53,633 nt of DNA, taken from positions 1 through 53,633 of the forward strand of contig JAPLDF010000029.1 in NCBI GenBank assembly GCA_026391835.1, in the 5' to 3' direction. Positions 1 to 53,633 of the stretch are shown here, in pieces (the stretch's first letter is position 1; the number at the start of each line of letters is the position of its first letter). The notes below the pieces were generated by a model. It did no database searches, was not told the DNA's origin, and saw only the letters and a program-made list of their open reading frames with translations. Origin of the DNA: Bacteroidota bacterium. GTDB lineage: Bacteria > Bacteroidota > Bacteroidia > Bacteroidales > FEN-979. The translations under genes were made by a program, and so were the position numbers.

Positions 1-130
1 GGAAAATATCGTTCTAAGGGGTGGTCAATTTGAATCGGCAGGGGGTGGTCAATTTGCCCTGGCGCGAACCGATTTTTACACCGGCACAGGGGTGGTCAAT
101 TTGGATCGGCAGACACTGGTCAAAGTGAAT
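1..130. mobile_element. End of an IS21-like element (multiple terminal direct repeats)
   Basis: A 15-bp word, GGGGTGGTCAATTTG, occurs exactly three times (18-32, 42-56, 89-103), and a decayed fourth copy lies at about 115-129. Copies one and three are followed by (G/A)ATCGGCAG. Multiple short direct repeats built around TGGTCAATTT are typical of the ends of IS21-family (istA/istB) elements in Bacteroidota, where they act as transposase binding sites. No transposase gene lies inside the window, so the element body would extend to the left of base 1. The exact boundary with host DNA cannot be placed. Confidence 0.6.
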
Positions 131-195
131 GGTTTATCCACCCCCATCAAGATTTTGAAATTCAAAACCGATTCAATTCAATAAGCGCAGGTATG

Positions 196-351
196 CTATT
201 CCGGACCGTCAGGGCATGATACAAGCAGGTTCATACATTGGCCGGTACATTGTTCCACTTGGTTGAGATCATTCGTCATATAGCCCACTACACAGCTATA
301 AGGATTGTACCCGACACCACCCAACTGAAATAAAAACCCCGGCAGGTTCAC
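196..351 (-). CDS. Possible Cys-rich small ORF, unknown
   Basis: An open frame of 51 codons runs from a GTG (349-351) to TAG (196-198). The product has a Gly-Gly near residue 11-12 followed by four cysteines (about C20, C35, C39, C46). The frame crosses the terminator hairpin at 330-360 of the neighbouring gene and has no clear ribosome binding site or ATG. It may be a decayed fragment rather than a working gene. It is listed because the stretch otherwise has no explanation. Confidence 0.15.
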   Translation of the reverse strand: MNLPGFLFQLGGVGYNPYSCVVGYMTNDLNQVEQCTGQCMNLLVSCPDGPE

Positions 352-360
352 CGGGGCTAT
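330..360 (-). terminator. Rho-independent terminator
   Basis: A perfect 6-bp GC stem (CCCCGG 337-342 with CCGGGG 351-356) is followed on the minus strand by a run of T residues (331-336 region). It lies 30 bases past the stop codon of the small gene at 390-671. Confidence 0.65.
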
Positions 361-389
361 TAGTCAATAAATTGTCTGATAGGCTACCT

Positions 390-671
390 TCAGGCTGCAT
401 TTACTTCAGTTTGGGTGCAGTGCTTCTGAATTTCCTTCACCATTCTGTTGCAAATGTTCCCGGCTGTTTTTCTGGCATCATTTAATTGGTAGCCGGTTAA
501 TACCTTCCCAACCTTGTACGGGTAGATGGCCACCGGGTGTTCTTTTGTCAGGCTGCCCAGGTGAAACCATACCCAATTAAAGGCGGTATCATTCTGCGGT
601 TCGTCACTCAGTTCAATCCCGAATTGGTGAACATGGTCAAGTTTTGACCATTCATGTGTCAATTTAATCAT
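390..671 (-). CDS. Hypothetical protein, 93 aa
   Basis: This is a 93-residue soluble protein with no signal peptide, membrane segment or motif I recognise. It is rich in aromatic residues (Trp8, and a Trp-Val-Trp-Phe run in the middle) and ends in a predicted helix. A terminator follows its stop, which supports a real transcription unit. It sits between an IS21-like end and tRNA-Gln, a typical place for acquired genes, so it may be accessory DNA. No function can be assigned. Confidence 0.5.
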   Translation of the reverse strand: MIKLTHEWSKLDHVHQFGIELSDEPQNDTAFNWVWFHLGSLTKEHPVAIYPYKVGKVLTGYQLNDARKTAGNICNRMVKEIQKHCTQTEVNAA

Positions 672-823
672 GGTGTTTGATATTTATAGATGAATAATAC
701 ACCCGACAACTGCCGGATGTTTGAATTGCTAACGATGCTAACGTAGGAACCGGGAAATTGAGAAGGTGGAAAAAATGAACCCAAACCATCGTAAAAGTGG
801 GGTAAATCGTGGGGTGACAGGCA

Positions 824-855
824 CAAAAAAGGCCGTAAATCATTGATTCACAGCC
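824..855 (-). terminator. Terminator of tRNA-Gln
   Basis: An imperfect 11-bp stem (831-841 with 845-855, 9 of 11 paired, 3-nt loop) is followed on the minus strand by seven T residues (824-830). It begins about 19 bases past the 3' end of the tRNA-Gln gene. Confidence 0.6.
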
Positions 856-873
856 TGATTTGATTTTGAAAAG

Positions 874-946
874 TTGTCCGACTAGGGGTCGAACCTAGAC
901 TCTAATGATCCAGAATCATTTGTGTTGCCAGTTACACCATCGGACA
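874..946 (-). tRNA. tRNA-Gln (CTG anticodon)
   Basis: The 73-nt gene folds as a standard cloverleaf. The acceptor stem starts U1-G2-U3 and pairs fully with its 3' strand, the anticodon loop reads TTCTGGA, giving CUG, and the T arm contains GGTTCGACCCC. The 3' CCA is not encoded. The weak U1-A72 pair is a known glutamine identity element. The gene lies directly downstream of glnS on the same strand but has its own promoter and terminator. Confidence 0.95.
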
Positions 947-955
947 ATCTGCCTG

Positions 956-988
956 CAAAATTAATACTTTTTTTGCAAAAATGTCAAG
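956..988 (-). promoter_or_regulatory. Promoter of tRNA-Gln
   Basis: On the minus strand a CTTG (-33) at 985-988 is separated by 21 bases from TAATTTTG (-7) at 956-963, matching the Bacteroidota consensus TTG-N19/21-TAnnTTTG. The tRNA starts 9 bases after the -7 box. The promoter fits into the short gap after the glnS stop codon. Confidence 0.7.
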
Positions 989-989
989 T

Positions 990-2693
990 TTATTTAACTT
1001 TTTCACCCTTTGACCAGGAATCTCTTAAAGGAACGACTCTGTTCAGGACAAGGTGTTGCGGGGTAGAATCCTTATCGACCGAAAAATAGCCGGTGCGCTC
1101 AAACTGGAATTTGTCCAAAACAGCTGCCAATGAAACCGCAGGCTCGACCATTGCCGTGATGATCCTGAGCGAATCGGGGTTCAGGTAATCTTTATAGGTT
1201 TTACCCTCTTCGGCGTCATCGGGGTTTTCATTGGTAAACAGCCGGTCGTAAAGCCTGACTTCCGCTTTAACCGCATGTTTTTCAGAAACCCAGTGCAGGG
1301 TTCCTTTCACCTTCCGGTTGCTTTCGGGCATCCCGCTTTTGGTTTGCGGGTCATAAGTGCAATGAATCTCTTCGATTTCGCCTGTTTCTGCGTCCTTCAC
1401 GACACTTTCACACCGGATGATGTATGCAGCCTTCAAACGGACCTCACGACCCGGAGCGAGGCGGAAAAACTTATTTGGGGGATCTTCCATGAAATCGTCC
1501 CTTTCAATGAAGAGGGTTTTTGAAAACGGCATTTTCCGCTTCCCCTTTGATTCATCTTCGGGATTGTTGACCGATTCCATCTCCTCAACAAGATCATCGG
1601 GGTAGTTGTCAAGAATCACTTTTACAGGGTTCAGCACGGCCATGATGCGGTTGGCGCGTTTGTTGAGATCTTCGCGGATGCAAAATTCCAGCAGGCTGAC
1701 ATCAATGACGTTGTCGCGTTTGGCAACCCCGATCGTGTTGGCAAAGTTTCGTATCGACTCCGGGGTAAAACCGCGGCGCCGCAACCCGCAAATAGTAGGC
1801 ATCCGCGGATCGTCCCAGCCAGTTACATTGCCATCGCGGACCAACTCCAGCAATTTGCGTTTGCTCATCACGGTATAGGTTACATTGAGCCGGGCAAACT
1901 CGATCTGGCGGGGAGCATAGATGCCTATTTCCCGGATAAACCATTCATACAGGGGCCTGTGAACTTCAAACTCAAGGGTGCAGATCGAGTGGGTGATGCG
2001 CTCGATGGAATCGGACTGGCCATGGGCGAAATCGTACATCGGGTAGATGCACCACTGGTCGCCCGTACGGTGATGGTGTGCATGCAGGATGCGATAGAGC
2101 ACCGGGTCGCGCATGTGCATGTTGGGGGAGCCCATATCAATTTTGGCTCTCAGCACCCTGGTTCCATCCGGAAATTCACTGTTGCGCATCCGTGAGAACA
2201 GGTCAAGATTTTCTTCGACCGACCGGCTTCTGAAAGGGCTTTCCTTCCCCGGACGGGTTGGCGTTCCACGGGTTTCGCTGATCTCCTCGGCGGTCATGTC
2301 ACACACATACGCCTTCCCCTTCCTGATCAGGATTACCGCGTATGCATAGAGTTCTTCAAAATAATCAGAGGCAAAGAAAAGACGGTCCTCCCAGTCAAAA
2401 CCAAGCCATTTGACATCTTCCATAATGGAGTCGACGTATTCAACATCCTCTTTCACCGGGTTTGTGTCGTCGAACCGAAGGTTTGTCTTTCCATTATATT
2501 TTTTTGCCAGGCCGAAGTTCAGGCAGATCGATTTTGCGTGACCGATGTGAAGGTACCCATTTGGCTCGGGGGGAAACCGGGTATGCACACGGCCTTCATT
2601 CGTCCCTTTCCGGATATCTTCCTCAATGATTTCTTCAATGAAATTAAGGGAACGGATGTTCTTTTCTTCTTCGGGATTTGCTTTTTCTTCCAT
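990..2693 (-). CDS. glnS: Glutamine-tRNA ligase
   Basis: This class I aminoacyl-tRNA synthetase charges tRNA-Gln with glutamine in the cytoplasm. The 567-residue length fits bacterial GlnRS. The HIGH signature is at residues 49-52 inside [12 protein letters not shown], the KMSKS-type loop appears as VMSKR at 275-279, and the C-terminal half carries the two anticodon-binding beta barrels. The Gln/Glu distinction is supported by the PPEPNG context and the GlnRS-type length. Its substrate tRNA-Gln is encoded immediately downstream on the same strand. An AGGAGGT lies about 20 bases before the start, too far to be a normal ribosome binding site. Having GlnRS implies direct glutaminylation rather than sole dependence on the GatCAB route. 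Confidence 0.97.
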
Positions 2694-2963
2694 ATCAGGT
2701 TTTATTAATTACCTCCTGTGGCCCGGAGATCATTGTGGGCTTGGTGCAGGCCTGGCGATCATTGTGATCAGGTTAAAATTAAACCACAAAGACACTAAGT
2801 ATTGCACAAAGTTCACAAAGAACGGGAATGGAGGAGTACCAGGCGTTCCGGGAATTCACCGGGTAGCATGGTGACTTATCTTCTGCAAACTTACTACTAT
2901 TTAGAAAAAGGTGACCCCGGGTTCACGGGAAATTGATAATTTCACCGTCCGAAAAAATAAATT
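2694..2963. repeat. Intergenic region with decayed cacaaag repeat
   Basis: This 270-bp gap lies between the divergent genes glnS and folB. At about 2782-2821 it carries a run of ACAAAG words (ccacaaagacac, cacaaagttcacaaag) related to the longer run at 40780-40808, so it is a dispersed low-complexity repeat of this genome. No gene or clear promoter box was recognised in the rest. Confidence 0.45.
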
Positions 2964-3320
2964 ATGGGTACAATTTTGCTTGAAGGCATGGAATTCTTTG
3001 CATTTCATGGCTGTTTTAAAGAAGAACAGATCATCGGGACCAAATTCATCCTGGACCTGCAGATCGAGGTGAACACGACGATTTCCGAACAATCGGATCA
3101 TCTTAAGGATACTACTGATTACGTAGCGCTCTACAAATGTGTTAAAAAAGAGATGGAGCAGAAGTCGCATTTGCTTGAACACGTTGCGCGGCGTATCCTG
3201 GATGCCATCCGGCTGGAGTTTCCGGCCATCAACGGCATTGAATTGAAAATTGCCAAACTCAACCCGCCGATGGGAGGCAAGATGCAACAGGTGAGCGTTA
3301 AAACCCAATGGAAGAAATGA
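2964..3320 (+). CDS. folB: Dihydroneopterin aldolase
   Basis: FolB converts 7,8-dihydroneopterin to 6-hydroxymethyl-dihydropterin and glycolaldehyde in folate synthesis. The 118-residue length matches the family. The N-terminal motif (residues 3-28) has the conserved FHGCFKEEQIIGTKF pattern with the substrate-binding glutamate, and the C-terminal NPPMGGKMQQVSV segment contains the catalytic lysine region. It is a single gene between divergent glnS and tRNA-Cys. No other folate gene is nearby. Confidence 0.93.
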   Translation: MGTILLEGMEFFAFHGCFKEEQIIGTKFILDLQIEVNTTISEQSDHLKDTTDYVALYKCVKKEMEQKSHLLEHVARRILDAIRLEFPAINGIELKIAKLNPPMGGKMQQVSVKTQWKK

Positions 3321-3321
3321 A

Positions 3322-3354
3322 TTTGTAGGAATTTCAAAACTTTTTGTAATTTTG
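3322..3354 (+). promoter_or_regulatory. Promoter of tRNA-Cys
   Basis: TTTG at 3322-3325 and TAATTTTG at 3347-3354 are separated by exactly 21 bases. The tRNA begins 17 bases after the -7 box. The -33 box starts two bases after the folB stop codon, so the tRNA is transcribed on its own. Confidence 0.75.
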
Positions 3355-3370
3355 CACTCCCATTTACCAT

Positions 3371-3441
3371 GGTTTCGTGGCCGAGTGGCTAGGCAGCGGT
3401 CTGCAAAACCGTCCACAGCGGTTCGACTCCGCTCGAAACCT
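3371..3441 (+). tRNA. tRNA-Cys (GCA anticodon)
   Basis: The 71-nt cloverleaf has a fully paired GGTTTCG acceptor stem, anticodon loop CTGCAAA (anticodon GCA), T loop GTTCGACTC and discriminator U73, which is a cysteine identity element. CCA is not encoded. A terminator follows at once. Confidence 0.95.
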
Positions 3442-3445
3442 CTTC

Positions 3446-3475
3446 AACCCGTTTCTTTCCGGAACGGGTTTTTTT
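3446..3475 (+). terminator. Terminator of tRNA-Cys
   Basis: An 8-bp stem, AACCCGTT (3446-3453) with AACGGGTT (3463-3470), is followed by a T run to 3475. The T run overlaps the stop codon of mreD, which comes in from the other strand. Confidence 0.8.
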
Positions 3476-3989
3476 ATTTCCCACGCGGATAGAGCAGATA
3501 TTCACTGATAAGCACCAGGAACAGGGTGAATAAACTGCTTAACAGGACCCTTACCAGGGTTGCCATGAATTCACTGAAGCGGAATATTTCGAGGAAGAAA
3601 AGTGCAAAATGGTGTATGAGGATCAGGATGATGGAATAATAGAGAAACCATTTCAGTCCCTGGTTCCTCAGCGAAGGGGTTTCACCGAGGAGTGATTCGG
3701 GGCCCGAGGATATGGCGGAGATCACAAATGGCCGGGCAAAGGCCATTGCAACACAGGCGGAGGCATTCAGGCCGATGGTATTGGTAAACATGTCAATACT
3801 CCATCCCAGGACAAATGCGGCAATCAGCAGCATCCACCTGGGCGTGTCAAACGGCAGCAGGAGTATAAAATAGATATAAAGATAGGGATTGATATACCCG
3901 CTCAGGTTAATATGGTTCAGGATTAAGACCTGGAAAAAAATCAGGAAGAAAAACCGGATAATATTAAAAAAAACAGTCCTGGAGGTCAT
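3474..3989 (-). CDS. mreD: Rod shape-determining protein MreD
   Basis: This small polytopic inner-membrane protein of the elongasome works with MreB and MreC in lateral wall growth. Its 171 residues are almost entirely hydrophobic, with about five predicted membrane helices, and the family is known for low sequence conservation. Assignment rests on size, topology and position: its ATG overlaps the mreC stop codon (TAATG at 3987-3991), implying translational coupling. The usual Bacteroidota followers, penicillin-binding protein 2 (mrdA) and rodA, are absent; tRNA-Cys lies convergent instead. Confidence 0.85.
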   Translation of the reverse strand: MTSRTVFFNIIRFFFLIFFQVLILNHINLSGYINPYLYIYFILLLPFDTPRWMLLIAAFVLGWSIDMFTNTIGLNASACVAMAFARPFVISAISSGPESLLGETPSLRNQGLKWFLYYSIILILIHHFALFFLEIFRFSEFMATLVRVLLSSLFTLFLVLISEYLLYPRGK

Positions 3990-4819
3990 TATTGTGATTT
4001 AAAGGAGTCTTTCAATTCTTCTTTTTCTTTCCGCATCATGTCCACAACCACCTCGATATAACCAAGGCTGTTGAAATCGGTTGAAAACAGGATCTCTCCG
4101 TTGTTGAAATTTTCGTCCTGGGCATTTTTAAAGCCGGAGATCGTTCCGATCATCAACCCCTCGGGAAAGATATCGGAATTACCGCTGGTGATGATTGTAT
4201 CGCCCTTTACCATGATGATATGTTTCGGAATCTCCTTAACCTGTCCACGCCGGTAGCTCCCGCCATTCCATTCAACATTTACGAGCTGGTTATTCTTTTT
4301 GAATTTCCCGGAAATCCTGCTGTCTTTGTTCAGCATTGACATGATCCAGCTGAAATGGGGTGAAACGCTTACCACCTGGCCAACAATTTTATTCCCGATG
4401 ATCACCCCCATGTGATTTTCGATGCCATGCAACGAGCCCTTGTTGATCATCAGGAAGTTGTTCCGCTTGTTGGTGGAGTTGCTGATGACCTTGGCACTGA
4501 TATACTTGTATTCAAGGTGAACGATTGAATCCTTCTTATAAAAGATATTGACATCGGTGGTGTAAAACGCCTCGGGTATGCGGGAATGGAGTTTGGCCAT
4601 CTCTTCAATGAGGACACGGTTCGTTTTGCGCAGGGAAAAGTATTCGGAGATCCCGCTGAACATGTTGTTCACGGATCCCGAAACGGCATTTGACACAGAA
4701 TAAAGGGAGCTTCCCTGGAATTCATTGTAGTTGAAAAGCAGAACCAGTGAAAAGGTTTCCAAAAGCAGGAAAAGGAAATAGAAATAGTGCTCCCGGAAAA
4801 ATAAAAAAAGATTCCGCAT
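3989..4819 (-). CDS. mreC: Rod shape-determining protein MreC
   Basis: This is the bitopic periplasmic scaffold of the elongasome, linking MreB/MreD to penicillin-binding proteins. The 276 residues contain one N-terminal membrane helix (about 10-32), a coiled-coil stretch (about 60-80), and the double beta-barrel MreC domain with the conserved segment at about 115-145 (MINKGSLHGIENHMGVI). It starts 8 bases after the mreB stop and overlaps mreD by one base, so it is a middle gene of purH-mreBCD. Confidence 0.93.
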   Translation of the reverse strand: MRNLFLFFREHYFYFLFLLLETFSLVLLFNYNEFQGSSLYSVSNAVSGSVNNMFSGISEYFSLRKTNRVLIEEMAKLHSRIPEAFYTTDVNIFYKKDSIVHLEYKYISAKVISNSTNKRNNFLMINKGSLHGIENHMGVIIGNKIVGQVVSVSPHFSWIMSMLNKDSRISGKFKKNNQLVNVEWNGGSYRRGQVKEIPKHIIMVKGDTIITSGNSDIFPEGLMIGTISGFKNAQDENFNNGEILFSTDFNSLGYIEVVVDMMRKEKEELKDSFKSQ

Positions 4820-4827
4820 GGTGCCTC

Positions 4828-5841
4828 TTACTTGATGAGGAACGTAAATTTGTCAAAATTCTTCAGTGCAATGCCTGTTCCCCTGGCTACAGCCCTTAAA
4901 GGATCTTCGGCCACATGAACTTTCAATTTTGTTTTCAGGTGAATACGTTTATCAAGTCCGCGCAGCAAGGCTCCGCCTCCGGTGAGATAGATCCCCGTCT
5001 CGAAAATATCGGAAGCAAGTTCCGGCGGTGTCATTTCAAGCGCATTCAACACGGCCGCTTCGATTTTGGCAACGGATTTATCAAGGCAATGGGCAATTTC
5101 AGCATAGTTTACAATGACCTCTTTGGGGATACCGGTAAGGAGGTCACGGCCGTGCACGGCATAGTCGGGCGGCGGATTGTCAATGTCGGCGATGGCCGCC
5201 CCTACTTCGATTTTAATACGTTCGGCCGTTCGTTCACCAACGTTGATATTGTGTTGTTTACGCATATATTCTTCAATGTCGGCATTGAATTCATCGCCGG
5301 CAATGCGGATTGATTTGTTGTTCACGATTCCGCCCAGGGCGATCACGGCAATTTCGCTGGTCCCCCCGCCGATGTCGATAACCATGTTGCCGATGGGTTC
5401 CAGCACATCAATGCCGATACCAATTGCAGCTGCCATGGGTTCATGGATAAGACGTACCTCCTTGGCGCCGGCCTGTTCGGCTGAGTCTTTTACTGCACGC
5501 TCTTCCACTTCGGTAATTCCCGAGGGTATGCAAATAACCATCTTGAGTGCCGGGGGAAACCACGATTTGCGGAGGTCAATCATCTTGATCATGGCGCGTA
5601 TCATATGTTCGGCAGCCTGGAAATCGGCAATGACCCCTCCCCTGAGCGGTCGGATTGTCTTGATGTTTTCATGCGTCTTCCCATGCATCATCTGGGCCCT
5701 CTTTCCAACGGCTATAATCTTGCCCGAACTGCGTTCAATGGCTACGATTGAAGGTTCGTCAACAACAACTTTATCATTGTATATGATGATGGTATTGGCC
5801 GTACCCAGGTCTATGGCAATTTCTTTCGTAAACAATCCCAT
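4828..5841 (-). CDS. mreB: Rod shape-determining protein MreB (bacterial actin)
   Basis: MreB is a membrane-associated actin homologue that orients cell-wall synthesis. The 337 residues show the phosphate-1 motif DLGTANT near residue 12, the phosphate-2 motif DIGGGTSEIAV near 160 and the adenosine motif TGGGALLRGL near 290. Length and motifs are typical. It lies 11 bases downstream of purH on the same strand. Confidence 0.97.
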   Translation of the reverse strand: MGLFTKEIAIDLGTANTIIIYNDKVVVDEPSIVAIERSSGKIIAVGKRAQMMHGKTHENIKTIRPLRGGVIADFQAAEHMIRAMIKMIDLRKSWFPPALKMVICIPSGITEVEERAVKDSAEQAGAKEVRLIHEPMAAAIGIGIDVLEPIGNMVIDIGGGTSEIAVIALGGIVNNKSIRIAGDEFNADIEEYMRKQHNINVGERTAERIKIEVGAAIADIDNPPPDYAVHGRDLLTGIPKEVIVNYAEIAHCLDKSVAKIEAAVLNALEMTPPELASDIFETGIYLTGGGALLRGLDKRIHLKTKLKVHVAEDPLRAVARGTGIALKNFDKFTFLIK

Positions 5842-5852
5842 GGTCTCAATTA

Positions 5853-7379
5853 TTAATGTTTAAAATGTCGTATCCCGGTAATTACCATGGATATATTGTG
5901 TTCGTTGCAGTAATTCACTGAATCAATGTCCCGGATGGAACCCCCGGGCTGTATTACTGCAGTAACGCCCGCCTCACCGGCAATTTCAACGCAATCGGCA
6001 AACGGAAAAAAGGCATCCGATGCCATCACCGAACCATTGGTGTCGAACCCAAAGGAGTGTGCCTTGTTTATTGCCTGCCTCAACGCATCCACACGGGAGG
6101 TCTGCCCCATGCCACACCCGATTAGCTGGTTGTTCTTAATCAGAACTATCGTATTCGATTTCAGATGTTTAACTATCCTGTTGGCAAATACCAGCGCGTC
6201 AGTTTCCTCCTGCGAAGGTCGCTTATTGGTAACGTATTGAAAATCTATTTGTTGTTCCGAGGTCACATCTTTATCCTGCTCCAGAACTCCGTTCAGGATA
6301 GACTTAAATTGCAATTGCGGCAACTCAAACGAATTTTTTTGCAAAATTATTCTATTTTTCTTTGATTTTAAGAGATTAAGCGCATCATTTTCATACCCGT
6401 CGGCAATTAATATTTCAAAAAACAATTTATTGAGCTCTTCGGCCAGGTCCGGTTGTATTGTTCCGTTGGCAATGATGATGCCGCCATATGCCGAAACGGG
6501 GTCACATGCAAGGGCGTCAAGATAGGCATCTTTCATTGAGTTGCGGCTGGAAACACCACAAGGATTTGTATGTTTAATAATTGCAACCGTCGGAACAGAA
6601 AATTCCCCGATCAGGTTTATTGCGGCATCAACATCAACCAGGTTGTTGTATGACAGTTCCTTCCCATGGAGCTGGGTAAAAACATCTGCAAGATTTCCAT
6701 AAAAAGTGCTTTTCTGATGCGGATTTTCACCGTAACGCATGGGCAAGGCCGTCAGAATACTCTGTTTGAAGGCCGGAATATTTGCCTGCCGGTTGAAATA
6801 CCTGAAAATCTGGGTATCATAATGGGACGAAATGTTAAACGCAAGGCCGGCAAACTGCCGGCGGTCGCTCCGGTTTGTATAGCCACTGTTCTTTGCCAGG
6901 ACATCCAGGAATGCCTGGTAGTCACCGGAGGATGCCACGACCATTACGTGGGCATAATTTTTAGCTGCTGCACGTATCAGGGAGATACCGCCAATGTCTA
7001 TTTTTTCAATGATTTCCTCTTCATTGCCTGTTGCTGCCACTGTTTTTTCAAACGGGTAGAGATCAACAACAACAAGGTCGACAGAGGGGATCTCATATTT
7101 TTCAACATCGTCGACATCAGAAAACTTGTCGCGGCGCCAAAGAATTCCTCCAAAGATTTTAGGGTGCAATGTTTTTACACGTCCCCCCAGGATGGAGGGA
7201 TACGATGTGATGGATTCGATGGAAACAGCATGTATTCCCCTGCTCATCAGGAAATCGAAGGTGCCGCCGGTCGAAATGATTTGAATGCCGTAAGATACGA
7301 GTTTGCGTGCCAGATCCTCTATTCCTTCCTTGGAATATACGGAGATCAGGGCTGTTTTAATCTTTATCTGATCGTTCAT
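5853..7379 (-). CDS. purH: Bifunctional AICAR transformylase / IMP cyclohydrolase
   Basis: PurH performs the last two steps of purine synthesis: formylation of AICAR with 10-formyl-THF, then closure to IMP. I take the ATG at 7377-7379 as start, giving 508 residues, the normal size; a 30-codon upstream extension is unlike the family. The cyclohydrolase domain (about 1-195) has GGRVKTLHPKI at 65-75 and SLIRAAAKNY at 133-142. The transformylase domain (about 200-508) has RYGENPHQ at 215-222 and the catalytic KHTNPCG at 269-275. It heads the operon with mreBCD, an arrangement common in Bacteroidota. Confidence 0.96.
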   Translation of the reverse strand: MNDQIKIKTALISVYSKEGIEDLARKLVSYGIQIISTGGTFDFLMSRGIHAVSIESITSYPSILGGRVKTLHPKIFGGILWRRDKFSDVDDVEKYEIPSVDLVVVDLYPFEKTVAATGNEEEIIEKIDIGGISLIRAAAKNYAHVMVVASSGDYQAFLDVLAKNSGYTNRSDRRQFAGLAFNISSHYDTQIFRYFNRQANIPAFKQSILTALPMRYGENPHQKSTFYGNLADVFTQLHGKELSYNNLVDVDAAINLIGEFSVPTVAIIKHTNPCGVSSRNSMKDAYLDALACDPVSAYGGIIIANGTIQPDLAEELNKLFFEILIADGYENDALNLLKSKKNRIILQKNSFELPQLQFKSILNGVLEQDKDVTSEQQIDFQYVTNKRPSQEETDALVFANRIVKHLKSNTIVLIKNNQLIGCGMGQTSRVDALRQAINKAHSFGFDTNGSVMASDAFFPFADCVEIAGEAGVTAVIQPGGSIRDIDSVNYCNEHNISMVITGIRHFKH

Positions 7380-7474
7380 ATACCTGTTTTTTGTAACAAT
7401 AACTGAATGGCCGCGTCTAACATCGGTTTTTGGGAACCTTTGCAATGTTACCAAAAAATAAAAGACCAAGCAAT

Positions 7475-7508
7475 GGATTTACGATTTACGAAGGACGATT
7501 TACGATCC
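7475..7508. repeat. Short dispersed repeat (gatttacg words)
   Basis: The intergenic stretch before the permease gene repeats the word GATTTACGA. Related sequence occurs at 50060-50087 upstream of the mannose-1-phosphate guanylyltransferase gene. It appears to be low-complexity intergenic repeat DNA with no visible coding role. Confidence 0.4.
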
Positions 7509-7605
7509 AGGCATGCACTGTCAAATCCCCTAAATTGCAAATCGTAAACCGGGTAATTGTAAATATATCTATCTTTACTGTTCTTTAAAGGAAATCACTA
7601 CCTCC

Positions 7606-8850
7606 ATGATTTTAATCTTACGATTGATACGAGAAAGTTATCTATTTGCTTTTCAAGCAATTATAGTTAATAAAGTCCGAACGATCCTTTCCCTTCTCGG
7701 GATTACCATCGGGATATTCTGTGTTATTTCGGTTTTTACAGTTTTTGATTCCATGGAAAATGCGATCCGCAAAAGTATTGCCTCACTTGGGAGCAATGTG
7801 CTGTATGTTCAGAAATGGCCATGGGCCATGGGAGGCGATTACCCGTGGTGGAAATACTGGCAGCGGCCCGAACCTTCACTTGCCGACATGCAGGAAATTG
7901 AAAAGCGCAGCAACCTTTCCGAGTCTGTGGCTTATATGGTCCAGGTAAACAAGACCGTGAAATACCTGAACAATTATATGGAAAACATCGGTGTTAACGG
8001 CGTTTCACAGGATTTCGACAAGGTGTGGAAATTTGAACTTGGCGAAGGCCGGTATTTTTCAACAACCGAGTCGGCCAGCGGAAAGAACATTGCCCTGATC
8101 GGCGCTGACATTGCAGCAGACCTTTTCAGGGAAGGAGACCCGGTAGGAAAAAAGATAAAGATCTTTGGCAGGAACATCGAAGTAGTCGGGGTGATCACCA
8201 AAGAGGGAGAGGATTTTTTTGGTAATTCAAATGACAAGGCTGTTTATCTTCCGGTCAATTTTTTTAAAACGCTGGTGGACCTGAGGGACATGGGGGCTAC
8301 CATCGTCGTCAAGGCCAAACCCATGGTTTCCAACGATGAATTGCGGGATGAACTCACCGGCCTGATGCGTTCGATCCGAAAGCAGAAGCCGTCGGCTGAA
8401 GATAATTTCGCCATCAATGAAACTGATATTATTTCAAAGGGCTTTGACAGTTTATTCAGTGTTATTGCCATGGTAGGCTGGATCATAGGAGGTTTCTCCC
8501 TGCTGGTTGGAGGATTCGGAATTGCCAACATCATGTTTGTGTCGGTAAAGGAACGAACCAATATCATCGGAATTCAGAAAGCGCTGGGAGCCAAGAATTA
8601 CTTCATCCTGCTTCAGTTCCTGTTCGAGGCAATATTTCTTTCCCTGATCGGCGGAGTATTCGGTTTGCTGATCATTCTCCTGCTGACGGTTGTTGTTTCC
8701 TATACCACAGAATTTCACCTGCTTCTTACGCAGGGAAACATCATCCTGGGGATTGGCGTATCGGCCATTATCGGGCTGATTTCGGGAATTCTGCCGGCCT
8801 ATTCTGCCTCAAAACTCGATCCTGTGGAAGCGATGCGAACGGGAATGTAG
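7606..8850 (+). CDS. MacB/FtsX-type ABC transporter permease
   Basis: The 414-residue protein has the MacB topology: a membrane helix at about 20-45, a periplasmic MacB-type core (about 50-270), then three helices in an FtsX domain (about 285-405) ending in the typical PAYSASKLDPVEAMR segment. Such permeases couple ATP hydrolysis to transport or extraction of lipoproteins, peptides or antibiotics across the envelope. No ATPase or adaptor gene lies beside it, so its partner must be elsewhere. Its stop is one base from that of the convergent ferritin-like gene. The substrate cannot be told from the sequence. Confidence 0.88.
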   Translation: MILILRLIRESYLFAFQAIIVNKVRTILSLLGITIGIFCVISVFTVFDSMENAIRKSIASLGSNVLYVQKWPWAMGGDYPWWKYWQRPEPSLADMQEIEKRSNLSESVAYMVQVNKTVKYLNNYMENIGVNGVSQDFDKVWKFELGEGRYFSTTESASGKNIALIGADIAADLFREGDPVGKKIKIFGRNIEVVGVITKEGEDFFGNSNDKAVYLPVNFFKTLVDLRDMGATIVVKAKPMVSNDELRDELTGLMRSIRKQKPSAEDNFAINETDIISKGFDSLFSVIAMVGWIIGGFSLLVGGFGIANIMFVSVKERTNIIGIQKALGAKNYFILLQFLFEAIFLSLIGGVFGLLIILLLTVVVSYTTEFHLLLTQGNIILGIGVSAIIGLISGILPAYSASKLDPVEAMRTGM

Positions 8851-8851
8851 G

Positions 8852-9355
8852 TCAGAACGGCCAGAACTGGTTGTCGTTCCAGATCTTTTCCTTCAGTTCA
8901 TTGTCCATATCACTGAGAATTTTCAGGTGCCCGCCTTCCCATTCTGCAAGCCAGCGATAGAGCGCTTTTTCATTCGGGTCAGTTGATGATTGAGCCTGGC
9001 CGGAATAGACTTCTACAGCCCTTTTCTCAAAATCGATGGCGGCAGAGATCGCTGCTGCTTCAAACCCGGCTGAGGATATCTTTGTCTTCATATCTTCGGT
9101 GAGTATCAGGGTAGCAAAGCCCTCGTTGGCCAGGTCGGGCAACTCAACTTTTGTAAAAGCATGATTTTTTTCATAACCGATATACTGTTCGGCCAGGAAT
9201 TTAACGTGTTGGGTTTCCTCATCAGCCATCGTCAGAAAAATATGCTTTATCTCCGGATCAGGCGTTTGTTCTGCAACTTTTGCATAAAAGGCGTGGCCTC
9301 TCTTTTCCATGAGAATGGCCATTTTAAGGATTTCGAGGGCTTTCTGTGTTTCCAT
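8852..9355 (-). CDS. Ferritin-like / rubrerythrin-type diiron protein
   Basis: This is a two-repeat ferritin-like four-helix protein. From the chosen ATG (9353-9355) it has 167 residues. Candidate diiron ligands form two similar sets: E17, E47, H50 (ADEETQH) and E110, E140, H143 (EWEGGH). That matches the rubrerythrin/ferritin-like family, which reduces peroxide or handles iron. There is no C-terminal rubredoxin (CxxC) domain, so it is not a classical rubrerythrin. A start eight codons further upstream is possible. It probably aids oxidative-stress defence in an anaerobe, but this is inferred. Confidence 0.8.
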   Translation of the reverse strand: METQKALEILKMAILMEKRGHAFYAKVAEQTPDPEIKHIFLTMADEETQHVKFLAEQYIGYEKNHAFTKVELPDLANEGFATLILTEDMKTKISSAGFEAAAISAAIDFEKRAVEVYSGQAQSSTDPNEKALYRWLAEWEGGHLKILSDMDNELKEKIWNDNQFWPF

Positions 9356-9425
9356 GATATTTGGTATTTGAGACTTCAAACTTACGACTTTTTCGCCACA
9401 ACAGGCACAACCGGAAACAATATAT

Positions 9426-11450
9426 TCACGGTGTTAACAGCATCCCCAGGGCTGCCTGCACCGATTCAACCGGGCTGAAACAGGTTTTGCCACGGCAAAC
9501 GTAGATCAGTGTTTTCCCTTTTACATAGCGGTTTCCGGCAACTTCACCGGGTAAAATACCTTCCCTGCCCGAAAAGATGATATTTTGCAAATAGTGCTCC
9601 GAAAATTCATGCAAACGTAGCTTCATTTCATCCCCGACAATATCAACAAGAGCCGGGCCTTCAATAAAATCAGCGAGCAGAAGCACCCAATTTGCGTGAA
9701 ATGAGGGGTTTCGCTTTAACTGCGGGATCATGCCGGCCAACATCTTTTCAGGGCGGAGCATATACGCTTCCCTGTTGAGCAGGTGACCCAAAATGAACAG
9801 GTTCCTTGCCATTTGAGAATTGGAAGCAGGAATAACATTGTCGGAAAGTTCAATGGCTTTCTGGATGAGGCCGGGTTCTTCATCGGAAGATAAATTGAAA
9901 AACAGCCCGTCTGCTGCGGTGAAATGCTGAATTACCTCCTGGGTCAGCAGTTCAGCCGAAGTCAGCCATTTCAATTCAAGGGTTGCCTGGTAAATATCCA
10001 GGAATGACCTGGTCAGAAAACAATAATCATCCAGGAAACCAGGAATTGCAAAAGAGCCTTCCTTTGAATTTCGCCAGAGTTTCCAGTTACGTTCAATGAG
10101 GTTAACCCGGTAAAAATCAGCCACTGCAACAGCCCTTCCGAGCAAGGCCGGTTTGTTAAATGCCCTGGCTGCATTTGCCAGGGCGCTTATCATGAGTGCA
10201 TTCCAGCAGGTCAGTATTTTATCGTCGGTGGCCGGCCTGACCCGGTTGCTGCGAACGGTAAAGAGTTGGTTTTTATAAACATCAATCACCGCAGATAATT
10301 GACCCACCGGGATATCATGCTCACCGGCAAATTCTTCATCACTCACTGATTTCCGCAATACATTCAGGCCGTGTTCCCAGTTCCCGCTTTTTTCACATGA
10401 GTACAGGTCCAGGAACAACCCGGGATCATCGCCGAGATATTTGTGCAGTTCTTCATTCGTCCAGGTATAAAATGCACCCTCGCTCCCACTGCTGTCGGCA
10501 TCAAGCGATGCATAGAAAAGTCCTGCAGGGCCTGAAAGTTCACGTTCGATGAAGGCAACCGACTCTTCCACAACTTTTTTATACCGGTACTTTTTGGTCA
10601 CAGAAAATGCCTGTGAATAGAGGGAGATAAGCTGGGCATTGTCGTAAAGCATTTTCTCAAAGTGCGGCACATGCCAGTATGCATCCACCGAATAACGGCT
10701 GAATCCGCCTCCCAGGTGGTCGTATATCCCGCCCATGGCCATTTTATCCAGTGTCAGCCCGACGTAACCAAGGAGTTCCTTATCCTGATGCCTGGTGCCA
10801 TGCTGAAGCAGGTAATCAATGTTTACCGGCATGGGGAACTTCGGGGCACCATGTGTACCGCCGTTTACAAAATCAAGATCCTCCTCCCAGGTTGCGAAAA
10901 TATCCTGAACCAGCCGTGCATCGAACGTATCTGTACCGGCCGGGCGGGGTAGGTGGAACTGCTTTTTCATGCCGGTACCGATGTCGGATGCATGAAGCAA
11001 CAGTTCTTCTTTGTCTGACTGATAGAGTTTCGAAAAATAATTCAGTATGCGGATCCAGTCGTGTTTTGAATAGTAGGTTCCGGCGAATACTGGCCGCTGG
11101 TCGGGAAGTGCGATCACATTCAGCGGCCACCCTCCGCGCCCGGTGGTTGCATTGGCGGCCGCCATGTAAACATGGTCGATGTCGGGTCTTTCCTCGCGGT
11201 CGACTTTTATGGAAACGAAATTGCGGTTCATCAGCGATGCCACTTCCTCATCTTCGAACGACTCATGTTCCATCACATGACACCAGTGGCATGCCGCATA
11301 GCCGATGCTTATAACAAGTAATTTGTTTTGTTCCCGTGAAAGATCCAACGCATTCACTCCCCATGGATGCCAGTCCACCGGGTTATATGCATGCTGAAGC
11401 AGGTAAGGACTATTTTCCCTTATGAGGTGATTTGGTATTTTTTCCGTCAT
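9426..11450 (-). CDS. Thioredoxin-fold YyaL / SPATA20-like protein (DUF255)
   Basis: The N-terminal DUF255 thioredoxin-like domain contains the WCxxC-like CHWC pair (residues 54 and 57 from the chosen start) followed by [10 protein letters not shown]. The C-terminal two-thirds resembles a six-hairpin glycosidase barrel, as in bacterial YyaL and human SPATA20. The family's activity is not established. I chose the ATG at 11448-11450 because the residues that follow ([15 protein letters not shown]) are the conserved family start; the first 38 codons of the longer frame are not. The gene overlaps the end of udk by 41 bases, and it is the last gene of the decarboxylase operon. Confidence 0.88.
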
Positions 11451-12069
11451 GTTGTACATCCCTGTTGATGTGCGTTTTAATCCTGGAGGAGAGAATGTCG
11501 ATTGCGACCTTGTTCTGTCCGCCCTGGGGCACAATGATGTCAGCATAACGCTTTGTGGGTTCAATAAATTGCAGGTGCATGGGTTTCACAAAACTGTCGT
11601 AATGCTCAAGAACCTGTTGAAACGAACGGCCCCTCTCTTCAAGGTCCCGCCGGATAATGCGCATCAGGCGGTCATCCCCGTCGGCATCCACGAAGACTTT
11701 GATATCCATTTTTTTTCGCAGGCGCGGGTTTGACAGGATGAGAATTCCCTCGACAATGATCACCTGTGCCGGATTCACGATAATGGTTTCTTTTGAACGG
11801 GCGCAGGTGACATAGGAATAGATGGGCATTTCAATGGGTTTACCTGTTTTCAGGATTTCCAGCTGATTGATCAGCAGGCCCCATTCGATGGAGGTAGGGT
11901 GGTCGAAATTGATCCTGGCCCGCTCTTCGGCCGATTTATGGCCATTATCCTTGTAATATGCATCCTGCGGGATCACGGTAACCGCTTCCTTCGGCAGATG
12001 CTTGATGACCTGTTTTACAACTGTCGATTTTCCTGATCCGGATCCACCGGCGATTCCAATAATCAGCAT
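11410..12069 (-). CDS. udk: Uridine kinase
   Basis: Udk phosphorylates uridine and cytidine with ATP or GTP in pyrimidine salvage. The chosen ATG at 12067-12069 gives 219 residues starting [16 protein letters not shown], with the Walker A P-loop at residues 8-15. The following DAYYKD and FDHPTSIEW segments are typical of the family. It starts 4 bases after the oadB stop and its tail overlaps the yyaL start, so all three are probably co-transcribed. The last 20 residues are extra compared with typical Udk and coincide with the overlap. Confidence 0.94.
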
Positions 12070-12073
12070 TTTT

Positions 12074-13255
12074 TTATAATAAGAAACCCAGTAACAAGCC
12101 TGCGGTAATGGCACTGCCGATCAAACCGGCAATGTTTGGCGCCATGGCATGCGCAATCAGGTGGTTCGTCGGATCTTCCTTCAACCCCATTTCATGCGCT
12201 ATTTTTGCACTGTCGGGAACCGCAGCAACACCGGATGCACCTATGAGCGGATTGATGCGGTTCTCTTTCTTCAGGAAGATGTTCATTACCTTGGCAAAAA
12301 TAACGCCGCCTGCAGTTGCCACCATGAATGCAATGGCGCCGAGGACAAAGATAAGAATTGATTCCGATTTTAAAAAAACATCGGCCTGGGTGGAAGCGCC
12401 AACAGTCAGCCCGATCAATATCAGCACAATGTCAATCAGGATCGTACTTGCGGTTGTAGCAAGCTGTTTGGTAAGTCCCGACTCTTTCAGGATATTTCCG
12501 AAAAAGAACATGCCAAGGAGCGGGAGGGAGGCCGGTGCAACAAAAGCACTTAACAGCAAACCAAGCAAGGGGAACAATATCTTTTCGAATTTGCTTACAG
12601 TTCTCGGGGGTTTCATCCGGATAAGCCGCTCCTTCCTGGTAGTGAGCAGTTTCATGATCGGAGGCTGTATAACGGGAACCAGCGACATGTAGATATAGGC
12701 TGCAATGGCAATCGGACCGATCAAATTCTGAATGGCCATGCCATTTCCTGTGGCATGCAATCCATTGGCAAGCTGGGAGGTTAGAAAAATGGCCGTATTC
12801 CCGTCGGCCCCGCCGATGATGGCGATGGCTGCAGATTCAGTCATGGGGAAGCCAAACACCATTGCCCCGAGAAAGGTGGCAAATATACCCACCTGCGCTG
12901 CGGCTCCAAGGAGCATCAGCTTTGGATTGGAGATGAGTGGGGAGAGGTCCGTCATGGCTCCCAGGCCGAGAAAAATCAGGGCCGGGTAGATCCCTTTCAA
13001 CACGCCGAAAAAAAGATAGTTCAGCACGCTTCCGTCCTGGTATATGCCCGGATGGTATGCTGCTTCGTGAAAAAAAGGAATATTTCCTATAATGATCCCC
13101 ATTCCAAGCGGAATCAGGAGCAGGGGCTTGTAGCTATACCGAATGGCAAGAAAAACGAGGGAGACGCCAACCATAATCATGATCAGGTTTCCCCAACTCA
13201 CATTATGAAAGCCAGTATCTTCCCAAAGACCGGATAATGTTTGCAGTGTATCCAT
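12074..13255 (-). CDS. oadB: Na+-translocating decarboxylase beta subunit
   Basis: This is the integral-membrane subunit of the biotin-dependent Na+-pumping decarboxylases (oxaloacetate, methylmalonyl-CoA, glutaconyl-CoA). It decarboxylates carboxybiotin and exports Na+. Its 393 residues carry about ten membrane helices, the family's IIGGADGNTAIF motif with the essential aspartate near residue 145, and the conserved C-terminal block with PDSAKIAHEMG and IAHAMAPNIAG. The neighbours (biotin carrier, gamma subunit, carboxyltransferase, epimerase) point to methylmalonyl-CoA as substrate, hence mmdB would be an equally good name. Confidence 0.95.
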   Translation of the reverse strand: MDTLQTLSGLWEDTGFHNVSWGNLIMIMVGVSLVFLAIRYSYKPLLLIPLGMGIIIGNIPFFHEAAYHPGIYQDGSVLNYLFFGVLKGIYPALIFLGLGAMTDLSPLISNPKLMLLGAAAQVGIFATFLGAMVFGFPMTESAAIAIIGGADGNTAIFLTSQLANGLHATGNGMAIQNLIGPIAIAAYIYMSLVPVIQPPIMKLLTTRKERLIRMKPPRTVSKFEKILFPLLGLLLSAFVAPASLPLLGMFFFGNILKESGLTKQLATTASTILIDIVLILIGLTVGASTQADVFLKSESILIFVLGAIAFMVATAGGVIFAKVMNIFLKKENRINPLIGASGVAAVPDSAKIAHEMGLKEDPTNHLIAHAMAPNIAGLIGSAITAGLLLGFLL

Positions 13256-13258
13256 CAG

Positions 13259-13690
13259 TTATTCAATTTCAACTAAAACTTCACTCTGTGCCACAGCCTG
13301 ACCGGGCTTTACATGAACAACCTTTACAACCCCGTCTTTTTCCGACAGCACATTGTTCTCCATTTTCATGGCCTCCATGGTCAACAGCTTTTGCCCAAGC
13401 GCCACCTTTTCCCCGGCTTTTACCAGTACCGTAATGATGGTTCCCGGGAGGGGGGCCTTGATGGCAATGTTGGTAGTCTGGGTGGGAGTTCTCGGGATCT
13501 TCGACTCCCTGGGTGTGGGTTTGGGCGATTCGGCCCTGACCAGGGTAGGCGTTTTGGTCATTTTCAGATCTTTCTGAACTTCAACGTTGTATTCAGTTCC
13601 GTTGACTTCAATCTTTGCAATGTTTTCTTCAAACCCGAGTACTTCCACCTCGTAGGCATTGCCATTGATAACAAATTTGAATTTTTTCAT
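13259..13690 (-). CDS. Biotin carboxyl carrier subunit of the decarboxylase
   Basis: The 143-residue protein ends in a biotinyl/lipoyl domain (about 75-143) with the biotinylation motif EAMKM; the modified lysine is K109. A Pro/Thr-rich linker (about 45-72) separates it from an N-terminal beta-rich segment. It carries CO2 from the carboxyltransferase active site to the membrane beta subunit. It is 3 bases from oadB and 3 bases from the gamma-subunit gene, so co-translation is likely. It corresponds to MmdC/GcdC. Confidence 0.94.
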   Translation of the reverse strand: MKKFKFVINGNAYEVEVLGFEENIAKIEVNGTEYNVEVQKDLKMTKTPTLVRAESPKPTPRESKIPRTPTQTTNIAIKAPLPGTIITVLVKAGEKVALGQKLLTMEAMKMENNVLSEKDGVVKVVHVKPGQAVAQSEVLVEIE

Positions 13691-13693
13691 GGT

Positions 13694-14065
13694 TTACCAG
13701 TGTTTCAATGTATTCCAGATTCCATATATCTTTGAATTCCACGGTGAATATGTTTTAGATACTTTCCGGATGGTCATCACATATTTTTCTTCGTCATGCA
13801 ATTCGGAAAAGAACAGATAGAGTGCTGCAGCTATTGCGGCATTCTCCTCCCCCGTCATAACGATTTTTGGAGCCTCGGCATTGTCCGTAATTTTCTGAAC
13901 GGCGAGACGGCGTTTTGTCAAAAAATCCTGGACCCTGTGCAGACGCGTAAAAAAGTAGGCCATGAAGGCGAGGGCCAGCAGGACGATGCAATACCCCGCA
14001 ATGGCAATCACCAGGGTGTATTGATCGATCAACGACAGGTCGAAGGTAATGGCTGATAGTTTCAT
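13694..14065 (-). CDS. OadG-family decarboxylase gamma/delta subunit
   Basis: This 123-residue protein has one strong membrane helix (about 16-40) followed by a charged cytoplasmic tail. The OadG/MmdD family anchors and assembles the carboxyltransferase and biotin carrier on the membrane beta subunit. Sequence conservation is low in the family, and the call rests on topology, size and position between the carboxyltransferase and biotin-carrier genes. Confidence 0.82.
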   Translation of the reverse strand: MKLSAITFDLSLIDQYTLVIAIAGYCIVLLALAFMAYFFTRLHRVQDFLTKRRLAVQKITDNAEAPKIVMTGEENAAIAAALYLFFSELHDEEKYVMTIRKVSKTYSPWNSKIYGIWNTLKHW

Positions 14066-14082
14066 AGGTTGGCCGGGTTGGA

Positions 14083-15642
14083 TTATAAAGGAATATTGCT
14101 GTGCTTTTTAGGCGGTAATGAATCCTTTTTCGTCGATAATGTCTGGAGCGCACGGATAATCCTGAACCTCGTGTTCCTGGGTTCAATCACATCGTCAATA
14201 TAACCGTATTTTGCAGCGTCGTATGGGTTTGCAAACTTGGTCTTGTATTCCAGCTCTTTATCGGCAACATATTTTACTTTTTCACGGGCATCCTGGATCT
14301 CGCTTATTTTTTTCCCTTCAAGGATTTCAATGGCGCCTTTCGGACCCATGACGGCGATTTCAGCCGATGGCCAGGCATAATTCATATCGGCACGCAACTG
14401 CTTGCATCCCATCACATCGTGGGCTCCACCATATGATTTCCGCAGGGTTATGGTTATTTTCGGAACGGTGGCCTCCCCGTATGCAAACAACAGTTTAGCC
14501 CCATGGATGATGATACCGCCGTATTCCTGGTTGCTCCCGGGCAGGAATCCGGGGACATCGACCAGCGTAATGATTGGAATGTTGAATGCATCGCAAAAAC
14601 GAACGAACCTGGCAGCTTTTCGTGAAGCTTCGATATCAAGCACCCCGGCCAGGAAATTAGGCTGATTGGCAACGATCCCGCAAGGCATGCCGTTGAATTT
14701 GGCAAAGCCCACCACGATATTTTTTGCATAATATTGATGAACCTCAAGGAATTGCTGATCGTCAACGATCCTGTAAATGACATCCTTGACATCGTATGGC
14801 TGGTTGGGGTTGGCCGGGACAATTTCATTCAGGGAATCCTCAAGCCTGTCGATGGGATCGGTACACTCCGTGGTAATCGGATCTTCAAGATTATTTTGCG
14901 GGAGATACTCCAGGAGTTTACGGATCAGCATGATCCCTTCCTCTTCATTTGTGGAGCGGAAATGAGCAACGCCTGATTTTGTTGAATGGATGGAAGCTCC
15001 GCCAAGATCTTCGGTGGTGATATCTTCACCGGTCACGGTTTTTGTAACCTTGGGCCCGGTCACAAACATGTAACTCGAGTTTTCGCTCATCACCACGAAA
15101 TCGGTGAGGGCAGGGGAGTAGACCGCTCCACCCGCACACGGGCCGAAAATGGCAGAAATCTGCGGCACGACGCCCGAAGCAGCGATATTGCGCATGAAGA
15201 TCTCGGCATAACCCGCCAGGGAGTTCACGCCCTCCTGGATCCGGGCTCCGCCGCTGTCGTTAATTCCAATCACCGGGGCCCCGACTTTTACCGCCTGGTC
15301 CATGATCTTGCATATTTTCCTGGCGAATGTTTCTGATAAGGAACCGCCAAAAACAGTAAAATCCTGTGAAAAAACGAAAACAACCCGTCCATCGATGGTC
15401 CCACGACCGGTAACGACGCCATCGCCAAGATAAAGTTCGTTTTCCAGACCAAAATCGGTACACCGGTGGGTCACAAACATGTCATACTCTTCAAAACTTC
15501 CTTCATCAAGAAGTTTCTCGATGCGCTCACGTGCCGTAAACTTTCCTTTTTTATGTTGTGACCTGATGCGCTCTTCGCCTCCACCGAGTTTTGCTTTCTC
15601 GCGTTTCTCAAGCAATTCGGATATTTTATTTACGTTGGCCAT
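14083..15642 (-). CDS. mmdA: Methylmalonyl-CoA decarboxylase alpha (carboxyltransferase) subunit
   Basis: This subunit transfers the carboxyl group of (S)-methylmalonyl-CoA (or, in the related propionyl-CoA carboxylase, the reverse) to biotin. From the ATG at 15640-15642 it has 519 residues, the normal size. Crotonase-like N- and C-terminal halves show the oxyanion-hole segments [23 protein letters not shown] and [16 protein letters not shown]. With the epimerase upstream and beta, gamma and biotin subunits downstream, a Na+-pumping decarboxylase converting methylmalonyl-CoA to propionyl-CoA is the best reading. A reversible carboxylase role cannot be excluded. The 16-codon upstream extension is less likely. 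Confidence 0.93.
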
Positions 15643-15717
15643 GTTGATTGGTTTATTATCTGTTAATGGATTCCGGGAATAGGTAATCAAGCCTTACAGG
15701 GACATAGTTGTTCGTAA

Positions 15718-16119
15718 CTACTTGCTGCAGAATTCAACGAGTACTCCATGTGTCGATTTTGGATGAAGGAACCCGATGTTCATCCCTTCAGCACCCTTGC
15801 GGGATACCTTGTCGATAAGCAGCAAACCTTGTTTCTCCGCATCCGAGAGGGCGGCAGTTGCATCATCAACTGCGAAAGCGATATGGTGGATCCCTTCGCC
15901 TTTTTTCTCAAGAAATTTACCGATCGGGCCTTCCGGGTCAGTCGATTCCAGCAATTCGATTTTTGTTTCACCGATCAGGAAGAAGGCAGTTTTAACATGC
16001 TGTTCCTTAACTTCTTCAACATTGTAGCATTTCGTACCAAGCAGGTTTTCATAGTAGGGGAGGCTCTCCTCCAGGCTTTTCACGGCAATTCCTATATGTT
16101 CAATATGGGTTGGTTTCAT
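15718..16119 (-). CDS. mce: Methylmalonyl-CoA epimerase
   Basis: This VOC-fold metalloenzyme interconverts (R)- and (S)-methylmalonyl-CoA, linking B12-dependent mutase to the decarboxylase encoded next. The 133-residue size is typical. Candidate metal ligands are H8 (HIEHIGIAV), a histidine in GIHHIAFAV (78/79) and E129 near the C-terminus. It is the first gene of the operon, with a good promoter 28 bases upstream. Confidence 0.95.
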   Translation of the reverse strand: MKPTHIEHIGIAVKSLEESLPYYENLLGTKCYNVEEVKEQHVKTAFFLIGETKIELLESTDPEGPIGKFLEKKGEGIHHIAFAVDDATAALSDAEKQGLLLIDKVSRKGAEGMNIGFLHPKSTHGVLVEFCSK

Positions 16120-16146
16120 AATATTGTTGTTAATTAATTAACAGGA

Positions 16147-16177
16147 CAAAGTTAAGTAGTTTTAATGACACTGCAAA
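16147..16177 (-). promoter_or_regulatory. Promoter of the mce-mmd operon
   Basis: Read on the minus strand, TTTG (16174-16177) and TAACTTTG (16147-16154) are 19 bases apart, a full match to the Bacteroidota promoter consensus, 28 bases before the mce ATG. Confidence 0.75.
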
Positions 16178-16247
16178 CATCAAACGATCATGAACCCTGA
16201 AAGAATAAAAAAAACAGTAAAAATGTCGGGTGCCACAAAATATGTTG

Positions 16248-16255
16248 TAATTTTG
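16248..16255 (+). promoter_or_regulatory. Candidate -7 box of the TetR gene
   Basis: TAATTTTG (TAnnTTTG) lies 26 bases before the regulator's ATG. No matching -33 box is seen at 19-21 bases. The mce and TetR promoters sit back to back in the 162-bp divergent gap. Confidence 0.45.
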
Positions 16256-16281
16256 GACCGTTTTAGTCTAATAGTCGAATT

Positions 16282-16869
16282 ATGATAAAAAAAGAAGAAA
16301 TTCAGTCAAAAATTCTCCAGGCGGCGCAGGAGGTTTTTACAAAGTACGGTTATGGCAAAACAACCATGGATGACATTGCAAAGGCGATGGGGAAAGGAAA
16401 AAGTACCATTTATTATTATTTCACAAGCAAGGAGGATATCTTTAAAGCGGTTGTTGAAAAGGAGTTCCTGTTAATGAAAACCACGATTTTAACTGAGATA
16501 GCGGCTAAAGAAGACCCCAGGGAACAATTAAAAATCTATGTCGTGGAACGGATGCACGGGCTCAAAAGACTGAAGGATCTATATCACATTCTCAGGACTG
16601 AATTCATCGCCCATCACGAGTTTGTTGAACAATTCCGGCAACAAACCGACCAGGAAGAGATCAACATTGTCACCGGCATCCTGAACACAGGTGTGGAGAG
16701 GAATATATTTTATCTCGAGGATACATTCCTTACTTCAATTGCCATTGTTACAGCCCTCAAGGGGATGGAAATCCCACTCCTGATTACCGAAACCGATGGT
16801 GACAGTTTACTCGAACAGCGTCTTGACAGGCTCCTTGATGTTCTGTTTTTTGGAATAATCAAGCGGTAG
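16282..16869 (+). CDS. TetR/AcrR-family transcriptional regulator
   Basis: The 195-residue protein has a TetR-type helix-turn-helix at about residues 8-55 (TKYGYGKTTMDDIAKAMGKG, then STIYYYF) and a helical ligand-binding C-terminal domain. It is the first gene of an export cluster (TolC, HlyD, two permeases) on the same strand, 34 bases upstream of the tolC-type gene. It most likely represses that cluster in response to an exported compound. The ligand is unknown. Confidence 0.92.
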   Translation: MIKKEEIQSKILQAAQEVFTKYGYGKTTMDDIAKAMGKGKSTIYYYFTSKEDIFKAVVEKEFLLMKTTILTEIAAKEDPREQLKIYVVERMHGLKRLKDLYHILRTEFIAHHEFVEQFRQQTDQEEINIVTGILNTGVERNIFYLEDTFLTSIAIVTALKGMEIPLLITETDGDSLLEQRLDRLLDVLFFGIIKR

Positions 16870-16903
16870 CAAGCTTATTTATGTTGCCTATATCAATAAC
16901 AAA

Positions 16904-18400
16904 ATGAAAGCACTCATTAAAAAGTATATTGGTTTATCCCTGGCACTGCTGTTTTTTGCAGGCAGTTCCCGGGCAGCCAACCCGGTAATTGTTAAGAAAT
17001 TAACATTTGACCAGGCCCGGGAGATCACATGGCAAAACAGTCATGTGCTGAAACAGGTCAATTACCTGCAGCTCCAGAAAGACCAGGAAAGGAGAGCGGC
17101 AAAAGGGCTCTATTATCCTACTGTTGGGATTATAGCCAGCGCAGTACTGATGTCAGATCCCATTCACCTTGACCTGACACCTGTAAAAGATGCCATTTCT
17201 CCATTGTATAAGACCCTGGGAACCTATGGAAAATTCGGAGGAGTACCGGGCCTTTCAGACGACGTAGCCACCCAGCTCCTCCGCCAGAAAATGCTCGCCG
17301 GCCTGTCGGAAATTGAAGGTGAAAACTGGGACCAGGTGATCCAGGAAAGAGCATTTGGCGTTGTAGCAGCTACAGTGCAATGGCCCGTTTATGTGGGAGG
17401 AAAGATCAGGGCAGCCAACAAGGCAGCATCAATAAACCAGAAAGAGGTTCTGGAGATTTCCAGGCAGAAACAGGGAGAACTCATGAGTGAACTCGTGGAG
17501 CGCTACTATGGCCTGTGCCTTGCCCGACAGGTAGTAACAGTCCGCCAGGAAGTATTCAACGGGCTCCGGCAGCATCTTGACGATGCAACTAAACTGGAAA
17601 AAGAGGGAATGATATCAAATGCCGACGTGTTGCATGCAAAAGTTTATCATGCACAGGCAAACCGCGAGTTAAGCAAAGCGTTGCAGCAAACCGACATCAT
17701 TGCACAGGCATTGAACGGTACCATGGCCTATGGCGACAGCATTGACATAGAACCAATATCCAGCCTTTTTTATCTCGATTCGATCGAACCGGAGGCAACT
17801 TTTCTCTCGTTGTCAATGACAAATCCGCTTCTAAACCAAATCGAATCAAAAAAACAACTCTCCGTGCAGGCATATAAGGCGGGGCGGGCCGACTTTTTCC
17901 CGGCTGTTGCCGTACAGGGAACATATGATATCGTGAATAAAGATCTCTCCAGCTATGTTCCCGACTGGGAAGTTGGTATCGGGTTGAAATGGACACTTTT
18001 TGACGGGGTGTCCCGGTTTGCTAAAGTCAAAGCGGCCTCCCTGAAAACAAGCGAGGCTGAAGAATATGGCCTGAAAGCTCAAACCGATATCGGTTCAATG
18101 ATCAATAAGTTGTACCACGAACTGACCATGTACCACGATCAACTCGTTGAACTCGGAACAGCACGACAGTTTGCCGAAGAGTACCTTCGTGCAAGAGAGA
18201 CCGAATTCCACCAGGAAATGAGCAACTCCACGCAGGTTATCGATGCCAGGCTCGCACTGGCGCAAATAAAAACCGAACGATTGCAGGCCATGTACAATTA
18301 CGACCTGACGCTTGCGAAACTACTTGAATATGCCGGGGTCCCCGGTGATTTTACTTCGTATTCCATGAGAATAAATGCAAAAACGGAAAGCTATCAATAA
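16904..18400 (+). CDS. TolC-family outer membrane efflux protein
   Basis: The 498-residue protein begins with a signal peptide (about 1-24, ending SRAANP), then two repeats of the TolC outer-membrane-efflux fold with long amphipathic helices (about 160-270 and 360-470). It would form the trimeric outer-membrane channel of the export system built with the HlyD adaptor and the two permeases downstream. The next gene follows within 35 bases. Confidence 0.93.
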   Translation: MKALIKKYIGLSLALLFFAGSSRAANPVIVKKLTFDQAREITWQNSHVLKQVNYLQLQKDQERRAAKGLYYPTVGIIASAVLMSDPIHLDLTPVKDAISPLYKTLGTYGKFGGVPGLSDDVATQLLRQKMLAGLSEIEGENWDQVIQERAFGVVAATVQWPVYVGGKIRAANKAASINQKEVLEISRQKQGELMSELVERYYGLCLARQVVTVRQEVFNGLRQHLDDATKLEKEGMISNADVLHAKVYHAQANRELSKALQQTDIIAQALNGTMAYGDSIDIEPISSLFYLDSIEPEATFLSLSMTNPLLNQIESKKQLSVQAYKAGRADFFPAVAVQGTYDIVNKDLSSYVPDWEVGIGLKWTLFDGVSRFAKVKAASLKTSEAEEYGLKAQTDIGSMINKLYHELTMYHDQLVELGTARQFAEEYLRARETEFHQEMSNSTQVIDARLALAQIKTERLQAMYNYDLTLAKLLEYAGVPGDFTSYSMRINAKTESYQ

Positions 18401-18433
18401 CCCAATTCAGCATTGTCAGAAAAACAACATTCC

Positions 18434-19438
18434 ATGAATAAAAAAGGTATTTTATTAACAGTCGTAGGGGTTTTGGTGCTTCTTGCCCTGGTTGTATATT
18501 CAACAATAGTCATCTTTATTCCTAAACCTTTAGAAGTACAGGGCGAAGTTGACGCCACCCAGATCAGGGTTGCTTCAAAAGTCGTCGGCCGGCTCGACAG
18601 TCTGCCGGTTCACAAGGGGGAGGCGGTGAAAAAAGGACAGTTGCTCTTTGTGCTGAGCAGTCCTGAGATCAACGCCAGGCTCGCCCAGGCAAATGCAGCG
18701 CTCCAGGGAGCCAGGGCACAGAACTCCAAAGCAGTTACCGGTGCCGAAGCAGAGGATATTGCCGCAGCCAACAATATGTACCTGAAAGCACTTGCGGCAT
18801 ACGACCTGGCATTAAAGACCAATGTGCGGATTCAAAACCTGTATAAAGAGGGTGTTGTTCCGGGACAGAAGAAGGATGAATCGGAAGCGCAGCTGAAAGC
18901 TGCCCTTGAAACCGCCAATGCAGCTAAAGAGCTCTGGTCCAAAGCGAAAAAAGGTACCCGCATTGAAGACAAAGAGGCTGCCATGGCCATGGTTGACCGG
19001 GCCGAGGGGGCAATTAGCGAGGTTCAGAGTTTCCTCAACGAAACCAGGATCACAGCGCCGGCCGATGGAGAGATCGCTGATATCATCGCTGAACAGGGAG
19101 AACTTGTTTCAGCCGGTTACCCGGTTGTAACCATTGTGGATCTCAGTGATTGCTGGGTTACCTTTAACCTCAGGGAAGACCTGCTGGCGTCAATCAAACC
19201 AGGTTCGGAATTTGAAGCAAAATTCCCTGCACTCGGAAACAGGAACATCATGCTGAAAGTCACCTACATCCATCCCCTGGGGAATTTCGCCACCTGGAAT
19301 GCCACCAAAACCTCCGGGGATTTTGATATGAAAACCTTTGAAGTGCATGCCCGTCCGGTAAATCCGGTTGAGGGTCTCCGACCCGGAATGAGCGCCCTGG
19401 TGAACTGGAAAAAAGTTGCTGCCTCCATTGTGAAATAA
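18434..19438 (+). CDS. HlyD-family membrane fusion (adaptor) protein
   Basis: Periplasmic adaptor of a tripartite exporter. I use the ATG at 18434 (MNKKGILLTVV) rather than the upstream TTG; this gives 334 residues starting directly with the membrane anchor (about 3-27). A barrel-sandwich (biotinyl-lipoyl-like) domain follows at about 40-75, then a helical hairpin of about 120 residues, the second lipoyl half with the ITAPADGEIADI segment, and a beta-barrel domain. It bridges the TolC channel and the two membrane permeases. Confidence 0.93.
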   Translation: MNKKGILLTVVGVLVLLALVVYSTIVIFIPKPLEVQGEVDATQIRVASKVVGRLDSLPVHKGEAVKKGQLLFVLSSPEINARLAQANAALQGARAQNSKAVTGAEAEDIAAANNMYLKALAAYDLALKTNVRIQNLYKEGVVPGQKKDESEAQLKAALETANAAKELWSKAKKGTRIEDKEAAMAMVDRAEGAISEVQSFLNETRITAPADGEIADIIAEQGELVSAGYPVVTIVDLSDCWVTFNLREDLLASIKPGSEFEAKFPALGNRNIMLKVTYIHPLGNFATWNATKTSGDFDMKTFEVHARPVNPVEGLRPGMSALVNWKKVAASIVK

Positions 19439-19460
19439 CATTCAGGACAACTATAAAACA

Positions 19461-20642
19461 ATGAAAAACAGCCGGTCAAATTCAGTGTTTTCTGCATTCA
19501 GCAGGGAGATCGACAGGATCCTCCACGACAGCGTCTACCTGTTTACCGGCGTTATAGCCCCTGTGATCAGCTTCACCCTCATAGCCCTGATCTTCTCGGC
19601 CAATGTGCCCCGGAAATTGCCGGTTGCAATCGTCGACCAGGATCATACCGCACTTTCGCGCAAGATCATCCGGACGATCGGGGCATCGCCGATCGTGCTG
19701 CCCGACACCCGCTACAGCGCCCCGGAAGAGGCCCGCAAAGCCCTCGTTTCAGGCGAAATGGATGCAGTTGTGGTGATTCCCGCAGGTACCGGATTGAAAA
19801 TTATGCGTGGCCAGCACGCCGGTGTAGCCGTATATCTGAACAATGTTTACCTGATCAAAGCCGGCCTGCTGAAAAGCGGGATCCAAAAATCGATTGCAGC
19901 CCTCACGGCTGGAATCAAACTGCAGAACCATATGATGTGGGGTGAATCGCCTTCCATGGCGATGGCAAAGATCCAGGCAGTGCAGCTAACCCCGGTATTG
20001 CTGTTCAATCCATATACAAGTTATGAATATTATCTCACGTTGCTGCTCCTCCCGGTCATGCTCACCGTGTTCGTGCTGTTCGGAACGATTTATGCGCTTG
20101 GAACTGAATTGCAATACGGCACCGGTCCGGGATGGCTGGATTCAGCAGGGGGCCGGATGCCCCAGGCGCTCATTGGCAAACTGATTCCACATACAGCAGC
20201 GTATATCGGGCTGGCCATGATCATGAACATTATTTTCTTCGAAGTACTCGGGCTCCCGCTCAATGGTCATATCCTCCTGATCCTGGTTTCGGAGCTGGTG
20301 ATGATCCTCAGTTACCAGTCAATGGCCATCTTCATCGTAGCCCTCACAAGGAACCTTCGGCTGGCATTGTCGCTGGCTAGCGCCTATACCATGCTTGCAA
20401 TTACGTTTGCCGGACTTACATTTCCGGCATTCGGAATGCCGGCCGTGGCACAGATCTTCAGCAAAATATTTCCGTTCACCTATTGGCTTGAACTTTTTGC
20501 AGGCCAGACCCTGCGGGGAGAACCCACGTCAAATGCAATCGTAAACATCTGGTTCATGGTAATCTTCATCGTTGCAGGCTTATGCCTGGTACCACGCTTG
20601 AAATACTTGCTGAAACACGAACAATCCTGGGGTAAAATCTAA
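19461..20642 (+). CDS. ABC-2 type permease (YbhS/YhhJ-like), first copy
   Basis: The 393-residue protein has one N-terminal membrane helix (about 25-45), a large periplasmic domain with the family segment VAIVDQDHTALSRKIIR, and five C-terminal helices (about 190-385), typical of the ABC2_membrane_3 family. It pairs with the next gene, from which it is separated by 4 bases. No nucleotide-binding protein is encoded in the cluster. Export substrate unknown. Confidence 0.9.
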   Translation: MKNSRSNSVFSAFSREIDRILHDSVYLFTGVIAPVISFTLIALIFSANVPRKLPVAIVDQDHTALSRKIIRTIGASPIVLPDTRYSAPEEARKALVSGEMDAVVVIPAGTGLKIMRGQHAGVAVYLNNVYLIKAGLLKSGIQKSIAALTAGIKLQNHMMWGESPSMAMAKIQAVQLTPVLLFNPYTSYEYYLTLLLLPVMLTVFVLFGTIYALGTELQYGTGPGWLDSAGGRMPQALIGKLIPHTAAYIGLAMIMNIIFFEVLGLPLNGHILLILVSELVMILSYQSMAIFIVALTRNLRLALSLASAYTMLAITFAGLTFPAFGMPAVAQIFSKIFPFTYWLELFAGQTLRGEPTSNAIVNIWFMVIFIVAGLCLVPRLKYLLKHEQSWGKI

Positions 20643-20646
20643 TCGC

Positions 20647-21882
20647 ATGATGTGGAAGAGCGTTAAAAATTCAGTGCAAAATATATACGGGATCTTCCGG
20701 GCTGAGATCCGGGAATCCTTCAATGATGCCGGTACGGTTCTTATATTTTTTGTTGCGGCTATCCTCTATCCCATGCTCTATTCAATTGGCTATATCAACG
20801 AAACGATCCGCGAAATCCCGGTTGCGGTCGTCGACCTTGATCAAACCGCACTGAGCCGCCAATACTGCAGAATGCTCGATGCTACCGAACAGATAAAGGT
20901 CATCAGCAAACCTGCGGGTTTGAAAGACGCTGAGATTCTTTTTTACCAGGCGAAAATTCATGGGGTGGTGCTCATCCCGCAATCGTTTCAGCGGCAGGTT
21001 TTCATGGGAAACCAGGCAAAGGTTACGGTATATTGCGACGCCGGCCGTTTTTTCGTTTACAAACAGGTTTATACAGCCGCAACTTTTGTAACAAGTACAT
21101 TCAACGCAGGGGTGGAGATCAAGGGGATGCTTTCGAAAGGAAAAATGTACGATGAGGCGCTGAACCAGTTCGAAACCATCACACCGAAAATGTACGACCT
21201 CTACAATCCATCCTCAGGGTATGCCACCTTTATAGTTCCAGGCATCCTGATGATCGTTATTCAGCAGTCGCTGCTGATCGGCATCGGGCTGTTGTTCGGC
21301 AAACATTTTGAACGGAAAAAACTGATTGCCACAGGTTCCGTAAAAGGCCGCGTTGAAAACATCCAGATCATCCTTGGCAAATCGATGGTTTACGTGGCGA
21401 TTTACCTTTTAACAACACTTGTAACCCTCGTACTGTTTTACCATTGGCTCTCTTTTCCCGATAAAACCAGTTTCCTTGACATCTACCCGCTGTTATTGCT
21501 GTATCTTTTCGCCATCTCTTTCATGGGAATCAGCATCAGTGTATGGTTTAGAAAACGTGTGCACGCACTGATGTTCATCGTTTTTCTCTCGCCCCTGGTA
21601 TTTTTCCTGTGCGGGGTGGCGTGGCCCATGGAATCCCTGCCGGGAGTGGTAAAACTACTGGGATTCCTCTTCCCGACCACACCAATGCTGCCGGCCTTCC
21701 TTAAACTGCGGATCATGGGTGGTGGTCTCGGCTCGGTCAGGTACGAAATCATGGTTCTGTTCATCCAGATGGTCTGCTACTTTATCCTGGCACTCGTTTC
21801 GAACAAGCTGGCGATGGGAAGACACAGCAGGATGTTAAAGCGATCGGTGGCAAAACAGGAACCGATCCTCCCAAAGATATGA
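20647..21882 (+). CDS. ABC-2 type permease (YbhR-like), second copy
   Basis: The 411-residue protein is a paralogue of the preceding gene with the same layout: N-terminal helix (about 30-50), periplasmic domain with VAVVDLDQTALSRQYCR, and five or six C-terminal helices. The two probably form a heterodimeric membrane unit. The stop codon overlaps the left arm of the 14-bp inverted repeat at 21881-21952. Confidence 0.9.
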   Translation: MMWKSVKNSVQNIYGIFRAEIRESFNDAGTVLIFFVAAILYPMLYSIGYINETIREIPVAVVDLDQTALSRQYCRMLDATEQIKVISKPAGLKDAEILFYQAKIHGVVLIPQSFQRQVFMGNQAKVTVYCDAGRFFVYKQVYTAATFVTSTFNAGVEIKGMLSKGKMYDEALNQFETITPKMYDLYNPSSGYATFIVPGILMIVIQQSLLIGIGLLFGKHFERKKLIATGSVKGRVENIQIILGKSMVYVAIYLLTTLVTLVLFYHWLSFPDKTSFLDIYPLLLLYLFAISFMGISISVWFRKRVHALMFIVFLSPLVFFLCGVAWPMESLPGVVKLLGFLFPTTPMLPAFLKLRIMGGGLGSVRYEIMVLFIQMVCYFILALVSNKLAMGRHSRMLKRSVAKQEPILPKI

Positions 21883-21952
21883 AAGACACAGGATAAACAA
21901 GGTTTTGGTTAATACTACTCCGTTCTTTATGGAACCTGATCCTGTGTCTTTC
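21881..21952. repeat. Perfect 14-bp inverted repeat, 44-nt loop
   Basis: GAAAGACACAGGAT (21881-21894) is exactly repeated in inverse orientation as ATCCTGTGTCTTTC (21939-21952). It begins within the stop codon of the second permease and lies 49 bases before the CYTH start. No T run follows directly on either strand, so it is not a standard terminator. It may be an end-protecting hairpin, an attenuator or the trace of an insertion. Confidence 0.75.
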
Positions 21953-22000
21953 CAAGTTATTTCTCAAATGTTTTTGTATATTGCCCCGGAAAACAACGTT

Positions 22001-22474
22001 ATGAACAATGTTGAAACGGAGCGCAAATTTCTTGTCGATAAGGAGAAATGGGCTTTACTGAATAAACCGGCCGGCACCGCCTATATCCAGGGCTACCTGA
22101 GCATCGATGAAGAGAAGGTCGTAAGGGTAAGGGTAGCGGGCGATAAAGGCTTTCTCACCATCAAGGGCAAATCGGACACGTTGTCCCATCCCGAATATGA
22201 ATATGCTATTCCCGTGGAAGATGCCGGAAACCTGCTCAGGTTGTTCACATCATCCAGGATTGAAAAAACCAGGACAAGGATACCTGCAGGGAACTATGTG
22301 TGGGAAGTGGATGAGTTTCACGGGGAGAACGAAGGACTCCTGATGGCGGAAATTGAACTTGAAAAGCCGGAAGATATCTTTGAAAAGCCGGATTGGCTTG
22401 GGACAGAGGTAACGGGTGACAAGCGCTATTACAATTCCTATCTGTCACTGAAACCTTTCGGAGCATGGCAATAA
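22001..22474 (+). CDS. CYTH domain protein (triphosphate tunnel enzyme family)
   Basis: From the ATG at 22001 the protein has 157 residues and starts with the CYTH signature ExExK (E5, E7, K9), followed by the alternating charged beta-strands of a triphosphate tunnel (RVRVAG, FLTIKGK, YEYAIP, WEVDEF, AEIELE). Family members are inorganic triphosphatases, thiamine triphosphatases or class IV adenylate cyclases; bacterial proteins of this size are most often triphosphatases. A longer frame starting 32 codons upstream crosses the inverted repeat and lacks conservation. A bidirectional terminator follows. Confidence 0.88.
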   Translation: MNNVETERKFLVDKEKWALLNKPAGTAYIQGYLSIDEEKVVRVRVAGDKGFLTIKGKSDTLSHPEYEYAIPVEDAGNLLRLFTSSRIEKTRTRIPAGNYVWEVDEFHGENEGLLMAEIELEKPEDIFEKPDWLGTEVTGDKRYYNSYLSLKPFGAWQ

Positions 22475-22507
22475 AAAGCCCCGCATCTTAATGATTACGG
22501 GGCTTTT
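22474..22507. terminator. Bidirectional terminator between CYTH gene and tRNA-Ala
   Basis: A perfect 10-bp stem, AAAAGCCCCG (22474-22483) with CGGGGCTTTT (22498-22507), is flanked by A and T runs on both sides. It can end transcription of the CYTH gene on the plus strand and of tRNA-Ala on the minus strand. Confidence 0.8.
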
Positions 22508-22522
22508 ATGAAAAATGATCTG

Positions 22523-22596
22523 TGGAGAATAGGGGAGTCGAACCCCTGACCTTTAGACTGCCAGTCTAACGCTCTAGCCAACTGAGCTAATCCCCC
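22523..22596 (-). tRNA. tRNA-Ala (GGC anticodon)
   Basis: This 74-nt cloverleaf has acceptor strand GGGGGAT, D arm TAGCTCAGTTGG, anticodon loop CTGGCAG (anticodon GGC), and T arm GGGGTTCGACTCCCC. The acceptor shows the G3-U70 pair that identifies alanine tRNAs, and discriminator A73. CCA is not encoded. Confidence 0.95.
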
Positions 22597-22606
22597 AAAT
22601 CGGATG

Positions 22607-22614
22607 CAAAATTA
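22607..22614 (-). promoter_or_regulatory. -7 box of tRNA-Ala
   Basis: On the minus strand TAATTTTG lies 10 bases before the tRNA 5' end, the same octamer used by tRNA-Gln and tRNA-Cys in this window. A -33 TTG is not evident; the upstream region overlaps the start of thpR. Confidence 0.55.
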
Positions 22615-22627
22615 AGAACTTTTTAAT

Positions 22628-23200
22628 ATGAAACGTCTTTTTGCTGCTTTAAAAATTCATCCTGATGCCGAATTCCTGAAAAAATACCAGGAATTGAAGC
22701 AGGAATTGCGCCATGAACATATCAAATGGGTTGAAAATCACAACATTCATATCACCCTGAAGTTCTTTGGAGAAACCGCAGAACATGAAATTCCGGGTAT
22801 AGCCTCGGTGCTGAAAAAAAGCATTGCCTCCACAAATCCGGTCAACCTCCATCTTACAGGACTTGGCATTTTCGGCAGTTCTTACGCTCCCAAGGTTATC
22901 TGGGTTGGAATTGAACCGTATGCCGATCTTTCGACGCTTATGAAAAACATACATGACGATCTGAAAACCATTGGTTTTGAGCAGGATCGTCAAAACCTTG
23001 TACCCCACCTGACGCTGGGAAGAATAAAATTTCTCAGGGATAAGGTCATCTTTAACCGGACGATGGATCAATTTAAAACCATTTCCTCCTCGCTTATTCA
23101 CATTGAAGAGGTGATCCTTTTTGAAAGCATCCTGCGCCGCGAAGGTCCCGAATATATCGCGCTTGAACACTTTCCGTTTATAAAAAAAGAACTCCCCTGA
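22628..23200 (+). CDS. thpR: RNA 2',3'-cyclic phosphodiesterase (2H family)
   Basis: This two-histidine phosphodiesterase hydrolyses RNA 2',3'-cyclic phosphates (historically called 2'-5' RNA ligase). The 190 residues contain both HxTx motifs, HITL at 41-44 and HLTL at 127-130, and the usual LFAALKI start. It is a single gene whose last codons form the left arm of a strong hairpin serving the convergent gene. Confidence 0.93.
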   Translation: MKRLFAALKIHPDAEFLKKYQELKQELRHEHIKWVENHNIHITLKFFGETAEHEIPGIASVLKKSIASTNPVNLHLTGLGIFGSSYAPKVIWVGIEPYADLSTLMKNIHDDLKTIGFEQDRQNLVPHLTLGRIKFLRDKVIFNRTMDQFKTISSSLIHIEEVILFESILRREGPEYIALEHFPFIKKELP

Positions 23201-23226
23201 CAGCCTTGCGGCATTATCAGGGGAGT
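23182..23226 (-). terminator. Terminator of the small membrane protein gene
   Basis: An 11-bp perfect stem, AACTCCCCTGA (23190-23200) with TCAGGGGAGTT (23216-23226), is followed on the minus strand by a T run (23182-23188). It lies 30 bases past the stop of the gene at 23256-23585 and reaches into the last codons of thpR. Confidence 0.75.
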
Positions 23227-23255
23227 TGGTGATGAGCCCAATTTACCTTGGCAGG

Positions 23256-23585
23256 TTATGCTTTGGCCACTTCCTCAAATTTGTTTGCAATAAGATGGTA
23301 TATCACCAGTCCGATGCCACCGAAGAGGCAGATCATGGAGAAAAATGCCGGTTCTTCTTCAAGGGTTGTGTAAACGGCCAGAACCTTGCCAAGCAGAATT
23401 CCTGTACCTATTCCCACGAAAAGCAGCCCCCATTTTAGAGAAGAAGGTTGCTTTGAGGGTTCAAAGATGCTTGCATCGGCGCCTTTCGCAATGAGCGCCA
23501 GGCGTTCTTTTTTCCGCACAAACAGGTACACTATTCCGTATACCATTGCAAAGAACGCGATCGGGATCAAAAATTCAGTATTCAT
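23256..23585 (-). CDS. Small inner-membrane protein (DUF6249-like)
   Basis: From the ATG at 23583-23585 (MNTEFLIPI) the protein has 109 residues with three predicted helices (about 3-20, 48-68, 78-100). A basic KKERLALIAKGAD segment after the first helix is typical of small Bacteroidota membrane proteins annotated DUF6249. No function is known. The position divergent or parallel to sigma factor genes often seen for such proteins is not strict here; the T9SS cargo gene lies upstream on the same strand. Confidence 0.7.
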   Translation of the reverse strand: MNTEFLIPIAFFAMVYGIVYLFVRKKERLALIAKGADASIFEPSKQPSSLKWGLLFVGIGTGILLGKVLAVYTTLEEEPAFFSMICLFGGIGLVIYHLIANKFEEVAKA

Positions 23586-23669
23586 TTCCGTTGATTTTGG
23601 GTTTGTTTTCCGTTTTCGATCCGTTTGACGCAGCTTCAATGTATTGGTTACAGGTTTCCTGACAATCAG

Positions 23670-26651
23670 TTACTGAACGATAACCTTTTCGGTAAATACC
23701 CGATCGTTACCCGACAATTTTAAAAAGTAAATACCCCTGGCGAACCTCGACACATCCAGTTTTTTCTGATAATCTGATGTGATGTTTACCAGTTTTTCTG
23801 AATACACAACCTGTCCGTTTGCATTTGAAAGTGTAAGCGCCAATTGTCTTTCATTACCCTTTATGGTAAGGGTAAGTTCATTGCTGACGGGATTCGGATA
23901 AATGCCAACGGTCGATTGAAGACCTTTCTGGTCAATGCCGGTACAGTTTTTCACCACAACAGGTTTTGAGGATTCAACGCCGTCGCCACAATCATTATTC
24001 CCTTTAACGGTTATGTTGCCCGACTGGGCGGTTGCGCCATACAGAAGTGTAACCTGGTTTGTACCGGTTCCACCGGTGATTGTAACACCTGCAGGTGTTG
24101 ACCATGTATATTGTGTTGCGCCTGTGATGGCCGGAACGCTGTAAATCAAATTTCCTGTTTCCTGGCATATCGTGTCTCTGCCGGTTATCGCACCAGCAGC
24201 TTCGGGTATGGTTTTCACGCCCACGGTTTTCACGACAGCAGGAGTTTCACCACAGTTATTCATGGCATATACCGATACATCACCGGCAGTTGTCCCCCAT
24301 GTTACATTGATGGAATTTGTACCCTGTCCGCTTGTAATGGTGGCACCTGTTGGTACGGTCCAGTTGTAGGTATCGGGAGGTCCGATGATGGCCGTAGTGT
24401 AGGTTGCACTGGCGTTCAGACAAAGCAAATCAGGGCCTGTAACAGGATTGAGTGCTGCCGGGGGCAGGGTAACAACCACAGGCAGAACCGAAGCAAGGGG
24501 ATTGTTTCCGCAGTCGTTGCCGGAAATGACCTGGACCGAACCGGAAGCAGTACCCCAATGAACTGAAATATTGGGTGTATTCTGGCCGCTTAAAATAACG
24601 GCATCTCCCTGTACGCTCCATGAATAGGTTGTACCACCAATAACTTCGACAATCGAATAGTCGGAAGTATCACCTGCGCAAATGGCCTGGGTTCCCGCAA
24701 TAGGTCCCGGGGCGGCCGGCGGTGTATTTACAACCACGGTAATGCTGTCGGCAGCAGTATGTGCAGCGTTATCGGTGACAAGCACATGATAGGTCGTGGT
24801 GGCGCCCGGTGTTGCTACAGGGTTGGCTATTGCAGGGTTGCTGAGGGTTGCGGAAGGGGTCCATGCATAGGTAAGGGGAGGGGTACCGCCCACCACCACA
24901 ACATTCAGTTGTGAAGACTGACCCTGGCAGATGGTTGTCGGGTTGGCACTGACAGTAGCAAGGAAATTGCTTCCGGGCATCACTTTTATCGTTGCAGTGC
25001 GCTTATGTGCAGGAGTTCCGTTGGGCCCTGATGCTATGAAAGAAGCTGTATAGTTCCCTGTAGGAACATTACCGGTAAGCACAACTTTTACAGGTTTGGT
25101 TGCAGGAAAGGTGGTGATGGTCGTTCCCGAAGGGAATTCAAACGTGATGGTTCCTGCCGATGGTGCCGGTGAAATGCTGCCAGATAAAACCACGGTGTCG
25201 GAATACAATTTCACTTCGGGAATTGATACCTGGAAAATGGCATTGTCAACAGATGTATATAAGGTATCAAGTGCATGGTCTATGGACATGGCAAAATCAG
25301 GAAAATAGCCGGTCATGCTCTGGAAGGAACCCGCCCTGAAATCGGTCCATCCGACCATTGAGCCCTTTTTATTTGAGATAATGCCGTTGTAGTCGCCTTC
25401 GTAGGCGGGTGTTCCCCCACCGCCGCAGGTTGTGCAATTGATTTTCATCTTTTTGTTGGAAATGCGCTGGTTGGCTACCCACGTTGCACCGCCATCGGTG
25501 GAGTATGAAGCATAGATAAATGCGCTGTCGTTGGTAGGCGTATCCCGCGTATCCATCCACATGACATATAGTTTTCCTGTCTCTTTATCGCACCAGGTTG
25601 CCGGGTGCCACTGCTGAAAATTCTGGGTATTTGCATCATCATTCACACGCACGGCACTGGTCCAGGTTGCACCTCCATCTGAGGAGGACCTGCACCAGAC
25701 ATCAGATTTTGTGTTTGCTCCCGGGGGATCGTTGGAAGCATATACACAATAGAATTTGCCACGGTTGGCACCATAGCTGTTATCGGCCGCAATCATCGGG
25801 TAGGGACGTGTACGCATGTTGGACACCGAGTTTCTGCCGCCAACCTGCGAACCGACGGTATTGGCCCATTGCTGTGACGACCTTTGCGTAAATGTTGCAC
25901 CACCATCATTGGAACGATAAAAAGTGTAGGTAGCATTGAAAGAGCCGCCGCCATTGGTAACAACATAAACGGCGCCACCCTGGATATTGCCTTCAGGGCC
26001 AACGGCTACCATCATGCCTGGCAAAGCCTGCGTGGTGGGAGCGAACGTAGAGTTAAATGTAAGGCCATGGTCCATGCTCCGGGTAAAATTCCCCACCCCG
26101 TTGTTGGTCATGGTTGAATATACATAATTGGCATAAGGACCGGAAGTCTGATCGCAGGCGATCCAGTTTTTGTCATTTCCGGCAATAGCTGTAACAGAAG
26201 GACCCCAGGTGGTGCCATTATCGGTTGATGCGATTACTTTACAGCCGGAAATATTTCCGTACATGTTCTCATAGAACAAATTTCCAAGGCTGTCGTAGGC
26301 AACTACCGGGTCTCCCGCCAGCGTTGTTCCGAAATTAGCTGTGTGAACAAACCAGTCAATTCCGTTTTGTGTATTGTGCGGCGCGTTTGTATTGTATGCC
26401 GTAAAATACCATGTCGGCTGATTTGGATTCTCAGCCATGTTGTTTTCTGCAAAATCAACACCCAGACTGAAATTATCCCAATTTCCAATCGTTATCACTG
26501 TGGAGAGCGGTGCATCATTGCTCACCGAAGCTCGTTCACGAAGATATTGTGGAATCTGATCAAGGTTTGGATTATCTCCCTGATACTGCGCAAATACCTG
26601 GTTTACTGTCATTAAAATGAACAATAACCCAGCGGTTGTATACATTTTCAT
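23670..26651 (-). CDS. T9SS cargo protein with sialidase-like propeller and Ig/PKD-like domains
   Basis: The 993-residue secreted protein has a signal peptide (about 1-22, ending VFAQ). A beta-propeller region (about 40-450) contains at least five Asp-box motifs of the type S-x-D-x-G-x-T-W (for example SSSDGGATW and YSTDGGATW), as in sialidases and related hydrolases. An Ig-like segment follows (about 450-640), then three PKD-like repeats of about 85 residues (about 640-900). The last 75 residues are a type IX secretion sorting domain (starts GIYPNPVSNELTL, ends in a short basic strand). Asp-boxes alone do not show catalysis, so hydrolase activity is uncertain. It is exported across the outer membrane and probably anchored at the surface or released. 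Confidence 0.9.
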   Translation of the reverse strand: MKMYTTAGLLFILMTVNQVFAQYQGDNPNLDQIPQYLRERASVSNDAPLSTVITIGNWDNFSLGVDFAENNMAENPNQPTWYFTAYNTNAPHNTQNGIDWFVHTANFGTTLAGDPVVAYDSLGNLFYENMYGNISGCKVIASTDNGTTWGPSVTAIAGNDKNWIACDQTSGPYANYVYSTMTNNGVGNFTRSMDHGLTFNSTFAPTTQALPGMMVAVGPEGNIQGGAVYVVTNGGGSFNATYTFYRSNDGGATFTQRSSQQWANTVGSQVGGRNSVSNMRTRPYPMIAADNSYGANRGKFYCVYASNDPPGANTKSDVWCRSSSDGGATWTSAVRVNDDANTQNFQQWHPATWCDKETGKLYVMWMDTRDTPTNDSAFIYASYSTDGGATWVANQRISNKKMKINCTTCGGGGTPAYEGDYNGIISNKKGSMVGWTDFRAGSFQSMTGYFPDFAMSIDHALDTLYTSVDNAIFQVSIPEVKLYSDTVVLSGSISPAPSAGTITFEFPSGTTITTFPATKPVKVVLTGNVPTGNYTASFIASGPNGTPAHKRTATIKVMPGSNFLATVSANPTTICQGQSSQLNVVVVGGTPPLTYAWTPSATLSNPAIANPVATPGATTTYHVLVTDNAAHTAADSITVVVNTPPAAPGPIAGTQAICAGDTSDYSIVEVIGGTTYSWSVQGDAVILSGQNTPNISVHWGTASGSVQVISGNDCGNNPLASVLPVVVTLPPAALNPVTGPDLLCLNASATYTTAIIGPPDTYNWTVPTGATITSGQGTNSINVTWGTTAGDVSVYAMNNCGETPAVVKTVGVKTIPEAAGAITGRDTICQETGNLIYSVPAITGATQYTWSTPAGVTITGGTGTNQVTLLYGATAQSGNITVKGNNDCGDGVESSKPVVVKNCTGIDQKGLQSTVGIYPNPVSNELTLTIKGNERQLALTLSNANGQVVYSEKLVNITSDYQKKLDVSRFARGIYFLKLSGNDRVFTEKVIVQ

Positions 26652-26694
26652 TTTGGCTAAGATTTAATTAATTATTGATATAGTTTATTAAATA

Positions 26695-26726
26695 CAAACT
26701 TACAAAAAATCCTTTTCTCTTTGCAA
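26695..26726 (-). promoter_or_regulatory. Promoter of the T9SS cargo gene
   Basis: On the minus strand TTG (26724-26726), a 21-base spacer and TAAGTTTG (26695-26702) match the Bacteroidota consensus, giving a 5' leader of about 37 bases. Confidence 0.7.
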
Positions 26727-26737
26727 GTTATTATGCA

Positions 26738-26765
26738 TTTGATTTACAAAATGATACTACCTTTG
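26738..26765 (+). promoter_or_regulatory. Candidate promoter of the ECF sigma factor gene
   Basis: TACCTTTG at 26758-26765 fits TAnnTTTG; TTTG at 26738-26741 is 16 bases upstream, shorter than the 19-21 seen elsewhere in the window. The gene starts 46 bases later. Confidence 0.45.
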
Positions 26766-26811
26766 TATAGGATGGTGTAACCTCTGGTAAAAGATATCGT
26801 CTAAATTCCGA

Positions 26812-27387
26812 ATGAAATACCTTGACGACAACCATTACATTGATCGTGTGCTTAGCGGCGATGTTGCCGCCTATGCCTTGCTGGTTGCCAAACATAAAAA
26901 CCTGGTGTTTTCTATCGCACTTAAGATTTTAGATAACCGTGAGGATGCAGAGGAGATTGCACAGGATTGCTTTCTGAAAGTTTTCCAGGCGCTGAAGACG
27001 TTTGAAAGGAAATCAAAATTTTCAACCTGGCTGTATCGGATCGTTTACAATGCCGCCATTTCCAGAACCCGTAAAAAGAGACTGGAGGTGGTACCCATGG
27101 ATAATTATGTGATCGATAATTATACCGAAGATGAAGTGGCTGCCGGTATTGATGAAATTGACCCGGAAGCGCAAAAAGTGATGGTTGAGCGGGCAATGGA
27201 GCGGTTGTCTGACGATGACAATCTTTTGATAACCTTGTTTTACAAAGGTGAGAATTCCATTGAGGATATCAGTAACATAACCGGGCTTTCCATGTCTAAT
27301 GTCAAAGTGCGGCTGCACCGGATCCGGAAAAAATTACAGGGTGAACTGGCGGTGATGATGCGCAGGACAGTAAATTATAATAATTAA
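26812..27387 (+). CDS. ECF-type RNA polymerase sigma factor (sigma-70 family, RpoE-like)
   Basis: The 191-residue protein has sigma region 2 (about 20-95; DAEEIAQDCFLKVFQAL and FSTWLYRIVYN) and region 4 (about 130-182; the helix-turn-helix SIEDISNITGLSMSNVKVRL), with the short acidic linker of ECF factors and no regions 1 or 3. A small membrane protein gene follows 17 bases downstream, as expected for an anti-sigma partner. It is divergent from the T9SS cargo gene with a 160-bp gap. Confidence 0.93.
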   Translation: MKYLDDNHYIDRVLSGDVAAYALLVAKHKNLVFSIALKILDNREDAEEIAQDCFLKVFQALKTFERKSKFSTWLYRIVYNAAISRTRKKRLEVVPMDNYVIDNYTEDEVAAGIDEIDPEAQKVMVERAMERLSDDDNLLITLFYKGENSIEDISNITGLSMSNVKVRLHRIRKKLQGELAVMMRRTVNYNN

Positions 27388-27404
27388 TCTAATTTTGCAG
27401 CGAG

Positions 27405-27818
27405 ATGGAAAATGATGAATATTTGAAAGACGATTTTCTGCGTGAATTGATTCAACGCAGTCCGCTCGATAGTCCATCGGATGATTTTGTTGAACGTGTC
27501 ATGGCGAACATAAACCTCTCTCCAGAGGTTGTTGCTGTGAGAAAACCATTGTACCTTCACCTGAAATCAGCTGTTCCCTATGCGGTGTTGGCCCTGGTCG
27601 TCTTCATCGTGCTTGCCACCTCCGATCTGCCTGTTTTTAACTGGATACCCGGAAAGGATTACCTGATCGGCAACATGCTGACTTACCTGGGTACTTTGTT
27701 TACGATCTTTAAAAGTGCCTTTGCCGCCAGGTATGTCTCCTGGGTCCTGCTGATAAGTATTTCGGCAGGAGTGCTCTTTTTTATAGACGGGTTGTTCAGC
27801 CGCCGTACTTCCGCTTAA
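27405..27818 (+). CDS. Putative anti-sigma factor, membrane protein
   Basis: The 137-residue protein has a soluble N-terminal segment (about 1-48, acidic and helical) and three predicted membrane helices (about 52-72, 85-105, 112-130). It lacks a recognisable zinc-binding anti-sigma HxxxCxxC motif. Its place right after the sigma factor gene is the main reason for the call. A TAATTTTG octamer 8 bases before its ATG (27390-27397) could be an internal -7 box. Confidence 0.6.
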   Translation: MENDEYLKDDFLRELIQRSPLDSPSDDFVERVMANINLSPEVVAVRKPLYLHLKSAVPYAVLALVVFIVLATSDLPVFNWIPGKDYLIGNMLTYLGTLFTIFKSAFAARYVSWVLLISISAGVLFFIDGLFSRRTSA

Positions 27819-27825
27819 TTCCAAA

Positions 27826-29205
27826 CTATGGGTGGGTTTCTTTCCACCGGTCTTTGAAACTTTTTGAAGCTATTTTTGGAAGCGTCCTGCGGGGGCCCCA
27901 CATTTTCCGGCCAAACCGGTTTATCATCTTGTTTTTCAGGCCCGGGCTCGGCTTATCAATCATCCACCGGTGAAGCATCAGCATTTTCCAGCCATAAACG
28001 ATGCCCCGCCAGGTGAAGGAGACATATTTTTTCGAAACCGCTTCATGCCTGTTTTGCAGAAGTAACTCATGCAACGGTATTTTTATCGGGCAAACTTCGG
28101 TACATTTTCCACAAAGCGAAGAGGCAAAACTCAGGTGATTATACTCCTTCATGCCAAGGTAATGCGGCGAGATCACCGAACCTATCGGACCTGAATAGGT
28201 GGCCTTGTAGGTATACCCGCCGATACTTTTGTAAATCGGGCATCCGTTCAGGCATGCCCCGCAACGGATGCAGGAGAGTGCCCGCCGCTGCTCCCTGAAC
28301 TTCAACAATTCGGTACGACGGTTATCCAGCAAAATCACATACATCTCTTCGGGGCCATCCGGTTCAAACTCCGATTGCGGACCGAACACAAGGTTGTTAT
28401 ACACTGTAATGTGCTGGCCTGTTCCATGCTGGGCAAGCAATGGCAGGAACAGGTCGAGATCTTCAATGGACGGGATCAGCTTCTCGATACCGACGATAAC
28501 AATATGTATTTTTGGAAAGGCCATGCAGAGCAACCCGTTGCCTTCATTTTCGGTAAGAGATACGGCGCCGACATCGGCTATCAGGAAATTTCCACCGGTG
28601 ATGCCAACATCGGCACGTACAAATTCACCCCGGAGTTTTTCCCTGACAAACTGGGTAATCTGCTGGGGTTTGCTGTCGGCGGGAAGGTTGAATTTTTCAT
28701 GAAAAAGTTTTGCAACATCTTCCTTTGACTTATGCATGGCAGGGGTGAGGATGTGGTAAGGCTTCTCACCCGCCAGCTGCACAATGTATTCCCCCAGGTC
28801 GGTTTCAAAAACTTCGCGCTTGTTTTTCTCAAACATTTCATTCAGTTCCACCTCTTCGGAGACCATGGTTTTTTGCTTTACGATCACCTGGGCTTTTGCA
28901 GCCTTGATGATGTGCATGACCTCCCGCTGGGCATCTTTTTCGGTTGGCGCCCAAATTACCTTGCCGCCACGCTTGCTGAAATTGTTCTCGAATTCTACAA
29001 GATACTTATCAAGGTTGTTGATCGTCTTGTGTTTAATATTCGCAGCGCGCCGTTTGGCCAACTCAAGGTTCTGGTATTGGTCTTTCCCTTTTTCAACCTG
29101 TTCGTCGTACCTGCCAATGTTGTAGTTCAGTCTTTTGCGGTGTTCCGGATCGAAGGATTTCTTTTCGGCTTCTTCAAGAAATTTCTGATAGATATGGTTC
29201 ATCAT
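27826..29205 (-). CDS. lutB: LutB-like iron-sulfur oxidoreductase (LUD domain)
   Basis: From the ATG at 29203-29205 the protein has 459 residues: a LUD domain (about 50-290) and two [4Fe-4S] motifs beginning near residue 310 (CIRCGACLNGCP and CGKCTEVCP), then a basic C-terminal tail. LutB is the electron-transfer component of the LutABC L-lactate oxidase. lutA and lutC are absent from the window, so its partners lie elsewhere or its role differs. It starts 7 bases after the rpiB stop codon. The longer frame that overlaps rpiB is rejected. Confidence 0.87.
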   Translation of the reverse strand: MMNHIYQKFLEEAEKKSFDPEHRKRLNYNIGRYDEQVEKGKDQYQNLELAKRRAANIKHKTINNLDKYLVEFENNFSKRGGKVIWAPTEKDAQREVMHIIKAAKAQVIVKQKTMVSEEVELNEMFEKNKREVFETDLGEYIVQLAGEKPYHILTPAMHKSKEDVAKLFHEKFNLPADSKPQQITQFVREKLRGEFVRADVGITGGNFLIADVGAVSLTENEGNGLLCMAFPKIHIVIVGIEKLIPSIEDLDLFLPLLAQHGTGQHITVYNNLVFGPQSEFEPDGPEEMYVILLDNRRTELLKFREQRRALSCIRCGACLNGCPIYKSIGGYTYKATYSGPIGSVISPHYLGMKEYNHLSFASSLCGKCTEVCPIKIPLHELLLQNRHEAVSKKYVSFTWRGIVYGWKMLMLHRWMIDKPSPGLKNKMINRFGRKMWGPRRTLPKIASKSFKDRWKETHP

Positions 29206-29212
29206 TGGTCTG

Positions 29213-29662
29213 TTACAGGATATGATCGATTTTATCAACTCTTCCCTGGTGCCGGCCGCCTTCAAATTGCGTGGCAAGAAAGAGTTCCACAAATTGTACC
29301 GCCTCGTCATTGCTGATGAAACGGGCAGGAAGGACAATTATATTGGCATCATTGTGCCGGCGTGCCAGTTCGGTAATCTCCTCATTCCAGCAAATAGCTG
29401 CCCTTATTCCCTTATATTTGTTGGCAACAATTGCTACGCCGTTGCCACTGCCGCAAATCAGGATTCCAAATTTATATTCGCCTGATTGAACGGCTTTCGC
29501 AAGCGGATGGGCTGTGTCGGGATAATCCATGGATAATTCGGAAAAGGTACCAAAGTCATGAAAAGCGTACCCCGATTTACCAAGGTTCAGTTTTATGTAT
29601 TCCTTTGTAACAAATCCCGCATGATCGCACCCGATAGCAATTTGTTTGAAAGAATCAACCAT
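29213..29662 (-). CDS. rpiB: Ribose-5-phosphate isomerase B
   Basis: RpiB interconverts ribose-5-phosphate and ribulose-5-phosphate in the pentose phosphate pathway. The 149 residues show the family start IAIGCDHAGF with D13, the active-site cysteine C70 in GILICGSGNG, and the conserved NEEITELARRHNDANI segment. It is the first gene of an rpiB-lutB pair, with a -7 box TACATTTG 19 bases upstream. Confidence 0.95.
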   Translation of the reverse strand: MVDSFKQIAIGCDHAGFVTKEYIKLNLGKSGYAFHDFGTFSELSMDYPDTAHPLAKAVQSGEYKFGILICGSGNGVAIVANKYKGIRAAICWNEEITELARRHNDANIIVLPARFISNDEAVQFVELFLATQFEGGRHQGRVDKIDHIL

Positions 29663-30129
29663 TGTTAATACTTTTTTTCACAAATGTAATCATAAACCAA
29701 TCATTATGAATCAACATCAAATTTCAACTTTAAATATACCCCTCAGTATCAATTTTTTATTTTTTTCACACACTTGTGTTAACAACTGATTAATTTTGTG
29801 TCAAAATATTGATAAAATACCGGGGTTGTGAACAATTGCAGGTACCATGCCGTCAAACAACCAACTTAAGGTGATTTTTTCATTAAGTTTCAACAATGAA
29901 CACGCATAAAAAAACCGGGTATTTTTACACAAACAGGATATTAACAAATTCCGGGTATTTTCATTATGAATTATTTTTCAATGCATTAAAATATGACAAC
30001 CTGTTGATAAGTTGTTTAACAAATCATAAATATCAAATATCAAAATTATTCGTCAAATAGTAATCAACAACACTAACAGCAATTATAATAAACATAAAGA
30101 AATAGTAATCTATTATTATTATTAAAAAA
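29663..30129. other. 467-bp AT-rich intergenic region between divergent rpiB and nadA
   Basis: No open frame is convincing. The stretch is very AT-rich with an A-run leader before nadA. It contains a direct repeat CCGGGTATTTT (29915-29925 and 29951-29961), two TTTTTCACA words (29674-29682, 29762-29770), TTATCAACA on the minus strand (30002-30010, one mismatch to the DnaA box TTATCCACA) and several TTAACAA words. It could be a regulatory region or a replication-type AT-rich region; the sequence alone does not decide. Confidence 0.4.
29681..29688 (-). promoter_or_regulatory. Candidate -7 box of rpiB-lutB
   Basis: On the minus strand TACATTTG fits TAnnTTTG and lies 18 bases before the rpiB ATG. 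A TTG occurs 23 bases upstream, slightly beyond the usual spacing. Confidence 0.45.
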
Positions 30130-31068
30130 ATGAAAAACCGTTTATCGGACTCTTTAACAGAACGGATCTTAAAATTAAAAAAGGAAAAAAATGCAGTTAT
30201 CCTGGCACATTATTACCAGGTTCCTGAAATTCAGGATATTGCCGATTTCGTTGGGGACAGTCTTGCTTTATCACAAAATGCACTGAAAACAAAAGCAGAT
30301 ATTATCGTGTTTGCCGGCGTTCATTTTATGGCGGAAACAGCAAAAATTTTGAATCCTTCAAAAAAAGTGCTGATCCCGGACCTGGATGCCGGCTGTTCGC
30401 TTGCTGATTCCTGTCCACCTGACAAATTCAGTCTTTTCAAACTGAAATATCCTGATCATATCGTGATATCATACATAAACTGTTCGGCACAGATCAAAAC
30501 GATGTCGGATGTGATCTGCACCTCGAGCAATGCGGTGAAAATTGTTGAATCGTTCGCAAAGGATCAAAAGATCATTTTTGCCCCTGATAAAAATCTTGGC
30601 GGCTACATCAATGCAATTACAGGGCGCAACATGGTTTTATGGGAGGGAAGTTGTGAAGTGCACGATATTATTAAATCGGAAGCTGTAATAAAGTTGAAAG
30701 CAGAACATCCAGGCGCAAAATTGATCGCGCACCCCGAATGCAAGGCTGTCATCCTGGAACTGGCTGATTATATTGGGTCTACAACCGGGTTGCTTGACTA
30801 TACGATGAAAAGTGACAGCCATGAATTCATTGTTGCCACCGAAACGGGTATTTTGCACCAGATGAGGAAGGCTTCGCCGGGGAAAGAATTTTTTATTGTT
30901 CCGACGGATGCAACGTGTTCATGCAATGATTGCCCGTATATGAAAATGAACACGCTTGAAAAACTGCACGCCTGCCTGTACAATGAGCAGCCAGAACTGG
31001 TTTTGCCTGTAGATATTATTGAAAAAGCAAAGAAGCCGATTTTGCGGATGCTTGAATTATCTGAATAA
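30130..31068 (+). CDS. nadA: Quinolinate synthase A
   Basis: This [4Fe-4S] enzyme condenses iminoaspartate with dihydroxyacetone phosphate to quinolinate in de novo NAD synthesis. The 312-residue protein shows LAHYYQVPEIQDIADFVGDS at 25-44, the cluster cysteines C89 (GCSLADSCP) and C175 (EGSCEVH), and the third in the C263-C268 group (CSCNDCPYMKMN). No nadB or nadC is adjacent. The MORN-like gene starts 12 bases downstream and may be co-transcribed. Confidence 0.96.
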   Translation: MKNRLSDSLTERILKLKKEKNAVILAHYYQVPEIQDIADFVGDSLALSQNALKTKADIIVFAGVHFMAETAKILNPSKKVLIPDLDAGCSLADSCPPDKFSLFKLKYPDHIVISYINCSAQIKTMSDVICTSSNAVKIVESFAKDQKIIFAPDKNLGGYINAITGRNMVLWEGSCEVHDIIKSEAVIKLKAEHPGAKLIAHPECKAVILELADYIGSTTGLLDYTMKSDSHEFIVATETGILHQMRKASPGKEFFIVPTDATCSCNDCPYMKMNTLEKLHACLYNEQPELVLPVDIIEKAKKPILRMLELSE

Positions 31069-31080
31069 TCAATTTTTTAG

Positions 31081-32655
31081 ATGTTTATGAAGCTGGTTAC
31101 AGTATATTATTTTTTACAACCTTTCCTGGTTATCACATGCCTGGTGCTGTTCTTCAATGGCAATGCCCAGGATACCATTCAAAAAAACGGGTACAACAGG
31201 TTCTATTATCCAAACGGGAAAATTTCAAGCGAGGGGATTTTGAAAGATGGAAAACCGGATGGGTACTGGAAATCCTACAATGAAAACGGAACGATCAAAT
31301 CGGAGGGAAACCGGGCAAACTTTGAACTTGACAGCCTGTGGAAATTTTACAACCAGGATGGGAAATTACTGGTAGAAATTTTTTACAGGTCCGGGAAAAA
31401 AAATGGAATTAAAACCACCCACCTGGATAAGGAAACTGCGAAGGAAAATTTCCGGGATGATGTCAAGGAAGGATATTCCAGGTATTATTATCCTGATGGT
31501 AAACTCAAGCAGGAAATTCCTTTTACGAAGGGATTTGAACAGGGATACGGGAAGGAATATGGCTCCGATGGTACCATCATAACCCTGACGGAATACAAGC
31601 GTGGTTTTATTGTCGACCGGCTCAGGATCAACCGGAAAGATGGTAACGGCAGGAAACAGGGGCGCTGGTGCACATTTTATGAGAACGGCAACCTGAAAAA
31701 CGAAGTTACTTACCAGGACGATAAGAAAAACGGCTACCTCAAGGAATATGCCGAAAACGGGGATTTGCTCAAAATATCAAAGTACAGGGATGATGAAATT
31801 CAGACGGAAGCAGTGGAGATTCAGAAGCTTGAGGTTCAGAATGAATATTATCCCGACGGGAAGGTAAAGGTCAGCGCCATGTTCAGAAATGGTCTCCCGG
31901 AAGGTGTCAAACGGGAATATTCCGCCGATGGTAATGTTGAAAATGCGTACCTTTACAAAAATGGCATAATCATTGGCGAGGGGATTGTGAAGGATGATGG
32001 CAACCGCGACGGGCACTGGAAGGATTTATACCCTGACGGATCGCTCAAAGCGGAAGGCAATTACGACAATGGCAGGCAGATCGGCGATTGGAAATACTAT
32101 CATCCCGGCGGAAAAATCGAACAGACCGGTAAATTCAGCAAACAGGGAAAATTAGAGGGTACCTGGAAATGGTATTTTGACAGCGGCCAGCTGCTGAAAG
32201 AGGAAAATTACCGGAACGGAGCCAGGGATGGCATGTCGACAGAATATGATGAAACGGGAAAGGTAATCGAAGAGGGTGAGTTCGTCAACGGCAACGAAGA
32301 CGGGCCCTGGTTTGAAATCACCGGCGACTGTTTTACCCGTGGCACATACCGCGACGGGCTTCGGAACGGGATGTGGTATAGTTTTTACCTCGATCAGAAT
32401 GGCGCTGTCACCGACAGTCTTTGTTATTTCAAAGGCGGTTTTATTGAAGACAATCCCGATGGAAAACATACCTGGTACTGGGAAAACGGGAAGGTAAAGG
32501 ATGAAGGCAGTTATGTCAATGGCCGTAAAGAGGGCGAATGGTACAAATACAATTTCGATGGAACGCTGTTCATGGTTATCACATATAAACAGGGGGTAGA
32601 GACACGCTACGATGGTGTAAAAATTAAACCCCCATTTGAAAAGGAGGAGGAATAG
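31081..32655 (+). CDS. Secreted MORN-like repeat protein (YwqK-type)
   Basis: The 524-residue protein starts with a signal peptide (about 1-30, ending NGNAQ) and consists of about fifteen repeats of the type YYPDGKLK-x-E-G-x-Y-x-x-GKxxGxW. The repeats belong to the MORN/YwqK family, which pfam-style annotation often calls an antitoxin component although the role is not shown for secreted members. No nearby toxin gene is seen. The stop codon TAG is directly followed by the ATG of the pseudouridine synthase gene (TAGATG), so translation of the two is probably coupled. Confidence 0.85.
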   Translation: MFMKLVTVYYFLQPFLVITCLVLFFNGNAQDTIQKNGYNRFYYPNGKISSEGILKDGKPDGYWKSYNENGTIKSEGNRANFELDSLWKFYNQDGKLLVEIFYRSGKKNGIKTTHLDKETAKENFRDDVKEGYSRYYYPDGKLKQEIPFTKGFEQGYGKEYGSDGTIITLTEYKRGFIVDRLRINRKDGNGRKQGRWCTFYENGNLKNEVTYQDDKKNGYLKEYAENGDLLKISKYRDDEIQTEAVEIQKLEVQNEYYPDGKVKVSAMFRNGLPEGVKREYSADGNVENAYLYKNGIIIGEGIVKDDGNRDGHWKDLYPDGSLKAEGNYDNGRQIGDWKYYHPGGKIEQTGKFSKQGKLEGTWKWYFDSGQLLKEENYRNGARDGMSTEYDETGKVIEEGEFVNGNEDGPWFEITGDCFTRGTYRDGLRNGMWYSFYLDQNGAVTDSLCYFKGGFIEDNPDGKHTWYWENGKVKDEGSYVNGRKEGEWYKYNFDGTLFMVITYKQGVETRYDGVKIKPPFEKEEE

Positions 32656-33912
32656 ATGAAGACAGAAAGACCAGAAAAACCGGCAAGATCAGGCCGGTCA
32701 GACAGGGGAGATAAACCGGAACGGCCAGCCCGCTCCGAAAAGATAAGCAAACCCGTAAGGAAGAGTGAACCTAAATCAACGGGGCGGTCAGACAGGGGTG
32801 AAAAACCCGAAAGGTCAGCACGCCCGGAACGGGCGGGCAAACCTGAAAGAAATTTTGAACCCAAGAGAGCGGGACGCTCAGACAGGGGGGATAAACCCGA
32901 AAGGCCAGCACGCCCGGAACGTGCGGGTAAACCCGAAAGAAGTTTTGAGCCTAAAAGAGCGGGACGGCCTGTCAGGGATGAGAAACCCGAAAGGCCAGCA
33001 CGCCCGGAACGGGCAGGCAAAACTGAAAAGTTTGAAAGAGCCGGGAAGCCTGAACGGTATGAACGGTCAGAGCGGCCCGAAAGAGCCGGCAGGCCTGAAA
33101 AATCGATCAGGCTGAATCAATCAAGCCTCCCCGAACGAACAACCAAACCAAAACGCGTTGTCACCCGGGGTGAGAAAAACGACAACCCCGACCTGATCAG
33201 GCTCAACAAGTATATTGCCAATTCAGGGATCTGTTCCCGCCGCGAGGCCGACCGGCTGATAGAGGCGGGAGCCGTGTCGGTTAACGGGGAGATTGTTACG
33301 GAGCTGGGCATAAAGGTGGGGCCGGGCGATAAAATACAATATGGAGACCAGACCATCAACCGGGAAAAACCAAGATATGTGCTGTTGAACAAACCCAAAG
33401 GCTATATTACCACCGTTGACGATCCCGAGAAACGCAAAACAGTGATGGCACTCGTTGCCGGAGCCTGCAAGGAGCGAATTTACCCAGTCGGACGGCTCGA
33501 CCGGAATACCACCGGCCTGCTGCTTTTTACCAATGACGGAAATATTGCCAAAAAACTCACCCATCCAAGGTACGGAATCCGGAAAATCTACCATGTTGAA
33601 CTTGATAAAAACCTTGCACGTACCGATTTTGTAAAAATTTCGGAAGGGTTTAAACTCGAAGATGAAGTGGTCAAGGTCGACAGCATTGAGTACATTGGCG
33701 ACGGCAAGGATAAAAAACAGATCGGCATTGAATTGCATTCAGGGCAGAACAGGATCGTAAGACGGATTTTCGAATTTTTCGAATACAAGGTTTTGCGGCT
33801 TGACCGTGTTTACTATGCCGGCCTGACCAAAAAGAATTTACCCCGCGGACACTGGCGGCTACTCGATGAACAGGAGATCAACCTCCTTAAGATGATCAGT
33901 TCAAAACCTTGA
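32656..33912 (+). CDS. RluB/RsuA-type pseudouridine synthase with repetitive basic N-terminal tail
   Basis: Residues about 1-170 are low-complexity, rich in Lys, Arg, Pro and Glu, and built of a 30-residue repeat. An S4 RNA-binding domain follows (about 178-240, RLNKYIANSGICSRREADRLI), then the RsuA/RluB catalytic domain (about 240-415) with the catalytic aspartate D282 in YPVGRLDRNTTGLLLFT. It isomerises a uridine of ribosomal RNA, most likely in 23S rRNA; the exact site cannot be told. Disordered basic tails on this enzyme are known in Bacteroidota, but the near-perfect repeat here is unusual. Confidence 0.93.
   Translation: MKTERPEKPARSGRSDRGDKPERPARSEKISKPVRKSEPKSTGRSDRGEKPERSARPERAGKPERNFEPKRAGRSDRGDKPERPARPERAGKPERSFEPKRAGRPVRDEKPERPARPERAGKTEKFERAGKPERYERSERPERAGRPEKSIRLNQSSLPERTTKPKRVVTRGEKNDNPDLIRLNKYIANSGICSRREADRLIEAGAVSVNGEIVTELGIKVGPGDKIQYGDQTINREKPRYVLLNKPKGYITTVDDPEKRKTVMALVAGACKERIYPVGRLDRNTTGLLLFTNDGNIAKKLTHPRYGIRKIYHVELDKNLARTDFVKISEGFKLEDEVVKVDSIEYIGDGKDKKQIGIELHSGQNRIVRRIFEFFEYKVLRLDRVYYAGLTKKNLPRGHWRLLDEQEINLLKMISSKP
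32698..33040 (+). repeat. 90-bp tandem repeat inside the pseudouridine synthase gene
   Basis: Three units of exactly 90 bp begin at 32698, 32788 and 32878, each starting TCAGACAGGGG, and a partial fourth continues to about 33040. They encode a 30-residue unit containing SDRG(D/E)KPERPAR and ending in EPKRAGR. The second and third units differ at few positions, which suggests recent duplication. Confidence 0.85.
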
Positions 33913-33918
33913 TGCATT

Positions 33919-34749
33919 ATGAACCCAATTAGCATATATATTGTTGAAGATGAGTTACTTATTTCGGCAAGTCTAAAATCACAACTCCAGCAGTTCGGGT
34001 ATGAAATATCGGGATCGTCCATTCGCGGGGAGTCATGCCTTGAGGAGATCGCTGAACTGTCAAAACAGGGAAAAGAACCTGAAATAGTGCTGATGGACAT
34101 CCATCTGCGTGGTGAGATGGACGGGATTGAAACCGCCAAACTGATCAACGACAAATTTAATTGCGCGATCATATTTCTCACCGGGCAAAGCTCCAAGGAG
34201 ATCTATGACCGGTCGTTTAAAATCAAGCCTTTTGGCTACCTGCTTAAGCCAATCGACATGGAGCAGACCAAAATGACCATTGAAATTGCCTCCTACCAGC
34301 GGAACCTTGAAATTGAGAATACCTTGTACCAGAAGGACCTTGAAGCATTGCTTGAGAAACGTTCGCAGGAAAACAAGGAACTGATGGCCATGTACCAGAC
34401 CATCGTGGATAATTCGCTGATGGGATTGACCATCATGCAGGATGACAAGTTTGTTTTTGCCAACAACCGGACAGCAAAAATTTTCGGGTACCCGCTCGAA
34501 GAATTTTTGGCGTTTAACAGTACAGACATCCTGAATTTGCTGCATCCCGATGACAAGATCAAGATGACTGCGCTGTCGGAGGCACGGCTGAACGGAGATG
34601 AGTTGCGGCAGAACACGCGCATCCGGATTTATACCCGCGACAAAGAGTTGAAGCAAATCGAAACCCATATCAAGGCGGTTCAGTTTAAAGGAAAACCGGC
34701 GCTTCATCAAACATTTCTTGATATCACGGATTTTTATACCGGCTCGTAA
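33919..34749 (+). CDS. Response regulator with C-terminal PAS domain
   Basis: The 276-residue protein has an N-terminal receiver domain (about 4-120) with acidic pocket ED at 10-11, phospho-acceptor D60 (VLMDIHL), T at the switch position and the conserved lysine in YLLKP. A helical linker (about 125-160) leads to a PAS domain (about 163-272). There is no DNA-binding, kinase or cyclase output. It probably acts through protein contacts or as a signalling adaptor. It starts 6 bases after the pseudouridine synthase gene. Confidence 0.87.
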   Translation: MNPISIYIVEDELLISASLKSQLQQFGYEISGSSIRGESCLEEIAELSKQGKEPEIVLMDIHLRGEMDGIETAKLINDKFNCAIIFLTGQSSKEIYDRSFKIKPFGYLLKPIDMEQTKMTIEIASYQRNLEIENTLYQKDLEALLEKRSQENKELMAMYQTIVDNSLMGLTIMQDDKFVFANNRTAKIFGYPLEEFLAFNSTDILNLLHPDDKIKMTALSEARLNGDELRQNTRIRIYTRDKELKQIETHIKAVQFKGKPALHQTFLDITDFYTGS

Positions 34750-34810
34750 TACCTGGCATTCCACAGGCAAATGAAAATCAACCGTCCTATAAATTATTAA
34801 AGGGAACAGT

Positions 34811-36757
34811 ATGAAAAAGAGCTTATTGTTGCTGTTGCAGCTTACCTGTGTGGCAATTTTACATGCCCAGCCGGTAAGCGACCTGGTAAAAAAAGCCGGC
34901 GATGCGGCCACATATCCAAACCATGACGCGTTGATAATTTTCGACAGCACCCTGGTTGATATGCAGGAAACCGGGCTCACCTACGTGGTAAACCATACGC
35001 TGACCAAAGTATTGAACAGCCACGGGGCTCTTGATCTGAATGTTGTCAAATTCGGGTATGACCCATTGTCGGCATTTGTTGAAATAAAAAAAGCGGTGAT
35101 CTATAAAAACGACGGCCGGGTCATCGAACTTGATGTTCAGAAAACCATGGATTATCCCGCCCCGGCACGTGCGATATACTGGGGTGCCCGGGAAAAAATG
35201 CTTGAAACCGGCCGGCTGGAACCGGGCGATGCCGTTGAAATAGTCATGTTCCGCAAAGGTTTTACTTACGCCCTTCTGGCATCTGACGATGATGACAAGT
35301 ATATCCCACCGATGAAAGGACAGTTCTATGACATCGTGGAATTTTTCGGAACATATCCTGTCAAAAATAAAGTTTACCGGGTAACTGTTCCAAAGGACAA
35401 ACCGCTCCAATATCAGTTTTACAACGGGGAGGTTCAATCGTCCTGCTGGTTTGAAAATGACAGGCTTGTTTATACCTTCAGTAAAAAGGATATTTTCCCA
35501 CTCAAAAGTGAATCCCGTATGGTTGCCATGGTCGATGTGGCACCTAAATTATTGGTATCCACAACGAAGGACTGGAATTTGAAATCGACCTGGTTTAACA
35601 AAGTGAATGAAGATTATGGCAGCTTTATCCCCACCCGGGAGATAAAGGAGAAGGTGAACGAAATTCTGAAAGGAGCCGCAAATGAGATGGATTCTGTTGC
35701 AAGGCTTACACACTGGTGTGCCGACGAAGTGCGCTATTCCGGAATTTCGATGGGATGTGGTGAAGGTTTCACGCTGCACAAAGGCGAAATGACGTTTACC
35801 GACAGGTGCGGTGTCTGCAAGGACAAAGCAGGTATCCTGATAACCATGCTGCGGGCGGCCGGTTTTCAGTCGTATCCTGCCATGACCATGGCTGGTTCGC
35901 GCATTGATTACATACCGGCCGATCAGTTCAACCATTGTGTAACGGTGGTCAGGTTGCGCGACGGAAAGTACCACCTGCTTGACCCCACCTGGGTGCCGTT
36001 TGTGCGTGAGTTGTGGTCGAGCGCCGAGCAGCAGCAGCAATACCTGATGGGGGTTCCCGAAGGCGCCGACCTTGCAACAACCCCGGTTTCCGATCCCGAA
36101 AACCATTACATTAAAATTGACGGTGTTGCCCGGATGGAGTCCAACGGAACCCTGGCCGGCCGTATTACGATTACCGGGGAGGGACAGTCGGATGCCGCAA
36201 TCCGCGGACTGTTCAAGTACACAAACAAGACAGTATGGTATCAGAGTGTGGAACGGGAGCTGCTCAGGTTGTGGCCGCAGGCAAAGATTTCGCAGGTTAA
36301 ATACACAGACCCGGCCGACTACCTGAAATACAACATTTGGGTTGCGATCGATTATACGATTCCTGAATTTGCACTGGTTTCGGGGAACCATATGATGTTT
36401 ACCCCGCTTTCGGCAGGAGAGATCTTTAAAAACTTTCAACCCCAGCTATCTTTTGAAACCGGGATAAAAGAGCGGAAGTATCCGTTCAGGGACCGCTGTT
36501 CAAGAAAAGTTGAGATCAATGAATCCATTACGTTGCCGGAGTTGAAAAAAGTGGTTCAGATTCCCGAATCCATCACAAAACCGGGAGAAGCTGCCTCTTA
36601 CAAGGGGAGTTATGCTGTGACCGGCGGGGAACTGATTTTTTCCGGAAAATCTGTTTTCAGTAAACGGCAATATGATCCCCAGGACTGGCCGGAATTCAAA
36701 GCTGCCGTGGATGCCCAGAACAGGTTCGCCGAACAGCCTGTTGTTATTGAGTTATAA
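34811..36757 (+). CDS. DUF3857/transglutaminase-like secreted protein
   Basis: The 648-residue protein has a signal peptide (about 1-20, ILHAQP), a DUF3857 beta domain (about 60-240) and a transglutaminase-like cysteine protease fold (about 285-400), then a C-terminal beta domain. A complete catalytic triad is visible: C336 (CGVCKDKAG), H375 (QFNHCVTVV) and D391 (LLDPTW). Such proteins are exported and thought to act in the envelope; the substrate is unknown. A homologous but degenerate gene follows 29 bases downstream. Confidence 0.87.
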   Translation: MKKSLLLLLQLTCVAILHAQPVSDLVKKAGDAATYPNHDALIIFDSTLVDMQETGLTYVVNHTLTKVLNSHGALDLNVVKFGYDPLSAFVEIKKAVIYKNDGRVIELDVQKTMDYPAPARAIYWGAREKMLETGRLEPGDAVEIVMFRKGFTYALLASDDDDKYIPPMKGQFYDIVEFFGTYPVKNKVYRVTVPKDKPLQYQFYNGEVQSSCWFENDRLVYTFSKKDIFPLKSESRMVAMVDVAPKLLVSTTKDWNLKSTWFNKVNEDYGSFIPTREIKEKVNEILKGAANEMDSVARLTHWCADEVRYSGISMGCGEGFTLHKGEMTFTDRCGVCKDKAGILITMLRAAGFQSYPAMTMAGSRIDYIPADQFNHCVTVVRLRDGKYHLLDPTWVPFVRELWSSAEQQQQYLMGVPEGADLATTPVSDPENHYIKIDGVARMESNGTLAGRITITGEGQSDAAIRGLFKYTNKTVWYQSVERELLRLWPQAKISQVKYTDPADYLKYNIWVAIDYTIPEFALVSGNHMMFTPLSAGEIFKNFQPQLSFETGIKERKYPFRDRCSRKVEINESITLPELKKVVQIPESITKPGEAASYKGSYAVTGGELIFSGKSVFSKRQYDPQDWPEFKAAVDAQNRFAEQPVVIEL

Positions 36758-36786
36758 GATAAGATTCACCAAAATATTTTTCGGTC

Positions 36787-38625
36787 ATGCGAACAAACCT
36801 CCCGGTCATTTTTCTTTTTTTCAGTATCATATGCTTATCCCCGCGGATCCTGGCACAGGATGAAAAATACGATGCAACGTATCTTTCTCTTGTCAAGGAA
36901 TATACCCTGAATCCCGACGGAAGTGTGGACTACCGTTACATCAAACAGCAAAAATTGCTGACGTACCGGGCCTTTCACAATCTTTACGGAGAAACGTTCG
37001 TCACCTATAACCCTGCCTTCCAGGAACTTAAAATAAATGAAGTGTTCACCCTGATGGCCGACGGGAAAAAAATCACGGCACCTCAGAATTCGTTCAATGA
37101 AGTGCTTCCGGCGTTTGCCGCAAATGCACCTGCGTATAATTCAATGCGCGAAATGGTCATTACCCACACGGGACTTGAGCGCAATGCAACGATAACCCTT
37201 GATTATCAGCTCCACACCAAAAAGGGAGTTTTTCCGGCCATGATGGGCAATGAACTGCTGGCCGAGACCGAACCGGTAAAAAGCCTTGAAATAAGGGTAC
37301 GCGTACCCGCCGGGCAGGACCTCTGTTTTCACCTGTTTAACGGGGACACCCAACCGGTAAAAAGCGCAGATGGCCTCTTCCGGGTATACAGCTGGAAGTT
37401 GAACAACCTGCCTGCCATCGCTGCCGAAGAGGCACAGGCAGGAACCAATGAGCTTTATCCGCGGCTCATTTTCAGCACCTCCGACAGGCGTGAGGAGGTT
37501 TTCTCTTTTTTAACAAGTCAGCCTGCGTTCAGCTTTCCCCCGGATGATCAGATCACAAGGGAAGTCAATTCGGTCGTAAATGAAAAAAGGGATAAATTCG
37601 AAATCGCGCTGAAAATCCAGGAGAAGGTTGTGAACGACCTGCGCTTTTACCCCATCCCGCTGAAGAGCGCCTTGTTCCAGTGCCGTAAACCGGAACAAAC
37701 CTGGAACAGCAATGGCGGCACCCCGGTTGAAAAAGCGGTATTGCTGGCTGCCATGCTGAAATCGGCAGGAATTGATGCACAGGTAGCCGGAATTGTGAGG
37801 ACTGCGTTTATTGATGAAAAAATTGCCACGCTGGCGGATATTGAAGATTTTGCGGTGAAGATTGAAAACAAGGAGCACGGAACATGGTATTTATCCGTTA
37901 CTGGGTTGAATTCCGTAAACCTGAAACTTGCTCTTCCCGGTCGTTCATTTATTTCATTAAAGCCAGGAGGCAAGGCGTCTGTGACCAGGTCGGAAACCCC
38001 GAAACATATGGTAAAAGTCATTGGGAATTTCATTGTTTCATCCGACCCGAAGCTCACCGGCGAGATCTCCATCTATTATGAAGGCAGTGTATATCCTTTT
38101 GCCGGCCTGCAGCGTGACAAAAAAAAGATGAAAAATTCCATTTCCGGCGGGTTGATCGGAAATGACACCAATCATCAGAAAATAAGCACATTAAATAATG
38201 AAAACGGGTTTCAGACCTACATTGTCCAAAGTGATAAGCCGTTCCGGAAGGATTCGAATTACTGCTATTTCAGCTTTCCTGTTTCGACTTCCGGGATTGA
38301 AAGCTGGGGAATAAAAACACTTTCGGCCAGGCGCGAAACACCCTATGAGATTCCCGCCATTGCCGATGAAAGCTATTCATATACAATAGTATTGCCGGCT
38401 ACCCTCGGTTTATTTACCCCGGTAAAAAAACTGGCAATCAGCAACAAGGCCGGGACATTTGTGTGGGAAGTCAGGAATGATGAGGGAAAGGTGTCGGTGA
38501 AGCGGCAGTTGAAATTCAGCGACCGGGTTTTCCAGGTTTCTGCCTATGAAGATTTTAAAATTTTGATGGATTACTGGAACAACCCGTGGTACCGGCAGCT
38601 TATTTTCGCAGCGGTTAAATCCTGA
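36787..38625 (+). CDS. DUF3857 paralogue with degenerate transglutaminase domain
   Basis: The 612-residue protein has a signal peptide (about 1-23, RILAQD), a DUF3857 domain (about 40-230), a transglutaminase-like region (about 265-390) and a C-terminal beta domain, in the same order as the preceding gene. Aligning the KAVLLAAMLKSAGI helix with its neighbour puts Pro313 at the catalytic cysteine; the catalytic histidine and aspartate positions also appear replaced (EDFAV for NHCVT, LSVT for LDPT). It is probably a non-catalytic partner. It converges with dnaG at a 5-bp gap. Confidence 0.83.
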   Translation: MRTNLPVIFLFFSIICLSPRILAQDEKYDATYLSLVKEYTLNPDGSVDYRYIKQQKLLTYRAFHNLYGETFVTYNPAFQELKINEVFTLMADGKKITAPQNSFNEVLPAFAANAPAYNSMREMVITHTGLERNATITLDYQLHTKKGVFPAMMGNELLAETEPVKSLEIRVRVPAGQDLCFHLFNGDTQPVKSADGLFRVYSWKLNNLPAIAAEEAQAGTNELYPRLIFSTSDRREEVFSFLTSQPAFSFPPDDQITREVNSVVNEKRDKFEIALKIQEKVVNDLRFYPIPLKSALFQCRKPEQTWNSNGGTPVEKAVLLAAMLKSAGIDAQVAGIVRTAFIDEKIATLADIEDFAVKIENKEHGTWYLSVTGLNSVNLKLALPGRSFISLKPGGKASVTRSETPKHMVKVIGNFIVSSDPKLTGEISIYYEGSVYPFAGLQRDKKKMKNSISGGLIGNDTNHQKISTLNNENGFQTYIVQSDKPFRKDSNYCYFSFPVSTSGIESWGIKTLSARRETPYEIPAIADESYSYTIVLPATLGLFTPVKKLAISNKAGTFVWEVRNDEGKVSVKRQLKFSDRVFQVSAYEDFKILMDYWNNPWYRQLIFAAVKS

Positions 38626-38630
38626 ATTCA

Positions 38631-40577
38631 TCACCGTGTGATGATCCGCCCGAGTCCTTCCCTGTTTATCTGAATACTCTGCTTTTTCAGTTCCTGGAAT
38701 GCCTTCATCAATGTCCCCTGCTCCTCAGGCGTTGTAGCATCATTCAGTTTTTTCCTGACAACGGTGATCATCTTGTCCAGTTTTCTCGCCTTGAATGCAT
38801 GCAGGGCGAGCATGACATGCATCTGCAGCCGTGTCTCCTCCGTGGTGATCATGATGTTGTTCTTAAACCAGTTTTCGCTCAGCTCATAAGGCGTGAATAC
38901 CAGGTTTACCGCCAGGGAGGAAACCTCCTGGTTGCTGTGTGAAATGAACCTGGTCCGGTCGGGGATTGCATCGCTCTCAACGCCCTGTACATATTCATCA
39001 TAGATGGTTTTATAGAGCAGGTTTTCAAAAGTCATCTCATCATGAGTGATATCGTGCACCACATAATCGGCCACCCCTACCGGCACCTCCTCTTCGTCGG
39101 CCGGATTCAGCTTAATATGAATGACTTCATGACCATAGAGCAACAGCAGGCGGATGATCTCCTTTTCCTGGTATTCGGCCGAATCATTGTCAAAATCGAG
39201 TTGCGGTGCTGAAGCGGGCTGGTCTGCAGGAACTGTTTCCACCTCCATGTCCGGCTCCGGCGAATTTTTTTTCAGCTTTGCCCGCAGGATCTTGTTCAGC
39301 TCGTTCATGAGCACCTGCTCCGAGATGCCCATCAGGCTGGAGCACTCCTTCACATACACGGAACGGGAGATCCCGTCGGGGATAAGGGCGATGGTGTTGA
39401 CGATCTCCTTGATCAGGGCTGCTTTTTTAATCGGGTCGTTTTGCGTTTCCCCGAGGAGCAGCCTGGTTTTGAACAGGATGAAATTGACGGAATTGGCGGC
39501 AATAAATGACTCCACCTCGGTGGGATGGTGCTTGCGGGCATATGAATCGGGATCTTCACCGTCGGGAAAAAGGAGGATCTTCACATTCATTCCCTGTTCC
39601 ACGATCATGTCGATGCCGCGGAACGAGGCTTTGATCCCGGCAGGGTCGCCATCGTACAGGATGGAGATGTTTGAGGTGTACCGCTGGATCATGCGCACCT
39701 GGTCGTGCGTGAGTGACGTTCCCGACGACGCCACCACGTTTTCGATGCCTGCCTGGTGCATGGAGATCACATCGGTGTAACCCTCCACCAGGAGGCAGCT
39801 ATCCTTTGAAATGATGGCATTCTTTGCAAAATAGATCCCGTAGAGGGTTTTACTTTTATTGTAGATCTCGCATTCGGGGGAGTTGACATACTTGGCGTGC
39901 GATTTATCATTCCCCAGGATCCTGCCGCCGAAACCGATCACGCGGCCGGAAGCACTGTGGATGGGGAACATGACACGGCCGTGAAAGCGGTCGAACAAAC
40001 GGGTATCCTTTTCGATCGAAAGGCCCGTTTTCACAAGGAATTCTTTCTTGTAACCCTGCTGAATGGCATGTTCCGAAAAGGCGTCCCATTTTACGGGGCT
40101 GAACCCCAGCTGGAACTTGTTTACCATGTCGTCGCGCATGCCGCGCTCTTTGAAATAGCTTAACCCGATGGCTTTTCCCTCCTCCGATTCCATCAGCATC
40201 CTTGAGAAATACTGCTGGGCGAAGAGGTTGAGGTTGTAAAGGCTCTCCTTTGCGTTCAGTTCCTGAAGCTGTTCGGGCGTTTGCTCCTCCTCCTCAATTT
40301 CGATGTTGTATTTCCGTGCAAGGTATTTGAGCGCCTCGGGGTAGGAGAAGTGCTCGTGCTCCATGATGAAATTGACCGAATTCCCGGCCTTTCCACAGCC
40401 GAAACACTTGTAGATCCCTTTGGCCGGGGAAACAGTAAAGGAAGGGGTTTTTTCGTTGTGGAAGGGGCACAAACCGATCTGGTTGACGCCGCGCCGCCGC
40501 AAGGTGACATAATCGCCGATCACCTCCTCGATGCGGGCAGTCTGGATGATAGTGTCGATGGTATCGTGCGGGATCAT
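38631..40577 (-). CDS. dnaG: DNA primase
   Basis: DnaG makes RNA primers at the replication fork. The 648-residue protein has the N-terminal zinc finger C37-H40-C58-C61 (LCPFHNEKTPSF and KCFGCGKAG), the primase catalytic core with TOPRIM segments (LLVEGYTDV and LYDGDPAGIKA), and a C-terminal helicase-binding region (about 430-648). Length is normal. It is a single gene, not linked to rpoD or rpsU as in proteobacteria. Confidence 0.97.
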   Translation of the reverse strand: MIPHDTIDTIIQTARIEEVIGDYVTLRRRGVNQIGLCPFHNEKTPSFTVSPAKGIYKCFGCGKAGNSVNFIMEHEHFSYPEALKYLARKYNIEIEEEEQTPEQLQELNAKESLYNLNLFAQQYFSRMLMESEEGKAIGLSYFKERGMRDDMVNKFQLGFSPVKWDAFSEHAIQQGYKKEFLVKTGLSIEKDTRLFDRFHGRVMFPIHSASGRVIGFGGRILGNDKSHAKYVNSPECEIYNKSKTLYGIYFAKNAIISKDSCLLVEGYTDVISMHQAGIENVVASSGTSLTHDQVRMIQRYTSNISILYDGDPAGIKASFRGIDMIVEQGMNVKILLFPDGEDPDSYARKHHPTEVESFIAANSVNFILFKTRLLLGETQNDPIKKAALIKEIVNTIALIPDGISRSVYVKECSSLMGISEQVLMNELNKILRAKLKKNSPEPDMEVETVPADQPASAPQLDFDNDSAEYQEKEIIRLLLLYGHEVIHIKLNPADEEEVPVGVADYVVHDITHDEMTFENLLYKTIYDEYVQGVESDAIPDRTRFISHSNQEVSSLAVNLVFTPYELSENWFKNNIMITTEETRLQMHVMLALHAFKARKLDKMITVVRKKLNDATTPEEQGTLMKAFQELKKQSIQINREGLGRIITR

Positions 40578-40965
40578 GTTCAGGAATCGGTAGTGGCGAA
40601 ATTACAACAATTTCCCGCAGATTCCGGCAGATTGAACCGCAGATTTTATCAAATTTCGAGTCAACTGCAACAAATTTTTCCTCATTTGTTTACAGTTGTT
40701 TAGAAGCTTTGTATCAAGTACGTTTCAACCCTTGATTCACATAAAAAATAATTATTGAGGCACTCTGAAAAATATTTATTTGCCACAAAGTCACAAAGTC
40801 ACAAAGTTTCACTAACCATATACTATAGATTTTTAACACTTTGTGTATCTTAGTGTCCTGGTGCCTTGGTGGCTTTTTCTTTGTTCTGTTACAATGAGTT
40901 CTCAAAGTACATTAACCTGAATTATAAATAACCATAGTCCAATAAAAACAATTATCTTTGACCAT
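40578..40965. repeat. 388-bp intergenic region with cacaaag tandem repeat
   Basis: The gap between dnaG and the Fic gene holds CACAAAGT repeated three times in tandem (about 40784-40808) and further ACTTTGTG/CTTAGTGTC/CCTTGGTGGC words to about 40875, the same type of dispersed repeat seen near 2790. A 63-codon frame across it is a translation of repeat DNA and is not taken as a gene. The Fic promoter lies at the right end. Confidence 0.5.
40953..40960 (+). promoter_or_regulatory. -7 box of the Fic gene
   Basis: TATCTTTG matches TAnnTTTG. Transcription would start at about 40966, which argues against the GTG at 40966 as translation start and for the GTG at 41011. No -33 TTG is seen. Confidence 0.45.
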
Positions 40966-41010
40966 GTGATTTCATGGTCAAGGGATTGCAGCTGGAAAAA
41001 TAGCCAAAGC

Positions 41011-42147
41011 GTGGATTTAAAAGATTATAAATCAGGCTCATTCAACAATCAATTTGGATACCGCAGTTTTCACCCTGAGATATTAAACAGGGAGTGGGTA
41101 GCAAGCCTTCCAGAATTGATAACGCTGCTGGAAACAGCCAACATCCGCCTGGGTGAACTCAATGCCTTCTCGATTATCGTTCCCGATGTCGATACTTTTT
41201 TAAAAATGCACCTGGTGAAAGAAGCCACCCGGAGCAGCCGCATTGAAGGCACACGAACCACCATGGATGAAGCCGTTCTGGATGCCAGGGACATTGATCC
41301 GGAAAAGAAAGATGACTGGCAGGAAGTGCAGAATTATATAGAGGCAATGAACTATTCAATTGCCCGTTTGGAGAAACTCCCACTTTCCTGCCGACTCATT
41401 CGTGAAGCGCATAGCATTTTATTGAAAAGTGTCAGGGGGAAAAACAAAACGCCCGGAGAATTCCGCACTTCGCAAAATTGGATAGGTGGGGCGACCCTGA
41501 AGGATGCAAGATTTATTCCCCCGCATCATTCACTGGTCCCAGGACTGATGGGCGATCTTGAAAAATTCATCAACAACACCGACATCCATGTGCCGCATCT
41601 TATCCGCATCGGCATGGCCCATTACCAGTTTGAAGCAATCCACCCTTTTCTCGATGGTAACGGCAGAATAGGCAGGTTGCTCATCACCCTCTACCTGGTG
41701 AGTCAAAAAGTACTGAACAAACCGACGCTTTATATTTCTGATTTCATTGAAAAAAATCGAATATATTATTACGACAATCTCGCAGCAGTTTCCGAAGGAC
41801 ACAAAATGGTACAATGGCTGAAATTCTTTTTGGTGGGTATTACCGAAACTGCAAATCAGGCCATCGATACCTTTAATAAAATCCTTTTGTTGCGCGACAA
41901 AACCGAGAACAAAACCATCATTACTTTGGGTAAACGCATCCCAAATGCAAAAAGCTTACTAACCTATTTATATAGAAAGCCCGTTGTCACTGTTGCAGAT
42001 GTGATGAATGAATTGAAGGTGACAAAGCAAACAGCAAACACCCTGATAAGCGATTTCGAAAACCTTCAGATTCTTAAGGAACAAACAGGTTTTAAAAGAA
42101 ACCGTATCTTTATTTTTGAAGAGTATTTTAATCTATTTGAACAATAA
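41011..42147 (+). CDS. Fic domain protein (AMPylase type) with C-terminal winged helix
   Basis: Fic enzymes transfer AMP, or another nucleotide part, to target hydroxyl groups. The core motif HPFLDGNGRIGR lies about two-thirds along the first 250 residues, and the N-terminal inhibitory helix motif SSRIEGT (S/T-x-x-x-E-G/N) precedes it in the same chain, so this is a self-inhibited class II Fic similar to SoFic. A C-terminal winged-helix domain (about 310-375 residues, VTVADVMNELKVTKQTANTLI) suggests DNA binding or self-regulation. The GTG at 41011 gives 378 residues; a GTG at 40966 would add 15. No antitoxin gene is needed or seen. Confidence 0.9.
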   Translation: MDLKDYKSGSFNNQFGYRSFHPEILNREWVASLPELITLLETANIRLGELNAFSIIVPDVDTFLKMHLVKEATRSSRIEGTRTTMDEAVLDARDIDPEKKDDWQEVQNYIEAMNYSIARLEKLPLSCRLIREAHSILLKSVRGKNKTPGEFRTSQNWIGGATLKDARFIPPHHSLVPGLMGDLEKFINNTDIHVPHLIRIGMAHYQFEAIHPFLDGNGRIGRLLITLYLVSQKVLNKPTLYISDFIEKNRIYYYDNLAAVSEGHKMVQWLKFFLVGITETANQAIDTFNKILLLRDKTENKTIITLGKRIPNAKSLLTYLYRKPVVTVADVMNELKVTKQTANTLISDFENLQILKEQTGFKRNRIFIFEEYFNLFEQ

Positions 42148-42159
42148 CAGCATCATCCC

Positions 42160-43068
42160 ATGGAAATCCTTACTTCAACCGACTGGACCGAATATGAACT
42201 GATCGACACCGGCAACCGTGAAAAGCTGGAGCGGTTCGGGAAATACATCCTGATCCGGCCTGAACCCCAGGCTGTATGGCAGAAATCGCTGCCCGAAAGC
42301 GAATGGGAACGGCTCAACCATGCCCGTTATGTGCGCATGAAAGGCAAGAAAACTGCCGGTGATGAATTTGAACGCGGATCCTGGGTCAGGAAACCAAAGA
42401 TGCCCGAACAGTGGACCATCAGTTACAGGTATAAACAGATGAACCTGAATTTCAGGCTCGGCCTGACGGCTTTCGGGCATATCGGGGTCTTTCCCGAGCA
42501 GGCGATCAACTGGAATTATGTGTATGACATTGTAAGTTCACCCGTTCACCCGCTCACCCGTTCACCTCTCAAAGTCCTCAACCTGTTTGCCTACACCGGC
42601 GGCACTTCGCTGGCGGCAAAGGCGGCTGGAGCAGACGTGGTGCATGTGGATTCGGTAAAACCGGTGATCTCATGGGCCAAAGAGATGATGGAGGCGAGCA
42701 ATCTGAGCAACATCCGGTGGGTTGTGGAGGACGCCATGAATTTTGTGCGCCGAGAGGTGAAGCGGGGCAACCTGTACGACGGCATCATCCTTGATCCGCC
42801 GGCATACGGAAGAGGTCCCGACGGAGAAAAATGGATCCTTGAAGATTCGATCGACGAGATTATTGCCATTTGCAAGGCGCTGCTCGTCCCCGAACACGGA
42901 TTCTTCGTGCTGAGCCTCTATTCCATGGGCTTTTCGGCGCTGATCTGCGAGAACCTGGTCAAAACCCGCTTTGGCGACATCCCCGGGATGCAGAGCGGCG
43001 AGTTCTACTTCGGCGACAGGGGGAAAAGAAGGCTGCCTTTGGGAACTTTTTTAAGGTTTGATAGGTAA
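42160..43068 (+). CDS. Class I SAM-dependent methyltransferase (RlmK/RlmI-like)
   Basis: The 302-residue protein has an N-terminal barrel-like segment (about 1-110) and a Rossmann methyltransferase domain (about 125-300) with motif I VLNLFAYTGGTSLAA, an acidic residue at the end of strand 2 (VHVDS) and the catalytic-type DPPAYGRGP motif. This pattern resembles the rRNA large-subunit methyltransferases RlmK/RlmI that act on cytosine or guanine bases. The linker SSPVHPLTRSP (about 126-136) is encoded by an 8-bp tandem repeat. The TAA stop is directly followed by the 250-bp inverted-repeat element. Confidence 0.88.
   Translation: MEILTSTDWTEYELIDTGNREKLERFGKYILIRPEPQAVWQKSLPESEWERLNHARYVRMKGKKTAGDEFERGSWVRKPKMPEQWTISYRYKQMNLNFRLGLTAFGHIGVFPEQAINWNYVYDIVSSPVHPLTRSPLKVLNLFAYTGGTSLAAKAAGADVVHVDSVKPVISWAKEMMEASNLSNIRWVVEDAMNFVRREVKRGNLYDGIILDPPAYGRGPDGEKWILEDSIDEIIAICKALLVPEHGFFVLSLYSMGFSALICENLVKTRFGDIPGMQSGEFYFGDRGKRRLPLGTFLRFDR
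42537..42568 (+). repeat. 8-bp tandem repeat inside the methyltransferase gene
   Basis: Four units of TTCACCCG (with one C and one TC variant) run from 42537 to 42568 and encode the Pro/His-rich linker between the N-terminal and catalytic domains. It looks like a repeat inserted in frame. Confidence 0.7.
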
Positions 43069-43318
43069 TCACCTCAACCCCCTGCCCCTTCTCCTTCAGG
43101 AGAAGGGGAGGAGGGAACTTGATGACCCGGAAGAGACTTTTCAACGGGCACATTCGTTGCAGAATTCGACAGGTTAGGGATCACAGTCATCCGTTTCACA
43201 AACAAACAAATCCTTGTAGGTATTGATAAAATACTTATGTAATAATTGCTTTTATAATGACACAAAGCCGCCCATCCTCCCCTTCTCCTTCAGGAGAAGG
43301 GGCCGGGGGATGAGGTGC
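43069..43318. mobile_element. Non-autonomous (MITE-like) copy of the DUF559 element
   Basis: A 250-bp unit bounded by 47-bp inverted repeats (43069-43115 and 43272-43318, 41 of 47 positions alike), each with a perfect 11-bp palindrome (43085-43108, 43279-43302). The interior (43116-43271) is close to the DUF559 gene of the full unit at 48364-48879, in the opposite orientation, with two deletions. One, of 63 bp, joins CTTGA repeats; the other, of 202 bp, joins the imperfect repeat GCGG(C/A)ATTCGAC. No intact frame remains. The unit starts at the base after the methyltransferase stop and ends at the base before the hemW stop. No target duplication is seen. Confidence 0.85.
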
Positions 43319-44464
43319 TTATAAAAACAATTCCCCCGCAATCCGGTCGGCGAACAACTTCCCCTCATCCGTCAGAAAATAGACGCCTGAATTTTCTGTC
43401 AGCCACCCCTGCTGAACAAAAGCGGCAGCCCGTTTCCCTATCAATTCGTAATTCGTAATTCGTAATTCGTAATTTATTTTCCCCAGGTTGCAACCCCACA
43501 TCGTTCGCAGCGAAGTCATCACATATTCATTGTACTTCTGGATATCGGTAAGGACCTCCTCTTCGTAAATGCACTCGCCTTTATCAATGCCACCGATATA
43601 TTTAGAAAGGCTGGAAACATTCCATCGCCTGGAACTGCCGTTGTAGCTGTGTGCCGAAGGGCCGAGCCCAAGGTAGGGAACACCGTTCCAGTAGTTGGTG
43701 TTGTGAATTGCATGCCACCCGGGTTTGCAGAAATTTGAGATCTCATACTGCTGAAACCCGTTTTGCCTGGCTTGTTCCATGAGGATCCTGAACTGTTCCA
43801 CCTGCGCTTCATCGCTCACAGGGGCGGATTTTTTCCTGCTGATCATCCATGCCAGCGGGGTGTTTGATTCTACGGTAAGGGCATAGGCCGAGATGTGCGG
43901 CACACCCAGTGAAAATGCGGTTTCGAGGTTCCTGAGCCACCGGCCGTTCCCGGCTCCCGGGATGCCATAGATCAGGTCGATGCTGATATTTTCGTATCCC
44001 GCCTCCTGCAGCCGTTTCACGGCGGCAACCGCCTGGCCGGCCGAATGCGACCGGTTCAGATACAGGAGATCTTCATCATCAAACGACTGAACCCCCAGGC
44101 TGAACCTGTTGAACCATGTTTTCTTTAATTCCGCCACATACGCCTCCGTCACATCATCCGGATTCAGCTCCAGCGTAATCTCCATCCTATCCCGGGAAAC
44201 GCTTCCCCCCTCTCCTTCAGGAGAGGGGTCAGGGGGTGAGGTAAAAACCTCCTGCAACTCTCCCGGCCTGTAAACCGACGGCGTTCCCCCGCCGAAATAG
44301 ATCGTATTCACCGGCTCTCCGCCCAGGTATTCACGGGTTGACACGATCTCCTTTTTCAAAGCCGCCAGGAACGGCTCCTTAAGCTTCTGCGAAGCCAGCG
44401 AAAAGAAGTTACAATAGTGGCATTTGCGCCTGCAAAAAGGGATATGGATATAGATTCCGGCCAA
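43319..44464 (-). CDS. hemW: HemW-type radical SAM protein (coproporphyrinogen III oxidase-like)
   Basis: HemW is a heme chaperone of the radical SAM superfamily, formerly annotated as oxygen-independent coproporphyrinogen oxidase. The 381-residue protein has the cluster motif C11-x3-C15-x2-C18 (PFCRRKCHYCNF), the FGGGTPS motif at 57-63 and the HemW C-terminal domain. Two in-frame repeat insertions are visible: residues about 75-88 (PPDPSPEGEGG) come from a palindromic repeat, and a NYELRITNYEL stretch near residue 335 comes from four 7-bp units. It converges with the methyltransferase across the element at 43069-43318 and lies 4 bases downstream of the histidine kinase gene. Confidence 0.9.
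   Translation of the reverse strand: MAGIYIHIPFCRRKCHYCNFFSLASQKLKEPFLAALKKEIVSTREYLGGEPVNTIYFGGGTPSVYRPGELQEVFTSPPDPSPEGEGGSVSRDRMEITLELNPDDVTEAYVAELKKTWFNRFSLGVQSFDDEDLLYLNRSHSAGQAVAAVKRLQEAGYENISIDLIYGIPGAGNGRWLRNLETAFSLGVPHISAYALTVESNTPLAWMISRKKSAPVSDEAQVEQFRILMEQARQNGFQQYEISNFCKPGWHAIHNTNYWNGVPYLGLGPSAHSYNGSSRRWNVSSLSKYIGGIDKGECIYEEEVLTDIQKYNEYVMTSLRTMWGCNLGKINYELRITNYELIGKRAAAFVQQGWLTENSGVYFLTDEGKLFADRIAGELFL
43443..43470. repeat. 7-bp tandem repeat in hemW
   Basis: Four exact units of AATTCGT, followed by a decayed fifth, lie within hemW and encode a repeated N-Y-E-L-R-I-T heptad. The words are the reverse complement style of the short repeats common in intergenic DNA of this group. 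Confidence 0.75.
44200..44242. repeat. Solitary palindromic repeat inserted in frame in hemW
   Basis: The core CCCCTCTCCT-TC-AGGAGAGGGG (44207-44228) and its flank ending GGGGGTGAGGT match the inverted repeats of the DUF559 elements. It adds about 14 codons to hemW without shifting the frame, in a loop between the FGGGTPS motif and the next conserved strand. Confidence 0.8.
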
Positions 44465-44468
44465 GAGG

Positions 44469-45971
44469 CTATTTTTTCATGATGATGCGGAACGTGGTAC
44501 CTTTGTTCAGCGTTGAACTCTTTACAAAGATCTTCCCGGAATGGTAATTTTCGACGATACGCTTGGTGAGGGTAAGTCCAAGCCCCCATCCCCGGGCTTT
44601 GCTTGTATACCCGGGCCTGAAAATGGTTTTAAAGCGCGATTTCGGGATCCCCTTGCCCGTATCGCCGATGTCGATGTGAATGTGGTCGACGTCATCGGTG
44701 ATCTCAATGGATACGTTGCCGTTGCCCTCCATGGCATCCACGGCATTTTTACAGAGGTTTTCAATGACCCATTCAAAAAGGTGCAGGTTCAGCGGGATGA
44801 GAATTGACTGATCCGGGCCGGGTTTGATGTCAAAAATAACCTTGGCAGAGATCCTGGAGCGGATATACCCGACCGTGTCGTATACTACTGCCACGATATT
44901 GGTCTTTTCGAGTTTTGCGGCGGAACCGATCTTTGAAAACCGGTCGGTGATCGTCTCGAGCCGTTGCACATCCTTTTCGATTTCGCGGATGGTCTCTTCG
45001 TCGAGCCCCTTCAATTTTAGAAGTTCCATCCAGGCCACCATCGATGAAAGTGGCGTACCCAGCTGGTGTGCCGTCTCTTTTGCCATGCCCACCCAGACCT
45101 GGTTTTGTTCCGACTTGCGTGCATAGCTGAAGAGCAGGTAGGCGATCATCAGGAAAACAAAAATGACGCCTAGCTGGACAATCGGGTAATAATTCAGCTG
45201 GGTAAGGAGAAATGAATCCTGGTAAAAAAGGTAATGCACCCCAGTGTCGGCCAGGTCTACCTTGATCGGCGTATTCTGCGAAGCCATCGATTTCAGGGTT
45301 TTTGCCACCCATGCCTTGTCCTGGAGCTTTTTTTCCGGGATATTTCCTGACTGGTACACCTTTGTCCCTGTGCTGTCGGTAATGATTACCGGGACGGAGG
45401 CGGAATTGAGCACGACCTCCGAAAAGAACGACCGGATCAGGTCGTCGAGCACCGATTTAAGCTTGGCAAAGATGTTGGAATCCTTGTAATAGAGGTAAAT
45501 TTTCGTCTTGTAAAGGTAATCCACCACAATGGGAGGGTAGGCCGAAAACTCCTGTTTCAGGCTACCTTCGAGCATTTTCACGGTGTCGCCCAGGTTCGTG
45601 TTCCTGGAAGTCATGATTTTACCCGATTCGTCGGTAACGATCACCGGGATGGTGGTGTTTTCACCGATGATGCTGAGGAAAAAGTTGAGGTCTTCGTTTG
45701 AGGTCGCTGTCAAAATCCGGCGCTGGGCCTCGGCTACGATGGAAACCCGCTTCCGTTCTTCGGTCTTTAGCTGTTCAAACAGGTTGTTGGTATAGTTTAC
45801 CAGGTCGGCTTTTTGATGGATGGCATCAGCCCAGATCTCCACATTTTTCCGTTCATCCTTCCTGATCTCATTTACCAGGATGTTGGTGTAATAGAGCGAT
45901 GCGGCGACAATCAGGATGGCAAATGCAAACAGAAACAGTTTCCAGCGCCTTTTTTTGAGGTATATATCCAA
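44469..45971 (-). CDS. Membrane sensor histidine kinase
   Basis: The 500-residue protein has two membrane helices (about 11-35 and 262-283) enclosing a periplasmic sensor of about 225 residues with two similar halves (each with a VPVIxTDxxG segment, suggesting a double Cache/PAS-like sensor). The HisKA domain contains phospho-acceptor H302 (KETAHQLGTPLSS), and the HATPase domain has N-box NLCKNAVDAM, the G1 motif DTGKGIP and G2 GWGLGLTL. No response regulator gene is adjacent; hemW follows at 4 bases. Confidence 0.92.
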   Translation of the reverse strand: MDIYLKKRRWKLFLFAFAILIVAASLYYTNILVNEIRKDERKNVEIWADAIHQKADLVNYTNNLFEQLKTEERKRVSIVAEAQRRILTATSNEDLNFFLSIIGENTTIPVIVTDESGKIMTSRNTNLGDTVKMLEGSLKQEFSAYPPIVVDYLYKTKIYLYYKDSNIFAKLKSVLDDLIRSFFSEVVLNSASVPVIITDSTGTKVYQSGNIPEKKLQDKAWVAKTLKSMASQNTPIKVDLADTGVHYLFYQDSFLLTQLNYYPIVQLGVIFVFLMIAYLLFSYARKSEQNQVWVGMAKETAHQLGTPLSSMVAWMELLKLKGLDEETIREIEKDVQRLETITDRFSKIGSAAKLEKTNIVAVVYDTVGYIRSRISAKVIFDIKPGPDQSILIPLNLHLFEWVIENLCKNAVDAMEGNGNVSIEITDDVDHIHIDIGDTGKGIPKSRFKTIFRPGYTSKARGWGLGLTLTKRIVENYHSGKIFVKSSTLNKGTTFRIIMKK

Positions 45972-46025
45972 TGGTAGATTGATTTAGATACTGTTTAATT
46001 TTTTTATCAAATCCATGATTTAGAT

Positions 46026-46194
46026 TGACCCCACCCCGGCCCTCCCCTTGGAGGGGAGGGGGATGTCCTGCCAAATCAGATTCCATAATTGTCAGTTAAT
46101 CATCGGATTAATTACATTAACTTTAAAAAGTTTAAAGATAATCCAAGCCCCAAACGGCTCCCTCCCCTCCAAGGGGAGGGCCGGGGAGAGGTCA
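46026..46194. mobile_element. Second-family inverted-repeat element, no ORF
   Basis: Two copies of about 40 bp (46026-46063 and 46155-46194) are inverted with respect to each other and agree at nearly all positions. Each starts TGACC and contains the palindrome CCCTCCCCT-TGG-AGGGGAGGG. About 90 bp of AT-rich DNA without a gene lies between. The design (inverted pair of GC-rich palindromes) is that of the DUF559 elements but the palindrome sequence differs. It lies in the divergent gap between the histidine kinase and S9 peptidase genes. Confidence 0.7.
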
Positions 46195-46378
46195 TATTCA
46201 TCAACAATTCACCTGGTTAAGTAACGCCAAACGATGAATTATATTTTCATCTGGTTATCAAAGATATGGGTTTTTTAACTGGCCAATAAAGGAATTCACA
46301 GAGAAATCACAGATGAATATCGAAAAATCGGGCAGGTTTGCAGGATGTTTTATATAATTGTAACAAAATTAAACCGAT

Positions 46379-48292
46379 ATGAGAACAAAAACACTTTTGT
46401 ACCTCCTCATGGGAGGATTACTCTCTGCCGCCCTGGTGATCGGGGGGTGCAAACCGAAAAAGCCAGTCCAGGCAAGGCAGATTCCGCTTGAGGATTTTTT
46501 CAAAAATCCCGAAAAAGCTCGCTACCAGATCTCCCCCGACGGGAAGCATTTTTCATACATGGCACCCTATGAGAAACGCATGAACATTTTTGTGCAGGAG
46601 ATCGGCAAGGACAATGCCGTAAGGCTAACTGCCGAGAAAGACCGGGATATCTCCGGTTATTTCTGGAAAAACCCCACCCGCATCGTATACCTCAAAGATA
46701 CCGGCGGCGATGAGAACTTTAAACTCTACGGCGTGAACATCGACGGGTCGAACCTGCAGTGTTTCACCGATTTCCCGAAGGTGAGGACCGAGATCTTCGA
46801 CGACCTGTACGACTTCCCCGACGAGATGATCATCGGCCTCAACAAACGCAACCCCGAGGTGTTTGATCCCTACCGCCTGAACATCGTCACGGGAAAAATG
46901 ACACAACTTGCCGAAAACCCGGGAAATATCCAGGGCTGGATCCTCGACCACGACGGGAAACTCCGCGCAGCCACGGCCATCGTGGATGGCGTGAATGCGC
47001 AGCTGCTTTACAGGGAAAAGGAGACCGATAAGTTCAAACCCATCCTTACGACCAATTTCAAGGAGAGCCTTTCGCCGCTCATGTTCACCTTCGACAACAA
47101 GAACCTGTTTGCGGTATCGAACCTTGGCCGCGACAAGAGCGCCGTTGTTATCTTTGACGTTGCCAATGGCAAAGAGATCCAGATGCTTTACGAAAACAAG
47201 GATTACGATGTCAGCGACGTGACCTGGTCGCGGCTGAAGAAAAAACTTATATGCGCCAATTATGAATCGTCGAAACAGGAACGGTACTATTTTGACGACG
47301 AGGGCAAACAGTTCTATGACAAGATCCAGAAGAAACTTGGAAATTACACCTTCAACGTCACATCCCTGACCAGGGCGGAGGACAAATTCATGATCCGCGC
47401 ATACAGCGACCGCTCATTGGGAGGGTATTACGTGTACGACCTTGCAAAAGACAGCCTTCAGAAGGTGGCCGATATTGCGCCCTGGCTGAAGGAAGATGAG
47501 CTGGCCGAAATGGTCCCCATCGAATATACTGCGCGCGACAGTGTGAAAATCCAGGGATACCTGACACTTCCGAACGGTTATACGATGGAAACCGCAAAGA
47601 ACCTGCCGGTCGTGGTGAATCCCCACGGGGGCCCATGGGCGCGCGACGGCTGGTATTTCAACCCCGAGATCCAGTTCCTTGCCAACCGCGGGTACGCGGT
47701 GCTGCAGATGAACTTCAGGGGCTCCACCGGGTATGGCAGGGCCTTCTGGGAAAAGTCGTTCAAACAATGGGGAAAGACCATGCAGGATGACATCACGGAT
47801 GGTACCCAGTGGCTGATTTCAAAGGGGATTGCCGATGCCAAAAAGATCGCGATCTATGGCGGCAGCTATGGCGGTTATGCCACCCTGCAGGGGCTGGTGC
47901 GTGAACCGGACCTCTATGCCGCAGGCGTGGATTATGTCGGCGTTTCAAACCTGTTCACTTTCATGCGGACCATTCCTCCCTACTGGAAACCGATGCTCGA
48001 CATGATGTACGAGATGGTCGGCAACCCGAAGGGCGACAGCCTGCAGTTCGTGGCCACTTCGCCGGCGCTGAACTCGGACAAGATCAAAACCCCGCTGTTC
48101 GTGGCCCAGGGCAAGAACGACCCCCGCGTGAACATCAACGAATCAAACCAGATCGTGGAAGCACTAAAAAAACGCAGCATCACGGTGGAATATATGGTGA
48201 AAGACAACGAAGGCCACGGATTTCACAACGAAGAGAACCGGTTCGACTTTTACCGTGGAATGGAAGGGTTTTTGGCGAAACACCTGAAATAA
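46379..48292 (+). CDS. S9 family (prolyl oligopeptidase-like) peptidase, predicted lipoprotein
   Basis: The 637-residue protein has a lipoprotein signal peptide with lipobox VIGGC (C24). A seven-bladed propeller-like N-terminal region (about 40-380) is followed by an alpha/beta-hydrolase domain (about 390-637) with nucleophile S496 in GGSYGGY, an aspartate in KNDPRVN and the histidine in EGHGFHNEENR. It probably cleaves short peptides at the outer-membrane or periplasmic face. It is a single gene; its stop converges on the DUF559 element. Confidence 0.92.
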   Translation: MRTKTLLYLLMGGLLSAALVIGGCKPKKPVQARQIPLEDFFKNPEKARYQISPDGKHFSYMAPYEKRMNIFVQEIGKDNAVRLTAEKDRDISGYFWKNPTRIVYLKDTGGDENFKLYGVNIDGSNLQCFTDFPKVRTEIFDDLYDFPDEMIIGLNKRNPEVFDPYRLNIVTGKMTQLAENPGNIQGWILDHDGKLRAATAIVDGVNAQLLYREKETDKFKPILTTNFKESLSPLMFTFDNKNLFAVSNLGRDKSAVVIFDVANGKEIQMLYENKDYDVSDVTWSRLKKKLICANYESSKQERYYFDDEGKQFYDKIQKKLGNYTFNVTSLTRAEDKFMIRAYSDRSLGGYYVYDLAKDSLQKVADIAPWLKEDELAEMVPIEYTARDSVKIQGYLTLPNGYTMETAKNLPVVVNPHGGPWARDGWYFNPEIQFLANRGYAVLQMNFRGSTGYGRAFWEKSFKQWGKTMQDDITDGTQWLISKGIADAKKIAIYGGSYGGYATLQGLVREPDLYAAGVDYVGVSNLFTFMRTIPPYWKPMLDMMYEMVGNPKGDSLQFVATSPALNSDKIKTPLFVAQGKNDPRVNINESNQIVEALKKRSITVEYMVKDNEGHGFHNEENRFDFYRGMEGFLAKHLK

Positions 48293-48338
48293 TTTCACGC
48301 TCTGTATAACTCATCATTCGATTGTGCTCTGGGCAACG

Positions 48339-48355
48339 CCCCCTGGCCCTTCTCC
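48339..48355. repeat. Truncated copy of the palindromic repeat
   Basis: CCCCCTGGCCCTTCTCC matches the left part and first palindrome arm of the inverted repeat, but breaks off before the right arm. It lies 9 bases before the full element, in the same orientation as the element's left end. Confidence 0.55.
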
Positions 48356-48363
48356 GGTTAAAA

Positions 48364-48410
48364 GCACCTCATCCCCCTGCCCCTTCTCCTCAAGGAGAAG
48401 GGGAGGATGG
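48364..48410. repeat. Left terminal inverted repeat of the DUF559 element
   Basis: 47 bp from GCACCTCAT to AGGATGG with an 11-bp palindrome (48380-48390 with 48393-48403, loop CA). It matches the right repeat at 45 of 47 positions; only the two loop bases differ. The DUF559 stop codon (TGA on the minus strand, 48390-48392) is made by the loop. Confidence 0.9.
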
Positions 48411-48809
48411 GCGGCTTTGGGTTGTTATAAAAGCAATTATTTCATGAAGTACTTTATCAATACTTTTAAGGATTTGTTCATTTGTGAAACGGATGACGGT
48501 GATCCCTAACCTGTCGAATTCCGCAGTGCGGTTTTCATCGTGTTCCTTTACTGTCGGCTTGTAATGAATTCCACCGTCAACCTCAATGATGAGGCGCTTT
48601 TCATGACAATAAAAATCAGCAATAAAATAATGGATGGGATGTTGCCTGCGAAATTTCAGGCCATTCAACTTACGGTTTTTCAATTCGGACCATAATTTTT
48701 TCTCAGCCTCTGTCGTCGAATGCCGCAACGAATGTGCCTGTTGAAAAGTCTCTTCCGGGGCATCAAGGTGCAGAAGAAATTCCCTGGTCTTTCCCAAATA
48801 CGCCATCAT
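48390..48809 (-). CDS. DUF559 endonuclease-domain protein (PD-(D/E)XK, Vsr-like)
   Basis: The 139-residue protein is a DUF559 member, a family placed with the PD-(D/E)XK nucleases near the Vsr mismatch endonuclease. The N-terminal part has the family pattern AHSLRHSTTEAEKKLWSELK; the active-site candidates are D65 (IADFYC), E76 and D78 (IIEVDGG) and H82. The last residues (RPSSPSP) are encoded by the inverted repeat and the stop by its hairpin loop. ATG codons at 48809 and 48806 are both possible starts. Activity and target are unknown; a role in moving its own repeat is an inference. Confidence 0.88.
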   Translation of the reverse strand: MMAYLGKTREFLLHLDAPEETFQQAHSLRHSTTEAEKKLWSELKNRKLNGLKFRRQHPIHYFIADFYCHEKRLIIEVDGGIHYKPTVKEHDENRTAEFDRLGITVIRFTNEQILKSIDKVLHEIIAFITTQSRPSSPSP

Positions 48810-48832
48810 TCAAAAATTAACCTTTCAAGTTC

Positions 48833-48879
48833 CATCCTCCCCTTCTCCTCCAGGAGAAGGGGCAGGGGGATGAGGTGCC
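48833..48879. repeat. Right terminal inverted repeat of the DUF559 element
   Basis: 47 bp, inverse of the left repeat, with palindrome arms 48840-48850 and 48853-48863 around a CC loop. It lies 24 bases upstream of the DUF559 start codon, so it forms part of the gene's promoter or leader region. Confidence 0.9.
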
Positions 48880-48913
48880 TTAAGTCGAAGTCTAAAGTAT
48901 TACCAATTCACCC

Positions 48914-50017
48914 TCATACATATTTTTCCCCCTTTTCAAGCATTACATCATTCACAAACTGCCGGATCTGCTGCTCATTCGATTTGCGGCAGACCAGCAG
49001 GACGTTCTCCGATTCCACCACGATGTAGTCGGTGAGGCCTTCAAGAACCACGACTTTGTCTTTGGGCATGTTGACGATGCAGCTGGAGGATTCGTACAAC
49101 ATCACGTTCTTTCCCACCACCGTGTTGCCGTTTTCATCCTTGTTGCGGTTTTCATACAGCGATCCCCAGGTGCCCAGGTCGGACCAGCCGAATTCGGCTG
49201 CCAGCACGTACACATTGTTGGCGCTCTCCATCACGCCGTAGTCGAGGGAGATGCTTTTGCATACCGTATAGGTACTTGCGATGAACGCTTTTTCATCTTT
49301 GGTCCCATACTTCCCGATCCCCTCTTTGAACAGTTTGTCCACATCGGGCAGGTGTTTTTCAAAAGCTTTCATGATGCTTTTCAGCGACCAGATAAAGATC
49401 CCCGCGTTCCACAGGAAGTCGCCGCATTTGAGAAAGGTTTGCGCGAGTTCGAGGTTTGGCTTTTCGGTAAAGGTCTTCACCTTTCGGATCTGCGGTTCGG
49501 GCGGGTAAACATGTTTCTTCCCATCCACGTACTGGATGTAGCCGTAGCCGGTATCGGGCCTGCTGGGGCGGATGCCGAGGGTGAGGAGCCAGTCGTTTTC
49601 GGTGGCGGCGTCCAGGGCCGATTCAACATTCTGCAGGAAGATATCCTCCTTGAGGATGATATGGTCCGACGGGGCCACCACGATGCGTGCTTCGGGGTCG
49701 CGTTCAAGAATGCAGTAGTTGGCATAGGCAACGCAGGGAGCCGTGTTGCGCCGTGATGGCTCAAGCAGGATCTGCTGGCTGGCGATCTCGGGGATCTGCT
49801 TTTGCACCAGCGACTTGTATATCTCGTTGGTGACAATGTAGATGTTCTCTTTCGGACAAATACGTTTAAACCGGTTGAATGTCTGCTGGATCAGCGTTTC
49901 CCCCGTTCCAAGGATATCGATGAACTGTTTGGGGTGGGTGGTCCGGCTCATGGGCCAGAACCGTGCGCCGATGCCGCCGGCCATGATCACGCAAAAATTG
50001 TGTTTCGACTTTGCCAT
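48914..50017 (-). CDS. manC: Mannose-1-phosphate guanylyltransferase
   Basis: This enzyme makes GDP-mannose from mannose-1-phosphate and GTP for surface polysaccharides. The 367-residue protein has the nucleotide-binding motif MAGGIGARFWPMSRTTHPKQF near residues 12-32, the conserved VAPSDHII segment and FVEKP-like TFTEKPN. It has the short form, without the C-terminal phosphomannose-isomerase (cupin) domain of proteobacterial ManC/AlgA. It is a single gene with a TAAGTTTG -7 box 23 bases upstream. Confidence 0.93.
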   Translation of the reverse strand: MAKSKHNFCVIMAGGIGARFWPMSRTTHPKQFIDILGTGETLIQQTFNRFKRICPKENIYIVTNEIYKSLVQKQIPEIASQQILLEPSRRNTAPCVAYANYCILERDPEARIVVAPSDHIILKEDIFLQNVESALDAATENDWLLTLGIRPSRPDTGYGYIQYVDGKKHVYPPEPQIRKVKTFTEKPNLELAQTFLKCGDFLWNAGIFIWSLKSIMKAFEKHLPDVDKLFKEGIGKYGTKDEKAFIASTYTVCKSISLDYGVMESANNVYVLAAEFGWSDLGTWGSLYENRNKDENGNTVVGKNVMLYESSSCIVNMPKDKVVVLEGLTDYIVVESENVLLVCRKSNEQQIRQFVNDVMLEKGEKYV

Positions 50018-50039
50018 GCGAGAAGGGATTAAATTTATA

Positions 50040-50047
50040 CAAACTTA
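50040..50047 (-). promoter_or_regulatory. -7 box of the mannose-1-phosphate guanylyltransferase gene
   Basis: On the minus strand TAAGTTTG fits TAnnTTTG and lies 22 bases before the ATG. The expected -33 position reads TCG rather than TTG. Confidence 0.5.
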
Positions 50048-50059
50048 AGGAAAAAGAAT

Positions 50060-50087
50060 TACGATTTGCGATTTACGATTTGCGATT
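50060..50087. repeat. Short dispersed repeat (acgattt words)
   Basis: ACGATTTGCGATTTACGATT-type tandem words, related to the run at 7475-7508. They lie in the 145-bp divergent gap between the mannose-1-phosphate guanylyltransferase gene and the histidine kinase gene. Confidence 0.45.
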
Positions 50088-50162
50088 GAAATAAATCACA
50101 GGCAAAACATCTAGGATTTTTCAATAAATTTGCATTCAGTCGGTTTGATAATTGCCTTGATT

Positions 50163-51962
50163 TTGCATTTTCCAAAAACCATTTTTGTCTTCCTGTTGTT
50201 ACTTGTTCCATACCTGAATCAGGGTAATGGGTCGGGACTGAATTTTCAAGTTGATTCTGCACAGCAGATCTACAAGGGTGCATTAAGGCAAAGGTCGATG
50301 CATAACATCATAATTGCATTGATCATATTGGGAAATTCGCGGAAAGATCAGGATATTGATTCAGCATACCTGGAGTATTCATTTGCACTTAAACTTGCCG
50401 ACCGGTTCAGGCTGGTCCGGTTTCGGCCTCAGATATTCTACGAAACTGGAGTTCTTCATATGAAAGCCGGCAACCTGAAAATGGCAATTGAACTTTTCGA
50501 CTCAGCCCGATGTTCGGCCATAAGAACAAGTAATGACACGATTGTTTGCAACGTTGACATCATGATGGGGACCATATATCTGGATGTTTGGAATCAGCAA
50601 CAGGCAAAATCATTGTTTGAAAGGGCGTTCAAACTTGCAATGGAAACGCATTTGTACAAACAGGCAGGCGTGGCTTTAGGGAATATAGCTCAATTCACCG
50701 GTGCTGCCGACAGCTCAATAAATACCATGAAAGCAGCCATCAGACTGATCGACAAAGTACCGGGACCCGGTAAAGAAAAGGGTATGATTTTTATCAATAT
50801 CGGTAACAGGATGTTAAATCCTGACTCTGCGATTTGGTATTATCAAAAAGCGATCTGTTCAGGAAATGGAAATCCCATACCCGATATTGTAATGCAGTCA
50901 TGCAATAACATGGCATACAGTCTTCTGGACAAACAACAGGCTACGAAAGCAGGGGAATTACTTCAGTTCACTGCCATTCCGATTGCAGCAGCAGATTCCA
51001 ATTTTGATTGGCTTGCGACGCTGTATGATACCTGGGCGGACGTAAAAATATATCAGCGGGATTACAAAGAGGCCCTTGCATTGGAAAAAAAAGCGATAAA
51101 GACGAGGATAATTGCCGAATCTCGGAAGTCTGTCATACAGGTCAGACTTTTATTAATGCTCCTGGATGTACGGAAAAAAGATCTCCTTTTTGACCAGGCG
51201 CAACTTCGCGTAACAAGTCAGCAGGACGACATCCTTTCATTAAAATTTATCGTTTTCAGCCTGGTAATAGTTTTATTACTGATAGGTGTAGCCTTGATCG
51301 GGGTTTTCCAGGGAATTAAAATAAAATCACAGCGTAAAGAACTTGAACTGACGAAGCGAAAAGTTGATATTCATGACTATGAAAGAAAGCAACTGGCCAT
51401 GCAATTGCACGACCTCACCGGGCCTTTTGACCGACAAATAGCCCGGCGAATCAATAATCTTTCGTTTACCGATCCATTGATGCGCGAAGAAATGATCGCG
51501 GAATGGAAAAAGGTATCCTCAACCATCCACTCTGTTTCTTACCAGCTGAATAATAAAATGGTCGAAGACCTTCCATTTCCCGAACTGATCAACAGCCTTG
51601 TTGAAGAGTTTCGTTTAATGACTGATTTGGTGATTGATTTTGAAATAGTAAAAGGAACTGTTATCTCTCAGGGGCAGCATGTCAACATGTTCTGTATCAT
51701 ACAGGAGCTTCTTACCAATGCGATGAAGTATGTGAAGACAGGATTGGTCAACATCAAATTGACGGCAGAGAATGAAACGCTTTATCTTTTTTACCATGAT
51801 GCCGGCCCTGGTTTTGACGTTGAAAAACAAAAAAAAGAGGGGATGGGAATAAACAATATCTTTGAACGGGCAATGCTGCTTGGCGGAAAAACCACCCTCA
51901 GATCTTCAGCCGAAAAAGGGACCAGCTGGAGTATCACCATTCCCAATAAAGATCATGAATAA
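50163..51962 (+). CDS. TPR-containing sensor histidine kinase (NarL-type, HisKA_3-like)
   Basis: The protein has a signal/anchor helix at the start, about seven helical TPR-like repeats (to about residue 355), a membrane helix (FIVFSLVIVLLLIGVALIGVF), a short coiled coil, a HisKA_3-like helix with the phospho-acceptor H in MQLHDLTGPFDRQI, and a HATPase domain with ELLTNAMKYV and DAGPGFD. The start is uncertain: no ATG exists near, and a TAAATTTG -7 box (50125-50132) overlaps the first TTG at 50130. TTG at 50163 gives the best signal sequence (starting HFPKTIFVFLLLL); 50145 and 50157 are alternatives. The partner regulator overlaps its last codons. Confidence 0.87.
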   Translation: MHFPKTIFVFLLLLVPYLNQGNGSGLNFQVDSAQQIYKGALRQRSMHNIIIALIILGNSRKDQDIDSAYLEYSFALKLADRFRLVRFRPQIFYETGVLHMKAGNLKMAIELFDSARCSAIRTSNDTIVCNVDIMMGTIYLDVWNQQQAKSLFERAFKLAMETHLYKQAGVALGNIAQFTGAADSSINTMKAAIRLIDKVPGPGKEKGMIFINIGNRMLNPDSAIWYYQKAICSGNGNPIPDIVMQSCNNMAYSLLDKQQATKAGELLQFTAIPIAAADSNFDWLATLYDTWADVKIYQRDYKEALALEKKAIKTRIIAESRKSVIQVRLLLMLLDVRKKDLLFDQAQLRVTSQQDDILSLKFIVFSLVIVLLLIGVALIGVFQGIKIKSQRKELELTKRKVDIHDYERKQLAMQLHDLTGPFDRQIARRINNLSFTDPLMREEMIAEWKKVSSTIHSVSYQLNNKMVEDLPFPELINSLVEEFRLMTDLVIDFEIVKGTVISQGQHVNMFCIIQELLTNAMKYVKTGLVNIKLTAENETLYLFYHDAGPGFDVEKQKKEGMGINNIFERAMLLGGKTTLRSSAEKGTSWSITIPNKDHE

Positions 51963-52611
51963 AACAAATAATACACATATAATCAGGTTATTGGTTGTTG
52001 AAGACAATGCCACGCTTGTATTGGCCGGGTTACGGAATTTTTTCAGACCCGACCGCGACCTGATCCAGGTAAGCGAATCGGTTTCGTGTGTTGAAGAAAC
52101 GCTTAACATCGCAGACAACTTTATTTTTGATGTGATCCTGCTTGACCTGATGATGCCGGATCATTCCCCTGGCGAGAACCTTGCTTTTTTAAAGACTCAT
52201 TTCCCCGGCAAACCGGTTGTGGTCTATACTTCTATAGATTCAGACATTTGGCGAAAACGAATGTTCAACCTGGGTGTTCATGGGTACGTGCATAAAAACG
52301 ATGGCCGGGATGTTCTGAAAAGGGCTATCATGGATGCCTTTGAAGGGAGAGTTACCCTTCAGGTTACCGATAATGAAAACCAGCAGGAATTAACTACAAA
52401 TATTCCCGTAAAAGGGGATCCTTGCCTCACCCTGGTTGAAAAGGAGTTGCTCTCCATGCTGGCCGACGGATTAAGATACAAACAGATTGGGATGGCTTTG
52501 AATATGAACGACGTTATCATTGAATCGACGGTAAAGAGATTGCGAAAAAAATTCGGAACAAACTCAACAACACAACTTATCCATATATTAACGAAGCAAG
52601 GTCTGTTATAA
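51955..52611 (+). CDS. LuxR/NarL-family response regulator
   Basis: From the ATG at 51955 the protein has 218 residues: receiver domain (about 9-130) with acidic pair ED at 16-17, phospho-acceptor D64 (ILLDLMMPDH) and conserved K in HKNDG, then a LuxR-type helix-turn-helix (about 155-215, LTLVEKELLSMLADGLRYKQIG). The ATG overlaps the kinase stop by 8 bases (ATGAATAA), showing a coupled two-component pair. A reading that begins 31 codons earlier in the kinase gene is rejected. Confidence 0.92.
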   Translation: MNKTNNTHIIRLLVVEDNATLVLAGLRNFFRPDRDLIQVSESVSCVEETLNIADNFIFDVILLDLMMPDHSPGENLAFLKTHFPGKPVVVYTSIDSDIWRKRMFNLGVHGYVHKNDGRDVLKRAIMDAFEGRVTLQVTDNENQQELTTNIPVKGDPCLTLVEKELLSMLADGLRYKQIGMALNMNDVIIESTVKRLRKKFGTNSTTQLIHILTKQGLL

Positions 52612-52975
52612 TAAAAATCAATCCCAAGTTCTTACCAACGAACCGGAGAATCCCCCTTTCCTGTATGCTCTGGAGGTATGATTGGCACCATTGCCGACAC
52701 CAGCCCAATTCTCTTCCTTGCACATTGTTAGCCAGATAACCTTTGTATTTGGCCTTTTTCTACCGGATTTCCGGCAAATAGATTTGGAACTCAGTTCTTG
52801 ACAATTCTTTTTATTTTCTTAACATTTGCAGGGAACTCAAACATCTCCCTCCTATGAAAAAAATCGCTAAGCGGATATATATCTTACCAATTTAGCGAGG
52901 AAACTTTATATTGCCAAGGTAAAAAACAACTACAAGACAGTCAACAAGACATTTATTCTTCAATAAAACATAGCG
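52612..52975. other. 364-bp intergenic region, no clear gene
   Basis: A short minus-strand frame of about 35 codons (roughly 52622-52730) reads like a Gly/Ser-rich protein tail but has no support. TTGACA at 52797-52802 followed by TAACATTTG near 52822 is a near-match to the promoter consensus, although far from the next ATG. CGCTAA/TTAGCG forms a 6-bp hairpin near 52865-52896. Nothing else was recognised. Confidence 0.3.
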
Positions 52976-53497
52976 ATGAAAACATCAGATAAAAGGTTAT
53001 TGGGATTAATATTATTGGTCTTTATGTCTATAGAGATACTACATGCTCAAAGTTGGAATTGGGGGCAACACGTTGGGAGTATCAATCAGGATGCAGGTGG
53101 TAGTATGTGTCTTGATGGGAATAACAACTTGTATGTATTTGGTAATTACTATTTTCCATATGGTATTTTTGGAAGAGATACACTTTTTACAAATGGGATT
53201 CAAGATATGTATATTTCCAAAATTGATCCTCAAGGTAATATCCTTTGGTCAAAAAAGGCTGGATCGGAAGATAATCCAAATATTAGCCATGATGGATCAG
53301 GAGATTTACTTTATGAAGAATCGACAAATACAATTATTATTACAGGAACAATGAACGGGACCAACGAACTGGTAAGTTCCTGTGAACTTGGGAATGGGGA
53401 TAATATTTTTCTTTCTAAACTAGATCTGAATGGAAATTGTATTTGGGCAATTGGAACGGCTTTTTTGGGACATGCCAGTGTATTAAGTATTTCGTAA
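52976..53497 (+). pseudogene. Truncated secreted SBBP/beta-propeller-type protein
   Basis: The frame starts with a signal peptide (about 1-25, EILHAQS) and continues with beta-propeller-like repeats of the SBBP kind (for example GGSMCLDGNNNLYVFGNY and YISKIDPQGNILWSKKAG). Proteins of this family in Bacteroidota normally exceed 400 residues and end in a T9SS domain. Here the frame stops after 173 residues in the middle of a repeat, 13 bases before the 3' end of a transposase gene read from the other strand. Truncation by insertion is the simplest explanation. Confidence 0.7.
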
Positions 53498-53510
53498 CTA
53501 ATCAGTCCTA

Positions 53511-53633
53511 CTAATAATGCGCGATTACATTCAGGGCTTTCAGCACATCTTGTTTGTTTTTGATGGCTGTTTCAATAATGGATCTCAGGACGGCAAAGTT
53601 CTCGGCGGCGAAGATAGTCTTGAACTGGCCGGA
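53511..53633 (-). CDS. Transposase C-terminal fragment (IS66-like), runs off the window
   Basis: The minus strand is open from the window end to a TAG at 53511-53513, giving the last 40 residues. They read SGQFKTIFAAENFAVLRSII and continue with ETAIKNKQDVLKALNVIAHY. The pattern of a sheet, then ATLRS-like helix and LEALxxIA end is typical of IS66-family transposase C-termini. The rest of the gene and the left end of the element lie beyond the window. The insertion appears to have cut the gene at 52976. Confidence 0.6.
   Translation of the reverse strand, partial: SGQFKTIFAAENFAVLRSIIETAIKNKQDVLKALNVIAHY

Follow-up and report, generated by a model that had tools for sequence, protein, structure and literature searches.

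A DUF559 nuclease gene and the triplex-motif hairpins at its two ends appear to constitute an autonomous mobile element in the window (the whole 53,633-nucleotide stretch of Bacteroidota DNA analyzed here), a reading to which we assign a probability of roughly 60%. Mobility of the unit is well supported by the comparison of related sequences; that the DUF559 protein mobilizes it, we infer. A wider proposal, which we hold at even odds, is that DUF559 proteins, including YcjD of E. coli, are the missing mobilizers of the BoxC/PIT/TM repeats. The units would then be a new class of bacterial transposable element whose nuclease recognizes its ends as intrastrand triplexes and moves both units and gene-less copies to new sites, in-frame positions within essential genes among them. 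The finding ties a common uncharacterized nuclease family, also present in E. coli K-12, to widespread triplex-forming repeats. How repeats of the BoxC kind spread had been an open question, and the DUF559 units suggest a carrier. If the reading is correct, it would describe a kind of mobile element whose enzyme differs from every known transposase, give intrastrand DNA triplexes a biological role, and account for in-frame nuclease domains as well as proline/glycine-rich inserts in LeuS, MetH, and RecB-like proteins.

The terminal inverted repeats named in the original prediction match in inverted orientation at 45 of 47 positions (Table 1). This value is also the best gapless 47-mer score of the window arms, for which 100 dinucleotide-block shuffles gave a maximum of 28 and a mean of 25. 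The right arm starts at 48832; the register 48833–48879 matches at only 18 of 47 positions. As claimed, the enclosed gene matches the DUF559 family model, and its stop codon (TGA, minus strand) is made of the loop bases of the left hairpin (48390–48392), with the last codons and the stop lying inside that hairpin. The derivatives described with the unit proved genuine: the deleted copy is identical to it at 233 of 259 comparable positions, the window hairpin recurs at 23 sites in the genome (at most three mismatches) compared with one for a reversed control pattern, and a truncated end is visible by eye immediately to the left of the unit. No target duplication is visible at the unit, in agreement with the prediction, and the exact junction is unreadable owing to sequence divergence of these intergenic flanks in the nearest relative. 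The open reading frame holding the solitary end is one that we take to be HemW-like; at about the place of that end, the nearby relative described below (L110) has a longer, REP-rich insert.

Table 1. Coordinates of the DUF559 unit and related features in the window.
Feature	Position	Strand	Remark
Gene for the predicted DUF559 / PD-(D/E)XK nuclease, 139 aa	48390–48809	−	PF04480, E = 1.3e-36
Left terminal repeat	48364–48410		Putative third strand 48367–48376, 3-base gap, hairpin 48380–48403
Right terminal repeat	48832–48878		Hairpin 48839–48862, 3-base gap, putative third strand 48866–48875
Internally deleted unit copy, both ends kept	43070–43322		Intact unit at the orthologous place in L110
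Solitary end, hairpin 44206–44229	44199–44245		In frame within ORF 43319–44464 (−)
Inverted arm pair, second stem type CCCTCCCC	46026–46194		99 bp between arms

The MAG of an uncultured Bacteroidales (CAIVAT010000057.1, L110) is syntenic with positions 35.7–49.8 kb of the window in blocks of 76–81% identity. The two genes that bracket the window unit are separated in L110 by 53 bp in which blastn finds no match to the repeat, and L110 carries an intact unit at the place of the window's deleted copy. A check proposed with the prediction, whether relatives have the unit beyond this locus, was therefore answered positively, L110 having it elsewhere and being empty here. After the two lineages separated, therefore, either the window lineage gained a unit at this site or L110 lost one. 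The window's own copies share more positions with one another (233/259) than either does with the copy in L110 (182/259 and 189/259); these distances favor a gain by the window lineage, with the nearby copy as the source, unless gene conversion homogenized the copies. An autonomous element is expected to leave both empty and occupied orthologous sites, and both were found among relatives; together with scattered gene-less pairs and single ends, they agree with the predicted picture of a mobile unit plus derivatives. A second candidate empty site (L002/L121) was ambiguous because of paralogous transporters, and the species pairs L207/L211 and L210/L213 were not readable as exact empty sites. 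At about positions 6395–6520 of L110 and in the flanks of L003, half-units spanning hairpin loop to tag are tandemly repeated outside the end, which may reflect cutting near the loop.

The genome to which the window belongs has five DUF559 matches: the window unit, L002, L003, L004, and L005. L003 lies between hairpins of the window type but contains two stops; L002 has a different stem type and a truncated right end; L004 and L005 (weak DUF559 match) lack such flanks. Among hairpin pairs less than 1 kb apart in this genome, those of 459 and 515 bp enclose DUF559 and one of 194 bp encloses a remnant, and neither is found within a 927-bp pair that spans 43279–44206 of the window. Several of the solitary copies form inverted pairs separated by a few bases, resembling REPINs. 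In the gene-less pairs at L007, L009, L010, and L017, one stem is that of the window and the other is of a CTCTCC type similar to the L002 stem.

It is quite unlikely, in our estimate, that the repeats owe their movement to a RAYT, some other transposase, or slippage in host replication, with DUF559 carried along as cargo or as a Vsr-like gene for repair or restriction. Such an arrangement could draw on the 10 Y1 transposase (PF01797) matches of the window's own genome and on repeat-rich genomes without a DUF559 match. It could also draw on VsrA, a Caulobacter DUF559 protein reported to cause an SOS response in cells without a cytosine methyltransferase (PMC12907096); the family can therefore be active in vivo and can have other roles. 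However, the window stem is absent from all 10 Y1 loci of the genome, so RAYT was rejected as the mobilizer there, and the stems follow the nuclease, as described below. No gene other than DUF559 was seen between paired ends in the units inspected by eye, and the published accounts of CGTC and TM repeats report no transposase beside them (PMC3733652, PMC4666352). Eight of the 10 Y1 loci have other hairpins and two contig-end loci have none; L102–L107 carry hairpins of their own, such as CCGTGGGTGAAACCCACGG.

Beyond this genome, matches to PF04480 were found in 138 of the 247 genomes surveyed from the window's phylum and, within the class of G302 (Sideroxydans), presumably Gammaproteobacteria, in 47 of 143, many of these latter matches being weak. 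A sequence-blind flank test (300 bp per side, a perfect stem of at least 7, and a shared 6-mer arm) found hairpins with a shared stem on both flanks of 76 of 166 DUF559 loci, these being high-scoring matches rather than a random draw and counted without regard to kinship. By set, the counts were 32/55 for Bacteroidota, 10/20 for in-frame domains in long open frames, 16/20 for the G302-class set plus one Anaerolineales (20 hand-picked regions for the class, mostly high-scoring and away from contig ends), and 18/71 for a named set selected using the window's own clade. At the same loci, the remaining ORFs of at least 300 nt gave 4/587, and shifted windows gave 2/1599. Of 176 loci, ten with insufficient flanking sequence were excluded, and L120 and the truncated L033, L037, and L042 were left out; loci fetched twice (L050–L069, L198) were counted once, and L038, which equals L141, was counted twice and was negative both times. 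An earlier test with other settings gave 19/75 DUF559 loci of the named set versus 4/859. The expectation that DUF559 genes of relatives would be flanked by repeats therefore holds for many, also in other groups, but far from all.

By eye, records of Sphingomonas, Azospirillum lipoferum, Pseudanabaena, and Deinococcus proteolyticus had such flanks to the left and right of DUF559, and those of Sinorhizobium, Azospirillum brasilense, Neisseria gonorrhoeae, and E. coli had one-sided or degenerate ones. Under a strict triplex criterion, four of these eight records had no such flank, two had one side, and two had both. Some loci of the named set that lack such ends (e.g., Pedobacter) have long syntenic flanks and look vertically held. 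Strong DUF559 matches occurred in 47 of 59 genomes with the hairpin pattern versus 55 of 188 without it (Fisher p = 9e-12, kinship ignored). The hairpin-bearing genomes without a strong match (12 of 59) include G086 (32 hairpins), G001 (12), and G055 (9), and two of three such genomes inspected, G001 and G055, have repeat families of 104–189 bp without DUF559. Such ends in these families are found at L347, L350 (overlapping L353), and L356 of G055 and at L348, L354, L357, and L360 of G001. At L286, the hairpins around DUF559 lie, by eye, inside a larger inverted repeat. A search of viral contigs by one narrow peptide pattern yielded a single partial relative.

The genomes with several elements contributed 53 elements, of which 37 were bounded by a hairpin at either end. 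A 7-mer stem was common to both ends of the same element in 28 of these 37, compared with 21 of 80 for ends of different elements in the same genome (p = 7e-7). Protein identity was also correlated with stem similarity (Mantel r = 0.30 across 121 loci; maximum of 0.10 in 2,000 permutations), a value that includes kinship. By these comparisons, stems track the element more closely than the genome.

Each end consists of a hairpin with a pyrimidine and a purine arm. Outward from the purine arm, usually after a gap of 3 bases, that arm is repeated in mirror image, with either A or T facing each A. The mirror copy could form the third strand of a putative purine-motif intrastrand triplex. In the window, the purine arm GGAGAAGGGG is followed by CAG and then the tag GGGGATGAGG, and all four window hairpins tested reached a third-strand score of 1.0 at a gap of 3. 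Among 254 hairpins with a pure-pyrimidine arm flanking DUF559 (a few counted twice, and from loci that are not independent), 215 scored at least 0.85 on the better side. At the same threshold, swapped tags gave a mean of 79.5 (maximum of 98 in 200), letter shuffling gave a mean of 10.3 (maximum of 19 in 100), and the poorer side of the same hairpins gave 2. The third-strand fit follows the stem sequence, with 39 of the 254 off the rule. Triplex units occur at 1.82 per kb less than 400 bp from DUF559 versus 0.062 per kb more than 1 kb away at the same 94 loci, a ratio of about 29-fold. Across 184 DUF559 loci, 70 had no triplex unit within 350 bp and 47 were one-sided. That the hairpins are terminators or common 3′-end repeats found beside many small genes is very improbable: they are GC-rich and often intergenic, as would suit that reading, but other ORFs of the same loci are flanked in so few cases, the third strand covaries with the stem, and copies occur mid-gene.

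The third strand points outward at 23 loci, inward at 27, and is mixed at 17, and these two layouts need explaining. Inward third strands characterize 9 of 14 two-sided loci of the G302-class set and both E. coli BoxC pairs inspected, so pair and unit may share a per-lineage layout. A rule for tag direction based on C/T content proved noisy and was replaced by the third-strand test.

This form of end has been published for the BoxC/PIT/TM_ECO repeats, which combine a hairpin with a third strand 3 bases on (consensus CCCTCNCCCN3-6GGGNGAGGGN3GGGNGAGGG; Holder 2015, PMC4666352). That paper describes single copies and inverted pairs, among them A/B pairs in E. coli, at strain-variable loci, and states that no mobility genes were found around the repeats. 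It also reports triplex folding of TM_ECO in vitro and an in vivo footprint that did not support a stable triplex. Whereas those sequences were published as repeats only, here they are the ends of DUF559-bearing units, and the stem varies with the nuclease. The element had been called undescribed, which stands for the link between repeat and nuclease, new as far as we searched the openly licensed literature, but not for the repeat form, already in print (PMC4666352), or for the DUF559 family, already known. Among the titles and abstract openings listed from that literature, neither DUF559 nor ycjD was found linked to triplex repeats.

A structure predicted for the window DUF559 protein (mean pLDDT, 84.6) was used for fold searches, which returned 3hrl (E = 6e-8) and the homing endonuclease I-Bth0305I (3r3p, 2e-4); Vsr (1vsr) ranked 12th (E = 0.17), after PvuRts1I and mitoribosome chains. 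Profile searches gave 3hrl at 5e-33 and 3r3p at 4.4e-6. Residues E36, D65, E76, D78, H82, and R94 are among the invariant columns of 16 homologues. The Pfam model, the fold, and the conserved acidic residues bear out the PD-(D/E)XK Vsr-like class put forward in the original prediction, and within that superfamily the protein is a predicted member of the Vsr / EDxHD homing-endonuclease branch. YcjD had earlier been assigned to PD-(D/E)XK and linked to Vsr (PMC1189080).

DUF559 units also occur in frame inside genes. We fetched 20 DUF559 domains in long open frames and scanned seven with NCBIfam and Pfam. The host genes encode leucyl-tRNA synthetase (leuS; twice, at two different positions), methionine synthase MetH (metH), fused isobutyryl-CoA mutase IcmF (icmF), HsdR (hsdR), an Eco57I-type methylase (L059), and a RecB-like helicase that falls below the cut-off of its family, with UvrD domains above theirs. 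By eye, the in-frame hairpins translate as linkers rich in proline, glycine, serine, and charged residues. At the leuS site of one genus, G080 and G138 are occupied, G291 and G277 are empty, and G214 has a single hairpin. The RecB-like gene was found in 117 of 121 genomes of one genus; the best 30 of the 117 loci were fetched, and 27 were placed on a host-gene tree. These 27 comprise six alleles with the unit, one with a decayed unit, one with a pair, five scars, and fourteen empty alleles, the last two labels being assigned by judgement such that some "empty" alleles (e.g., G557) may be scars. The allele states are interleaved on the host-gene tree.

Taken alone, the RecB-like and leuS alleles could reflect one old insertion followed by many losses. 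The unit type of the RecB-like site, with its GYMTGGN leader, is also found in leuS of other genera of the same family, however, and its presence in both genes requires transfer between genes. For DUF559 in the RecB-like units, dN/dS was 0.08–0.32 in 12 of 15 pairs, with dS often above 1. These low ratios give weak support because the decayed G555 copy, compared with G218 (0.059/0.467), yields a ratio similar to those of intact pairs. In that copy (L312), conserved residues of the in-frame DUF559 are changed and the host frame is still open.

Units inside genes are informative about a further reading, in which older, independent triplex repeats are the target and a homing-type DUF559 endonuclease gene has its product cut them and is inserted into or between them by repair. 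The closest solved structure with a described function is indeed that of the homing endonuclease I-Bth0305I, repeat populations exist without DUF559, and at L285, L330, and L334 the DUF559 gene sits between two complete pairs in direct orientation. Yet two-ended units lie inside protein genes, and at the corresponding positions of related genes both the repeat and the DUF559 gene are missing; at the 48.36 kb site, L110 has no blastn match to the repeat. Homing would moreover require flank homology, but the host genes differ, and the stems track the element over the genome. We consider this reading unlikely. The fold is common to the window protein, I-Bth0305I, and Vsr; the DUF559 units differ from both in being bounded by repeats and in occupying unrelated sites, with no intron or intein seen. 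In place of the one homologous insertion site of a homing gene, we found unrelated host genes and an intergenic site, and within one host gene the same insertion site recurs.

For the preferred reading, an autonomous element with its own nuclease, the following course can be envisaged. The nuclease would recognize the ends belonging to its own element, possibly in triplex form on DNA made single-stranded during replication or repair, and would cut or nick at the ends and at a target. Host replication or repair would then join the released or copied segment, so that the ends alone could spread as miniature elements, and gene-less pairs would be moved in trans. Ends poor in stops and a length divisible by three may let a unit survive inside essential genes.

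In mode, the system is best read as REP/RAYT-like, with an unrelated enzyme and unrelated ends. Like REP/RAYT systems (REPtrons, IS200/IS605-like), it has one small gene between palindromic repeats, gene-less inverted pairs, tagged hairpins, and no visible target duplication. Unlike them, it encodes a predicted PD-(D/E)XK enzyme (PF04480), with no Y1 HUH transposase (PF01797) inside the unit; its tag is the purine-arm mirror GGGGATGAGG, a putative triplex third strand, rather than GTAG; and DUF559 units also lie in frame inside genes. Palindromic repeats inside protein genes are also seen in the Rickettsia palindromic elements (RPE), and we know of no nuclease that accompanies these. RPEs inside ORFs are mentioned in Di Nocera 2013 (PMC3733652), which also describes CGTC-tagged REPs from several phyla, with CCTC variant tags and no dedicated transposase found. 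Those REPs have a CGTC tag, stems of 8–9 bp starting with AT, and mostly CCA tails (PMC3733652), and the window repeat CACCTCATCCCCCTG-CCCCTTCTCC departs from this description of the family.

In E. coli, the BoxC pair between hrpB and mrcB is present in MG1655, absent from strains 63-2 and 144, and single in ETEC1717; it was ruled out as a clean target site because the junction bases differ. The ycjD gene of MG1655 (1351407–1351760) is annotated as DUF559. Copy 9 of Holder 2015 (1351204–1351239), as given in Table 1 of that paper (PMC4666352), lies between ycjD and fabI, where we saw the motif. Another study reports ycjD where eefRABCD is absent (PMC12817139). A sapF-ycjD-fabI query was matched at no less than 80% coverage in 3,330 of 5,426 E. 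coli genomes.
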